Source: a virus. Taken from it: 39,779 nt of DNA. The notes under the pieces were generated by a model. The model did not search any database. It had not been told where the DNA came from and saw only the letters and a program-made list of their open reading frames with translations. Shown here in pieces: positions 1-39,779 of this stretch. Position 1 is the first letter of the stretch, and the number at the start of each line of letters is the position of its first letter. A program made the translations under genes and the position numbers. The stretch covers positions 1 through 39,779 of IMG/VR virus record IMGVR_UViG_3300049717_000030, one strand, 5' to 3'.

Positions 1-474
1 GGTACATTATCAGGGCTTACAGAATTTGGCGTTATCACTATGGGGGCTACTGCATTTGTAGCGACAACAGCCGGATCGGCAGGTCAATATTTAGTATCTA
101 ATGCGACAAGCGCTCCAACATTTCAAACAGCTACTCCTCAATTAGTTGTCACCCCTGTTGCAGTTGCAACTCAGGCAATGACTTCTAATCACAAATATAT
201 AGCCAATGATGCTTCTTTAACCACATTCACCCTTCCAACAAGTTCTTCAGTTGGCGACATTATTCAAATTGTGGGTAGTGCGTTGAACACAAACGGATGG
301 AAAGTTACATACACAACAGGGCAAATCATTTGGGGGCCTGCAGGCTCTTCAACTGCTACTTCTGGAAACGCAGCTTCAGCAACGCTACCAGCACAAGCAA
401 TGAGTATTAGTTGCGTTGTGGCTAATACAACTTGGGTTATCACCGATAACAGCGGAACAATCACTTTAACATAA
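1..474 (+). CDS. tail fibre protein, C-terminal part (continues from 39200)
   Basis: This is the C-terminal half of a tail fibre gene whose start lies at 39200. Because the two window ends overlap by 127 bases, the frame joins exactly and gives a protein of 308 residues. Base 1 is a first codon position and the frame is open to the stop at 472-474. The sequence is rich in Thr, Ser, Ala, Gly and Val and contains the linker GQYLVSNATSAPTFQ, a motif typical of phage fibre stalks that also occurs in the fibre encoded at 1494. The C-terminal 100 residues look like a beta-rich receptor-facing domain. It begins the plus-strand fibre operon and is followed after 24 bases by a small Lys-rich gene. Fibre assignment is by composition and context; the exact receptor role is inferred. 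Confidence 0.8.
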   Translation, partial: GTLSGLTEFGVITMGATAFVATTAGSAGQYLVSNATSAPTFQTATPQLVVTPVAVATQAMTSNHKYIANDASLTTFTLPTSSSVGDIIQIVGSALNTNGWKVTYTTGQIIWGPAGSSTATSGNAASATLPAQAMSISCVVANTTWVITDNSGTITLT

Positions 475-498
475 ACAAAAACCAATAAGGACATGACC

Positions 499-606
499 AT
501 GAAAAAAGATATGAAAGAAAAGATGAAAGAAAAAGTAAAAGAAAAAATGTCTTCCAAAGGCTGTGGAATGGGCAAGAAAGAACCAATGGGTAAAAAAGGG
601 AAATAA
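499..606 (+). CDS. tiny Lys/Met-rich basic protein (35 aa)
   Basis: A 35-residue, extremely basic protein dominated by Lys, Met and Glu (MKKDMKEKMKEKVKEKM, then a GCGMGKKEPMGKKGK tail). I chose the ATG at 499 because the AAGGA at 487-491 lies 7 bases upstream; the in-frame ATG at 493 is too close to it. It sits between two virion genes in the fibre operon and ends one base before the next start. Short Lys-rich proteins like this accompany structural genes in other phages and may bind DNA or pack with it, but no family is recognisable. Confidence rests on the good ribosome site and snug spacing. Confidence 0.55.
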   Translation: MKKDMKEKMKEKVKEKMSSKGCGMGKKEPMGKKGK

Positions 607-607
607 C

Positions 608-949
608 ATGAGTTATTCTGGGCAAGTGCAATTTCAAACATTAACGGCCGTAGCTGCTTCAGCGATTACGACTGGCTATGTGGCAGTGGTTACACTTGCC
701 CACCCTACTATCGTGGCTCATATGAAGAATGGGACGAATGGTGATGTAGAACTCGGAATAGATGAAACGACCGCCAAATGGGGATTCCCTCCGCTTTCAG
801 GAGCCGCGTACGATATACGCACAAACGCCCCACAAAATGATGAATTGATGTTAGCAGCCAACACAACCATTTATATAAAATGGAATGGAAGTTCTCCAGG
901 AACGCCAACCGGTAATTTTTATCTCGAATTTATGCAGGTGACACAATGA
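608..949 (+). CDS. small virion/fibre-associated beta protein (113 aa)
   Basis: A 113-residue, beta-rich protein with repeated small and aromatic residues (TTIYIKWNGSSPGTPTGNFY near the C-terminus). Start chosen at 608, after an AAGGGA ribosome site 7 bases upstream. Its stop overlaps the next ATG (ATGA at 946-949), implying translational coupling with the 182-residue protein downstream. The acidic centre and the C-terminal strand pattern resemble small head- or tail-decoration proteins, but I do not recognise a family. The operon position, between two fibre genes, argues for a structural or fibre-adaptor role. Confidence 0.75.
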   Translation: MSYSGQVQFQTLTAVAASAITTGYVAVVTLAHPTIVAHMKNGTNGDVELGIDETTAKWGFPPLSGAAYDIRTNAPQNDELMLAANTTIYIKWNGSSPGTPTGNFYLEFMQVTQ

Positions 950-1494
950 GCCAGGCTTATGTTGGTGGAGTAACTGCTTCTGGTTTACCTCCAAGTGTTC
1001 CAACTTCTTTTGTGACAAATATCAACTCTCCAGCAATTCCAGCATCCAATGTTTTAGATGTTTTCGGTGGCAGTGTATCCACAAATAATAATAACGGCGT
1101 ACAGACTGACGGAAGCAATGGAAGTAATGTTTTAACGATTGAATTAACAAATAGAATTTTGGGAAGCGTCACCACCACAAACGCAACTCCAACTACGTTG
1201 GCCACTTTCGCTTTAGGTTCTACTCCCGCTGTCTATACATTTGATATTCAAATCGCGTCTTTTAACGAAACAGATGTGAATGGAGATGGCTATTTTATAA
1301 GCGGATCATCCAGGACAGATGGAACAACAGCGTATCTTTGTGGAACGCCTGACAAGATTGTCAATGAAGAATTTGGAGATACAGCGGACGCAAACATGAT
1401 TGTCAGTGGCAATAACGTGATTATCCAAGTCACGGGTATCGCGGGAAAAACTCACCATTGGCGAACATTAGCAACATATATTGAGGTGACATAA
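946..1494 (+). CDS. probable tail fibre/adhesin-like virion protein (182 aa)
   Basis: A 182-residue Thr/Asn/Ser/Gly-rich protein with the composition of a trimeric fibre or baseplate-attached adhesin. The first 65 residues are low-complexity and linker-like (SVSTNNNNGVQTDGSNGSN), followed by a more globular beta domain with DVNGDGY and HHWRTLATYIEVT. A GGTGA ribosome site precedes the ATG, which overlaps the previous stop; its own stop shares one base with the next start (TAATG at 1492-1496). The three genes 608, 946 and 1494 are therefore a coupled block. DVNGDGY is EF-hand-like and could bind calcium, but that is inference. No named family recognised. Confidence 0.75.
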   Translation: MSQAYVGGVTASGLPPSVPTSFVTNINSPAIPASNVLDVFGGSVSTNNNNGVQTDGSNGSNVLTIELTNRILGSVTTTNATPTTLATFALGSTPAVYTFDIQIASFNETDVNGDGYFISGSSRTDGTTAYLCGTPDKIVNEEFGDTADANMIVSGNNVIIQVTGIAGKTHHWRTLATYIEVT

Positions 1495-2882
1495 TGGCTG
1501 GTTTTACAAATGACGTTGTTTATGCAAAAAACGGCGATTTTTCCCAAGCTGCATCGGTGAAAGGTCAGCTATCAAATGGTTTATTGACAAACGGTCAAAT
1601 GTGGATTGGAACGACTACTCCGAACGTTGGAGGAACGAATATAAACGTTGGGACTATTACATCCCCCGATAGCAGCGTAACAATTGGTTATTCTTCTCCC
1701 AATATTACTTTGGAAGTAGCGGGTGGAACTTCAACAATCAAGACTATTACAGGAAATACTGGAGGAGCTGAATCGCCCGCGAGCGGCAACTTTAACTTTC
1801 TAACTGCAAATACTACAGTGAAATTTGCCGGAACATCCGCTACGGAAACTTTAGATTTTGGATTAACTAACCTATTTTTGGGAGATCCTGGGAGCAATCT
1901 TACAAGTGCAACATTTTCGACAGCGTATGGTCAACTTTCAGGTACATCATTAACCAGTGGTATTGCCAATTCATTTTACGGATATAAATCTGGTAACTCG
2001 ATTACTACGGCTGTAGGTTGTACTGCTATTGGCTTCGCTGCTCAATACCTAGGGGTATCAGGAAATTATAATACATCGTTGGGCTATGAAAGCTTGTATG
2101 GCGTTGTCAGCGGGACCAACAATATCGCTCTAGGATACCTTGCCGGGTCAATTTACGAAGGAGCATCCAGTTCAAATATCTCGATCGGTAATTCAGGGAT
2201 AAACACGACTGAATCCAATACTATACGCATAGGAACACAGGGTACGGGAGCGGGACAGCAGAACCGTAACTTTCAATCTGGTATTACAGGAGTTACTGTT
2301 TCAGCTTCAGCACCTGTCGCAGTTGATACAAATGGGCAATTGAGTAGCTTAGGATTTGGCACGGCTACACAAGTTTTGACTAGCAATGGCGCAGGCGTTA
2401 GCCCTACATGGCAAGCAGCTGGAAGTGGGGGATCATCTGTTTATTTTTCAGCTTATTTATCTTCTCCTAAAAGTAATGTAACAGGCGATGGCACACAATA
2501 TACAGTAATTTTTGACACAACTACTTCAAATTTTGGGTCAGCATATAATACAGGAACAGGAGTATTTACAGCCCCTTCAACGGGTTTTTATTCGTTTTCT
2601 TTTGATCTTTGTTATTTAAATTTTAATACAGGTCAAACAGAATTAATTTCAGCGTTTCAAGGTTCAGCTTTTGGATTTAGAACTAAACAATTGGATTGGA
2701 CCGTATCTCCTATTAATGGAACATTTATAGATAATGCTGCTACACAAATATATATGACATCCGGAGATACTTTATATGTTACAGCTCAAATGTCGGGAGG
2801 AAGCAAGTCTGTTGAATTGTATGGTCAAGCTCCCACAGGCTATGCAACAACCTGTTTATTTAGCGGATTTAAAGTGGCTTAA
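1494..2882 (+). CDS. tail fibre with YadA-like head repeats and C1q-like tip (462 aa)
   Basis: The largest fibre protein of the plus-strand cluster. Residues 171-250 carry tandem repeats of the YadA-head type (TAIGFAAQ, NTSLGYESL, NNIALGYLAG, then NTIRIGTQGTGAGQQ), which form left-handed beta-rolls in trimeric adhesins. Residues 287-310 are the stalk linker GTATQVLTSNGAGVSPTWQ. Residues 314-462 match the C1q/TNF-like jelly-roll pattern: FSAYLSS, GDGTQYTVIFD, GVFTAPSTGFYSFSFDLCYL, and a final strand ending CLFSGFKV. Such C1q-like tips occur on environmental phage fibres and are likely receptor-binding. Start at ATG 1494 follows GAGGTGA and overlaps the previous stop. Domain calls are from motif recognition, not a profile search. 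Confidence 0.82.
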   Translation: MAGFTNDVVYAKNGDFSQAASVKGQLSNGLLTNGQMWIGTTTPNVGGTNINVGTITSPDSSVTIGYSSPNITLEVAGGTSTIKTITGNTGGAESPASGNFNFLTANTTVKFAGTSATETLDFGLTNLFLGDPGSNLTSATFSTAYGQLSGTSLTSGIANSFYGYKSGNSITTAVGCTAIGFAAQYLGVSGNYNTSLGYESLYGVVSGTNNIALGYLAGSIYEGASSSNISIGNSGINTTESNTIRIGTQGTGAGQQNRNFQSGITGVTVSASAPVAVDTNGQLSSLGFGTATQVLTSNGAGVSPTWQAAGSGGSSVYFSAYLSSPKSNVTGDGTQYTVIFDTTTSNFGSAYNTGTGVFTAPSTGFYSFSFDLCYLNFNTGQTELISAFQGSAFGFRTKQLDWTVSPINGTFIDNAATQIYMTSGDTLYVTAQMSGGSKSVELYGQAPTGYATTCLFSGFKVA

Positions 2883-3085
2883 TCATATATTAATAATTTT
2901 AATTCATCGATATGATACATTAGTTTGTCATGGGTGGGTGATGGAATAAAATCACAAATATCCATCGCGATTTGATTTATCTCATAGATGTGAGTTTCCA
3001 TCATGAGCTGGTGCTTATGTTCGAAATTTTCTTTTCCATAAATAAGGAACGGTATAAAAAACAAACAGATTAAAAAATATTTCAT
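2879..3085 (-). CDS. small secreted protein with signal peptide (68 aa)
   Basis: A 68-residue protein on the strand opposite the fibre operon. The N-terminus is a textbook signal peptide: MKYF, a hydrophobic core LICLFFIPFLIYG, then a polar region rich in His, Met and Glu. Start chosen at 3085 because GAGG lies 5 bases upstream. An extended -10 element (TGG followed by TATATT on the minus strand, 3104-3109) is just upstream, so it may be transcribed alone. Its stop overlaps the convergent fibre stop by four bases. A lone exported protein among late genes could be a lysis accessory or a superinfection-exclusion factor; neither is demonstrated. Confidence 0.6.
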   Translation of the reverse strand: MKYFLICLFFIPFLIYGKENFEHKHQLMMETHIYEINQIAMDICDFIPSPTHDKLMYHIDELKLLIYD

Positions 3086-3111
3086 AAATCCTCTTTTTGG
3101 GAGAATATACC

Positions 3112-3252
3112 ATGCCCCTCGATAAATCCGGAAGCAAAAAATCAATCGGTAAAAATATTAAAATGGAAGAGAAAACAAAACCCAAGAAACAGGCAATTGC
3201 AATTTCTTTAGATGTAGCCAGAAAAGCTGGCGCTAAAATTCCGAAAAAATAA
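3112..3252 (+). CDS. small basic protein, DUF6496-like (46 aa)
   Basis: A 46-residue basic protein ending KKQAIAISLDVARKAGAKIP plus KK. That C-terminus matches the pattern of a family of short phage and bacterial proteins I recall as DUF6496, in which the sequence RKQAIAIGLSEARKAGAKVP is nearly invariant. GGGAG at 3099-3103 is a good ribosome site 8 bases before the ATG. It overlaps the upstream region of the divergent signal-peptide gene. Function is unknown; the charge suggests nucleic-acid contact. The next gene lies 62 bases downstream on the same strand. Confidence 0.65.
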   Translation: MPLDKSGSKKSIGKNIKMEEKTKPKKQAIAISLDVARKAGAKIPKK

Positions 3253-3314
3253 ATAGAAAAAAAACATGACTTGTTTTAATCTTTTTTGATTAACCCAAAA
3301 AAGGAGATTTTAAA

Positions 3315-3518
3315 ATGAATGTTAATAATAACTATAATCCGACACCATATTATAAACCAGAAGAACCAAAAGAACCAAAACAAAGAATGCATACAACTCA
3401 TATTCCTGGCTCAAAAGGAACTGCAGGATACACTAGAACACGCCCCGAAGAATGGGATGACGTAAGCCAAGATCCGATGGAGTGCGCAGAGTGTCCGGAC
3501 TGGTGTGCGATTCTGTGA
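3315..3518 (+). CDS. small Pro/Glu-rich hypothetical protein with C-terminal cysteines (67 aa)
   Basis: A 67-residue protein starting after an excellent AAAAGGAG site. The N-terminal third is low-complexity (NVNNNYNPTPYYKPEEPKEP), the middle holds basic residues with HTTHIPGSKGTAGYTR, and the C-terminus carries three Cys (CAECPDWC). The clustered cysteines could hold a metal or a disulfide. It is the last clear plus-strand gene of the fibre operon; a 10-bp perfect hairpin and a terminator-like structure follow. No family recognised. Confidence 0.65.
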   Translation: MNVNNNYNPTPYYKPEEPKEPKQRMHTTHIPGSKGTAGYTRTRPEEWDDVSQDPMECAECPDWCAIL

Positions 3519-3538
3519 GTCCGCTTAGACCGTATAAT

Positions 3539-3561
3539 AGAGAGAGAGTGACTCTCTCTCT
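3539..3561 (+). other. perfect 10-bp hairpin after the last fibre-operon gene
   Basis: AGAGAGAGAG at 3539-3548 pairs perfectly with CTCTCTCTCT at 3552-3561 around a TGA loop. No U-tract follows on either strand, so it is not an intrinsic terminator by itself. It lies 20 bases after the stop of the last plus-strand gene and may protect or mark the 3' end of the late fibre mRNA. The rest of 3519-3657 shows no convincing gene. Confidence 0.5.
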
Positions 3562-3657
3562 TGAAGAATATTTCGGGCAAAAAACGATTGATCGTATAAT
3601 ATTTTATTTTACAGAACTAATCAGTCGAATTGTGAATTGTGTTAAATATTTTTTTAA

Positions 3658-3864
3658 TCATACTGATTCACTATCAGATTTTTTGCACATTGCTATTTTC
3701 AGTGTATCTAAATCATATTTAATTTCTTGATACATTTTCGTTAGTTCTGCAATTTTTCCGAACTGACTTTTTCGACTTCTTTCGCAGTGTTTTTTGAGAT
3801 TTTCAAATTCTCTTTCGAGTCTATCTTGTTGTGGCTCAACGCCTAAATAAAGTTGTTTGTACAT
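3658..3864 (-). CDS. small coiled-coil hypothetical protein (68 aa)
   Basis: A 68-residue, highly charged and probably helical protein (EREFENLKKHCERSRKSQFG, then ELTKMYQEIKYDLDTLK) that should form a coiled coil. It starts at ATG 3864 but has no good ribosome site, so the start is uncertain. It is the last minus-strand gene of the recombination block, 77 bases beyond the exonuclease stop and across a terminator-like hairpin that reads on the opposite strand. No family recognised. Confidence 0.45.
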   Translation of the reverse strand: MYKQLYLGVEPQQDRLEREFENLKKHCERSRKSQFGKIAELTKMYQEIKYDLDTLKIAMCKKSDSESV

Positions 3865-3905
3865 TATGAATTTTTGTGTAGTATGGATTTATAACATTCT
3901 CCTGG

Positions 3906-3945
3906 GGATGGGGAGTTAGTCGTTTTTCTCCCCATCCATTTTTAA
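3906..3945 (+). terminator. intrinsic terminator of the fibre operon
   Basis: GGATGGGGAG (3906-3915) and CTCCCCATCC (3928-3937) form a perfect 10-bp stem with a 12-base loop, followed on the plus strand by ATTTTTAA. No T-run follows on the minus strand. It therefore most likely stops plus-strand transcripts from the fibre operon before they run antisense into the exonuclease gene. Confidence 0.6.
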
Positions 3946-4796
3946 TTAGTTGTGATGCGCCAGCTTATTGATGACTCTTTTCTGTAATCTTCAAGATCCG
4001 TCCCTTCTTTTATCGGTACTCTTGAATAATCCACTGCGCCTTTTCTCACGATCCTCGCTAGTCTTACGCCGGAACCCATCGAGTTCTTCTCTTGTGAAAG
4101 TAAAATTAATGTGTGTCGCAGTTCGCCTTCTCTCTTCTCTAAATATTTTAACTGTTTTGTAATCGATACCCATTCTTGCGCTGTCTCCGTCCAATTTTCA
4201 TCATCCCTATTTATATAGTCCCTGTCGGTTAATTTAGGCGCTATAAAGTCGTTCATGCACGAGTAGAACTCAAGTTCTTTCTCGCGCATTTTTGAAATAT
4301 ATTTCTCATCGCGATTTACTTTTATTAAAACATTATCATCATCGCTGCGATATGAGAAATAATATGCCATGTCATAGCCCGTGCAGTCAAGCTGATGTTG
4401 GATTTGTGGATAATATTTGTCCGGTACTCTGCCCGATATAGCTATGTCGTGATCCGCTTGCCCAGGGCGTTTGATCTCAACGATAACGTGTTGGATTTCA
4501 TTTATCCCATCCAGAGATGCCATCATAAACTCATGAATGGGATGAAAAACAACTTTGGGAGAAACGGGAATACCCGTTTGTACAATGAAGCACAACCTCG
4601 CTTCTTCTTCTCCAATGATTCCCCGTTTCATAGCCTCCGTTGCTGGACGGCCTTCAGATAGCCCTAATTTCTCGCACCAAAGCGAATAGGGTGTTGCCCA
4701 TGGTGATACACCCATAATGACCGGAGCATCGCTAGCGCCAATCTTTGTGCGTCTAAGAGCCAACCATTCATCTGTTTGTTGTATTAATGCGCTCAT
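3942..4796 (-). CDS. YqaJ-type recombination exonuclease (284 aa)
   Basis: A phage recombination nuclease of the YqaJ/lambda-exonuclease fold, which resects double-stranded ends for single-strand annealing. Family signatures are in order: the N-terminal WLALRRTKIGASDAP (residues 11-25), the helix GEEEAR (62-67), the metal-binding SLDG (94-97) and the catalytic VEIKRP (106-111, E107 and K109). The Tyr-rich segment YYPQIQHQLDCTG following the core is also typical. Length is slightly above the usual 200-250, owing to a charged C-terminal extension. It overlaps the preceding gene by ATGA and is co-transcribed with an SSB (5168-5917), the usual exonuclease/SSB pairing of phage recombination modules. 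No Redbeta or RecT-like annealing protein is visible nearby. Confidence 0.88.
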   Translation of the reverse strand: MSALIQQTDEWLALRRTKIGASDAPVIMGVSPWATPYSLWCEKLGLSEGRPATEAMKRGIIGEEEARLCFIVQTGIPVSPKVVFHPIHEFMMASLDGINEIQHVIVEIKRPGQADHDIAISGRVPDKYYPQIQHQLDCTGYDMAYYFSYRSDDDNVLIKVNRDEKYISKMREKELEFYSCMNDFIAPKLTDRDYINRDDENWTETAQEWVSITKQLKYLEKREGELRHTLILLSQEKNSMGSGVRLARIVRKGAVDYSRVPIKEGTDLEDYRKESSISWRITTN

Positions 4797-4975
4797 TCTG
4801 CTACCTCTTCTAACCGTAAAAGTTCTAATATTTTTTTAAATGCTTCTGGATGATAGATTTTTAATCTGATAAATACATTTGATAAAGCTTTATCCATCGC
4901 GTATTCTGTGCTACACCCTTCACATTTTTTGGCTATTTGATCCGCATATTTTCTCGCGTATTCCCAAGATTCCAT
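4793..4975 (-). CDS. small helical hypothetical protein (60 aa)
   Basis: A 60-residue, mainly helical protein (MESWEYARKYADQIAKKCEG start, LEEVAE end). I chose ATG 4975 because AAGGGA lies upstream at good spacing; an upstream in-frame extension lacks a site. It lies between the SSB-linked gene and the exonuclease, overlapping the latter by ATGA. Two Cys in CEGC might bind metal. The recombination context is suggestive only; no family recognised. Confidence 0.6.
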   Translation of the reverse strand: MESWEYARKYADQIAKKCEGCSTEYAMDKALSNVFIRLKIYHPEAFKKILELLRLEEVAE

Positions 4976-4976
4976 T

Positions 4977-5168
4977 TTATTTCCCTTCTCTAATTCTACG
5001 TAATTGACCTTCACAACATTTCACAGTCGTTTCGAGATAATCTTTTTCGATCCTCAAATCTCTAACCATGTTCGATAAAATCTGTATCGTTAAAGCCGGG
5101 GCATTATCCCCGGCCATTTCTAGCCATTCACCAAATCGTTCTTGAACTTCATGAAGAATTTGATTCAT
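4977..5168 (-). CDS. small coiled-coil protein next to SSB (63 aa)
   Basis: A 63-residue helical protein (VQERFGEWLEMAGDNAP, then DLRIEKDYLETTVKCCEGQL). Its ATG overlaps the SSB stop (TAATG), so it is translationally coupled to the SSB. The C-terminal heptad-like pattern suggests dimerisation. No named family; a role as an SSB or exonuclease partner is inferred from position only. Confidence 0.65.
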   Translation of the reverse strand: MNQILHEVQERFGEWLEMAGDNAPALTIQILSNMVRDLRIEKDYLETTVKCCEGQLRRIREGK

Positions 5169-5917
5169 TAAGCCACCGCAAAAATATCTTGATTTGTGGC
5201 GCGATATTCATCGCGTTTCGATTTGACAGCTTGTTTGATGCGTTCAAACATCGACAGCGGCACATCTTCAATTTTTTTAATGGACTTCGGAAGTTTGGCT
5301 AGTGTCAACAATAATGATTTTTGATATTCCGGATCACATTCATCAAACATTTCTTTTAATTCAGAGATGTTTTCAAAACTTACACTTGGATTTATGGTTT
5401 CGTTTGTCGCCATTTCCGTATATTCATTCCACTCTTTTGAAAACGGATCGGCATTAGCAAACAAGGCATTCAAATTGCAACGTCTTTCATTAAAAGCATC
5501 TATAATATCTTGAGAAACTGGCTTGTGTGGAACAGGATTCAATGCATATTCCGTATCCACTCCCTCTCCGGATTTCATGATTTTAATATCATATCCGAAT
5601 GGTGCTCCCCAGTCCGCATCTTTACAAAGCGATTCAATGCTTTTTCGGATCGTCGCTTGTGTGATCTGCATGATCTGAATTTCATTTTCATTGTAATTGA
5701 AAACAACAAACGCCCAGAAATGCCTGACTGGTTTTTTTGCATCATATGACTTCGCTGGCTTCTCATTCATCGTGTAACGCACTGGTTTCTTTTCATGCCA
5801 GTCCTCCCATCCGAGAATGGGTTTGGATAAGATGCGGATCCGGTTCTCGCCTTCTTGCAGCTTTGTGTAATAGCTTGTGGATTTTGGTGCTGTGTAATCT
5901 TCTGGTAAAAAACTCAT
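5168..5917 (-). CDS. single-stranded DNA-binding protein (249 aa)
   Basis: A phage SSB of the kind found in T4-gp32-like and crAss-like lineages. The diagnostic N-terminal block is KLQEGENRIRILSKPILGWE (residues 19-38), followed by KPVRHFWAFVVFNYNENEIQ, ITQATIRKSIESL, a DWGAPFGYDIKI strand, and GEGVDTEYALNP. These are the OB-fold strands that bind single-stranded DNA in replication and recombination. The C-terminal half is helical; it ends NQDIFAVA and lacks the acidic tail of cellular SSBs. The start has a strong AAGGAGCC site. It heads the group containing the YqaJ exonuclease. Family assignment is by remembered pattern, so some doubt remains. Confidence 0.75.
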   Translation of the reverse strand: MSFLPEDYTAPKSTSYYTKLQEGENRIRILSKPILGWEDWHEKKPVRYTMNEKPAKSYDAKKPVRHFWAFVVFNYNENEIQIMQITQATIRKSIESLCKDADWGAPFGYDIKIMKSGEGVDTEYALNPVPHKPVSQDIIDAFNERRCNLNALFANADPFSKEWNEYTEMATNETINPSVSFENISELKEMFDECDPEYQKSLLLTLAKLPKSIKKIEDVPLSMFERIKQAVKSKRDEYRATNQDIFAVA

Positions 5918-5937
5918 TTTATGGCTCCTTGTTTGTG

Positions 5938-6243
5938 TTATTGTGTTAATTGTGTAAGATACTGATTGTTAAATATTTGCCATTCTTGTATGAGCGGCAC
6001 AATAATTGATTTTTGTTCTTTTCTTTGAATTTGTATTTCATCACCCATTTTCACATTCAAATAATGACACAGCTCTTCTAGCTGCCATTCAAATTCGTTT
6101 ATGTCTAATGGTTTCTTTGAATATAACATACCAACGATTGATTCAAGAAATTCTTTTGCTTGACACAATACGTTTTCTTTTCCACTACACGATTTGCATT
6201 CATATTCGTCATGCATATCGTCAAATTCATAATCTTCGTACAT
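5938..6243 (-). CDS. acidic hypothetical protein with Cys pairs (101 aa)
   Basis: A 101-residue protein, very acidic at the N-terminus (MYEDYEFDDMHDEYECKSCS) with C-x2-C and a third Cys at LCQAKEF, suggesting a small metal site. The rest is helical (INEFEWQLEELCHYLNVKMG). It lies 20 bases upstream of the SSB in the same minus-strand unit. No family recognised. Acidic early proteins next to SSB genes sometimes act as DNA mimics or host-enzyme inhibitors, but nothing specific supports that here. Confidence 0.6.
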   Translation of the reverse strand: MYEDYEFDDMHDEYECKSCSGKENVLCQAKEFLESIVGMLYSKKPLDINEFEWQLEELCHYLNVKMGDEIQIQRKEQKSIIVPLIQEWQIFNNQYLTQLTQ

Positions 6244-6284
6244 CTTTATGGCTCTTTTTTTGTGTTATTTGTGTGTTATTGTTT

Positions 6285-6641
6285 TTATATTTTAAATGGA
6301 AATGTTGTCAAATTTTCAAAGTTTTCTTTTTGTTCTTCGCTTAACATTGCATATTCCCAAACTTTAATCGCCCTATTCAAATTTTTATTTATATACTTTT
6401 TATATCTTTTCCATCCGTAAAATGCTGCATTATGTGACATAAATTCGATGTCTAATTTTTTCATAATTGTTTTTATCATGATTAAATCTGCTTGAGCTTC
6501 GAAAGATTGAGCTTGCCCGCTCTTGCAATAATCTTCATAACTTTGAATAGTCTCTCTTAATAAGTTTTCGTAATATTGTTTTATTTCTTGTTTTTTCATT
6601 TTGTTTCCTGTTTTTTTATTTACTAGTCTGTCGTGTCTCAT
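6285..6641 (-). CDS. helical hypothetical protein (118 aa)
   Basis: A 118-residue Lys-, Tyr- and Glu-rich helical protein. Two in-frame starts each have a ribosome site: ATG 6641 (AGGAAAA) and ATG 6599 (AGGAAAC), so an 104-residue form beginning MKKQEIKQYYENLL may also be made. Motifs such as FYGWKRYKKYINKNLNRAI give no family match. It is the second gene of the leftward unit driven from about 7080. Confidence 0.6.
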   Translation of the reverse strand: MRHDRLVNKKTGNKMKKQEIKQYYENLLRETIQSYEDYCKSGQAQSFEAQADLIMIKTIMKKLDIEFMSHNAAFYGWKRYKKYINKNLNRAIKVWEYAMLSEEQKENFENLTTFPFKI

Positions 6642-6696
6642 TTTACTTTTCCTATTGTTGGCGTTAACTGACTGCTCGGCAGTGTATTTATAATAT

Positions 6697-6981
6697 TTAT
6701 TTACACTTCACATCGTTTATCGCCCCATTTTTTTTACAAGTAGCTAACCACTTAAAAGGACTGTTTTTCTCTCTTCGTAATTTGTCACGAAGAATTTTCA
6801 GTTTATCAAAACAATCTTCTTTCGTGATGTCATAATCCCACATAATATCCCCATTTAGATTTTCGAAAGTGTATCCAGCATCTTGGTAAACATGCCGAAT
6901 CAACAATGCAAAGTTTTCGATTTGTTCATCTGTTGCATTCGCTATTGCGTTTGCGCCGATTAATGATTTCCAGTTTTTCAT
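6697..6981 (-). CDS. first gene of leftward early unit, hypothetical (94 aa)
   Basis: A 94-residue protein beginning MKNWKSLIGANAIANATDEQ, with a mid-section DVYQDAG-like helix and a basic C-terminus containing two Cys. ATG 6981 follows an AAGGAA site. It is the first gene downstream of the best minus-strand promoter in the control region (7084-7113), with a leader of about 95 bases. First genes of phage early units are often host-takeover factors; that is context, not evidence of function. Confidence 0.65.
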   Translation of the reverse strand: MKNWKSLIGANAIANATDEQIENFALLIRHVYQDAGYTFENLNGDIMWDYDITKEDCFDKLKILRDKLRREKNSPFKWLATCKKNGAINDVKCK

Positions 6982-7083
6982 TTTATTTCCTTGTGTTGTT
7001 TGTTGTTTTTGTTTTCATCTCTGCCGCTCAACCTGCTAAGCTCGATTGTCTTAGTCACCAGGGAGACTTGCTTTGATAACATC

Positions 7084-7113
7084 AATATATCATGAACACA
7101 TCATTTAATGCAA
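7084..7113 (-). promoter_or_regulatory. sigma70-type promoter of the leftward early unit
   Basis: On the minus strand TTGCAT (7113-7108) and TATATT (7089-7084) are separated by 18 bases, with transcription expected from about 7077. The -10 overlaps ATCAATATATCATG (7081-7094), which resembles the operator-like repeats at 21253-21288. The -35 abuts an AGCGAT copy. Confidence 0.55.
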
Positions 7114-7214
7114 GCGATTTCTGAAAATAAATAAAAATCGTATCCTCACAGCTATTTGAGAGAAAAAAAAGAAAATCTTTGCGAAAATTTATAGAAGGGG
7201 ATTATTGTAATTGA

Positions 7215-7254
7215 ATAAAACAAAAAGGGCTGGCAAGGAGCCATCCCGCCAGCC
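7215..7254 (-). terminator. intrinsic terminator, minus strand
   Basis: GGCTGGC (7228-7234) and GCCAGCC (7248-7254) form a perfect GC-rich 7-bp stem with a 13-base loop. On the minus strand the stem is followed by CTTTTTGTTTTATT, a clear U-tract. It ends the candidate small RNA that starts near 7379. Confidence 0.7.
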
Positions 7255-7379
7255 ACAAATAACACATTAACTGATTAGCCCCCACCTTCCAAGTTGTGGT
7301 TAATCAATAAGAATAAACATGAAAAGAACCAAACCCCCATTTTGTTTTCACTCTACGAGAATGAAGCCCCTTTCTGTTA
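7220..7379 (-). ncRNA. candidate structured small RNA (about 160 nt)
   Basis: A minus-strand unit bounded by its own promoter (7386-7414) and an intrinsic terminator (7215-7254), with no convincing protein gene inside. Its RNA would contain a hairpin around 7345-7365 (TTCA/TGAA plus CTC/GAG), an imperfect 13-bp hairpin at 7272-7306 (TGATTA...TAATCA with CCAC/GTGG), and the terminator stem. The only open frame is 21 codons (7340-7275), lacks a ribosome site and is not claimed. The RNA would be antisense to the untranslated leader of the replication unit, if that leader starts far upstream. Existence is inferred from signals; no RNA family is recognised. Confidence 0.45.
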
Positions 7380-7385
7380 CCCGCC

Positions 7386-7414
7386 AATTTACAATACTCC
7401 AACAATTCATGCAA
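7386..7414 (-). promoter_or_regulatory. sigma70-type promoter for the candidate small RNA
   Basis: On the minus strand TTGCAT (7414-7409) and TAAATT (7391-7386) are separated by 17 bases. The -35 hexamer is identical to that of the leftward early promoter at 7113. Transcription would begin near 7379. Confidence 0.5.
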
Positions 7415-7425
7415 GAAATTATGAC

Positions 7426-7459
7426 AAAAAAAAAGAGGCATATCTCCGATAGATATGCC
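7426..7459 (-). terminator. strong intrinsic terminator, minus strand
   Basis: GGCATATCT (7437-7445) and AGATATGCC (7451-7459) make a perfect 9-bp stem with a 5-base CCGAT loop. On the minus strand it is followed by TC and a run of nine T. Only about 120 bases lie between it and the first replication gene, so whatever it terminates is a very short RNA antisense to the leader of that gene. Confidence 0.75.
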
Positions 7460-7475
7460 CCAAACACTTTCTTAA

Positions 7476-7484
7476 CTTATAACA
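7476..7484 (-). promoter_or_regulatory. extended -10 element for a very short minus-strand RNA
   Basis: TGTTATAAG on the minus strand is a good extended -10. With initiation near 7469 and the terminator at 7426-7459, the product would be an RNA of about 45 nt. A second possibility, TTGAGA with TAAGTT 16 bases on, would give about 70 nt. The position, just before the replication initiator gene, resembles OOP RNA of lambda. No -35 of quality is seen for the first option. Confidence 0.35.
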
Positions 7485-7580
7485 AGCGATAAATCTGAAT
7501 GAAAAACTTATCTTTGTCACGAGCGATCTCAATTTATCAGCTTGTGCATTTATTAACAACTAAATTTACGGAGCTGAAAA

Positions 7581-8474
7581 ATGCGTGATCTCCCCATTCC
7601 CAACCCACGTTTTACGGGTCTCTTTATACCCGCCGAAATTTTAGCCATGCAAGAATTCAATTCAAGCGACTGTATGCTACTCGCATGGATTGATGCGCTT
7701 TATGACTCCGATTACGAGGGTTGTTATGCAAGCAATGCCTATTTTGCTCAAAAAATGAAACTGAAAGAAGACACTATTTCAAAAATGATAACGAATTTTA
7801 AGCGACTGGGTCTTGTTGAAGAAGTGAGCTTTGACGGAAGACTACGGGTTATTCGAGCCTGCAAAGAAAACTGGTTTAAAAATAATAATATACAAGAAAA
7901 TAATGAACAAGTCAATCCTAGGCAGACTAGGATTAAAATCCTAGGCAGGGTAGGAGAAAAATCCTACCCCTCATATATAGATAGTAAAGAAGAGAATAAA
8001 GATACACACACACAAGCGGCTAGCGCCGGTGGGGGTGGGGTTTCTTCTTCTTCTAAAAATGACAAAGCTTACACAAAACCCCTGATTTCAAAAAAAGAAT
8101 TACATCTTGACTGTGTGATGCTGACTGCTGATGAGCACGCAAAGCTTCTAGAGCTCTACGGTAAAGAGATACTTGAATGGATGCTTGAGACGTTGAACTG
8201 CTATCTCGGCAGCAGTGGTAAAAAGTATGCATCGCACTATTTCGTTTTAAAGAAAAATGGTTGGGTTTACAAGCGCTATCAAGAAGAAGTCGTTAACAAT
8301 CCGTCACTTAAGAAAAAGGGTGAGTATCAACGCTCTGGCAAGCTTGTGATTGAAGCCGATAGATTGACTCAAGCGACTGAAAGAGAAAGATTTAAGACAA
8401 CTTTGACAGAAGCAGACAGGCAAGCATATCTCGCAAAATCAAAAGCAGCGTGTGATGGAGATAAACCGAAATGA
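7581..8474 (+). CDS. replication initiator, O-like winged-helix protein (297 aa)
   Basis: Likely replisome organiser that binds the phage origin and recruits the helicase loader. Residues about 25-100 form a winged-helix domain (MLLAWIDALYDS, YFAQKMKLKEDTISKMITNF, GLVEEVSFDGRLRVI). Residues 105-165 are a polar linker ending GGGGVSSSS. The C-terminal domain contains SGKKYASHYFVLKKNGWVYK, comparable to the YKSHYATILNW motif of DnaD-like and O-like proteins. The linker-coding DNA carries iteron-like repeats plus an AT-rich stretch, the same arrangement as lambda O and its origin. A GGAG site precedes ATG 7581. It overlaps the DnaC-like ATPase by ATGA, the classic initiator-loader pair. Confidence 0.8.
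   Translation: MRDLPIPNPRFTGLFIPAEILAMQEFNSSDCMLLAWIDALYDSDYEGCYASNAYFAQKMKLKEDTISKMITNFKRLGLVEEVSFDGRLRVIRACKENWFKNNNIQENNEQVNPRQTRIKILGRVGEKSYPSYIDSKEENKDTHTQAASAGGGGVSSSSKNDKAYTKPLISKKELHLDCVMLTADEHAKLLELYGKEILEWMLETLNCYLGSSGKKYASHYFVLKKNGWVYKRYQEEVVNNPSLKKKGEYQRSGKLVIEADRLTQATERERFKTTLTEADRQAYLAKSKAACDGDKPK
7914..8009 (+). repeat. candidate replication origin: iteron-like repeats plus AT-rich tract inside the initiator gene
   Basis: The 12-mer AATCCTAGGCAG occurs at 7914-7925 and 7937-7948, spaced 23 bases (about two helical turns). Between and after them the same core appears inverted (CTAGGATT at 7927-7934) and in part (GTAGGA 7950-7955, ATCCTAC 7961-7967), five copies of the TCCTA word in 54 bases. 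Immediately downstream is an AT-rich run (7971-8009) suitable for unwinding. Location in the initiator linker is as in lambdoid phages. Origin function is inferred. Confidence 0.55.
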
Positions 8475-9037
8475 ATTGGGACGATTTTATCACAATTAAT
8501 TCAATAGCAAAGACTTACCACAAAGTTGCGATTGACAAATTAAATATTTATAATACTTCTTGCACAGATTTTCAATTATCGGCTATAGAGTTTATGAGAA
8601 AACCTAAAAGTTTAATTTTACAAGGCGATCCCGGGCGTGGTAAGACTTTTTTCATGTTAACATTGATAAAAGAATTATTTAAAACCAAAAATCGTCCGCT
8701 GCATGAAGTGCGTTTTATAAATGCTAGTGATTTAGATGAAAAAGTTAGCGATGAAATTAAGAAATTCAATACGGCAAGTTATTATTTGAATACGTTGATT
8801 GATGTGCCGTTTTTATTTCTGGATGATTTTGGAGTTGAAGGCTCAAGAGAGAAAGCGGAAAGAAATTATTATACGATTCTTGATAAGCGTTTAGCGAATT
8901 ACCGACCTACTGTCATATCAACGAATTTGACAGATACAGAGATTTTAAAAACTTTTGGTTCGCGTATTGATTCACGACTTAAGCAATGTGTTAAATTAGT
9001 ATTTGAAAATGAAGACTTAAGGAAACCTGATGACTAG
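8471..9037 (+). CDS. DnaC-like helicase-loader ATPase (188 aa)
   Basis: An AAA+ ATPase of the DnaC/IstB type that would load the host replicative helicase at the phage origin. Walker A is GDPGRGKT (residues 52-59), Walker B FLFLDDFG (114-121), sensor I STN (150-152), and GSRIDSRL (163-170) contains the arginine-finger region. It is short for the family (usually 230-260) because the N-terminal helicase-binding region is reduced to about 45 residues. Start overlaps the initiator stop by ATGA. It also overlaps the next small gene by eight bases. The phage encodes no recognisable helicase or polymerase, so it presumably depends on the host replisome. Confidence 0.88.
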   Translation: MNWDDFITINSIAKTYHKVAIDKLNIYNTSCTDFQLSAIEFMRKPKSLILQGDPGRGKTFFMLTLIKELFKTKNRPLHEVRFINASDLDEKVSDEIKKFNTASYYLNTLIDVPFLFLDDFGVEGSREKAERNYYTILDKRLANYRPTVISTNLTDTEILKTFGSRIDSRLKQCVKLVFENEDLRKPDD

Positions 9038-9203
9038 TGTTTCGTTGATTTTGACAATTGTTTTATTAACTATGCAGATAACGGGTTATATTTCAATCGC
9101 TTGGGTTTGGGTATTTGCCCCTGTTTGGATTCCTTTAGTTTTTGTATTTTCTGTAGCTGCAATTCTTTTGATTGTAACACTCGCTCTTCTGGATGGGAAA
9201 TGA
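9030..9203 (+). CDS. small two-helix membrane protein (57 aa)
   Basis: A 57-residue protein that is almost entirely hydrophobic: TM1 about residues 4-20 (VSLILTIVLLTMQ), TM2 about 22-53 including WVWVFAPVWIPLVFVF and SVAAILLIVTLALL, with a short DGK tail. AAGGA gives a ribosome site six bases before ATG 9030. It overlaps the helicase-loader gene by eight bases and the RusA gene by ATGA, so the coding call is strong. Small hydrophobic proteins like this are holin candidates, but the location in the replication operon and lack of a charged C-terminus leave that open; it could be a membrane anchor or host-exclusion protein. Confidence 0.7.
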   Translation: MTSVSLILTIVLLTMQITGYISIAWVWVFAPVWIPLVFVFSVAAILLIVTLALLDGK

Positions 9204-9889
9204 AAATTATAATTCCTGGAGATCCAATCTCCAAAGCTCGACACAGAACTTTTGTACGAAATGGATTTTCTCAAACTTATGATCCACAGCACAGAGAAAA
9301 GAATTATACAAAAGATTTATTTAAAATGGCGTTACGTGAGGCAATGAATGACAAAAATGAAGAAATCGCTGTAGAGGCCTTTAATTTGAGCCAGGCGCGA
9401 TTATTTCATTTATCCATATCTTTTCACATGTCAACCAGCGTTAGCGACACGGAGGCCCAAAAGAATGCGAAATTATGGGGTTTTGAGCCATGCAACAAAA
9501 AACCCGACTGCTCAAACATGTTAAAATTCTATGAAGATGCAGCAAATGAAGTTCTTTATCCCGACGATGCAATGATCGTTTCTGGAGATTTTAAAAAAGT
9601 ATTTGACATAAACCCACGAACTGAAATAAATATTATGACATTAGATGAATTAAAAATTGCACCGAAATTTGAGGCAATCATTAAATTATTTGGACCAGAA
9701 CAGTTAACGGAGTTTTTAGCCGATGTTCATCGATTTGATTCAATACCTCCGCGAAAAATGGCAGAAATTGGAATCGTGGATAAACGAGACTGGCTATCAA
9801 CCACCGCCGTGCTTTTGAGCGATTTTGCTGGGAAATATTCTAAAGTAATGCAAAAGATTCAAAAAATAAATGGGTACGAATTTGTATAG
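9200..9889 (+). CDS. RusA-like Holliday junction resolvase (229 aa)
   Basis: A RusA-family endonuclease that resolves branched DNA before packaging. The N-terminal IPGDPISKARHRTF (residues 5-18) is the family signature. The acidic catalytic set is visible in KKPDCSNMLKFYEDAANEVL and DDAMI (D103, D113, D122 and D123). Residues from about 150 form an extension not present in the 120-residue Escherichia coli RusA (helical, LFGPEQLTEFLADVHRF). Start is ATG 9200, overlapping the membrane-protein stop; upstream codons in the same frame belong to that gene's DNA in another frame. Role fits with the exonuclease and SSB genes on the other strand. Confidence 0.85.
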   Translation: MKIIIPGDPISKARHRTFVRNGFSQTYDPQHREKNYTKDLFKMALREAMNDKNEEIAVEAFNLSQARLFHLSISFHMSTSVSDTEAQKNAKLWGFEPCNKKPDCSNMLKFYEDAANEVLYPDDAMIVSGDFKKVFDINPRTEINIMTLDELKIAPKFEAIIKLFGPEQLTEFLADVHRFDSIPPRKMAEIGIVDKRDWLSTTAVLLSDFAGKYSKVMQKIQKINGYEFV

Positions 9890-10142
9890 AAATTTTATGC
9901 AACCACAACTTGAACCACACATTCTCGCTGTTGTCAATGCTTCAAATGTGGCATGCGAATTAGTCGAACTCTTGCCTGATTGCGATATCGCTGAAGAACT
10001 TAAAGCAGTATTGAACATTCAACACGAAATTTTATGTGAGATGATTCACGGTCGGCATTTCGGTTCTGCGTCTCTAGACAAATTTTTGCGTTATCTCGAT
10101 GAGACATTAGAAAACGCGGAGAATATCCGAAAATGTCAATAA
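9870..10142 (+). CDS. hypothetical helical protein (90 aa)
   Basis: A 90-residue acidic helical protein (NASNVACELVELLPDCDIAE, DKFLRYLDETLENAENI). ATG 9870 overlaps the RusA stop; an alternative ATG at 9897 would give 81 residues. Neither has a clear ribosome site, so translation probably depends on coupling to RusA. No family recognised. Confidence 0.55.
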   Translation: MGTNLYRNFMQPQLEPHILAVVNASNVACELVELLPDCDIAEELKAVLNIQHEILCEMIHGRHFGSASLDKFLRYLDETLENAENIRKCQ

Positions 10143-10411
10143 AGAAAATATTTGATAAACTTCCTCAACAAGTGGGTAAACAATATGGACTGGGAAGTAA
10201 AAGACTATTTCCGTATTCGCTCGTAGAATATGGCGATAATGGCTGGGCAGATGCAAATAAATATTTACCGTTGGAATATGATTTAGTTTATGTGAAATTA
10301 AAAGAAAAAATACTAATGGGCTGGCGCTCGATGGGTAAGTGGATTGGATTAAGGTTCGATAACGAGCCAGTTTATGCATGGAAACGTAAAATTATCGAAG
10401 AGTGTCTATGA
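10133..10411 (+). CDS. hypothetical protein, possible phage SH3-like fold (92 aa)
   Basis: A 92-residue protein with an aromatic, beta-like centre (YDLVYVKLKEKILMGWRSMG, KWIGLRFDNEPVYAWKR). The pattern, in which a strand precedes GWRS and the chain ends in W-K, resembles small phage proteins that describe replacement of equipment-like beta barrels, but I cannot name a family. GGAG lies ten bases before ATG 10133, which is inside the previous gene's last codons. Confidence 0.55.
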   Translation: MSIKKIFDKLPQQVGKQYGLGSKRLFPYSLVEYGDNGWADANKYLPLEYDLVYVKLKEKILMGWRSMGKWIGLRFDNEPVYAWKRKIIEECL

Positions 10412-10443
10412 ATCAACAAAAAACATAATAAAGGAGCCAGAAA

Positions 10444-10659
10444 ATGACTTGTTCGACTTCCGAACCGATAATGACTTGTTCGCGACCGATTCCGGAAATA
10501 CCGGAACAAACGGATGAAGATCCATCAAAATTTAATCAGCAACAGCTAATTATTTTTTTAGAACAGCGTTTAACAGAAGAGAAACGTGTGCATAATAATG
10601 CAGAATATAATATTCCTGAATTACAAAAAACAATTGACGCACTTAAGGCTATTGCATGA
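10444..10659 (+). CDS. small hypothetical protein with coiled coil (71 aa)
   Basis: A 71-residue protein with a repeated N-terminal MTCS/IMTCSRPIPE segment and a C-terminal helix (LIIFLEQRLTEEKRVHNNAE). AAAGGAGCC gives an excellent ribosome site. Its stop overlaps the next start by ATGA. The doubled TCS motif could be a cysteine-based metal or disulfide site. Function unknown. Confidence 0.65.
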   Translation: MTCSTSEPIMTCSRPIPEIPEQTDEDPSKFNQQQLIIFLEQRLTEEKRVHNNAEYNIPELQKTIDALKAIA

Positions 10660-10925
10660 GCATTTACGATGTATGGATCGAATTAACTAGCGCATTTAAC
10701 CAACACGAAGAAAGGAAAGAAAACATGATGGACGATTTAAAATCATTATTTAAAAGAGAAGTAGCATTGCTACAGACAACAAAAATATCCGCAGCAATTA
10801 TCAATCTTTTAGCAGAGTTTAACGATGCAAACGCTGCGTCAGTGAACAAGAAAAATGCATTTATTGATTGCTTGATCTCTATTCTCGAAGAAGAAAAGAC
10901 ACAAATCCCACCCGCAAGTAAATAG
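10656..10925 (+). CDS. hypothetical helical protein (89 aa)
   Basis: An 89-residue helical protein. ATG 10656 overlaps the previous stop and has AAGG 7 bases upstream. A second in-frame ATG at 10725 has the stronger GAAAGGAAAG site and would yield a 66-residue form starting MMDDLKSLFKREVALLQ. Both may be used. It lies directly before the ParB-like gene, whose ATG follows its stop with no gap. No family recognised. Confidence 0.6.
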   Translation: MSIYDVWIELTSAFNQHEERKENMMDDLKSLFKREVALLQTTKISAAIINLLAEFNDANAASVNKKNAFIDCLISILEEEKTQIPPASK

Positions 10926-11396
10926 ATGATTGAAACCGTTGAAATAAAGAAATTGAAATTGCTTGATCGCAACCCGCGTACGATCACGAAAGCTCAATTA
11001 GAGAAATGTAAAGAATCGCTTATGCGAGATCCTGATTTTCTCGATCAACGTCCCATTTTGGTAAACGTCATTGATGGCGTTTACCATGTTTATGCTGGAA
11101 ATATGCGTGTTAGGGCTGCAAAGAAGCTGGGTTGGAAGAATATCATGTGTTCTGTCGATCATGGATTACGGAAAGAAACAATTCAGCGGCGCATAATTCT
11201 TGACAATGCACATTTCGGAGTTAACGACGATGATATCTTGGCTGCGGATTATGATATTGAGCTACTTATTGATTGCGGGTACACCGAAGAATCTTTACAA
11301 CTTGATGTGGCAATTGACGAGAAATCCATTGATGTCGATGAAAGCGAAACCGCCAAGAAGATAAAATATTGCCCCCATTGCAATGGGGAACTGTGA
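10926..11396 (+). CDS. ParB/sulfiredoxin-like nuclease-domain protein (156 aa)
   Basis: Contains the ParB N-terminal (ParB/Srx) fold: IKKLKLLDRNPRTI (residues 7-20), then YHVYAGNMRVRAAKKLGW (53-70), the equivalent of the GNMR-box that binds CTP or acts as a nuclease site. In phages such proteins usually neighbour DNA methyltransferase and terminase genes, exactly as here. The C-terminus ends CPHCNGEL (149-156), half of a zinc ribbon; two such chains might share a metal ion. There is no helix-turn-helix region of true partition ParB, so plasmid-type segregation is unlikely. It lies just before the putative terminase small subunit. Confidence 0.8.
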   Translation: MIETVEIKKLKLLDRNPRTITKAQLEKCKESLMRDPDFLDQRPILVNVIDGVYHVYAGNMRVRAAKKLGWKNIMCSVDHGLRKETIQRRIILDNAHFGVNDDDILAADYDIELLIDCGYTEESLQLDVAIDEKSIDVDESETAKKIKYCPHCNGEL

Positions 11397-11402
11397 GCAC
11401 GT

Positions 11403-11807
11403 ATGACTAGTGGAATTTCTTTTAAACCCAAGCTGGAAGATATCACAGAAGTTTTGACGCACAACAATGGAAATATTAGCGCAACAGCAAAACACTATAA
11501 AGTATGTCGAGAAGCCATTTACAGGCATATTTATAAATTTCCATCTTTAAAACAATTATTGGAAGATTTGCGAACCGTTAAAGATGAAAACTTATTAGAT
11601 TCTGCTGAAAGTGTGATTGCGTATTGTTTAAATCTGCGGGAAAAGAATACAAAACTATCTTTAGATGCCGCGCGATATGTTCTCGATAACAAGGGCAAGA
11701 AACGCGATTGGGGACAGTCAAAAGAAGATAGCGATATCCGAGGACTTGTGCAAGATAAGATAAGTGACGAAATATCAGTTCTTTACGATCAACAGAAAAA
11801 GGTATGA
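11403..11807 (+). CDS. probable terminase small subunit, helix-turn-helix (134 aa)
   Basis: A 134-residue protein with a helix-turn-helix NISATAKHYKVCREAIYRHI (residues 24-43), followed by a long helix (LLEDLRTVKDENLLDSAESV). That pattern occurs in DNA-recognition subunits of terminases, which select packaging sites. It is upstream of the large subunit, but the methyltransferase locus intervenes, so the assignment is less certain than adjacency would make it. A transcription regulator is an alternative. The ribosome site is weak. Confidence 0.6.
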   Translation: MTSGISFKPKLEDITEVLTHNNGNISATAKHYKVCREAIYRHIYKFPSLKQLLEDLRTVKDENLLDSAESVIAYCLNLREKNTKLSLDAARYVLDNKGKKRDWGQSKEDSDIRGLVQDKISDEISVLYDQQKKV

Positions 11808-11810
11808 GGC

Positions 11811-12518
11811 ATGTTAAATGGCTTGGACATTTTTACAGGCATCGGAGGGATTAGCTTGGCTCTCAAAGACTGGGTGCGCCCTCTCGCATATTGCGAACTG
11901 GACTCCTATTGTCAAGCAGTCTTGCTCTCACGAATGGCCGATGGTTCTTTAGATGAAGCGCCAATCTGGAATGATGTCACAAGTCTTGACAAGGCTTGTC
12001 TAGATATGATATTATCTCTCAAAAAGGAGAGTGATAGTATGTCCGGTAAACTTAAAAAGTTAACTGAAGAACAGGCAATTCAAGCAATTAAAAGTTACGA
12101 TGAAGGAATGTCCCTTGCCGACCTAGCCCATATTTATGGAGTTACTAGGCAAGGAATGTGGGATTTAATCCGAAGAAGAACAAATTTAAGATCAAATAAG
12201 CGTTATGGAAAAGATAATCACTTTTACAGGGGCGGAGCCAGAGCCGACGAAAGAGCAGGAAAGATACTCGATAATGCTCTCCGTTATGGAAAATTGCTTA
12301 ATCCTGAAAAATGTTCTTGCTGTGGAAGTGAAGAACGATTCAGAGATGGAAGAACCGCAATCCAAGGACATCACGACGACTATAACAAGCCCCTCGATGT
12401 GCGATGGCTTTGCCAAAAATGCCACCATGAATGGCACAAACACAATGAACCAATCAGATTTACAGGAGAGCCGGAACTCACCGAGGATGTCGATATCATC
12501 TTCGGCGGGTTCCCTTGA
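11811..12518 (+). CDS. C5 cytosine methyltransferase N-terminus with in-frame HTH-HNH insertion (235 aa)
   Basis: Residues 4-18 ([15 protein letters not shown]) are methyltransferase motif I, which binds S-adenosylmethionine, and [15 protein letters not shown] is motif II. After IWNDVTSLD the sequence leaves the methyltransferase family: residues 77-220 are a separate HTH-HNH nuclease. The methyltransferase returns at [10 protein letters not shown], motif IV up to the proline, and then meets TGA at 12516. The catalytic Cys-Gln follows six bases later in the same frame. The frame is open across the insertion, so a fusion may be translated, but without the catalytic Cys it should be inactive. 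The second half is at 12519-13157. Confidence 0.75.
11986..12015 (+). promoter_or_regulatory. sigma70-type promoter of the inserted HNH gene
   Basis: TTGACA (11986-11991) matches the consensus -35 exactly and TATTAT (12010-12015) is five of six for the -10, with an 18-base spacer. It sits at the junction where methyltransferase similarity ends, and is followed by AAAGGAG and the ATG at 12039. It therefore looks as if it arrived with the HNH gene. Confidence 0.6.
12039..12518 (+). CDS. HTH-HNH homing-type endonuclease with own start (159 aa)
   Basis: A free-standing HNH nuclease read in the same frame as the methyltransferase but with its own promoter (11986-12015), AAAGGAGA ribosome site and ATG. 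Residues about 8-45 form a helix-turn-helix ([20 protein letters not shown]), [13 protein letters not shown] follows, and the nuclease core has CSCCG, the [19 protein letters not shown] region with the catalytic HH, and [12 protein letters not shown]. Two Cys pairs bind structural zinc. This is a common phage HNH family that spreads by cutting uninterrupted alleles. The natural end of the nuclease is probably near HNEPIRF; the last residues and stop come from the host gene. No intron or intein features are seen around it. Confidence 0.75.
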
Positions 12519-13143
12519 ACATGCCAGGATATTAGCATTGCAGGACTTGGAAAAGGCTTGGCAGGAGAGCGAAGTGGATTGTTTTTCGAGATCGTGCGCT
12601 TGGCCCAAAAAATCAAGCCCAAGTTCATATTCATTGAAAATGTTCCGGCCATTACTTCCAGAGGAGGACTCACAGTCGCCATCCAAATTGCCGAAATGGG
12701 GTATGATTGTAGATGGTGTGTTATATCCGCTGCAAGCGTTGGAGCTTTACATCGTCGCGATAGATGGTTCCTATTGGCTTACTCCAACCACAATGGATCA
12801 TCTGCCCATCAGAACTGGGGAAGCATTAGAGAGAAGCCAATATCGGGGAAAATCAACAAGCAAGAGAAAGACGGCTGGCAGACTGAACGAACAGCTAGCT
12901 TATCTTCACATGTGGCCAACACCAAGAGCCAGCGATCACAAAAGAGGCGACTCCCCTTGCGAAAGAAAGAGAAACTCACCAACCCTATCAGCAACGTTGA
13001 ATATGGAACTTGGGACGAAGAACCAGAAAGTAAATTTGAACTGGCTGGAATGGCTAATGGGTTACAAGATCGGACACACAGAATTAAAGCCCTGGGCAAT
13101 GCAGTGGTTCCAGCTCAAGCCCGAGAAGCGTTTATGTTGTTAA
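12205..13143 (+). CDS. overlapping +1-frame ORF across the methyltransferase gene (up to 312 aa)
   Basis: Read one frame ahead of the methyltransferase, this stays open for 939 bases. The part before about 12487 merely shadows the HNH domain, so a functional product would more plausibly begin near ATG 12487 ([10 protein letters not shown]). From there it carries segments I recall from many phage sequences overlapping C5 methyltransferases: ARILALQ opposite the catalytic loop, [45 protein letters not shown] and [20 protein letters not shown], the last overlapping motif X. The 6-nt insertion that stops the methyltransferase frame only adds Glu-His here. No ribosome site is obvious. Coding status is uncertain, family recall is from memory. 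Confidence 0.4.
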
Positions 13144-13157
13144 TGGGGTTGAAATAA
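12558..13157 (+). pseudogene. C5 cytosine methyltransferase C-terminal part, separated by a stop codon (199 aa)
   Basis: The continuation of the 11811 gene in the same frame. CQDISIAG directly after the TGA ACA insertion (12516-12521) completes motif IV but is upstream of any start codon; the first possible start is TTG 12558. Downstream motifs are intact: IFIENVPAI (motif VI), [14 protein letters not shown] (motif VIII) and [18 protein letters not shown] (motif X). No further stop interrupts 600 bases, so the break looks recent or an error. Without the catalytic Cys a separately translated fragment cannot methylate unless the stop is read through. Its stop overlaps the terminase start (TAATG at 13155-13159). 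Confidence 0.7.
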
Positions 13158-14467
13158 TGGCTGCTATCATTCTATCAAAGAAACAAGTCCAAGCACATGA
13201 AGAATCAAATGCTCGCATAAACATCTTTGAAGGTAGTGTCCGCGCTGGTAAATCTTACATCGTTTTACGACGATTTCTTAAAGAAATAAGAAATGGCCCT
13301 GAAGGGGTCTATGTTATAGTAGGTAAGAGCGAAAGAACAGTCATGCATAACGTCATCCAACCCCTTAACGGCCCTGACTTTATGAATGGAACCATCAAAT
13401 ACAATAGGGGTTTGGGTGAGTTTACAATCTTTGATAAAAAAGTCTATGTGGTAGGTGCTAATGACGAACGGGCCGAAGGAAAAATTAGGGGATCGACATT
13501 TGCGGGTGCGCTCGTTGACGAAGCAAGTATCATCCCTGAATCGTTCTTTAAGATGCTTTTATCGCGTCTATCCGTTGACAACGCAAAAGTATTCGTTACG
13601 ACTAACCCTGACAGTCCCTTGCATTGGCTTAAAACAGATTTCATTGATCGCCGAAGTGAACTTGATATCTCGGTTTTTAGATTCGTACTTGACGACAACC
13701 CATCTCTGGGACAAGTCTACAAAGATAACCTTAAGAAAGAGTATAAAGGACTATGGTATAAAAGATTTATCTTGGGCGATTGGGTATTGGCTGAGGGTTC
13801 GATTTACGACTTCTTCGATACCGCGTTACACGTTGTCCAAGCGCCGAAGACGTATGCTAAGCAGTTCTTTGTCGGTATCGACTACGGTACTACAAACCCT
13901 TTCGCTGCCGTACTCGTGGGATTTAACGACGATGCCCATCCTGCCATCTGGGTAGAGAAAGAGTATTATTGGGATTCGAAGGCAATGGGTTTTCAAAAGA
14001 CCGATTCCGAATATGCCCGAGATCTCGAACGTGAGTTTGGGGGCTATCCCGTCACTCTTTATTATCTCGATCCATCCGCAGCATCGTTCGAAGTAGAGCT
14101 AAAACGCAATAAGAAGCCTGTGAAGCAAGCAATTAACGATGTCCTTGACGGCATTAGGTTTGTGGGTTCTATGATCGCTCAGGGCGATCTAGTGATATGC
14201 AAGAAGTGTGTAAATCTTATTAAAGAGATGGAATCATATGTTTGGGACTCTAAAAGCGTCAAACTTGGCGAAGATAAACCATTAAAGCAGCACGACCATT
14301 CAGTAGATGCAATGCGATATGTGCTTTATTCGCATTTTGGGAAGCGTAGCACGCTTAAAGAGTACAATGCGCATGAATCATACGCCAACAGCCAGCAGCG
14401 CAAATGGGCGCAAAATCCAATGGAATATCAGGGCTACACTAACTCGTTTGGATGGCAGCGCATCTAA
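13157..14467 (+). CDS. terL: terminase large subunit (436 aa)
   Basis: The packaging motor: an N-terminal ATPase pumps DNA into the prohead and a C-terminal RNase H-fold nuclease cuts concatemers. Walker A is GSVRAGKS (residues 26-33), Walker B with catalytic Glu is GALVDEAS (117-124), and the coupling motif is TTNPDSPLHW (148-157). The nuclease carboxylates lie in GIDYGTTNP (D242), YYLDPSA (D305) and HDHSVDAMRY (D384). Length is normal for the family. The start overlaps the methyltransferase stop by TAATG and a terminase small-subunit candidate lies upstream at 11403. Its last 29 bases overlap a convergent small gene. The circular contig suits headful packaging, though this is not proof. Confidence 0.93.
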   Translation: MAAIILSKKQVQAHEESNARINIFEGSVRAGKSYIVLRRFLKEIRNGPEGVYVIVGKSERTVMHNVIQPLNGPDFMNGTIKYNRGLGEFTIFDKKVYVVGANDERAEGKIRGSTFAGALVDEASIIPESFFKMLLSRLSVDNAKVFVTTNPDSPLHWLKTDFIDRRSELDISVFRFVLDDNPSLGQVYKDNLKKEYKGLWYKRFILGDWVLAEGSIYDFFDTALHVVQAPKTYAKQFFVGIDYGTTNPFAAVLVGFNDDAHPAIWVEKEYYWDSKAMGFQKTDSEYARDLEREFGGYPVTLYYLDPSAASFEVELKRNKKPVKQAINDVLDGIRFVGSMIAQGDLVICKKCVNLIKEMESYVWDSKSVKLGEDKPLKQHDHSVDAMRYVLYSHFGKRSTLKEYNAHESYANSQQRKWAQNPMEYQGYTNSFGWQRI

Positions 14468-14681
14468 TCGCTTCTAATAAATCAGTGCAAGTTTGTCGAT
14501 GAAGTGTTTTAATTAATTCTTTACATTCATCCTGAAGATCTTCTTCATTTTTTGTTTTTCTGTAATCTTCATATAAAAATAACTCTGTCTTTAAAATTAT
14601 TTGTAACTTTTTTAATAAATCGCCGTTTTGCGGCTTAATCAAACCTTTTTCAATAGCTTCTTTTTTAGTCATATATTTCAT
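14439..14681 (-). CDS. small helical hypothetical protein (80 aa)
   Basis: An 80-residue Lys/Glu/Leu-rich helical protein beginning MKYMTKKEAIEKGLIKP. ATG 14681 has GGAG seven bases upstream; the longer frame upstream starts only with TTG. It is the last gene of the rightmost-to-left early unit, downstream of the tRNAs, and its last 29 bases are antisense to the terminase gene end. The KKEAIEKGLI motif resembles the start of small phage proteins with an N-terminal helical hairpin, but no family is assigned. Confidence 0.6.
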   Translation of the reverse strand: MKYMTKKEAIEKGLIKPQNGDLLKKLQIILKTELFLYEDYRKTKNEEDLQDECKELIKTLHRQTCTDLLEAIRCAAIQTS

Positions 14682-14721
14682 ACTTTTCTCCAATATTTTT
14701 TGGGGACTACGAAGGACAGTT

Positions 14722-14805
14722 TGGGAGTTGTAGGATTTGCACCCACGAAGGCTCTATGCCATCAGATTTACAGTCTGCTCGCTTTGACTACTTGCATAAA
14801 CTCCC
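14722..14805 (-). tRNA. tRNA-Tyr (GUA), 84 nt, class II
   Basis: Acceptor GGGAGTT pairs with AACTCCC, D-stem TGC/GCG, anticodon loop CTGTAAA (anticodon GTA) closed by AGA/TCT-type pairs, a long variable arm (GGCATAGAGCCT region) as expected for a class II tRNA, and T-stem GTGGG/CCTAC. The T-loop reads TGCAAAT instead of the usual TTCAAAT, and CCA is not encoded. The overall form is convincing. Confidence 0.85.
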
Positions 14806-14824
14806 ATTCAGTCACTCGAAAAAC

Positions 14825-14895
14825 TTAGAGGAAGCCAGAATTGAACTCGCGGCTCTAGCTTATGAGACTAGTGAGTTACCTTTACTCTATTCCAA
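14825..14895 (-). tRNA. degenerate tRNA with CAU anticodon (Met/Ile-like)
   Basis: The D-arm (GAGT/ACTC, loop with GG), anticodon arm (CTAGT/GCTAG around CTCATAA) and T-loop TTCAATT are clear. The acceptor pairs only at the inner GGAA/TTCC; the outer three pairs fail, and the T-stem has a central G-G mismatch. It lies 19 bases upstream of tRNA-Tyr on the same strand. It may be a decaying or edited tRNA. CAU could be Met or, if lysidine-modified, Ile. Confidence 0.55.
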
Positions 14896-14917
14896 AATAA
14901 AACAAGGGGCGTCCCCC
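14891..14917 (-). terminator. terminator-like hairpin before the tRNAs
   Basis: On the minus strand AGGGG (from 14917) and CCCCT form a 5-bp GC stem with a 4-base loop, followed by TGTTTTATTTT. It may end most transcripts of the early unit and attenuate entry into the tRNA region. The stem is short, so strength is uncertain. Confidence 0.4.
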
Positions 14918-14920
14918 TCG

Positions 14921-14996
14921 ATTTGTAAAGCAATTATATAGCCCGAAATTAATAAGTTACGATCTTATTCAGGTGCTATATTTGCTACTTTACAAA
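14921..14996 (-). repeat. 76-nt near-continuous imperfect hairpin beside tRNA genes
   Basis: Four nested complementary blocks are present: TTTGTAAAG/CTTTACAAA (outer, 9 bp), ATATAGC/GCTATAT (7 bp), CCCG/CAGG (wobble) and AATAAG/CTTATT (6 bp), enclosing a 7-base TTACGAT loop. It lies between the last gene of the early block (stop at 14990) and the tRNAs. No U-tract follows. It could be an RNA processing or stability element, or a recombination-site-like palindrome. It is tRNA-sized with an anticodon-like loop but lacks T and D arms. Confidence 0.5.
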
Positions 14997-15199
14997 TAAT
15001 TATCTTTATTATTCTCAGATTTATATTTTATTTCCATCATTTTCATTTTGTGCTCTAATCTTTTACAAATGAATATGGCTACTGATGTTCCAAAACACAT
15101 TCCCCCGCAAATACATAACAATATTGGACAATCAAAACGGAAATAAAAAAACATCATTCCTGCTAGAGCCCAAAGAATCATTTTATCGGAATCATTCAT
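14990..15199 (-). CDS. small membrane protein (69 aa)
   Basis: A 69-residue protein with two probable transmembrane helices (MILWALAGMMFFYFRF and CPILLCICGGMCFGTSVAIFI), then a basic tail (CKRLEHKMKMMEIKYK). ATG 15199 overlaps the previous stop by ATGA. A short loop between two helices and a charged C-terminus is the topology of a class II holin, but it lies among early genes and no endolysin is nearby, so that is only one possibility. Confidence 0.65.
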   Translation of the reverse strand: MNDSDKMILWALAGMMFFYFRFDCPILLCICGGMCFGTSVAIFICKRLEHKMKMMEIKYKSENNKDNYL

Positions 15200-15411
15200 T
15201 CTATTTCTAGCATCCCAACAATGGAATTTAATTCATTACTGATGGCACGTGCTACTTCTGGTCTTACCACTGCATCAGGGCTTAACTCTGTTAAAGTTTT
15301 TATAATTTTATCGCGTGCATGGACAATGTTCGCCTGCGCTTTCCCAATTTTTTGCATCCATGCCATAAACTTTTTATCTTTCTCTGCGAGATAATCTTGT
15401 AATTCGTCCAT
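15196..15411 (-). CDS. helical hypothetical protein, paralogue of 15434-15796 product (71 aa)
   Basis: Begins MDELQDYLAEKDKKFMAWMQ and aligns with the start of the next upstream gene's product: ELQDYLAEKDKKFMAWMQKI against ELKDILSKNDCSFVQWVMRI, followed by GKAQANI against GEARNIL. Start chosen at 15411 with AAGGAAG 12 bases upstream; an alternative ATG at 15444 (MKNKSRKYNYF) overlaps the preceding stop but lacks a good site. Function unknown. Confidence 0.6.
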   Translation of the reverse strand: MDELQDYLAEKDKKFMAWMQKIGKAQANIVHARDKIIKTLTELSPDAVVRPEVARAISNELNSIVGMLEIE

Positions 15412-15433
15412 AAAATAATTATACTTCCTTGAT

Positions 15434-15796
15434 TTATTCTTCATATTCATCGATTTCTTCATCATGCGAATCACCCATACAAACATTTGATAGATCTTCG
15501 GTTTCTTCAATATAGCTTAATCTGTTATTCACTTTTTCTATTACAGTGCAAATATTTGATATTGACGATTCTAAATCTTTAAAATTTCCAGGTTGTTTAT
15601 GGAATTGCGGAATATTGTGTTCCAACTCTTTCATAATCGCGCGTATGTTTTTGAATTCTATCAAAACATTATTCAAAATATTTCTTGCTTCACCTATCCG
15701 CATAACCCACTGGACAAAGGAACAATCATTTTTTGAAAGAATGTCTTTTAATTCTCCGAAACGCCTGATTTCTTCTAACATTTTTGTATCTATCAT
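15434..15796 (-). CDS. helical hypothetical protein (120 aa)
   Basis: A 120-residue helical protein (EEIRRFGELKDILSKNDCSF, EFKNIRAIMKELEHNIPQ) ending in a strongly acidic tail (DSHDEEIDEYEE). The N-terminal 45 residues are paralogous to the next gene downstream, so this is a tandem duplication with divergence. ATG overlaps the previous stop by ATGA. No family assigned. Confidence 0.65.
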   Translation of the reverse strand: MIDTKMLEEIRRFGELKDILSKNDCSFVQWVMRIGEARNILNNVLIEFKNIRAIMKELEHNIPQFHKQPGNFKDLESSISNICTVIEKVNNRLSYIEETEDLSNVCMGDSHDEEIDEYEE

Positions 15797-16209
15797 TTGG
15801 GTAAAGCCTCTATATTTTTGCGTAATTCTGCAATATGATTCATGTAATATTCGTTAAATGTATCCAAATCGACCACATCTTTTCGGATTTCACCATTCAA
15901 TGGATTCTTTCCAGCCATCAAATCTAATAACATCAATGTAGTCATATTTGGAATTAGATCGGTAAAATTCATATCCCATGCTTGTAAAAATCCAGTCAAT
16001 GCGTAAACCATTTCATTAAAAAGCCTTGCATTAATTGAGGCCATTAAGTCGTGGTAGCCATTTTCATTTGTTTGACTTGGTTCAATTTCTAATTTACGTC
16101 TCATTTCTGATTGCATCTTTACCATTATTAAACGATAATTTAAATGAACGTATTCGCTAAATTCTTCTTGCTTTTCTTTTGTGTCTTGATATTTTTGAAA
16201 GTTATTCAT
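15793..16209 (-). CDS. helical hypothetical protein (138 aa)
   Basis: A 138-residue helical protein starting MNNFQKYQDTKEKQEEFSEY, with HDLMASINARLFNEMVYALT in the centre and DTFNEYYMNHIAELRKNIE at the end. The ATG at 16209 overlaps the previous stop by ATGA. Composition and length resemble early phage proteins of unknown function; no motif recognised. Confidence 0.65.
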   Translation of the reverse strand: MNNFQKYQDTKEKQEEFSEYVHLNYRLIMVKMQSEMRRKLEIEPSQTNENGYHDLMASINARLFNEMVYALTGFLQAWDMNFTDLIPNMTTLMLLDLMAGKNPLNGEIRKDVVDLDTFNEYYMNHIAELRKNIEALPK

Positions 16210-16388
16210 AACCAATTACCCCACTTTCTTAAATAAACCATCGTTTCATAATATGGATCTAAGCCCAATTCTTTCATTTTTACATGATCTTTTAGTATTG
16301 CTTCATGTTCTTTGCGTCCATTGACGTTAAACTCTCTTCGAGGAATTTCATGTGTTGGAGGGTCAATTCCACCAAACAGTTCTTCCAT
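16206..16388 (-). CDS. small hypothetical protein (60 aa)
   Basis: A 60-residue protein, MEELFGGIDPPTHEIPRREF onward, ending LRKWGNWL. AAGGAAAA precedes ATG 16388 at proper spacing. Its stop overlaps the next start (ATGA) and its start meets the previous stop. A Pro/His-rich N-terminus and Tyr-rich C-terminus suggest a compact domain; not recognised. Confidence 0.6.
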   Translation of the reverse strand: MEELFGGIDPPTHEIPRREFNVNGRKEHEAILKDHVKMKELGLDPYYETMVYLRKWGNWL

Positions 16389-16675
16389 TAATTTTCCTTC
16401 CAATAAAATGCTGGCATGAACATTTCGAATACTTCTTTTGCTAATTCATCTTGTTTATCAAAAATTGCGCTTATTTCGGCGTTCATCGCATTTTGTAATG
16501 AAAACGAGTTTTTACCATTTGCATGTATCAATTTGTGCGTAATAGGGGTTTTAATGAAGGCGTGCCATATTTTCCTAACATCATCCCAAACAGTTGGTAT
16601 TCTAAGATAGACATTCTCTTTTCCATCAAGATGCAAACACATTTCAATATAACTATCTGTTGATTTTTTATTCAT
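16388..16675 (-). CDS. hypothetical protein (95 aa)
   Basis: A 95-residue protein with a beta-like first half (SYIEMCLHLDGKENVYLRIP, VWDDVRKIWHAFIKTPITHK) and helical C-terminus. The KLIHANGKNSFSLQNAMN section resembles phage proteins that include a short conserved I-x2-G-KD-SF-LQ pattern, but I cannot name the family. It overlaps the metallophosphoesterase stop by four bases (ATGA). Confidence 0.6.
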   Translation of the reverse strand: MNKKSTDSYIEMCLHLDGKENVYLRIPTVWDDVRKIWHAFIKTPITHKLIHANGKNSFSLQNAMNAEISAIFDKQDELAKEVFEMFMPAFYWKEN

Positions 16676-17340
16676 AAAATCACTCTAACTGGTTTATTAA
16701 TTGGTTCGTAATGTTCATTCATAATGCTGGCGTTAACAAATTCAATTAATGGCAATTTAAGAGAATGTCCTCCACATTCATGAATGTGACCGAAAACATG
16801 CAATTTTAGTTTCTTAAATTTATTTCCATCTAAAACCATATTTCTTAAAGAAACGCTTCCACATGATTCATAACCATCTTCTTTATGCCAAAACATCCCA
16901 TTATAACGCTTTAGTTGATCTAGTATACCATGAAGGGGGCTATGCGTAATGAGAATATCAATATCGTCGGGAAACAATGCCCATTTCTCTGCTATCTCTT
17001 CATCAGTTTCAACAGTGAAAGCTTTGCAATGGGGATTCATATTAGGAAAGGTCTTAGTCCAGGGAGAGCCCCAAATTTTAAGCCCTTCAAATTCACATCC
17101 TGAATCACATAGATAATCCAGGTTATCTATTTTCATTGGTAACCATCTCTTAAGATGATTATCATGATTGCCAGCAATTAAAATTATTTTTTTATAATCT
17201 TGATTAGCTAACCAAATCGCAAATTCCAAATGTTCTTGAACAGAATCGCGAGATGTTAAATCCCCTCCAACGATTAATAAATCTCCTCCTTCTAAATGTG
17301 GATAAGCACCATGAAGATCGGATATACAGTCAATAATCAT
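16672..17340 (-). CDS. calcineurin-like metallophosphoesterase (222 aa)
   Basis: A two-metal phosphoesterase. Motifs are complete: D8-L-H10 (SDLHG), GGD27LT, GNHD (57-60), H133 in THSPLHG, and GHIHE (184-188). The fold acts on phosphodiesters such as cyclic nucleotides, DNA ends or metabolites. Many phages carry one; T7-like end-repair and degradation of host signalling nucleotides are both known roles in the family, and the sequence cannot distinguish them. It lies inside a run of small early genes. Its start overlaps the preceding stop by ATGA. Confidence 0.85.
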   Translation of the reverse strand: MIIDCISDLHGAYPHLEGGDLLIVGGDLTSRDSVQEHLEFAIWLANQDYKKIILIAGNHDNHLKRWLPMKIDNLDYLCDSGCEFEGLKIWGSPWTKTFPNMNPHCKAFTVETDEEIAEKWALFPDDIDILITHSPLHGILDQLKRYNGMFWHKEDGYESCGSVSLRNMVLDGNKFKKLKLHVFGHIHECGGHSLKLPLIEFVNASIMNEHYEPINKPVRVIL

Positions 17341-17561
17341 TTATTTTTCTCATATAAATAGGTTCTGATTTCGCAAATTCTCTCTTTATAAGCCTCAGTA
17401 ATTGATTCTCCTCTTTCATCTTGATTGATTGAGTTAACAACACGAGTTAATAAAGCTCCTAATTCAAAACCTGCACTAAAATTATCACTTCTTACATACG
17501 CATCATGAATCTTTGATAGATCCATTACTATGCTTAATAGAAATTTGTTCCGCTGTTTCAT
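17337..17561 (-). CDS. small helical hypothetical protein (74 aa)
   Basis: A 74-residue helical protein (MKQRNKFLLSIVMDLSKIHD, FELGALLTRVVNSINQDERG). AAAGGAA precedes ATG 17561. The gene upstream (17503-17679) overlaps it by 59 bases in another frame. It stops overlapping the metallophosphoesterase start. Function unknown. Confidence 0.6.
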   Translation of the reverse strand: MKQRNKFLLSIVMDLSKIHDAYVRSDNFSAGFELGALLTRVVNSINQDERGESITEAYKERICEIRTYLYEKNK

Positions 17562-17679
17562 ATCGTTCCTTTATGGCTTTAACTAGTTTTTTGCATATCC
17601 ATACTTGTCTTCTGTTATAAGAATCCCAAGATTTATAAAGTCTTTTAGTTAATCTGACTTTTACGCATAACTCTTCCAT
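17503..17679 (-). CDS. possible overlapping small basic protein (58 aa)
   Basis: A 58-codon frame starting MEELCVKVRLTKRLYKSWDS, basic and protein-like (RRQVWICKKLVKAIKERYE). It fills the 83-base gap between 17561 and 17645, overlapping both neighbours, which is the usual arrangement in this unit. The ribosome site (GGACGG) is weak, so this is uncertain. Confidence 0.4.
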   Translation of the reverse strand: MEELCVKVRLTKRLYKSWDSYNRRQVWICKKLVKAIKERYETAEQISIKHSNGSIKDS

Positions 17680-17899
17680 AATGACCGTCCATGTACTCGT
17701 CTGTTTTGAGAAGGGCCACTCTGACTTCTTCTCTCTGATTTGGGTGAACTTGATCGTCGTTATAAAGTTTCCCTAATAAATCAGTTAATTGTTTAATGCT
17801 TTCTTTTAATCTATTGTGTTCTTGTCTTAGTTCAACTATTACACGCCTGCTTTCTCGATGTTCTTCGTCCTTTTCATCATAAGCAGCTTTCCAATCCAT
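17645..17899 (-). CDS. coiled-coil hypothetical protein (84 aa)
   Basis: An 84-residue protein: MDWKAAYDEKDEEHRESRRV and RQEHNRLKESIKQLTDLLGK form an obvious coiled coil, followed by a short domain. GAGG is five bases before ATG 17899. It overlaps the previous gene by 23 bases. No function recognised. Confidence 0.65.
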   Translation of the reverse strand: MDWKAAYDEKDEEHRESRRVIVELRQEHNRLKESIKQLTDLLGKLYNDDQVHPNQREEVRVALLKTDEYMDGHYGRVMRKSQIN

Positions 17900-18086
17900 T
17901 TTTATCCTCAAAAATATTATTTACGAGATTAGAATCTAATTTTCTAAATTTCTGTATAAGCGTTAAAATAGCTTCTCTATCTTTTTCCATCCCTTTTTGC
18001 CCCAATCCGCGCATTGCAAAAATCTGCGTGCGAATACAAATCCTTTCAAGAAACTCGCGTTCTTCTTCTGTTAGGTCAATTATCAT
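17877..18086 (-). CDS. small hypothetical protein (69 aa)
   Basis: A 69-residue protein beginning MIIDLTEEEREFLERICIRT, the L-T-x-E-E-x-E-F-L pattern common at the start of short phage and bacterial helical proteins. The ATG follows the previous stop directly. It overlaps the next gene. No function recognised. Confidence 0.65.
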   Translation of the reverse strand: MIIDLTEEEREFLERICIRTQIFAMRGLGQKGMEKDREAILTLIQKFRKLDSNLVNNIFEDKNGLESCL

Positions 18087-18374
18087 TTAAATACGTTTCC
18101 ATTTAGTAACACCAATTAAATGTTCTTTGGGTTCTTCATCATCATTAATTTTCCATTGTTCCACATAATGACAAAATTCTAAGATGGATTCTTCAATATC
18201 TTCCGGAATTTCTTTCTTTAATTTACATGAAGAAAATACAAATCTAAATGTAACATCATGCCATTGGGGTTCTTCATCCATATCTTCTTTGCAACAAGAT
18301 GTTTTGTGTCCCCAGGCCATACATTTTTCGCCGTCTTGAGGCAGACCTTGTAATATGCTATATTCTTGAGTCAT
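18087..18374 (-). CDS. hypothetical protein with Cys-rich segment (95 aa)
   Basis: A 95-residue protein with an unusual N-terminal run MTQEYSILQGLPQDGEKCMAWGHKTSCCK, broken here for length: the Cys in EKCMAWGHKTSCC could bind metal. A beta-like segment (HDVTFRFVFSSCKLKKEIPE) and a helix follow. AAAGGAAAC precedes the ATG. The DGEKCMAWG section resembles short phage proteins that describe equipment such as DUF551-like folds (QDGEKV.A.G), but the match is loose. Confidence 0.6.
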   Translation of the reverse strand: MTQEYSILQGLPQDGEKCMAWGHKTSCCKEDMDEEPQWHDVTFRFVFSSCKLKKEIPEDIEESILEFCHYVEQWKINDDEEPKEHLIGVTKWKRI

Positions 18375-18383
18375 TTGTTTCCT

Positions 18384-18629
18384 TTATGAATCTACACTTG
18401 TAATTTTTATATCTCCTTGAGGACCATTTTTTACGAATGAATCCAATTGCTTAACAATCATTTCTATTCGAAATTGCAAATTAATTTTTTCTGATTCATC
18501 TAATTTGTGTAAATAAAATATTCTATTAAAATCAATCATATAATTAGCAACTATTACAGAAAGAGAAAGTTTGTCTTGAGTCATAAAATACTCAACTAAT
18601 TTATCGATAATTTCTTTATTACTTTTCAT
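18384..18629 (-). CDS. small helical hypothetical protein (81 aa)
   Basis: An 81-residue helical protein, MKSNKEIIDKLVEYFMTQDK, with FNRIFYLHKLDESEKINLQF. Its ATG overlaps the stop of the 25-codon gene at 18626. Function unknown. Confidence 0.6.
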   Translation of the reverse strand: MKSNKEIIDKLVEYFMTQDKLSLSVIVANYMIDFNRIFYLHKLDESEKINLQFRIEMIVKQLDSFVKNGPQGDIKITSVDS

Positions 18630-18703
18630 TGTAAAATTACATGCTTTTCAGCTAATGTTTTTAAAACAATTTCAAGGCCTTCTTCATCTAAATCAATTTT
18701 CAT
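18626..18703 (-). CDS. very small gene filling a coupled gap (25 aa)
   Basis: A 25-residue acidic peptide (MKIDLDEEGLEIVLKTLAEK, then HVILQ). Its stop overlaps the next ATG (ATGA at 18626-18629) and its start lies within the last codons of the previous gene, so it exactly completes the chain of overlaps. Similar L-D-E-E-x-L-E-I-V-L peptides are frequent in phage early operons. Ribosome site is weak (GGGAT, distant). Confidence 0.5.
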   Translation of the reverse strand: MKIDLDEEGLEIVLKTLAEKHVILQ

Positions 18704-18980
18704 CAAATATATTTATCCCAGTTATTTTTTCTATATTTTTAATTAAGCCAATAGAGCAATTTTTTGCTGCTTTTTTAATTTCTTCGGGTTCTTCTGTGAC
18801 TAATGTTAAAATCAAGGTTGCATGTATCCAATTCATTGCGGAGAGAAATATATTTGGACTTGTAGAATTTAAAATTGGCCCTAAATTTTTAATCATTTTT
18901 TGGCAAGTCTTCTCTGTTTCTTCTATAATATGATCTGGAACATTATTTGTATTATGTAAATTAATCATCTTTAATTTCAT
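18693..18980 (-). CDS. helical hypothetical protein (95 aa)
   Basis: A 95-residue protein, MKLKMINLHNTNNVPDHIIE onward. AGGGTAAAA precedes ATG 18980. The centre (NIFLSAMNWIHATLILTLVT) is hydrophobic and may be a buried helix rather than a membrane span. The KKAAKNCSIGLIKNIEK end is amphipathic. No family recognised. Confidence 0.6.
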   Translation of the reverse strand: MKLKMINLHNTNNVPDHIIEETEKTCQKMIKNLGPILNSTSPNIFLSAMNWIHATLILTLVTEEPEEIKKAAKNCSIGLIKNIEKITGINIFDEN

Positions 18981-18982
18981 TT

Positions 18983-19534
18983 TTACCCTATTAATATGAG
19001 GTCGTCTTTTTTTGGTTCTAAATTTGCTGGAGTTGGATTAAATGGTCTTGTGAGAATATGACGACCATTATATGTTCCATAGTCGGCACAAATTAAATCA
19101 CTCGGAATCCGAACCACCATCCTTATATGTTCCTCAATGGAATCGCAATCAAATAAAAAATATGAAGTTTCTCGGCATCCTGGATTCATCAAACAACTAA
19201 AAAATCGGTTTTCAATATCGGTATAAAAACAATTCAATTCGTGTAAATTCCCATAGTCGTGATGCAATTGTCTTAATTTAAATTCGTGAATTGCTTTTTC
19301 CATATTGCGTGAATTAACAGATGAGTAAATTCGATGCCCCTGATATGAATTCTGCTGTAAGTATCTAAAATCCGAAATGATTTTGAGCCATTCTTCTTTA
19401 TCTCTTGAAATCTTTTTAATGGCTTTGCGTTGAGCATTTCCAGTCTCTCCATCTTTGGTTCGATGAAGAATCATGATTCCGCGCACCCCATCTTTAAACA
19501 TTTCTGGCAATGTATCCAAATCATCAATCAACAT
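18983..19534 (-). CDS. conserved-looking phage protein of unknown function (183 aa)
   Basis: A 183-residue protein with features of an enzyme. HRIYSSVNSRNMEKAIHEFK, NRFFSCLMNPGCRETSYFLF, DCDSIEEHIRMVV, and DYGTYNGRHILTRPFNPTPA. The D-C-D followed by a N-G-x-H-I-x-T-x-P-F segment resembles the D-x-D and s-x-H motifs of archaeo-eukaryotic primases, but the third acidic motif is not evident and the protein is small, so this is only a suggestion. GGAGATAAA precedes ATG 19534. Neighbours are small early genes. Confidence 0.65.
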   Translation of the reverse strand: MLIDDLDTLPEMFKDGVRGIMILHRTKDGETGNAQRKAIKKISRDKEEWLKIISDFRYLQQNSYQGHRIYSSVNSRNMEKAIHEFKLRQLHHDYGNLHELNCFYTDIENRFFSCLMNPGCRETSYFLFDCDSIEEHIRMVVRIPSDLICADYGTYNGRHILTRPFNPTPANLEPKKDDLILIG

Positions 19535-19576
19535 CGTTTATCTCCAATTCTTCTGCATTTTTTTAGAGTAGATAAT

Positions 19577-19774
19577 TTATTCATTTTTTACTTGATCCCA
19601 GGTAGTTCCTAGAGTATCCAAAAAATATTTTTTATCTTCTGGAAATCCTTTAATCAGGACTACTGCCAATAATGCCAAAGCAAGATTTGGTTCATAATTT
19701 TCCAATAGACTGCATAATTTTTCTGCTAATATTTCAATATCTTTCAATTGATTTTCATAAACTTCATTTATCAT
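19577..19774 (-). CDS. small helical protein, tandem paralogue (65 aa)
   Basis: A 65-residue protein. IEILAEKLCSLLENYEPNLA and LDTLGTTWDQVKNE align with the upstream neighbour's INEIMHEILPILLKHDMKIS and LIKFSWEILKND, so the two genes are tandem duplicates. The start overlaps the previous stop. Function unknown. Confidence 0.65.
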   Translation of the reverse strand: MINEVYENQLKDIEILAEKLCSLLENYEPNLALALLAVVLIKGFPEDKKYFLDTLGTTWDQVKNE

Positions 19775-19967
19775 TTTTTAATATTTCCCATGAAAATTTT
19801 ATTAATTCTAAAAATTTTTCTAGATTTCCGTCATAAGCTTGTAATATTAAAACTATTAAAGCACCAAATGAAATTTTCATATCATGTTTTAATAAAATAG
19901 GAAGGATCTCATGCATTATTTCATTAATTTCATTAAATATTTGTTCTTCGCTTTTATCAATTTCCAT
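19764..19967 (-). CDS. small helical protein, tandem paralogue (67 aa)
   Basis: A 67-residue protein with the same layout as 19577-19774: a helix, a hydrophobic ALIVLIL core and a closing LIKFSWEILKNDK. AAGGAATT precedes ATG 19967. The hydrophobic core is too short to be certain of a membrane span. Function unknown. Confidence 0.65.
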   Translation of the reverse strand: MEIDKSEEQIFNEINEIMHEILPILLKHDMKISFGALIVLILQAYDGNLEKFLELIKFSWEILKNDK

Positions 19968-20003
19968 TAGAATTCCTTTCCTGTTTGGTTACAATCAAAA
20001 TTA

Positions 20004-20372
20004 TCATCGGTTGTCCCATTCATTAATTGCCTCGATCACTTTGGACTCATCCCCATCAAATTCTTCATAGGCTTTTCGGGCTATCTCCATAATGATTTCG
20101 TGTCCAAATTCTGCTTCTTTTTGTGTTTGGTAACGACACATCGCTTCTGTGCCATTTTTAGAAAATATCATTGTTTCAAAAAAAGAATTGTTAAAATGAC
20201 GCAACCCCAACCAAACAGTGGAAATGAATAATTCTCCCACATATTCTTGTTTTACAATTTTATATTGATCATCGGATATTAAATCCGACCACTTCATCAA
20301 GTCGATCAAAGTACCTTCTTTATCTCGATACAATCCGCGTTTAAAATCATCTAATCCATTAAAGTGGTTCAT
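20004..20372 (-). CDS. conserved phage hypothetical protein (122 aa)
   Basis: Matches a widespread phage family known only as hypothetical. Its signature runs D-L-x-K-W, then VGELFISTVWLGLRHFNNSF, FETMIFSKNGTEAMCRYQTQ and EAEFGHE. In other phages the equivalent is V-S-T-V-F-L-G-L-D-H ... L-F-E-T-M-V-F ... R-Y-x-T-W-x-E-A-x-x-G-H, found in mycobacteriophages and many others. Two ATGs are possible, 20375 and 20372; the second has the better spacing to AAGGTGA. No biochemical role is established that I know of. Confidence 0.78.
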   Translation of the reverse strand: MNHFNGLDDFKRGLYRDKEGTLIDLMKWSDLISDDQYKIVKQEYVGELFISTVWLGLRHFNNSFFETMIFSKNGTEAMCRYQTQKEAEFGHEIIMEIARKAYEEFDGDESKVIEAINEWDNR

Positions 20373-20571
20373 CATTCACCTTTGGCATTGTGGGTGCTTT
20401 CCTCCAATGGGTAAAATGGCTAATCAACCCTCCACCATTAAGAATCCATTTCTGAAGAGATTGGTTGTAGTAACCGATATCCATCGTTTCCTCTCCATAA
20501 TATGGGTTACAAAATATCACCGTTTTACCATCTGTGGGAGCGGGATATATAGCTTTTTGTTTCCATTCCAT
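20359..20571 (-). CDS. DUF551-like protein (70 aa)
   Basis: A 70-residue protein with the DUF551 pattern: W-x-x-x-A-x-Y-P-A-P-T-D-G-K (residues 3-16), GYYNQSLQKWILNGGG, and the closing ISHFTHWRKAPTMPK. DUF551 proteins are small phage and bacterial proteins of unknown function ending in T-H-W-x-P-L-P-x-x-P. AAGGAT precedes the start at 20571. It overlaps the next gene. Confidence 0.75.
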   Translation of the reverse strand: MEWKQKAIYPAPTDGKTVIFCNPYYGEETMDIGYYNQSLQKWILNGGGLISHFTHWRKAPTMPKVNDEPL

Positions 20572-20573
20572 TT

Positions 20574-20762
20574 TTATTTATCCTTGTAATCGGTTTCATA
20601 AAATCCAGTCCCCTTAAAATGCACGGCAGTTCCACCACCAGGCCCACGATGCATATTAGACTTTCCACACTGGGGACAAATGGGTAACGTTGTATCGTTC
20701 ATCTTGTGCATGATTGTTTGTTTATACGCACATTCGGGGCATTTGTATTCGTAGGTAGGCAT
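20574..20762 (-). CDS. FmdB-family zinc-ribbon protein (62 aa)
   Basis: Starts MPTYEYKCPECAYKQTIMHK and continues with ICPQCGKSNMHRGPGGG, two C-x2-C pairs forming a zinc ribbon of the FmdB family, whose cellular members regulate formamidase. Phage members are of unknown role. The frame overlaps the ribbon-helix-helix gene by 64 bases. Length is normal. Confidence 0.82.
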   Translation of the reverse strand: MPTYEYKCPECAYKQTIMHKMNDTTLPICPQCGKSNMHRGPGGGTAVHFKGTGFYETDYKDK

Positions 20763-20941
20763 TTTTTTTCATTCTCCAGTTTTTCAATGATTGCATTTAC
20801 GACCCATGAATTTCTAGACATATGGGGAATCATTTTATCCAACTTCTTATCTATTTTTTTCACAACGTCTTTCGGTAATGAAACAATTATTCGAAATTCT
20901 TTTGAAGTAATTTTATCTAGATCTATTTTTTTTGCAGGCAT
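20699..20941 (-). CDS. ribbon-helix-helix (Arc-like) DNA-binding protein (80 aa)
   Basis: A beta-strand EFRIIVSLPKDVVKKIDKKLD (shown as 20 residues without the last) is followed by MIPHMSRNSWVVNAIIEKLE, the standard ribbon-helix-helix plan: a strand that reads the major groove, then two helices ending S-R-N-S-W-V-V-N-A-I. It is the only clear transcription factor in the genome. Its unit starts at the promoter complex 21253-21288, where tandem ATATATCAAT words lie two helical turns apart, a spacing such proteins favour. A role as autoregulator and early repressor is inferred. Confidence 0.75.
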   Translation of the reverse strand: MPAKKIDLDKITSKEFRIIVSLPKDVVKKIDKKLDKMIPHMSRNSWVVNAIIEKLENEKKCLPTNTNAPNVRINKQSCTR

Positions 20942-20947
20942 ATAATC

Positions 20948-21184
20948 TTATTGTGGGGTTTTAGGTTCATAATTTTTTAATCTATCAACACATTCTTTTA
21001 AATTATTAGTTTCTATTGCATATTTTATATCTATCAAATTATCATTCACCGTAATTAAATCTTTCCGGATACATATCACCCAAGAAAACATTAATGAAAA
21101 CGCTCCTAAACAAGCCGATGGATAAATTTCCATGATGGTGAATGCGACTATTATGATGAATTGAAATAACATCAACCAATCCAT
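20948..21184 (-). CDS. small membrane protein, first gene of early unit (78 aa)
   Basis: Two probable transmembrane helices (LMLFQFIIIVAFTIMEIY and ACLGAFSLMFSWVICI) followed by a cytoplasmic-type tail (DRLKNYEPKTPQ). It has no good ribosome site at ATG 21184, whereas a 4-codon open frame just upstream (21235-21221) has an excellent AGGAGG. First genes of early phage units are often host-exclusion or membrane proteins; not demonstrated. Confidence 0.65.
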   Translation of the reverse strand: MDWLMLFQFIIIVAFTIMEIYPSACLGAFSLMFSWVICIRKDLITVNDNLIDIKYAIETNNLKECVDRLKNYEPKTPQ

Positions 21185-21220
21185 TTTTTTATCAAATCTT
21201 TTACTATGATCGGGGTCTAA

Positions 21221-21245
21221 TTAATCTATTTCCATTGTGCCTCCT
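21221..21245 (-). promoter_or_regulatory. leader mini-ORF (MEID) with consensus ribosome site
   Basis: AGGAGG (21245-21240) lies four bases before ATG 21235, which opens a frame of only four codons (Met-Glu-Ile-Asp) and stops at TAA 21223-21221. The next gene (start 21184) has no good site. A strong initiation site used on a four-codon leader suggests translational control or ribosome loading for the downstream gene. Confidence 0.45.
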
Positions 21246-21252
21246 GATTTGC

Positions 21253-21288
21253 ATTGATATATATCAATCATACGATTAATATATCAAT
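21253..21288. promoter_or_regulatory. overlapping divergent promoters with palindromic operator
   Basis: Minus strand: TTGATA (21287-21282) and TATATA (21263-21258) separated by 18 bases drive the early unit. Plus strand: TTGATA (21254-21259) and TAATAT (21277-21282) separated by 17 bases drive the two tiny membrane genes. The two promoters occupy the same DNA and should exclude each other. ATTGATATATATCAAT (21253-21268) is a perfect 16-bp palindrome, and ATATATCAAT recurs exactly 20 bases on (21259-21268 and 21279-21288). A repressor binding here, perhaps the ribbon-helix-helix protein, would switch both sides. Confidence 0.6.
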
Positions 21289-21314
21289 AAGAAAAATAAA
21301 AAGGAGTGAAATTT

Positions 21315-21488
21315 ATGAGTGAATCTAAAACGTTTGCTGCTCATATTGAGTTTGTTGTGTTATTGGTAACACTGTTGGGAGGGTTCTATTTGCTGGATGG
21401 TAAAATCGAACGCCAAAGTCAAAGAACCGATACGCTATACGAAATGTTTATCGACCTAGTGAAGGAGGGGAGAAAATGGAATTCATAG
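21315..21488 (+). CDS. small single-span membrane protein (57 aa)
   Basis: A 57-residue protein: short N-terminus, a transmembrane helix FVVLLVTLLGGFYLL, then a charged tail DGKIERQSQRTDTLYEMFID. ATG 21315 lies nine bases after AAGGAG; an in-frame GTG at 21306 is less likely. It overlaps the next, even smaller membrane gene. The topology is seen in some phage holin-like or spanin-related proteins, but also in many unknown proteins. Confidence 0.65.
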   Translation: MSESKTFAAHIEFVVLLVTLLGGFYLLDGKIERQSQRTDTLYEMFIDLVKEGRKWNS

Positions 21489-21568
21489 CAATTTTTGTGG
21501 GGGCTTCTATACTGTTTTCCCCAATGGCTGCTATATGGGCAGTAATTTGGTATATGTGCCAAGATTAG
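21476..21568 (+). CDS. 30-residue membrane peptide
   Basis: MEFIAIFVGASILFSPMAAI and a Trp-rich end (WAVIWYMCQD) make one transmembrane span. GAAGGAGGGG gives a consensus ribosome site. It starts inside the previous gene and its stop overlaps the convergent 748-residue protein gene by four bases. With 21315 it forms a pair of tiny membrane proteins with their own promoter, a plausible location for lysis or membrane-exclusion functions. Confidence 0.55.
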   Translation: MEFIAIFVGASILFSPMAAIWAVIWYMCQD

Positions 21569-23811
21569 AGAAGTAATGGAGCTATTGAATGAAGAAACTT
21601 AACTGTAGCCGCTTTTCCTCCCAGTTTTTTTACGGTTTCAGACTTCATTTGTTTTTTACCAATTTTTTTTGCGGTCTGACGAGCAGCTTCAGTAGCCTCT
21701 TCACCTATTATTTCAGAAAATAACTCAAAGTTATTTTCTTTGTTAAGAAATTGATATAACTCATTTCCTGTAAATTCTTTTTCTATATTTCCGTCTCGTA
21801 AAATACTTCTCATCTTTTGACGAGTATTAATATCAAAAAGTTTTCGGCCCGTTTCAGTTCGACTTAAATCTTGACGTAGTTCTTTAATGCCTGATCGACT
21901 ATTTAACATGTTTTGAATATCTTCGGGCTTCTTTTTAGCATATTTAGCAGCTGATTGTTGAGCTGTTGTAATTCCTTCGGGTCTGGCTGCAAAATTGGGT
22001 GATTTTTTGGCTTGATTGAAGAGATTTCTTACTTGCTGAACTTGTTCTCCCGATACACCTGCAACAGATTCTAGATCTCTTAAAGCCTGATTGAATTCTT
22101 TTGTATCTGCTTTTCGTGGATTCTTTAGAAATTTTCCAACTTTCTGTTCAACAATACTAGAAATATCGGCTTTGGCTAATTCCTGGCCACGAGGGGAAAG
22201 ATCTAATACATGAGAAACTTGATTAAACTTATCTGGATTCTGAAGTGATTCATAAAGTTTGATATAATCATGATTAGAAGTATCTCTAAATGGTCTTATA
22301 TAATCATTATCAAATGTGTTTGCCCATGATGCATATGCTCTTCTTGCCTCTTGATTAGCTGCTACTGCCTCAAGATTTCCAGTCGATCTTGCACCCTCTA
22401 TGGCGGATGTTTGAATTTCTTCAATTAATGGACGAAAGATGTTTTTGGCTCCTCCATGTTGAAAATCATAATCTATAATACTTCTTAAGGATTGAACTTG
22501 ATCTATTAAAGCTTGATTATTTATAGGTCGATATCCCCTTACGTCACCTTGAGCATCTCGAACCGAAAGAGAATTACGAATGTTTTCGGCTGCCCTTAAT
22601 AATCGTCGTTGAATATCTGAAGGTTCTGGAATGCGTTCAATATTATTGATTACTGTAGTTACATAAGCATCTAATTGAGGATGAATAGTTTCTATCCCCT
22701 CATTTAATGCCCTAGATCGTGTGTATAATTCGCTTACGCCCCGATAAACTTGTTGATCTAGATTTCGAATTTCTTGAATATTTGCAACACCACCCTCCGC
22801 AGCATTTCTATAACGATTTGGGGAAAATATCGTTCTCACTTCTTCTTCTAATTCCAATGGTGTTCTAGGTGGCCTTACTGGTAAATTTTCTGCTCCGCGA
22901 GAAACGCGATTAGTAAGATTTCCTCCTCCTCCTCCAGTATCGCCCCCACCTGGAGGTGGTTCGTCTGGTGGAAAATTAAGATTATATCTTCGTGGCTGTC
23001 CTCTTCTTAATTCTTCTAATGCCTGTTCGGCAGGCTCGTAACTGCTTTTTGGAAGACCTTCTCCAGTTAATTTACCTTCTAATTCGCCCGCTTCTTTATT
23101 AGAAAAAAAGCTTTTTGTTCTTTGACCGATTGCATATGGAATTTGAGATGCTCCAAGCCCTACAAAATCGGATGCACCTTCAGGAAGCCCCAATGTTTGC
23201 AATCCTTGGGAAACGGTGGGAGCTGTAACAGCTGCGCTTCCTTTTTGCAACAAACCACCTTTGGCGAATCCTCCAGCTGTGCTTCCAAGGCGAATAATTT
23301 TTTGTAACTCATTCTTAGGGGCTAATGGCACTCCATATTTTTCTTCTGCTATTCTCTCTAGATTTCCTTGAGTTGGGAAATATTGATCTATTTCGTTAAG
23401 TGTTTCTAGGTATTTCTTTTTAAATTCCTCTTGCTCTTCTTCTGGGATATGTTTAAGAAAGTCATCCATATCACTGTATGCAGATCCTTGAGCAATTATT
23501 TTAAATATATCTAAAGGATAGGTATATGCTTGGGAAACTCCACTAGCTACTTGCAATCCAGTTCGAGCAGCAGTTTTTCCCCAAGATTCTGATTCTTCCC
23601 CTTCTGGTTTGTTAGCATTTTCATATACTTCTTCATCTTCTGGAAAATTCCCCCAATCTAATTGCTCATGCGTTTTCATTGGTGGCTCACCAATAGAAAG
23701 TTTTCTAATTATTGGTTCTACTGTATCGGTTTTTTTAAGAGATGGTTTTTCTTCTATAGGTTCGTTTTCTTCCTCTTCTTCTTCAAATTCATCCCAAATG
23801 TTCTTTTTCAT
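21565..23811 (-). CDS. large virion protein, probable DNA-ejection protein (748 aa)
   Basis: A 748-residue protein at the end of the virion operon, the position of ejection proteins in P22-like phages. Residues 1-80 are acidic and disordered (FEEEEEENEP), 85-225 contain Gly/Ala-rich stretches that may insert in membranes (GGFAKGGLLQKGSAAVTAP), 275-300 are a Pro/Gly spacer (PPDEPPPGGGDTGGGGG), and from 325 the chain is helical and polar. The C-terminus is Lys-rich (KKIGKKQMKSETVKKLGGK) and hydrophobic at the end. It overlaps the preceding gene by ATGA. No enzymatic domain is seen; no muraminidase motif. Ejection role is inferred from position and composition. Confidence 0.65.
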   Translation of the reverse strand: MKKNIWDEFEEEEEENEPIEEKPSLKKTDTVEPIIRKLSIGEPPMKTHEQLDWGNFPEDEEVYENANKPEGEESESWGKTAARTGLQVASGVSQAYTYPLDIFKIIAQGSAYSDMDDFLKHIPEEEQEEFKKKYLETLNEIDQYFPTQGNLERIAEEKYGVPLAPKNELQKIIRLGSTAGGFAKGGLLQKGSAAVTAPTVSQGLQTLGLPEGASDFVGLGASQIPYAIGQRTKSFFSNKEAGELEGKLTGEGLPKSSYEPAEQALEELRRGQPRRYNLNFPPDEPPPGGGDTGGGGGNLTNRVSRGAENLPVRPPRTPLELEEEVRTIFSPNRYRNAAEGGVANIQEIRNLDQQVYRGVSELYTRSRALNEGIETIHPQLDAYVTTVINNIERIPEPSDIQRRLLRAAENIRNSLSVRDAQGDVRGYRPINNQALIDQVQSLRSIIDYDFQHGGAKNIFRPLIEEIQTSAIEGARSTGNLEAVAANQEARRAYASWANTFDNDYIRPFRDTSNHDYIKLYESLQNPDKFNQVSHVLDLSPRGQELAKADISSIVEQKVGKFLKNPRKADTKEFNQALRDLESVAGVSGEQVQQVRNLFNQAKKSPNFAARPEGITTAQQSAAKYAKKKPEDIQNMLNSRSGIKELRQDLSRTETGRKLFDINTRQKMRSILRDGNIEKEFTGNELYQFLNKENNFELFSEIIGEEATEAARQTAKKIGKKQMKSETVKKLGGKAATVKFLHSIAPLLL

Positions 23812-25676
23812 TCGGATAATTTCCCCCCAGCCTTCAGAAGTTCATCAACTCTATTTTTTGGAACTTTTCTTCGTTTCCCATTTGGATCAATCATAATAAC
23901 AGTTTTTTCACTTTCAAGGCGTTTTTCAAGTTCTTCTTCAACTTTATCTTCAAATGCTAAAGGACGTAAACCTTTGTTTTTTTTCTTTATATCTCTGGCA
24001 ATTTCAGCACGCAAAATATTTGGCTTTGCATATTTTTCAATGATATCGAGAATTGATTTATTAGCTTTTGGATCTTTACCAATTGATGGAAGTTTTGATT
24101 CCAAAATTTTCAAGTCTGCATCAGATAAACGAACTCCAAAAACTTCTTTCCATCCCTCTAAAAGAAGAGGCATAGCAGCTTCAAACTGTCCTTGTTCGGC
24201 AGATGTAAAAGCATTAGATATTTTGTCTGCTATCGGTCCCAGACCTCGGAAGATATTAGAAATAGATTTGGGTTTAACTTTTCCTGAAGCTATGGCATCG
24301 CGGATATCTTTAATTGCTTCCACTTGTTTTTGAGCGTGTTTATAAGATTCTCTTACTTCTTTATCATAATCGGCAGATTCTTTGTGAAATGCAACTTGTT
24401 CTTTTCTTGCTTCTCTCTCATCTTCTACACGTTCTTTTGGAGTTCTACCCACTTTTTTAACAGGTGTAGGATGATAGTTTTCATCTTCTATTTCATTGAA
24501 ATCATTAAAATTAGCAGGTTCTTTTGTTTGCTCTGGTTGTTTAATAGCATCCGGATTTTGAGTAAGGAAATTACCAAGAGATTGCTGTAAATCTTGGGTT
24601 CGTTGCATATCATCTAACAGAAATGCAGTTAATTGAGTTTTTCCCCCTTCCGTTAAATATGGATAAATTTCTTTCGCTTGTGGGCCAAAAAATTTCCCAA
24701 AAGCTTCGGCTTGTTTGGTTTCAAGGTCATGATCTTTTATTTTCTCTTCTTCTTCATTTGCATAATCCAAAACTGATTTTCGAAGGCCTGGAGTTTTGAT
24801 ATTTTTTGTTTTTACTCCATATTCTTCTTCTAATTGCTCAGCTTCTTTGTCGAGATCTTCATTTTCTTGATTCCGTTTTGTTTTATCTTCTTGTTGTTTT
24901 CTAAATGCATCAATTAAAGTTGCTCGTGTGTCTTCATTAGTTATTCCGTTTAAATCTAACCCTTTGGGTGCAAAATACTTGTTTTCTGATTCGCGATATT
25001 GATCTTCGCGATTTCTTTCAGATTCTTCATTCTCATTTTTTAATGTGTTTTCAAATAATTTTTGTCTTATTTGAGGATTTCTAATACCACTTGTTTCAAC
25101 CCCATATTCTGAATTAGCTTTATCCTCTGCTTCACGTTCTTCTTTTTCGAAATTTCGTTTTCTTGTCTCTTCTTTTTTCTTATAAAAATCTTCCAATAAA
25201 TATTTTCTCATTTGTGGATCTTTGATGCCTTTTGCATCAATTCCAATAGATTTAAGATAAGCGTCTTCTGCTTCACGATCTTCAATTTCATAATTACGTT
25301 TTCGTTTCTCTTCTTGTTCTGATCTCCAATCTTCCACTATAGATTTTCTAAGAGCTGCATCTTTAATTCCTTTTACATTGATTCCTTTAGAATTGAAGAT
25401 TTCATCTTCTATGGCTAAATCTTCTTTAGCGCGTTTGGCTTTTTCTTCGCTTGCTTTTTGTAGATTATGTGCTTGCAATAGAGATTCCCGAAGTTTGGGA
25501 TTTTTAATACCTGAAAGATCCAAACCCTTAGATTTGAATGATTCGTTCTCTTCTTCCAATTCTTTTGCAGCACGTCTACGATCTATTAATCCACCCAGAG
25601 CATCTGGTAATGATTTTTTCAAGCCCTCTGAAAAAGAGGAACCAAAAGATTTTGGACTGTCAATAATTTGAACCAT
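23808..25676 (-). CDS. coiled-coil virion protein with six 47-residue repeats, probable ejection protein (622 aa)
   Basis: Residues 51-333 are six tandem units starting at G51, G98, G145, G192, G239 and G287, each of about 47 residues: a G-[IL/V]-x-x-x-G-I-[KR]-[ND]-P-x-[LI]-R motif then a long charged helix rich in E-E-x-x-K-R-N and E-D-R-E-A-E-D. Residues 440-600 contain GQFEAAMPLLLEGWKEVFGV, LPSIGKDPKANKSILDIIEK, a helical domain I recall from podoviral internal/ejection proteins. It lies between the 168-residue protein and the 748-residue ejection-like protein, as P22 gp20 and gp16 do. AGAGGTTT precedes the start. A DNA-guiding or tube-forming role is inferred. Confidence 0.65.
   Translation of the reverse strand: MVQIIDSPKSFGSSFSEGLKKSLPDALGGLIDRRRAAKELEEENESFKSKGLDLSGIKNPKLRESLLQAHNLQKASEEKAKRAKEDLAIEDEIFNSKGINVKGIKDAALRKSIVEDWRSEQEEKRKRNYEIEDREAEDAYLKSIGIDAKGIKDPQMRKYLLEDFYKKKEETRKRNFEKEEREAEDKANSEYGVETSGIRNPQIRQKLFENTLKNENEESERNREDQYRESENKYFAPKGLDLNGITNEDTRATLIDAFRKQQEDKTKRNQENEDLDKEAEQLEEEYGVKTKNIKTPGLRKSVLDYANEEEEKIKDHDLETKQAEAFGKFFGPQAKEIYPYLTEGGKTQLTAFLLDDMQRTQDLQQSLGNFLTQNPDAIKQPEQTKEPANFNDFNEIEDENYHPTPVKKVGRTPKERVEDEREARKEQVAFHKESADYDKEVRESYKHAQKQVEAIKDIRDAIASGKVKPKSISNIFRGLGPIADKISNAFTSAEQGQFEAAMPLLLEGWKEVFGVRLSDADLKILESKLPSIGKDPKANKSILDIIEKYAKPNILRAEIARDIKKKNKGLRPLAFEDKVEEELEKRLESEKTVIMIDPNGKRRKVPKNRVDELLKAGGKLSE
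24678..25526 (-). repeat. six 141-bp coding repeats (47 residues each)
   Basis: DNA encoding the repeat units of the 622-residue protein. Protein spacing between the conserved glycines is 47, 47, 47, 47 and 48 residues. At the DNA level the copies have diverged, so the repeats are old and kept by selection rather than recent duplications. Confidence 0.75.
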
Positions 25677-25685
25677 TATAAACCT

Positions 25686-26192
25686 CTAATGCGGAAACAT
25701 TTTTAATAATTCAGGCAATACAGCGGCGAGAATTCCTCCAAAATCGAACCCTTGATCTTCTTGTTGCAAGACATTTTCGTATGGTTGTTTTCCCAGCAAT
25801 TGGTTGGAGAATCCCAAAAGATCTTGAATGGCTTGATTTCGCACACTAGCGCGTTGTCCTTGAAGATTCTGGGCAAGTTCTCCACCAGCACCAGAAACAG
25901 CATTTTGGAAGGCTGATGAGTCTTGAGCGCCGAATTGGGAGAACTTAGAACCTATTTGCCCAAGTGTCTTGTTAAACGCTGCATAGGCTGGAGCTTCTTG
26001 TTGTTCAAAAGAGGATTGATCGCCCGATGCCAAACCAGACAAATGGGAAAGCCCAGCGTTAGCCCCTCCACTGGTTCCACCAATAAGCGATTGAAATAGT
26101 TGTTGCATCTGAGGAGTCATATTAGGTAATTGCTGCAATGAATGACCAGAGATGTTTTGATTACCTTGGGCGTATCCAGTAGGTGAACTCAT
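25686..26192 (-). CDS. small internal virion protein (168 aa)
   Basis: A 168-residue Gln/Ser/Gly/Ala-rich protein. Polar N-terminus (SPTGYAQGNQNISGHSLQQL), then QMQQLFQSLIGGTSGGANAG, helices QNAVSGAGGELAQNLQGQ, and a hydrophobic end FGGILAAVLPELLKMFP. Size and composition resemble P22 gp7-like ejection proteins. AGAGG precedes the start. It directly precedes the two large ejection-like genes, in keeping with that assignment; no sequence proof. Confidence 0.55.
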   Translation of the reverse strand: MSSPTGYAQGNQNISGHSLQQLPNMTPQMQQLFQSLIGGTSGGANAGLSHLSGLASGDQSSFEQQEAPAYAAFNKTLGQIGSKFSQFGAQDSSAFQNAVSGAGGELAQNLQGQRASVRNQAIQDLLGFSNQLLGKQPYENVLQQEDQGFDFGGILAAVLPELLKMFPH

Positions 26193-26201
26193 GAGAGCCT
26201 C

Positions 26202-26699
26202 TTAATTTAAAAGATATTCTAGTACTATATTACCACTAACGATATTTGGAGAGCTAGACTCAACTAAAATTATTATTTGAGTTGAGGTAACACGCACATC
26301 AATTGCCGCATTCGTTCCGGCCGAAACATAAGGAATTGGACGGAAATCTGGCAGTGCAGTTACGCATGTCCCATAAATCTTGGTACACATTGTAATACCA
26401 GTGATTCCATGATTTATTGCAAGTGGTGTCCCAGCAGTAATTGCACCAAAAGGAAATGATTTACGATATGATTGCCGTTTTTTTAATGCATTTACTGGAT
26501 CAATGGAATACCAACGCTCTCCCGTCACGATTTGGATATTCTCAAATACGCCGATAATTCGAATATTTACAGCTTGTGCGATTTCGATATAAGATTTCAC
26601 CAATTCAGGTTCCAAATTTGGCAAGTTATTAACCGGAAATTGACGAGATGTAGGCAAATAAGGCTGATTCTGTTGGCCGGAAGGGGTTGAAATCGTCAT
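26202..26699 (-). CDS. tail/fibre-associated virion protein (165 aa)
   Basis: A 165-residue protein. Its start (QPYLPTSRQFPVNN, then VNIRIIGVFENIQIVTGERW) matches a small phage virion family found downstream of tail-hub genes, and the C-terminal half is beta-rich (FRPIPYVSAGTNAAIDVRVT, GNIVLEYLLN). ATGA overlaps the large tail protein. It could be a tail-tip or head-fibre protein; exact role unknown. Confidence 0.6.
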   Translation of the reverse strand: MTISTPSGQQNQPYLPTSRQFPVNNLPNLEPELVKSYIEIAQAVNIRIIGVFENIQIVTGERWYSIDPVNALKKRQSYRKSFPFGAITAGTPLAINHGITGITMCTKIYGTCVTALPDFRPIPYVSAGTNAAIDVRVTSTQIIILVESSSPNIVSGNIVLEYLLN

Positions 26700-29221
26700 A
26701 CGAGTATTGGCCCTGGGTAAAGATCAATTGCGATCGCGTGAATTGTGATTTCGGCTTCTGTAATGGTGTTATTTCTCATTTGCGCATCATTAAGAGAAAA
26801 ACCGATTTGAACCGTATCTCCATTGAATGAATTGCTCATACGATGCCAGATCTGCGCTTGGCTCGATTCAAAAGGCTTTAATGGATCTGGTGACGACAAT
26901 AAAATATTCGATTGGATAAGATACGCAAAATTTGGGTCGCTGCTGGGGAAATTAGAGTTTTGCGATGTGAAAATATTTGCTGTAAGTTGACCATCTTCCG
27001 CATTATCCAACAAATAACGTTGAGTACCGATTCGTGTCTTTCTTGCTGATTCCCAATAAATTGGGAATTGTTTTGTCATGACATTTATGTTGGTCAGTCG
27101 TCTGTAAACCCCATTTCCAAGATATGTTCCAGTAGGTGGATTGCTTAATTGCTGACTGTTCAGTTGTAAAGTAAATGTATTTGTCGCCCCTCTTGGAACG
27201 GAAATCAAGTAGACTTGCTCATTGAGATTATTGACGCCAATCGCATTGAAAATTTCGATATAATCGCCATCATTTAGACAATGATTTGGTGAGGTTACCA
27301 AATATGTGGATGTATCAAACGCGGAAATGTATTGGGAAATTGCTTCGTATGTTCCATCATCTTTTATTAAAACGAAACCCTGTTGAGTGCCACCGACGAT
27401 GTGAGGATATCTTGCTCCCGTAGAACCAAAATTCCAAGGATCTGTCCATGCTGCCCATGTGGGATATCTTTGATTAAGGGTTGCCCATGTTGTGTTTTCT
27501 GTATATCTGAATGTTCCATAATGGGTGAAATTCTCTTCTAAAGTAGCCCATGTATTATCGCGATAATTGTATAATAATGTCTTTGAATTAAAAATATTAT
27601 TTGTTCGTTCTTTTGGAGGATATGAAAAATAAATGAATTCATTGCGGTAATCTCTTATTGCTGTGACTCTTCGGTTTCCGTTATTCAAGGAGGAAATGTC
27701 AAAGACTTGATCGGGTATTTGCAAATCAATTCTTTGGGCGCTTACTTGCGTTGTAAGCGCAATACCGTAATCGCCGATGGTAATGGCCCCTGTATCCAAA
27801 TTAATGCCAGAGAACGTCGATTGTGAGCCTAATTCGCTGTTGATAGTTTGATAAACGAATGGGAGGGTATCATCACCAGTAAATAATAATTTTAATTGCT
27901 TGGATTCAAACCCTGTCAATAAAACGTCTTCGTTCTCTTGAATCGTGACAATATATTGCGAAATTGGCGCCCCAAGAAATCCCCCAAAACCAGCCACATT
28001 TTGAAACCATGCCATTGCGTTGGATGTTTGATTTGGCGGCACTAAAGAATTGTAATAGGGTGTTCCATCTTGCGAATAAACAAACCGATTAGGATAAGGA
28101 ATTGGCGTAAAGTTCCCATTACCAGGCACAATGATTGGCCCAAAGAAAAGTAATCTATTTTTAAAGGCTACAACAGCACGCGCACCCACAAGATAAGGAG
28201 GGTTAACAGAATTAGACAATGGAGGAGCAAAATTAACCCATCCTTGATTTGTGGTAGTAGGATCGCCATAATAAAACTTGATTCCGTTCCCTGTAGTTCC
28301 GGTTGAGTTTGTTAGCAATTGAAAAAGTCCAACATTAGTGACGGTTAATCCAGTGCTATTCAAATCAATGGTGAATGTCGTGGAATTGGTCACAGTCACA
28401 CTAAAGGCTAATAAATTTATCCCTTGGGCAATAGTTCCTGTGACTTCATTAACAAAAATCATATCCCCTGTAACCAAAGGATTAGCCGCATTAGTAACAA
28501 AAGTGGTGACAGTTCCAGGGGTTATACTCTTAGGGATTAAGTAATTAAATCCGGCGACTTCATTACATGCCCACATTGAACCCGCCCAATTGGTCGTCCA
28601 GAATTGCTGGTAATCAGCGCCATCCCATGTGAATGGCAATCCGGTGATAGCGTAAAATGTGACATCATAGAAATTACTAGTTGTCTGGTTGTATTGATAG
28701 CTGTATTCGGTATCAAAAGCGACCAAGTTGGGAAAATTTACTCTCCCAACTTGGAAGTCTTCCAACCCCATGACAGGAAGGTTAGGAAAGTATGAGAATG
28801 TGGCCACAACGGCAGTCGTCGCCAATACGGGAGCGGTTTGAATGGTAATTACTCCAGTGGCGTAATTAATTGCTCCAGTTCCAGCACCTCCATTGGAAAG
28901 AACCCCATTCGTGTCGGTGAATGTCTGGCCCCCAATCACAATAGAAAACGATGCAGGATCAAACGATGACAAGGCATCTAGAGATAGAATCGTGATAATG
29001 TTCCCAGTGAATAAGCCAGAACCATTTGTTGAACCCAACGCAACGCTAGTCTCCCCACGTTCCAAGCGGCCAAGTAATGATGTCCCACGCTTCTTTCGCA
29101 ATCTACCACGCCAAACGAACATATTATTAAGCACTGGAAAGGCATCATTATTTATAAGAAAAGGCTCTCTGTCTGTCTCGTAACCTGTTGAGAAATTTGA
29201 GATTACTAAAGAGCTGCTCAT
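26696..29221 (-). CDS. large tail hub/stabilisation protein (841 aa)
   Basis: The N-terminus (NFSTGYETDREPFLINNDAF, then LNNMFVWRGRLRKKRGTSLL) is typical of large phage tail proteins of the P22 gp10/T7 gp12 tail-tube-hub class, which plug and gate the portal. Within it are at least two copies of the beta module described under findings (LVTGDMIFVNEVTG ... TFTIDLNSTG, and NHCLNDGDYIEIFNAIGVNN ... TFTLQLNS). The middle contains repeated Trp motifs (TWATLNQRYPTWAAWTDPW). AGGTG precedes ATG 29221, directly after the previous stop. Length agrees with such proteins. Confidence 0.62.
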   Translation of the reverse strand: MSSSLVISNFSTGYETDREPFLINNDAFPVLNNMFVWRGRLRKKRGTSLLGRLERGETSVALGSTNGSGLFTGNIITILSLDALSSFDPASFSIVIGGQTFTDTNGVLSNGGAGTGAINYATGVITIQTAPVLATTAVVATFSYFPNLPVMGLEDFQVGRVNFPNLVAFDTEYSYQYNQTTSNFYDVTFYAITGLPFTWDGADYQQFWTTNWAGSMWACNEVAGFNYLIPKSITPGTVTTFVTNAANPLVTGDMIFVNEVTGTIAQGINLLAFSVTVTNSTTFTIDLNSTGLTVTNVGLFQLLTNSTGTTGNGIKFYYGDPTTTNQGWVNFAPPLSNSVNPPYLVGARAVVAFKNRLLFFGPIIVPGNGNFTPIPYPNRFVYSQDGTPYYNSLVPPNQTSNAMAWFQNVAGFGGFLGAPISQYIVTIQENEDVLLTGFESKQLKLLFTGDDTLPFVYQTINSELGSQSTFSGINLDTGAITIGDYGIALTTQVSAQRIDLQIPDQVFDISSLNNGNRRVTAIRDYRNEFIYFSYPPKERTNNIFNSKTLLYNYRDNTWATLEENFTHYGTFRYTENTTWATLNQRYPTWAAWTDPWNFGSTGARYPHIVGGTQQGFVLIKDDGTYEAISQYISAFDTSTYLVTSPNHCLNDGDYIEIFNAIGVNNLNEQVYLISVPRGATNTFTLQLNSQQLSNPPTGTYLGNGVYRRLTNINVMTKQFPIYWESARKTRIGTQRYLLDNAEDGQLTANIFTSQNSNFPSSDPNFAYLIQSNILLSSPDPLKPFESSQAQIWHRMSNSFNGDTVQIGFSLNDAQMRNNTITEAEITIHAIAIDLYPGPILV

Positions 29222-30100
29222 TTAAACACCTATCGCAAGATAAAATGCGGATACCGTCTTTAAACTGGAAATATTGCTGGCTTGTCGCGCTTGAAATTGC
29301 GTTAATCCATTCGGATTCATTTGTGTTCCAATACGTGTCAGTGCAGGTGGATTTGGCAACAAAATCGATCCTACGATTGAAAAGAAAGTACTTACAAAAG
29401 GAATTGGCAAATCAAATGTTTGTGATGAGGTGGTTAATGACAATTCGCCGAAATTTATTTTAATTCCCCAGGGTGTTAATACCCCTTTTCCATTCGTATT
29501 AGAAGTTGAAACGATTGGAAGATCTGTTAATTGCTTTTCAAAAGATGCGCCTACATTATTTTGAAACCATAATTGAGCTGCAAATTTCTTAATCATGTCT
29601 TTGGGGTCAATATATTCTTGCGATTTTGAATAATAAGCAGAATATGGCGCACCACGTTGAGGACTTGTATTTGGCCCTTGTGATAATACATCTGGGAAAA
29701 AGTTCTTCTTATGGAACCCATAATTGAAGTTTGGAGAGTAAAAAGCTCCTGAATTTGGAAAATATGGCGCTTGAGTGCTTGCATTTACGGCCATTGAAAA
29801 CGTGTTGGCATCAATAACCGTAACGGTATAAGGGCCGCCATTAATCGACCAAGGGACTAAAACATCGCCAATCAGACTGCAAAAATGGACAATATTGACG
29901 GTATTCCCAGATTGAAGACCATGATTTGGAGATGTACATACGCATGGGTTAGCACTGGTGGCAAATGTGACAGTGTTCCCAAAAGCCACATGATCGACCC
30001 CAAAAGAAGAATTTATGATTTCAAAATTCATCAAGAAATCATCTTGCGATTCATTTGGGATATCTGGCGGTTGTGGTGTTCCTGGGTTATAGGGTGTCAT
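29222..30100 (-). CDS. tail/virion protein, paralogue of 30100-30651 with inserted module (292 aa)
   Basis: A 292-residue protein. It shares with its neighbour the P-x-I/P-x-x-x-D-P/Q-x-D-[FL]-L-x-N-F start, GFHKKNFFPDVL, and LTDLPIVSTSN ... LTPWGIKINFGEL. Between these it has an inserted beta module (NHGLQSGNTVNIVHF ... TVIDANTFSMAVN) absent from the paralogue. AGGATA precedes ATG 30100, which shares its first base with the previous stop. It is a virion protein by context, likely tail or head-fibre. Confidence 0.65.
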   Translation of the reverse strand: MTPYNPGTPQPPDIPNESQDDFLMNFEIINSSFGVDHVAFGNTVTFATSANPCVCTSPNHGLQSGNTVNIVHFCSLIGDVLVPWSINGGPYTVTVIDANTFSMAVNASTQAPYFPNSGAFYSPNFNYGFHKKNFFPDVLSQGPNTSPQRGAPYSAYYSKSQEYIDPKDMIKKFAAQLWFQNNVGASFEKQLTDLPIVSTSNTNGKGVLTPWGIKINFGELSLTTSSQTFDLPIPFVSTFFSIVGSILLPNPPALTRIGTQMNPNGLTQFQARQASNISSLKTVSAFYLAIGV

Positions 30101-30651
30101 CAATATCCTATAACGGTGTAATAATATAAATTGCTTGCAGATGGAACGATAGTCATTCCAATTCCAGTAATACCTGTTATGATGGGAGTAGTCAAACCAC
30201 CAGCCGGAGGACTTCCATTCGATAATTGTGCCGTTAAAATAATGTTATTAGTCATCGGAATTGCAAATGTTGCGCCTGTTCCAGTCGCAGCAATTGAACC
30301 CATATTTATGGTAAATCCCCAAGGTGTTACAACCCCATAATTAGTCCCTAATGTTACTATGGGTAGATTTGTCAATTGAAAGACTTTTAAAACGTTTTCA
30401 AAAAACAAAGCCGGATTCCCGTCAGGGCCAACTTTTGGATAAACAGCACTTTGTAGTCCTGTTACAGGTGGATCACTTGCCAAAACATTGGGAAATTGAA
30501 CCATTTTATGAAAGCCATTATTTCCACCAGATGTCAAAGGGATATGATTGACCGCCCAATCCGCATTTAATTTCCCAAAGTTTCCAAGTAAATCGGATTG
30601 TGACGCTGTTGGGTCATCATTGGCCTGCGGAATATTCGGATTAAAAGTCAT
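30100..30651 (-). CDS. tail/virion protein (183 aa)
   Basis: A 183-residue beta-rich protein (NIPQANDDPTASQSDLLGNF, WAVNHIPLTS, NNGFHKMVQFPNVL, GVVTPWGFTINMGS). The S-Q-x-D-L-x-x-N-F ... N-H ... G-x-H-K pattern is a domain I recognise from many phage head-fibre or tail proteins. Start overlaps the previous stop by ATGA. It is the shorter of two paralogues. Confidence 0.62.
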   Translation of the reverse strand: MTFNPNIPQANDDPTASQSDLLGNFGKLNADWAVNHIPLTSGGNNGFHKMVQFPNVLASDPPVTGLQSAVYPKVGPDGNPALFFENVLKVFQLTNLPIVTLGTNYGVVTPWGFTINMGSIAATGTGATFAIPMTNNIILTAQLSNGSPPAGGLTTPIITGITGIGMTIVPSASNLYYYTVIGY

Positions 30652-30935
30652 TTTTTAGACCCTTTTTTGACAGGTTTACCAAGACTTGGATATTTAGAAT
30701 GGACAGCCGATCTTATTCCCGAAGGATTGGGGGCATTATGGGCATATGACAGGGCTGATTTGGCTCTTTTTTCTGTGTTAATTGGATAACTGCCTTTTGG
30801 CGCACCGCCAGCTGTGCCAGCAAATGATTTTTTGTCGACGTTCTTGTATTTTCCGACATTCGATCCCCCTGGTTTCTTTTTCATCTTGGCTTCTTTTCCG
30901 CGAGGCACTGACACCCCTTTTGCTATACGTGGCAT
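30648..30935 (-). CDS. small basic phage protein, DUF6582-like (95 aa)
   Basis: A 95-residue, very basic protein (KKKPGGSNVGKYKNVDKKSF, KRAKSALSYAHNAPNPSGIR, KYPSLGKPVKKGSKK). K-R-A-x-x-A-L-x-Y-A-x-x and V-H-x-K-Y-P-S-L-G are the marks of a short phage family usually listed as DUF6582. ATG 30935 with GAGG is preferred over an upstream in-frame non-ATG start. Probably a capsid- or DNA-associated protein, by charge and position. Confidence 0.68.
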   Translation of the reverse strand: MPRIAKGVSVPRGKEAKMKKKPGGSNVGKYKNVDKKSFAGTAGGAPKGSYPINTEKRAKSALSYAHNAPNPSGIRSAVHSKYPSLGKPVKKGSKK

Positions 30936-30942
30936 ATGACCT

Positions 30943-31962
30943 CTAATATTGGGTGTAGTTATACGGATTCGGCCCACTCACTTGGTTGAAGATGGTCGTT
31001 GTCCGTGTTGTTGTTAATTGTCGGCTTGTGCGCCGGAGAACAAGATTTTCTTGCTCTTTGAAAAGTGGTTCATAGAAAGCGAATTGGTCATAGTCCCCAT
31101 TGTCTGAGAGGATCTTTCGTGCTGCCCCCCTAGCTAAGTACTCGGCCATATACGCAAACGGCACAGACGAGCCTGTATTGAGAAATTGGGCAGGTGTAAT
31201 GAATGCGTCGAACTGGATTTTATATGGTCGATCTGGCACTGGGTAAAGTTTGATAATATTATTGAAAAATAAGGATATCCGCGGCATCCCTGGGGAATAA
31301 GGAGATGTTTGAATTGTAATGGGAGAACCAGGCAACGTGTTATTACTGAATTTGACAGAACCTAACCCAGTGATATAATTAATTGTGCCGGCAGCAATTG
31401 GAGGACTAGAACCATCTGGAGCAAATTGAAAAGATTCATCAGTCTGAATAAGATTCCCAAAGCCATCATCGACAACAGTCATTTGAGTGTTATTGATATC
31501 AAAAGCATTGATAAACACATAAGGAAGAAGATTACCAAGATCATCAGTCTGACCTCGTAAAACTGGTAAGCGTTGTAGCATGATAGGAAATGGGCCAATT
31601 GTATTATCTCCCTGAAAAGGTTGGGCATTTAGAACCAATTCGGGAAAGACATTATAAAATTGTTCATTGGATTGAAAACGTCCAATCTGCACCCCATCGC
31701 AATAAACTGGCCCCTCAATCAATTGGTAATTCTCATAGGGCAATTGATATTGAAAGATGTTCGCAATAGTCTCAAAAGTATATTGGCGCTTTAATTCAAA
31801 CAATTGAACACGTTCGGACATATCATAGATATAGAAACGATTGATATAATCCCCGATCAATACATCAGAAATGGATTGATCGGAGTTTTCTTTAATCAAA
31901 CGTCTAACCCAAATAATTATGTCGGACAATATCCCACCAGAAGTGGGTAATAAAGCGGTCAT
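30943..31962 (-). CDS. head-tail connector/tail accessory protein (339 aa)
   Basis: A 339-residue protein, helical at the N-terminus (GILSDIIIWVRRLIKENSDQ, LIGDYINRFYIYDMSERVQL) and beta-rich after residue 60. The C-terminus has AEYLARGAARKILSDNGDYD and QENLVLRRTSRQLTTTRTTT, as in connector proteins that dock on the portal. Comparable to P22 gp4 in position (after capsid genes, before tail genes). ATGA overlaps the preceding gene. Assignment by position and length. Confidence 0.5.
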   Translation of the reverse strand: MTALLPTSGGILSDIIIWVRRLIKENSDQSISDVLIGDYINRFYIYDMSERVQLFELKRQYTFETIANIFQYQLPYENYQLIEGPVYCDGVQIGRFQSNEQFYNVFPELVLNAQPFQGDNTIGPFPIMLQRLPVLRGQTDDLGNLLPYVFINAFDINNTQMTVVDDGFGNLIQTDESFQFAPDGSSPPIAAGTINYITGLGSVKFSNNTLPGSPITIQTSPYSPGMPRISLFFNNIIKLYPVPDRPYKIQFDAFITPAQFLNTGSSVPFAYMAEYLARGAARKILSDNGDYDQFAFYEPLFKEQENLVLRRTSRQLTTTRTTTIFNQVSGPNPYNYTQY

Positions 31963-32492
31963 GCGAACGCTCCAATGGCTCTAAATTTTCCACGGTATTT
32001 TGTGGCTGTTGGTGCGAAATATTCGATCTGATCTCCTGGGCGCCATTTACTTTGTGGTTTCTCCACCATTGAAAATTCGTGATATTCCATGATCTTTTCG
32101 AGATGGTTGGCGACATGTCTAGGCACAAAGACGGGGACGTTGGCCGGAATCTCCCACAAACAGTCTGGATCACCTGGATAAAGAGATAACCAGAAAGTGA
32201 GAGCCTCGCCATTAACAATTATGTTCTCGAACATACCCTTGACATATTCCCATGCGTGTTTATGTTCTCGTTTCAATTTCTCTGGAAGAGTGCCAAATCC
32301 CCTAAGTTGTCGTTTTGGTTCAATAAACACTGCATTTTCCAAAGCGGCCATTTCACGGTTGGATAGTGGCTTATCTTCTTCAATTGGTGCTGGAGACAGT
32401 TCATTAATTTTATCTACATCCAAAGCATTCATATCTTCTTGCATTTGGATAACTTTATTTACTTTTTTGATATCATCTGTTTTTTTTGTCAT
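31959..32492 (-). CDS. virion protein of unknown function (177 aa)
   Basis: A 177-residue protein: a polar N-terminal third, then a conserved-looking domain FWLSLYPGDPDCLWEIPANV, FVPRHVANHLEKIMEYHEFS, and KWRPGDQIEYFAPTATKYRG. AAGGAC precedes ATG 32492. It is embedded in the virion operon between two capsid-proximal genes and the connector. No family named. Confidence 0.6.
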   Translation of the reverse strand: MTKKTDDIKKVNKVIQMQEDMNALDVDKINELSPAPIEEDKPLSNREMAALENAVFIEPKRQLRGFGTLPEKLKREHKHAWEYVKGMFENIIVNGEALTFWLSLYPGDPDCLWEIPANVPVFVPRHVANHLEKIMEYHEFSMVEKPQSKWRPGDQIEYFAPTATKYRGKFRAIGAFA

Positions 32493-32501
32493 GGATTGTC
32501 C

Positions 32502-32882
32502 TTATAAAACGGTTGGTAAATAGGCCCCTGGTATGGTTTGATATGTTGGCTGCACAGCTCCAGGCGCTAAATATCCACTGTTGGCATCGCCAGCAGGGAT
32601 CGCAAGTGCAGGATCTAAAACAACGTTTGACGGCACAGAAGGCACAAAAAACGGATCGAATTCTGTTGAATCAATCGTCACCATGATGGCAAATTCTGAT
32701 GTGGTGACAACATACCCCTTTAGTCCATCCAATTGACGCATTCCATAGGCTTGTGGAATGGAAAATGCCACAAGTGAGCCATCAACAAATGAATGAGGCA
32801 AAGCGAAGGTCACAACCGTTTCTTGGCCTTGTGATATGGCGGTTATATTGCAAATGTAAGGCGTGTAAATCTGTAGTCCCAT
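32502..32882 (-). CDS. virion protein, paralogue of the C-terminal half of 32924-33937 (126 aa)
   Basis: A 126-residue beta-rich protein: LPHSFVDGSLVAFSIPQAYG, MRQLDGL, IPAGDANSGYLAPG and IPGAYLPT. The same elements occur in order in the preceding 337-residue protein (VNHNMVVGQEVAFVIPPQWG, MFQLDSL, IPIGDQNSGGLAPG, IPGAYQTN), so this gene arose by partial duplication. ATG 32882 follows GGAGG four bases away; upstream in-frame codons overlap the previous gene and are not needed. Confidence 0.65.
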   Translation of the reverse strand: MGLQIYTPYICNITAISQGQETVVTFALPHSFVDGSLVAFSIPQAYGMRQLDGLKGYVVTTSEFAIMVTIDSTEFDPFFVPSVPSNVVLDPALAIPAGDANSGYLAPGAVQPTYQTIPGAYLPTVL

Positions 32883-32923
32883 AAGCCTCCAAAAATGGGG
32901 GGATATTAAGTCCCCCCAATCCG

Positions 32924-33937
32924 TTATTGATTCGAAATCAATTCGGGGTAAATAGCTCGGTAATGCCACACATCGCCTGTATTGACGAGAATGGAAGAAC
33001 CGATCAGTACGCCTTGATAGGTGTTGGTTTGGTAAGCTCCAGGGATTGTTAAGCTTGTTAGAACTCCACCTGGGGCCAGTCCGCCACTGTTTTGATCTCC
33101 AATTGGAATAACTTGTGGAAAATTCAACCCAACAGCCGCCTGGGCACTTGTCGGATACGCAAAAGCAGTGAAAGCCGAACTGTTAACGTTGACTGTCAAT
33201 GTATTTGCTGTTACCGAAATGATATAGGCGGTAAATTGTGGATTGATTTGATCCTGATACAAGGAATCCAATTGGAACATTCCCCATTGTGGAGGAATAA
33301 CAAATGCCACTTCTTGCCCCACCACCATATTGTGATTGACAGATGTGGTTAGAACTGTGTTAGCCATAGAAGAAGAAATCGCAGTTATATATCTTAAGCC
33401 TGGCAAATACAGATTTGGGTAAAGAATTTTCTTTACAAAACCGGCCGTTGCAGCACTTGCGAAACCAGACGAATTCACATCAATAGTGAAATTGTTGGCA
33501 TCCACCACTGTTTGAACGGTGTATGGAATCCCCGCAATTTGTAGCATTGCAGTTGTGCCATAAATCAAGACCACATCCCCCACGGAATAACCGTGAGATG
33601 TGACGGTCACATTGGCTGCACTTGCTTGGGTAACAAATGTGGTCGCCATCGATTTAACAGGTCCATATTGTGGAGATCCAGCACTAATGAATGAGAATCC
33701 ATTAGCCGACAGAATGGTTGGTGTATCCACTCCCCCAGAAGAATTCGATTCAATATAGGCAGTCCCTGCTGGATCTTCTGCAAACCCGATTGCTCGGATT
33801 ATTTGAGAAGCAGTTGCCCATTTGGTTTTATTCCACATCTCAAATGAGACGGGCTGATATGGCAGTTTAACTGTCTGAGCAGTTCCCCCGGCTACGACAG
33901 TTACCGTCCCTTCGGCTATTTTATTAAATTCGCTCAT
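32924..33937 (-). CDS. virion protein next to the capsid gene, two tandem beta modules (337 aa)
   Basis: A 337-residue protein, presumably on the capsid. After an N-terminal domain (EGTVTVVAGGTAQTVKLPYQ), it has two tandem modules: SHGYSVGDVVLIYGTTAM ... VVDANNFTIDVNSSG (about 120-175) and NHNMVVGQEVAFVIPP ... NTLTVNVNSSAF (about 215-275). It directly follows the major capsid gene and is preceded by a consensus AGGAGG. Such proteins are often capsid-decorating fibres in podoviruses; that role is inferred. Confidence 0.6.
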   Translation of the reverse strand: MSEFNKIAEGTVTVVAGGTAQTVKLPYQPVSFEMWNKTKWATASQIIRAIGFAEDPAGTAYIESNSSGGVDTPTILSANGFSFISAGSPQYGPVKSMATTFVTQASAANVTVTSHGYSVGDVVLIYGTTAMLQIAGIPYTVQTVVDANNFTIDVNSSGFASAATAGFVKKILYPNLYLPGLRYITAISSSMANTVLTTSVNHNMVVGQEVAFVIPPQWGMFQLDSLYQDQINPQFTAYIISVTANTLTVNVNSSAFTAFAYPTSAQAAVGLNFPQVIPIGDQNSGGLAPGGVLTSLTIPGAYQTNTYQGVLIGSSILVNTGDVWHYRAIYPELISNQ

Positions 33938-33949
33938 ATGTACCTCCTA

Positions 33950-34900
33950 TTAAGAAACTTGAGTGCAGCGAACGTTTCGGAGCCATGTTTCTTGCAAGAG
34001 TGCTTGTGCTTGCGCGAATTTAACGCCCAAAGTTCCATTCAGTGCCAAAGGCCCAGAGAAGATTGGAGGTCTGTAGAGAAGTTGGCTAGAATAGCCATCT
34101 TGGTCGATGTGAGCGTATGACTCACGAGCCACGGCCATGTTGTTGTAAACATCATTGCCATTCATGGAAGCACCACGCTGGACAGCAGATTCCGAGCTTG
34201 TAAATATGCGGAAGTTCAATACCGCCCCATATTCGCTGTAAATCACGTCGTTTTGATTGGGATAATTCCAAGACGATGTGAATTTATCCAAAGAGTCAAA
34301 AGTGGGCTGTAATTCTGTGTTTGTTAAAAAGAAATAAGCTGCCCGAATTGGTGACGACCCGAAACGATCCTCGCCAAGTTTTCCGGTTAAGAATTTAAAT
34401 GCGTTGGCTGTATCCAAAGCAGAAGCCACATTGCTTAAATCTCGCAATGTCAATTCTGTTGGATTGTCTCCGTCCTGTCCGCCCTTACAGTTATAGACGG
34501 ACGAGCTTGAGAGTAAATAATCTCTCAAAATGATATCTTCAGCCTGTCTCATGGCCACACCGAGTCTTTCGGTTACCCATGAAAGTACGGGGTCTTGATC
34601 CTGGATCACGACCTGTTCGTTTAAGATTACAGAAGTTCCATAGAAAGCCATCGCACTGTCTATGATTTCTCGTGTAGCGACCTGAGAAGGTGGCTCGATA
34701 CCTAGATTGCCCAATTGGACAATTGGTGGTTGCAGTGGGACAGGGCGCAAGAAACGCATTGTGGTTCCACCACCACGGGGCATTGAATACTTTTCAGCAG
34801 GGATAATATAATTGAAATTGGGTGTAGGCACACTCAACATTCCAGGCGCAAGCGACTGGAGGATTGGAGCTGGCAACTGCCCAGTAGTTGTGATAGTCAT
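33950..34900 (-). CDS. major capsid protein, N4-gp56-type (316 aa)
   Basis: The coat protein. The sequence fits the N4-gp56-like HK97-fold group: PAEKYSMPRGGGTTMRFLRP, then PSQVATREIIDSAMAFYGTS, NEQVVIQDQDPVLSWVTERL, AEDIILRDYLLSS, and ARESYAHIDQDG. The internal order - strand, long spine helix, then V-x-D-x-D-P-V-L-x-x-V-x-E-R - is as in that family. It lies between scaffold and a decoration-like protein. GAGGAAC precedes ATG 34900. Length is within the family's range. Confidence 0.8.
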   Translation of the reverse strand: MTITTTGQLPAPILQSLAPGMLSVPTPNFNYIIPAEKYSMPRGGGTTMRFLRPVPLQPPIVQLGNLGIEPPSQVATREIIDSAMAFYGTSVILNEQVVIQDQDPVLSWVTERLGVAMRQAEDIILRDYLLSSSSVYNCKGGQDGDNPTELTLRDLSNVASALDTANAFKFLTGKLGEDRFGSSPIRAAYFFLTNTELQPTFDSLDKFTSSWNYPNQNDVIYSEYGAVLNFRIFTSSESAVQRGASMNGNDVYNNMAVARESYAHIDQDGYSSQLLYRPPIFSGPLALNGTLGVKFAQAQALLQETWLRNVRCTQVS

Positions 34901-34932
34901 CGTTCCTCGATTGGTTAACGGTTTTAAATCAA

Positions 34933-34999
34933 TCCAGAACGCTCTGGAATGACCTTATTTCCGATAACTACGCAAGGAAGCCCCAGACTATCTCTGGGG
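34933..34999 (-). promoter_or_regulatory. two hairpins between scaffold and capsid genes
   Basis: CCCCAGA (34981-34987) pairs with TCTGGGG (34993-34999), a 7-bp stem with a 5-base loop, exactly at the scaffold stop codon. TCCAGA (34933-34938) pairs with TCTGGA (34943-34948), 6 bp with a 4-base loop. Neither is followed by a proper U-tract on the minus strand. They share CCAGA/TCTGG arms and may adjust the scaffold to capsid mRNA ratio by processing or partial termination. Confidence 0.4.
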
Positions 35000-35716
35000 A
35001 GCGCCGTTACCTATGGGCCTTCGTTGTGCTTCTTTAAGCTTTGCATATGCTGAATCACGGGCTGATTTAGATTTAATATCAAAATCCATCGCTGTGGGTG
35101 TTCCACTGCCGGGAGGCACGTAATAGGGATTCTGTTGATTCTCTTCTACGCGTTGCTTAATTGATGTTCTATCTTCAACTTTGTTCGCTTTCTTGGCCTT
35201 TAGATACTCATAGGTCAATAAGCGCCGTTCATAGTCATCTGCAATCTTTAAAACACTGTTTACAAAGCCTGGGGAACTTTGTTCTAACTCGGCAATGTTT
35301 TGCTCTGTCATTACTGAATCGTAATCGCCAAATTGCGACTTCAATTTTGGTAAAAAGTTCCGTTTATCTTCATCTTTTCTGCGAGTCTCATAAGTCCGAT
35401 TTGCGATCTCTTCCGCTTCCTTCTGGAAAGTAGCTCTATCTTTTTTACGGATAAGCTGAAGGCGTTCTTTATCAATGTAATCATCAACCCCATCCAGCGG
35501 ATCTGGTTCTTCTTTCGAAGATTGGGCTAATTTCATTTCGTTGATTTGCTTTTGCAGCATCTCCCGTTCCATTTCCGCACGGATACGGGCATCTCGTTCA
35601 ACTTGCTTGCTAGCTTCTAGTCTTGCAAAGTTTTCACGCGCCTTATCGCTGGCCAATTTTTGAGGCTCTACTGTCTCAGGTGCGGCGGCTGCCTGATTTA
35701 TTACGCCATCTGTCAT
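34988..35716 (-). CDS. capsid scaffolding protein (242 aa)
   Basis: A 242-residue, charged, mostly helical protein (ARENFARLEASKQVERDARI, REMLQKQINEMKLAQSSKEE, KAKKANKVEDRTSIKQR) with a Pro-rich tail (YYVPPGSGTPT). It is immediately upstream of the major capsid gene, the classic scaffold position, and its composition (coiled coil, disordered ends) fits. ATG 35716 has GGAG five bases upstream; an in-frame upstream extension is not used. No protease gene is recognised, so scaffold release rather than cleavage is likely. Confidence 0.72.
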   Translation of the reverse strand: MTDGVINQAAAAPETVEPQKLASDKARENFARLEASKQVERDARIRAEMEREMLQKQINEMKLAQSSKEEPDPLDGVDDYIDKERLQLIRKKDRATFQKEAEEIANRTYETRRKDEDKRNFLPKLKSQFGDYDSVMTEQNIAELEQSSPGFVNSVLKIADDYERRLLTYEYLKAKKANKVEDRTSIKQRVEENQQNPYYVPPGSGTPTAMDFDIKSKSARDSAYAKLKEAQRRPIGNGAPQR

Positions 35717-35764
35717 GTGATCTCCAATTGCAGGTGCGACTTCTGCGTTACGCAAAATTTAAAT

Positions 35765-35793
35765 TTGACCACATATGCGATCATTGTTAAATT
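35765..35793 (+). promoter_or_regulatory. sigma70-type promoter of the lone plus-strand gene
   Basis: TTGACC (35765-35770) and TAAATT (35788-35793) with a 17-base spacer. It points at the gene starting at 35825, opposite to the flanking virion operon. Confidence 0.5.
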
Positions 35794-35824
35794 CAAATTT
35801 AAATTAACAAAAAGGGGAATATAT

Positions 35825-36307
35825 ATGCAAAATTTTATTTTACAGAAAAATCAAGTGTTGGATAACGTCGAATATTTCAAACAGAATTCGGAAGATGGTT
35901 ATGTAAAAATGGTTGAAAAGATCATTGCACAACGACCGTTCGGTAAACATAAATTCTATATCCTGCAATTCGTCAAAAGAGTAGATGACAGAACAGGGAC
36001 TAAGAAGATGCACCATCAAGCCCGTTTAACGAAGCCTGAGCCCTTCCCAGGCTCTACATTGTTAAGGGTAGACCCTAACCAGACTGAACAAGTAACAATC
36101 GTCTGGACGATCCCTAATCAAGAGAATTTTGGATTGTACAAATCTGGCAAGATGTTTGCCGATCCGTTTGTCCATGAATGTATTGAAAAATTCTTGAAAA
36201 GTCCGCAAGAATTAATGCAACCAATGGAAGGAGATTTGACAGAAGATCAAATGAGAGAGGCTTATAGGGAAATGAAATCAAGAAAAAAGATTATAAATTT
36301 ATTTTGA
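35825..36307 (+). CDS. conserved phage protein of unknown function, opposite strand to virion operon (160 aa)
   Basis: A 160-residue protein: NVEYFKQNSEDGYVKMVEKI, then RPFGKHKFYILQFVKRVDDR, MHHQARLTKPEPFPGSTLLR, VWTIPNQENFGLYKSGKMFA and DPFVHECIEKFL. I recall this pattern as a conserved but uncharacterised family in podoviruses of the gut and environment. AAGGGGAA precedes ATG 35825. It is transcribed against the virion operon and ends at a 12-bp hairpin, so it is an independent unit placed between small portal-linked genes and the scaffold. Timing probably differs from that of the operon. Confidence 0.75.
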   Translation: MQNFILQKNQVLDNVEYFKQNSEDGYVKMVEKIIAQRPFGKHKFYILQFVKRVDDRTGTKKMHHQARLTKPEPFPGSTLLRVDPNQTEQVTIVWTIPNQENFGLYKSGKMFADPFVHECIEKFLKSPQELMQPMEGDLTEDQMREAYREMKSRKKIINLF

Positions 36308-36333
36308 ATTAAGGGGTATTACCCCTTAATTCA
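36305..36333. terminator. 12-bp hairpin between convergent genes
   Basis: TGAATTAAGGGG (36305-36316) and CCCCTTAATTCA (36322-36333) form a perfect 12-bp stem with a 5-base TATTA loop. It overlaps the stop codons of the convergent genes at 36307 and 36326. AT-rich flanks exist on both sides but no long U-run, so it may be a bidirectional, moderate terminator. Confidence 0.5.
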
Positions 36334-36505
36334 TTCGTGTTGGTGGAGTGCCTTTTTGTTGGCTTTCTGTGGGAATCATCGTTGTGAATGTTCCCATCTT
36401 TTTTCCTGTTTTACCACGGATTCCGACTCCATGATATGTCCCTGAATTTTCCATATGCCTGGTATTGAATGGCAGTTGAGCGGATCCGCTCGTCTTAGCC
36501 TTCAT
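36326..36505 (-). CDS. small basic virion-operon protein (59 aa)
   Basis: A 59-residue basic, Gly/Thr-rich protein, MKAKTSGSAQLPFNTRHMEN onward, with GVGIRGKTGKKMG in the middle. GAGGG precedes ATG 36505, which overlaps the preceding gene by 11 bases. It reads into the 12-bp hairpin at its end. No family recognised. It is one of three small charged genes between portal and scaffold. Confidence 0.6.
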   Translation of the reverse strand: MKAKTSGSAQLPFNTRHMENSGTYHGVGIRGKTGKKMGTFTTMIPTESQQKGTPPTRMN

Positions 36506-36704
36506 GATCCCTCGGCACTTTCATTTTTTTCTTTTCTGGAGGCATTGGTTCAATGGAAGATGGGTTTTTCTTACCCACTTTTCCAGCTTCGCCAACACCT
36601 CTATATTTACCAGCACATTCATAATTTCTATGGTCATATGCGGGTTTATTTGGTTCCGAAAAATCAGGTCTTTCAACGAAAGGCTCTTTGATTTCGTTAT
36701 CCAT
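36495..36704 (-). CDS. small charged protein between portal and scaffold (69 aa)
   Basis: A 69-residue protein, MDNEIKEPFVERPDFSEPNK, with YECAGKYRGVGEAGKVGKK and a Lys-rich end. Start ATG 36704 lies two bases after the previous stop and has AGG nearby; a longer frame upstream overlaps the previous gene. The gene resembles short disordered head proteins. Function unknown. Confidence 0.58.
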   Translation of the reverse strand: MDNEIKEPFVERPDFSEPNKPAYDHRNYECAGKYRGVGEAGKVGKKNPSSIEPMPPEKKKMKVPRDHEG

Positions 36705-36705
36705 T

Positions 36706-36921
36706 TTAATGCCTGTAATCGGGTTTTGCTCGTGCTTTATTTGCATCTTTAACAAAAGATTGCTGATCGCTATGGATATCTTCTTCTGTATCTGGATACT
36801 TAGAATTGGTTATCTCACCAACTCTTGGCAATTCTTTTCTATGGGCTTCTTCGGGAAAAAATTCTTTCGAATCTGGCTTTCCTGGCTTCATATCCATTTT
36901 ACGGTCTTCCATTGATTTCAT
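36706..36921 (-). CDS. small charged protein following the portal (71 aa)
   Basis: A 71-residue hydrophilic protein, MKSMEDRKMDMKPGKPDSKE, then DQQSFVKDANKARAKPDYR. GGAAGG precedes ATG 36921, which overlaps the portal stop by four bases. Highly charged and probably unstructured. No family recognised. Confidence 0.62.
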   Translation of the reverse strand: MKSMEDRKMDMKPGKPDSKEFFPEEAHRKELPRVGEITNSKYPDTEEDIHSDQQSFVKDANKARAKPDYRH

Positions 36922-39068
36922 AATAAACCTTCCATTGTTTGTTGGTTTGGTTGTGCATTACCACTGTTTGGTTGTGCATTACCGTTTTGTTGTTGTGAAT
37001 TGTTTTGCATATTTTCTAACAAGAAATCAGTAGAATGGGTTTCAATTTTCGCATCCAATTTCTCTTTATCATCGTTATCTTCTTGAATATTCCCCAATTC
37101 TGCCAGTCTATTAGCCGTCTTAGCTGCTTCAATCTCTCCATGCTGTGTTATGATTTCTAACAACTTTTGCAGGGCTTCCACTTTGTTTTTAAGGGCCATA
37201 GATTTGTTTTGCGTAATTTGAGATAAACGCTCTTCATATAATCCCACATCTGCTTTGGAGCGTTGATCTCGTTCTTTCGCCCATGTTAATTCGTTGACTG
37301 ATTTTGCATGTAATAAATGCAACTCAGCTTCCATTTTCGTATGTTCAATTATCATCTGTTGATTTTGTGCTTCCATCTGGGCTTTTTCGCGTTGTTCCAC
37401 TTCCTGCATGATCTCATTTTTGCCTTGAATGGTTGCGTATTGCAAAATGAATTTGGGTGGGATGATTCCCCCCAGCTCTTTATTGAGATGCAGCATTTGC
37501 ATAAATTGCTGTTGCGCTTGAACCGTAGTATTAAGACCTTCCGAAACAAGAACGTCATATTTCGAGAACGTTTTGTTAAGAAATTCAACGTTCGGCTGTT
37601 TGCCAAGAATTCTTGCGATTTTGGCAGGACTCCATTTATTTTGTATGATCTTTTGTTCGAGTCTTCCAAGTGATTTAAGAACGTTATCCCACTGATCGAA
37701 ATACTTCTGCAAAGTGACAAGACCAGCTCCTTGGCGTAACATAACTTCGATTCCGGTTGTAGAATCGTCGGCCATGCCCATAAGCTCTTGGTTGACGCCA
37801 GATGTACGGAAAATGAAGTCTGCCAATTGATTTGCCAATTCCATGTCTGAAGGTGGTACGGCATTAGGGATAATTTTTTGTATGTCTGTGAGAACATTTC
37901 CTTGCTTGACAATGATGTCACCACCATAACCACCCTCCTTGAGAACCTCTGGATTAACAATCGAATTCTCTATATACATCCAACCTGTATTTAAAGAACT
38001 TTCTGATATCTGGTGGTTCAAAATTATTCGACGATTCATCAAGAACTGCGTATCACGCATGGCCCTAGTCAAAGACCTATCCCGTAGGTCAAATTGGGCC
38101 ACGTGTGCGTCATGGTTCCAATATACGGGGATCATGGGGCTTTCATCGAATCCCATAGGGTTATGGCCGATGTACATCATATATTCATTCAATACGACAG
38201 CGACTTTCCATGTGGGGACTTCAACTTCTATTACTTCATAAAAATCTGTATTAGCGATCATTTCGTCGAGATATTCGTCATTATCCGCATAGTCATACGT
38301 CATGCCGTCATTCTCATTATACAGCATCTTCTTCATGCGTTTGGACTTGTACCAGATATGGGAAAGCACTAAGAGATCATTTCTAGCCAGATTATAATTC
38401 TCTGGAAGGAAATAGAATTTTCCATAACGGTTTCCGTACCCACTCATAGTCATAATGAGATCGCGCTTAGTCTTAAAGCGGTTCATCGCTTCTTGCTTCG
38501 AGATATATTGCTGAGTCCACCAAAAATTACTGTCAGATCCATCAGGTTCACGGAAATAACTATCACAGAGAAATGAGTTGTATGGCCATATCTTCAAGTC
38601 CATCGTTCCATTTACCGGATCGTCAGTATAATCAAGATAGGGTTGAATCAAACATAACCCCGCGATAGCACTTTGTTCATATGCTATAGAAAGCTTTTCT
38701 AGTATGCCTCTATAGTTATTTGCATACGTCATTAGTTTTGTGAGATCGTCAGCGAATTCTTGTTTAGAGCCCTCGATGGGAGTGTAGTTAATAGACTTTC
38801 GATGTTGGCGTTGATAGCCAGTTACCATATTTATGGGCTGTTGAAGCAAATTAAAATGAAAATTCTGGAAGTTTTGCTGGGGATAGAAATTGAAATACGA
38901 ATTTATAAAACGCTGCTCTCCGGCATAAAAAAGCACATCAATATTGGATTGATTCCATCTCGCTTGTTCAATCGGTTCAAATTTTCCGTATAGATTATCC
39001 ATCCAAGTTTTTACGTTGGATTCGTTCGGCTCGGTATCCGTTTCCCACGGAGGAAAATACATCGGCAT
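36918..39068 (-). CDS. portal protein, P22-type (716 aa)
   Basis: The dodecameric gate at the capsid vertex. The N-terminal half shows the portal pattern: WNQSNIDVLFYAGEQRFINS, LLQQPINMVTGYQRQHRKSI, CLIQPYLDYTDDPVNGTMDL, and WRSTRY-type W-N-H-D-A-H (VYWNHDAHVAQFDLRDRSLT). The central crown region contains GVNQELMGMADDSTTGIEVM, the I-x-x-R-Q-G-A-G that lines the tunnel. The C-terminus (560-716) is a long coiled coil followed by a Gln/Asn-rich barrel-like end (NSQQQNGNAQPNSGNAQPNQ), as in P22 and related portals. ATG 39068 sits seven bases after AGGGA. It is the first gene of the virion operon. Confidence 0.85.
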   Translation of the reverse strand: MPMYFPPWETDTEPNESNVKTWMDNLYGKFEPIEQARWNQSNIDVLFYAGEQRFINSYFNFYPQQNFQNFHFNLLQQPINMVTGYQRQHRKSINYTPIEGSKQEFADDLTKLMTYANNYRGILEKLSIAYEQSAIAGLCLIQPYLDYTDDPVNGTMDLKIWPYNSFLCDSYFREPDGSDSNFWWTQQYISKQEAMNRFKTKRDLIMTMSGYGNRYGKFYFLPENYNLARNDLLVLSHIWYKSKRMKKMLYNENDGMTYDYADNDEYLDEMIANTDFYEVIEVEVPTWKVAVVLNEYMMYIGHNPMGFDESPMIPVYWNHDAHVAQFDLRDRSLTRAMRDTQFLMNRRIILNHQISESSLNTGWMYIENSIVNPEVLKEGGYGGDIIVKQGNVLTDIQKIIPNAVPPSDMELANQLADFIFRTSGVNQELMGMADDSTTGIEVMLRQGAGLVTLQKYFDQWDNVLKSLGRLEQKIIQNKWSPAKIARILGKQPNVEFLNKTFSKYDVLVSEGLNTTVQAQQQFMQMLHLNKELGGIIPPKFILQYATIQGKNEIMQEVEQREKAQMEAQNQQMIIEHTKMEAELHLLHAKSVNELTWAKERDQRSKADVGLYEERLSQITQNKSMALKNKVEALQKLLEIITQHGEIEAAKTANRLAELGNIQEDNDDKEKLDAKIETHSTDFLLENMQNNSQQQNGNAQPNSGNAQPNQQTMEGLL

Positions 39069-39099
39069 AGACATTCCCTGTAAGAGGCGTATATTCAAT

Positions 39100-39128
39100 A
39101 TAATATTAAATATTTGTCTTTATAGCAA
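39100..39128 (-). promoter_or_regulatory. sigma70-type promoter of the virion operon
   Basis: Minus-strand TTGCTA (39128-39123) and TATTAT (39105-39100), spacer 17 bases, with initiation near 39093, 25 bases before the portal start. Confidence 0.6.
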
Positions 39129-39148
39129 AAATTTATAGAAAATTTTTG
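39126..39148. promoter_or_regulatory. 9-bp inverted repeat shared by back-to-back promoters
   Basis: CAAAAATTT (39126-39134) and AAATTTTTG (39140-39148) are perfect inverted repeats centred at 39137. Their outer ends form parts of the -35 elements of the leftward (39100-39128) and rightward (39146-39174) promoters. A dimeric regulator or late activator bound here could act symmetrically on the virion and fibre operons. Confidence 0.45.
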
Positions 39149-39174
39149 AGATTAAATAATATTAATGATAATTT
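39146..39174 (+). promoter_or_regulatory. candidate promoter of the fibre operon
   Basis: TTGAGA (39146-39151) and TAATTT (39169-39174) with a 17-base spacer. The -10 is weak, so an activator may be required. GGGGGAA precedes the ATG at 39200. Confidence 0.4.
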
Positions 39175-39199
39175 TAAGTTGATAAAACAAGGGGGAATT

Positions 39200-39779
39200 A
39201 TGTCAGGTTTACAGGTATATCAAGAAGGAGGGCAAGGGGTAGTAACCGCGCAATTTCCTCCGGTCGCATCTCCAAGAGATCCAATTTCATCAACTGTTAG
39301 TGCTTTTCCAGACATTGTTGGAAGTGATGGATCGCCTTATAATTTATTGCGTATGTGGATCAATACAACAACAAAATCCGTTTTCATGTATTTGGGACAA
39401 GGTGTTTGGGTTTTAATCAGCACCGGGACTGGAGATGTTACATCCGTAACCGGAACCGCTAACCAAATCTTTGCTAATCCGAATACTGGAGCGGTTATTC
39501 TTTCTCTTATCGGCCCATATACACCATCGACATATACTCTTGATGGAGTTTTATATGGTAATACAACAAGTTCAATCGGAGCCACAGTGGCCGGAACAAA
39601 TGGACAGACTTTAATAGGAAATACAAGTCTCGCACCTTCTTTTGCTGCCATAGGTACATTATCAGGGCTTACAGAATTTGGCGTTATCACTATGGGGGCT
39701 ACTGCATTTGTAGCGACAACAGCCGGATCGGCAGGTCAATATTTAGTATCTAATGCGACAAGCGCTCCAACATTTCAAA
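39200..39779 (+). CDS. tail fibre protein, N-terminal part (continues at base 1)
   Basis: The N-terminal 193 residues of the 308-residue fibre that continues at base 1. The N-terminal domain (MSGLQVYQEGGQGVVTAQFP, then YNLLRMWINTTTKSVFMYLG) is of the kind that attaches to the tail; after GDVTSVTGTANQIFANPNTG the chain becomes a fibre stalk with DGVLYGNTTSSIGATVAGTN and NGQTLIGNTSLAPSFAAIG. GGGGGAA lies before ATG 39200. It is the first gene of the plus-strand unit, opposite the portal, and is interrupted only by the arbitrary linearisation of the circle. Confidence 0.8.
   Translation, partial: MSGLQVYQEGGQGVVTAQFPPVASPRDPISSTVSAFPDIVGSDGSPYNLLRMWINTTTKSVFMYLGQGVWVLISTGTGDVTSVTGTANQIFANPNTGAVILSLIGPYTPSTYTLDGVLYGNTTSSIGATVAGTNGQTLIGNTSLAPSFAAIGTLSGLTEFGVITMGATAFVATTAGSAGQYLVSNATSAPTFQ
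39653..39779 (+). repeat. 127-base terminal overlap with the start of the window
   Basis: Bases 39653-39779 are identical to bases 1-127, and the fibre frame runs through the join without a change. An exact overlap of 127 is what a de Bruijn assembler with k=127 leaves on a circular contig, so it is probably an assembly overlap rather than a biological terminal repeat. The genome unit is 39,652 bp. Confidence 0.9.

Follow-up and report, generated by a model that had tools for sequence, protein, structure and literature searches.

The window, meaning the whole stretch of 39,779 nucleotides analysed here (IMG/VR record IMGVR_UViG_3300049717_000030), carries a phage-type cytosine-5 methyltransferase gene that is interrupted by an HNH nuclease gene and by an in-frame stop codon, and that is overlapped in its +1 frame by a second gene. 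We refer to the product of the methyltransferase frame as alpha and to that of the +1 frame as beta. The features of the locus, with the evidence for each in brackets, are as follows.

11811..12038, plus strand: alpha, N-terminal part, from ATG 11811 and motif I (DIFTGIGG) to motif III (PHROG 363/116; weak Pfam DNA_methylase)
12039..12518, plus strand: HNH homing-type endonuclease, with AAGGAG at 12024-12029, ATG 12039 and stop TGA 12516-12518 (PHROG 2340)
12473..12513, plus strand: RNA hairpin of 16 bp, arms 12473-12479/12507-12513 and 12481-12489/12497-12505 (folding z, covariation, covariance model)
12513..12515, plus strand: putative take-off codon CCT, the Pro of GGFP (sequence; placement relative to the hairpin fixed in 37/37 alleles)
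12516..12518, plus strand: in-frame stop TGA before the catalytic CQ (sequence; recurrent in 37 loci)
12519..12521, plus strand: would-be landing codon ACA (sequence; CCN in 34/37 alleles)
12522..13157, plus strand: alpha, C-terminal part, with the catalytic CQ and motifs VI, VIII and X (ALGNAVVP, 13089-13112) (Pfam DNA_methylase, 9.6e-24; PHROG 363, 9.7e-44)
12538..13143, plus strand: beta, small subunit, 201 codons from a predicted TTG start (shuffle test; PHROG 1008)
12910..12951 and 13036..13086, plus strand: beta segments, WPTP and motif-IX-like, respectively (sequence)

By eye only, the flanks at 11403-11807 and 13157-14467 have the look of packaging genes, the latter resembling a terminase large subunit.

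The +1 frame encodes a predicted second subunit

The initial annotation had proposed that the methyltransferase frame, with motifs VI, VIII and X, and the +1 frame are both open from about 12500 to 13143 and form a conserved overprinted pair. Past TGA 12516-12518 the methyltransferase frame is open at 12519-13157, where the Pfam and PHROG matches agree with the motifs named, and the +1 frame is open to 13143; the +1 segments that it named were located at 12910-12951 and 13036-13086. Openness of the +1 frame was assessed by permuting synonymous codons of the methyltransferase frame, which leaves its protein and codon usage unchanged, and counting stops in the other frames. The window alone has no stop in the +1 frame against a mean of 5.96 after shuffling (p<0.0005). 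Across 22 homologous loci, 1 stop was observed against 103.9 expected, and in a second, distant family of 78 loci, 18 against 306, whereas the +2 control frame was near expectation in both sets (246 observed against 252, and 1128 against 1218). Since the +1 frame is depleted of stops with the alpha protein held constant and the +2 frame is not, it is selection on the +1 product that keeps this frame open. The alternative, that the +1 frame is open by chance or through nucleotide-level conservation of the methyltransferase, could draw on the good conservation of the overlapped protein, but alpha-preserving shuffles yield about 100 times more stops and the +2 frame behaves as expected; the probability of this explanation is practically nil, and we regard it as refuted.

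Homologues of the +1 product are not confined to identical phages. Twenty-eight IMG/VR loci were retrieved using the methyltransferase frame alone (31-54% identity, except two near-copies), and all of them encode the +1 product in the same relative frame; overlapping alpha and beta genes were seen in about 100 phage loci altogether. In the record of Paenibacillus phage Tadhana, both nested frames are annotated as methyltransferase. Between the window and one near-identical copy (L003/L084), alpha past the stop is identical and beta differs by one residue (Leu/Pro). The +1 open reading frame starts at 12205, within the inserted HNH gene, and its homologous part begins only at about 12523. TTG 12538 is preceded by AGGA and is conserved in 28 of 36 relatives, and is the likeliest start of beta on these sequence features.

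Alpha aligns with M.HhaI over motifs I-VIII and contains motif X (GNAVVP), and inspection found no LTP..GFP motif (IX) in its frame. Beta carries WPTP repeats and the segment L[NC]PxWVEWLMGYPxGW, which resembles motif IX (LTPRE..RLQGFPD.W) and was assigned by inspection. The +1 product matches PHROG 1008, 'DNA methyltransferase', at 6.4e-11; profile positions 20-281 align to the +1 product and 294-315 to motif X of alpha, as if one family read both parts in a single frame. The AF2 model of beta was too poor for a test of motif IX (pLDDT 63, pTM 0.24), and a PDB profile search with beta gave no true match. By its motif content, the locus is a predicted two-polypeptide cytosine-5 methyltransferase of the M.EcoHK31I type, with motifs I-VIII and X in alpha and the target recognition (TRD) side and motif IX in beta. 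The proposal of an overprinted pair is upheld as a real and conserved one, although the kind is not new, having been known since 1995 from M.EcoHK31I. The division between the chains varies among loci. The +1 frame of L072 and L075 holds motifs IX and X and is thus split like M.AquI rather than M.EcoHK31I, while L239 has motif IX in both frames and L210 has motif X shifted to the beta frame, as if the alpha/beta division had been redrawn by an indel.

A stop codon recurs at catalytic motif IV

The TGA of the window falls exactly between GGFP and CQDIS of motif IV, and the same TGA is found in two near-identical contigs. Other loci have a stop at the same site, in the form CCN-TGA-CCN-TGY-CAR, which amounts to six extra bases. 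A pattern scan for TGA with landing codon NCN returned about 17 true methyltransferase contigs among 27. In a control scan for P-NNN-PCQD that allowed any codon at the stop position, 15 methyltransferase contigs had a stop (12 TGA, 1 TAA, 2 TAG) and no true methyltransferase had a sense codon. More loci came from a general PCQ scan and a TAR scan, and no methyltransferase in these scans had the stop but lacked the second proline codon. After deduplication, the CCN-stop-CCN set, with the window, comprised 37 distinct methyltransferase loci (TGA in 22, TAA in 10, TAG in 5). The take-off codon is directly followed by the stop in all 37 alleles, the window included. The landing codon is Pro in 34 of 37, a count in which most scans required CC and only the TGA/NCN scan is informative on the match; it is ACA in the window and L080 and TCA in L070, all three of which bear an HNH gene.

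The 37 loci span many methyltransferase families, and a good part of them show less than 45% identity to any available normal relative. Stop alleles are rare, with 1 in 79 in the best-sampled family, so some of them may be young and dead; two, L067 and L109, are visibly decayed. L109 lies in a cellular betaproteobacterial MAG and is the one clear case from the genome scan. Short DNA queries did not find the element in cultured phages, and the methylases examined in Omegavirus mycobacteriophages are normal at the motif IV site, with HNH elsewhere.

Several simple accounts of the stop can be set aside. A random pseudogene or an assembly error is ruled out by its presence in two near-identical contigs and its recurrence, and selenocysteine insertion or other TGA recoding by the occurrence of TAA and TAG. 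A group I intron or other known RNA has no Rfam match, and in the HNH-free alleles only six bases need to be removed. A frameshift at the stop would fuse the N-terminal part of alpha to beta, and most take-off codons cannot re-pair in the +1 frame. Phage Aeh1 NrdA is a split protein; neither a split alpha in that manner nor re-initiation past the stop is compatible with the lack of an in-frame start codon before the catalytic Cys.

A hairpin abuts the putative take-off codon

In the window (locus L079), the 16-bp hairpin has a folding z of -4.5, and its 3' arm encodes IIFGGF and ends at the first base of the take-off codon. When 48 bases ending with the first proline codon were folded, mean z was -4.6 in the 37 stop alleles and -0.1 in 111 normal alleles (Mann-Whitney p=7e-17), and z was below -1.5 in 89% of the former and 5% of the latter; control windows further down the same genes gave 0.0. 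One stop allele, L258 (CCA-TAA-CCA), has a z of -8.7. Median helix length is 16 bp; in 37/37 alleles the helix ends, on its 3' side, at -1, 0 or +1 of the first base of the proline codon. Codon choice before the stop is skewed because of the hairpin, with TTC in 36/37 and GGG or GGC in 35/37 stop alleles compared with 78/111 and 53/111 normal alleles, respectively. Covariation is seen at the third base of the last Gly codon, where the pair is C-G in 21 alleles, G-C in 14 and U-A in 1, and in two ungapped sets double changes occur at 5 of 14 and 7 of 15 helix pairs. The hairpin is also present in stop alleles without HNH nearby. It is weak or absent in L227 and L252 in the windows tried, and folding windows from -15 or -6 onward revealed no structure downstream of the stop beyond chance. 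A covariance model of the element scores the window at 79.9 bits and gave good scores only at already known sites; no Rfam family matches the hairpin, and when the remaining genes of the fetched loci were searched for comparable hairpin-stop elements, only noise was returned.

An inverted repeat adjoining the likely nuclease target, in alleles linked to HNH genes, could in principle act at the DNA level, as a cruciform or a recombination site for the nuclease, instead of as an mRNA signal. The helix is rich in G-U pairs (at one position, U-G in 7 of 9 sequences), which suit RNA of the coding strand and nothing else; in addition, the spacing of the helix to codon and stop is fixed. We therefore consider a DNA-level feature highly improbable. 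Together, the stop, the hairpin and the HNH gene constitute a recurrent, structured element beyond reasonable doubt, and the break in one frame to which the initial annotation referred is this element, recurring in 37 loci, nearly all with the hairpin, and no simple lesion.

Stop alleles are linked to HNH nuclease genes

The HNH gene of the window is intact and inserted in frame between motifs III and IV of alpha; its product matches the PHROG 2340 endonuclease at 1.4e-24 and aligns from its ATG with free-standing phage HNH proteins such as Sf6 gp26. Among alleles with enough sequence, an HNH model detected a nuclease gene inside the allele or immediately before it in 15 of the 34 stop alleles and in none of the 105 normal alleles (p=4e-11). 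It lies in frame between motifs III and IV in ten distinct loci and just upstream in L072, L202, L237 and L260. A further arrangement is that of L089 (7400-8110), a GC-rich methylase whose HNH gene is concealed in the +1 frame of an in-frame insertion, in the manner of the ShiLan domain discussed below, and which also has the stop element. In Mycobacterium phage Schatzie (L344, 2270-3793), a methylase annotated 'unable to determine intron boundaries' has an HNH in another frame of an open insertion after motif VIII, which is ShiLan-like at a different site.

Stop alleles are scattered in a tree of the C-terminal part, whereas a short N-terminal tree, built in part perhaps from cassette sequence, groups the window family's five alleles with HNH into a single clade. 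This conflict between trees, together with the HNH linkage, is the signature of a putative homing cassette with its right border at stop/CCN.

Alpha shows little decay past the stop

Contig ends aside, alpha remains open well into or through its C-terminal part past the stop in all alleles except the decayed L067 and L109. Substitutions were compared between 20 stop branches and their normal sisters: changes altering only alpha numbered 222 and 251, respectively, and changes silent in alpha and altering beta 372 and 345. Seven of eight stop-stop pairs had ratios of 0.56-0.91, compared with 0.79 (sd 0.22) for normal pairs; the exception, the vertically related L210 and L239, had a ratio of 1.90, with more alpha-changing substitutions than normal pairs. 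In two pairs with homology extending beyond the gene, L210/L239 and L250/L260, the stop has been retained and both halves kept open through 18-20% divergence. These sequence comparisons, whose power is limited by the undated gain of the stop in each allele, give little sign of decay, and selection on alpha is not clearly relaxed beyond the stop. The expectation that this locus would separate selection on the two frames, only one of them being broken, was consequently not borne out.

A candidate in-frame stop-hop

On this evidence, the hairpin-stop element is likely to be a programmed stop-hop, and our main reading, to which we assign a probability of roughly 0.68, is a two-frame methyltransferase with a mobile HNH cassette and a programmed in-frame stop-hop at motif IV. 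A 6-base insertion at motif IV sets the stop between a pair of proline codons, with the 16-bp mRNA hairpin just ahead of them. In the proposed mechanism, ribosomes halting at TGA would release an alpha-N/HNH (or HNH) product, and some would leave the first proline codon, driven by refolding of the hairpin behind them; with the helix reaching up to the take-off codon, the bulk of its pairs could form only as the mRNA advances. The hop would skip six bases and resume at TGC, giving an unaltered GGFPCQ and a full alpha chain. By breaking up the target of the nuclease, the insertion would in addition render the allele immune. Translation past the stop, the hop product and target immunity are what we infer from the sequence. 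The broader proposition, that phage cytosine methyltransferase genes recurrently bear natural in-frame stop-hops at the catalytic motif, spread with an HNH nuclease whose target the element disrupts, which would make them the first natural stop-hops and the second such cassette after T4 gene 60, is one that we also favour, with some reserve.

Certain observations count against a stop-hop. In HNH-bearing alleles, alpha would need to function with some 150 additional residues; three of these alleles have landing codons ACA or TCA; no structure follows the stop; L210/L239 show excess change in alpha; and L227 and L252 are poor in hairpin. With ACA as landing codon, hopping in the window may be inefficient or lost, so that the window copy may be weak or dead. 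These non-matching landing codons and the two decayed alleles are equally what would be seen if the stop were the end of a homing nuclease gene, or a scar left after its loss, with alpha dead and beta surviving for a while. Linkage to HNH (15/34 against 0/105), the rarity of stop alleles and their separate, recurrent acquisition also suit such an origin. This explanation is nevertheless rather unlikely. It leaves unexplained the absence of a sense codon at the stop position, an alpha without clear relaxation past the stop, and the two syntenic pairs that have diverged by 18-20% with both halves still open. What weighs most is that alleles lacking a nearby HNH retain the hairpin, with its covariation, and the proline repeat; a dead gene would not keep the hairpin.

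Intact coding sequence after an in-frame stop might also be expected of programmed read-through, with an amino acid inserted at the stop. Read-through would put two extra residues inside the catalytic PCQ loop; moreover, all three stops are used, including TAA in 10/37, and the hairpin is upstream, abutting the P-site codon, rather than downstream. We accordingly find read-through improbable and retain the stop-hop as the preferred reading.

The recurrent broken-frame element of stop, hairpin and HNH at motif IV of alpha is, to our knowledge, new. Almost everything known about programmed bypassing in bacteria and phages has come from a single case, T4 gene 60. The 37 candidate sites share an anatomy and vary naturally, which allows the signals to be taken apart by comparison and examined with a simple reporter. 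If the stop-hop is real, a homing nuclease combined with translational bypass would be a recurrent way for selfish genes to inhabit enzymes, and phage methyltransferases that look 'broken' may in many cases be intact. With their overlap, the alpha and beta genes also offer a ready system for the study of dual coding.

Comparison with known systems

M.EaeI is another two-polypeptide cytosine-5 methyltransferase of the M.EcoHK31I sort, and Lee et al. reportedly described in 1995 that the subunit genes of M.EcoHK31I overlap in different frames. In M.EcoHK31I, the larger subunit has motifs I-VIII and X and a predicted TRD, and the smaller subunit has motif IX (PMC3404938). The loci described here are alike in the distribution of motifs between a large and a small chain and in the overlap of their genes in different frames. 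They differ in being in phages and widely diverged, and alpha of the window is interrupted by the HNH gene and the motif IV stop.

Arsenault, Gosselin and Gogarten (2025, PMC11855218) described the ShiLan domain, an HNH homing element inserted in a phage DNA methylase; after the insertion, copies that carry it have Thr/Ser at the position where uninvaded ones have Pro (PMC11855218). The window shares with it an HNH homing insertion in a methylase and Thr in place of Pro, by its ACA codon, which suggests, by analogy, a shared putative target. Unlike the window, ShiLan has its HNH out of frame and the methylase frame open, and no stop, hairpin or hop is described for it (PMC11855218). The HNH of the window shares the frame of alpha and terminates at TGA; it is L089 that hides its HNH in the +1 frame.

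Synthetic stop-hops, in which a stop is flanked by matched codons and nine bases yield one residue, are attributed to Weiss 1987 as cited in PMC5009743, and according to this 2016 review no natural occurrences of in-frame stop hopping were known (PMC5009743). The present element is alike in its stop flanked by proline codons (34/37 alleles) and in that nine bases would give one residue, and differs in being natural and in having a dedicated hairpin.

In T4 gene 60, whose bypass is credited to Huang 1988 as cited in PMC5009743 and was described with mobA by Bonocora 2011, ribosomes take off from GGA while UAG occupies the A site and land on a second, matching GGA, and a 5' stem-loop that completes its folding behind the ribosome pushes it forward (PMC5009743, PMC11194080, PMC3014915). 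The HNH gene mobA adjoins gene 60, and the 50-base gap may guard against homing cleavage (PMC5009743, PMC11194080, PMC3014915). Our element resembles gene 60 in having a putative take-off codon followed by a stop, a 5' stem-loop and an interrupted enzyme gene adjoining an HNH homing nuclease. The landing codon is Pro, like the take-off codon, in 34/37 alleles, mostly from scans that required CC, and is ACA in the window. It differs in that the gap is in frame and of 6 bases as opposed to 50 bases out of frame, that gene 60 has an A-site stem-loop where no stem-loop is present at the stop here, and that the host gene is a methyltransferase at many loci rather than a topoisomerase at one.
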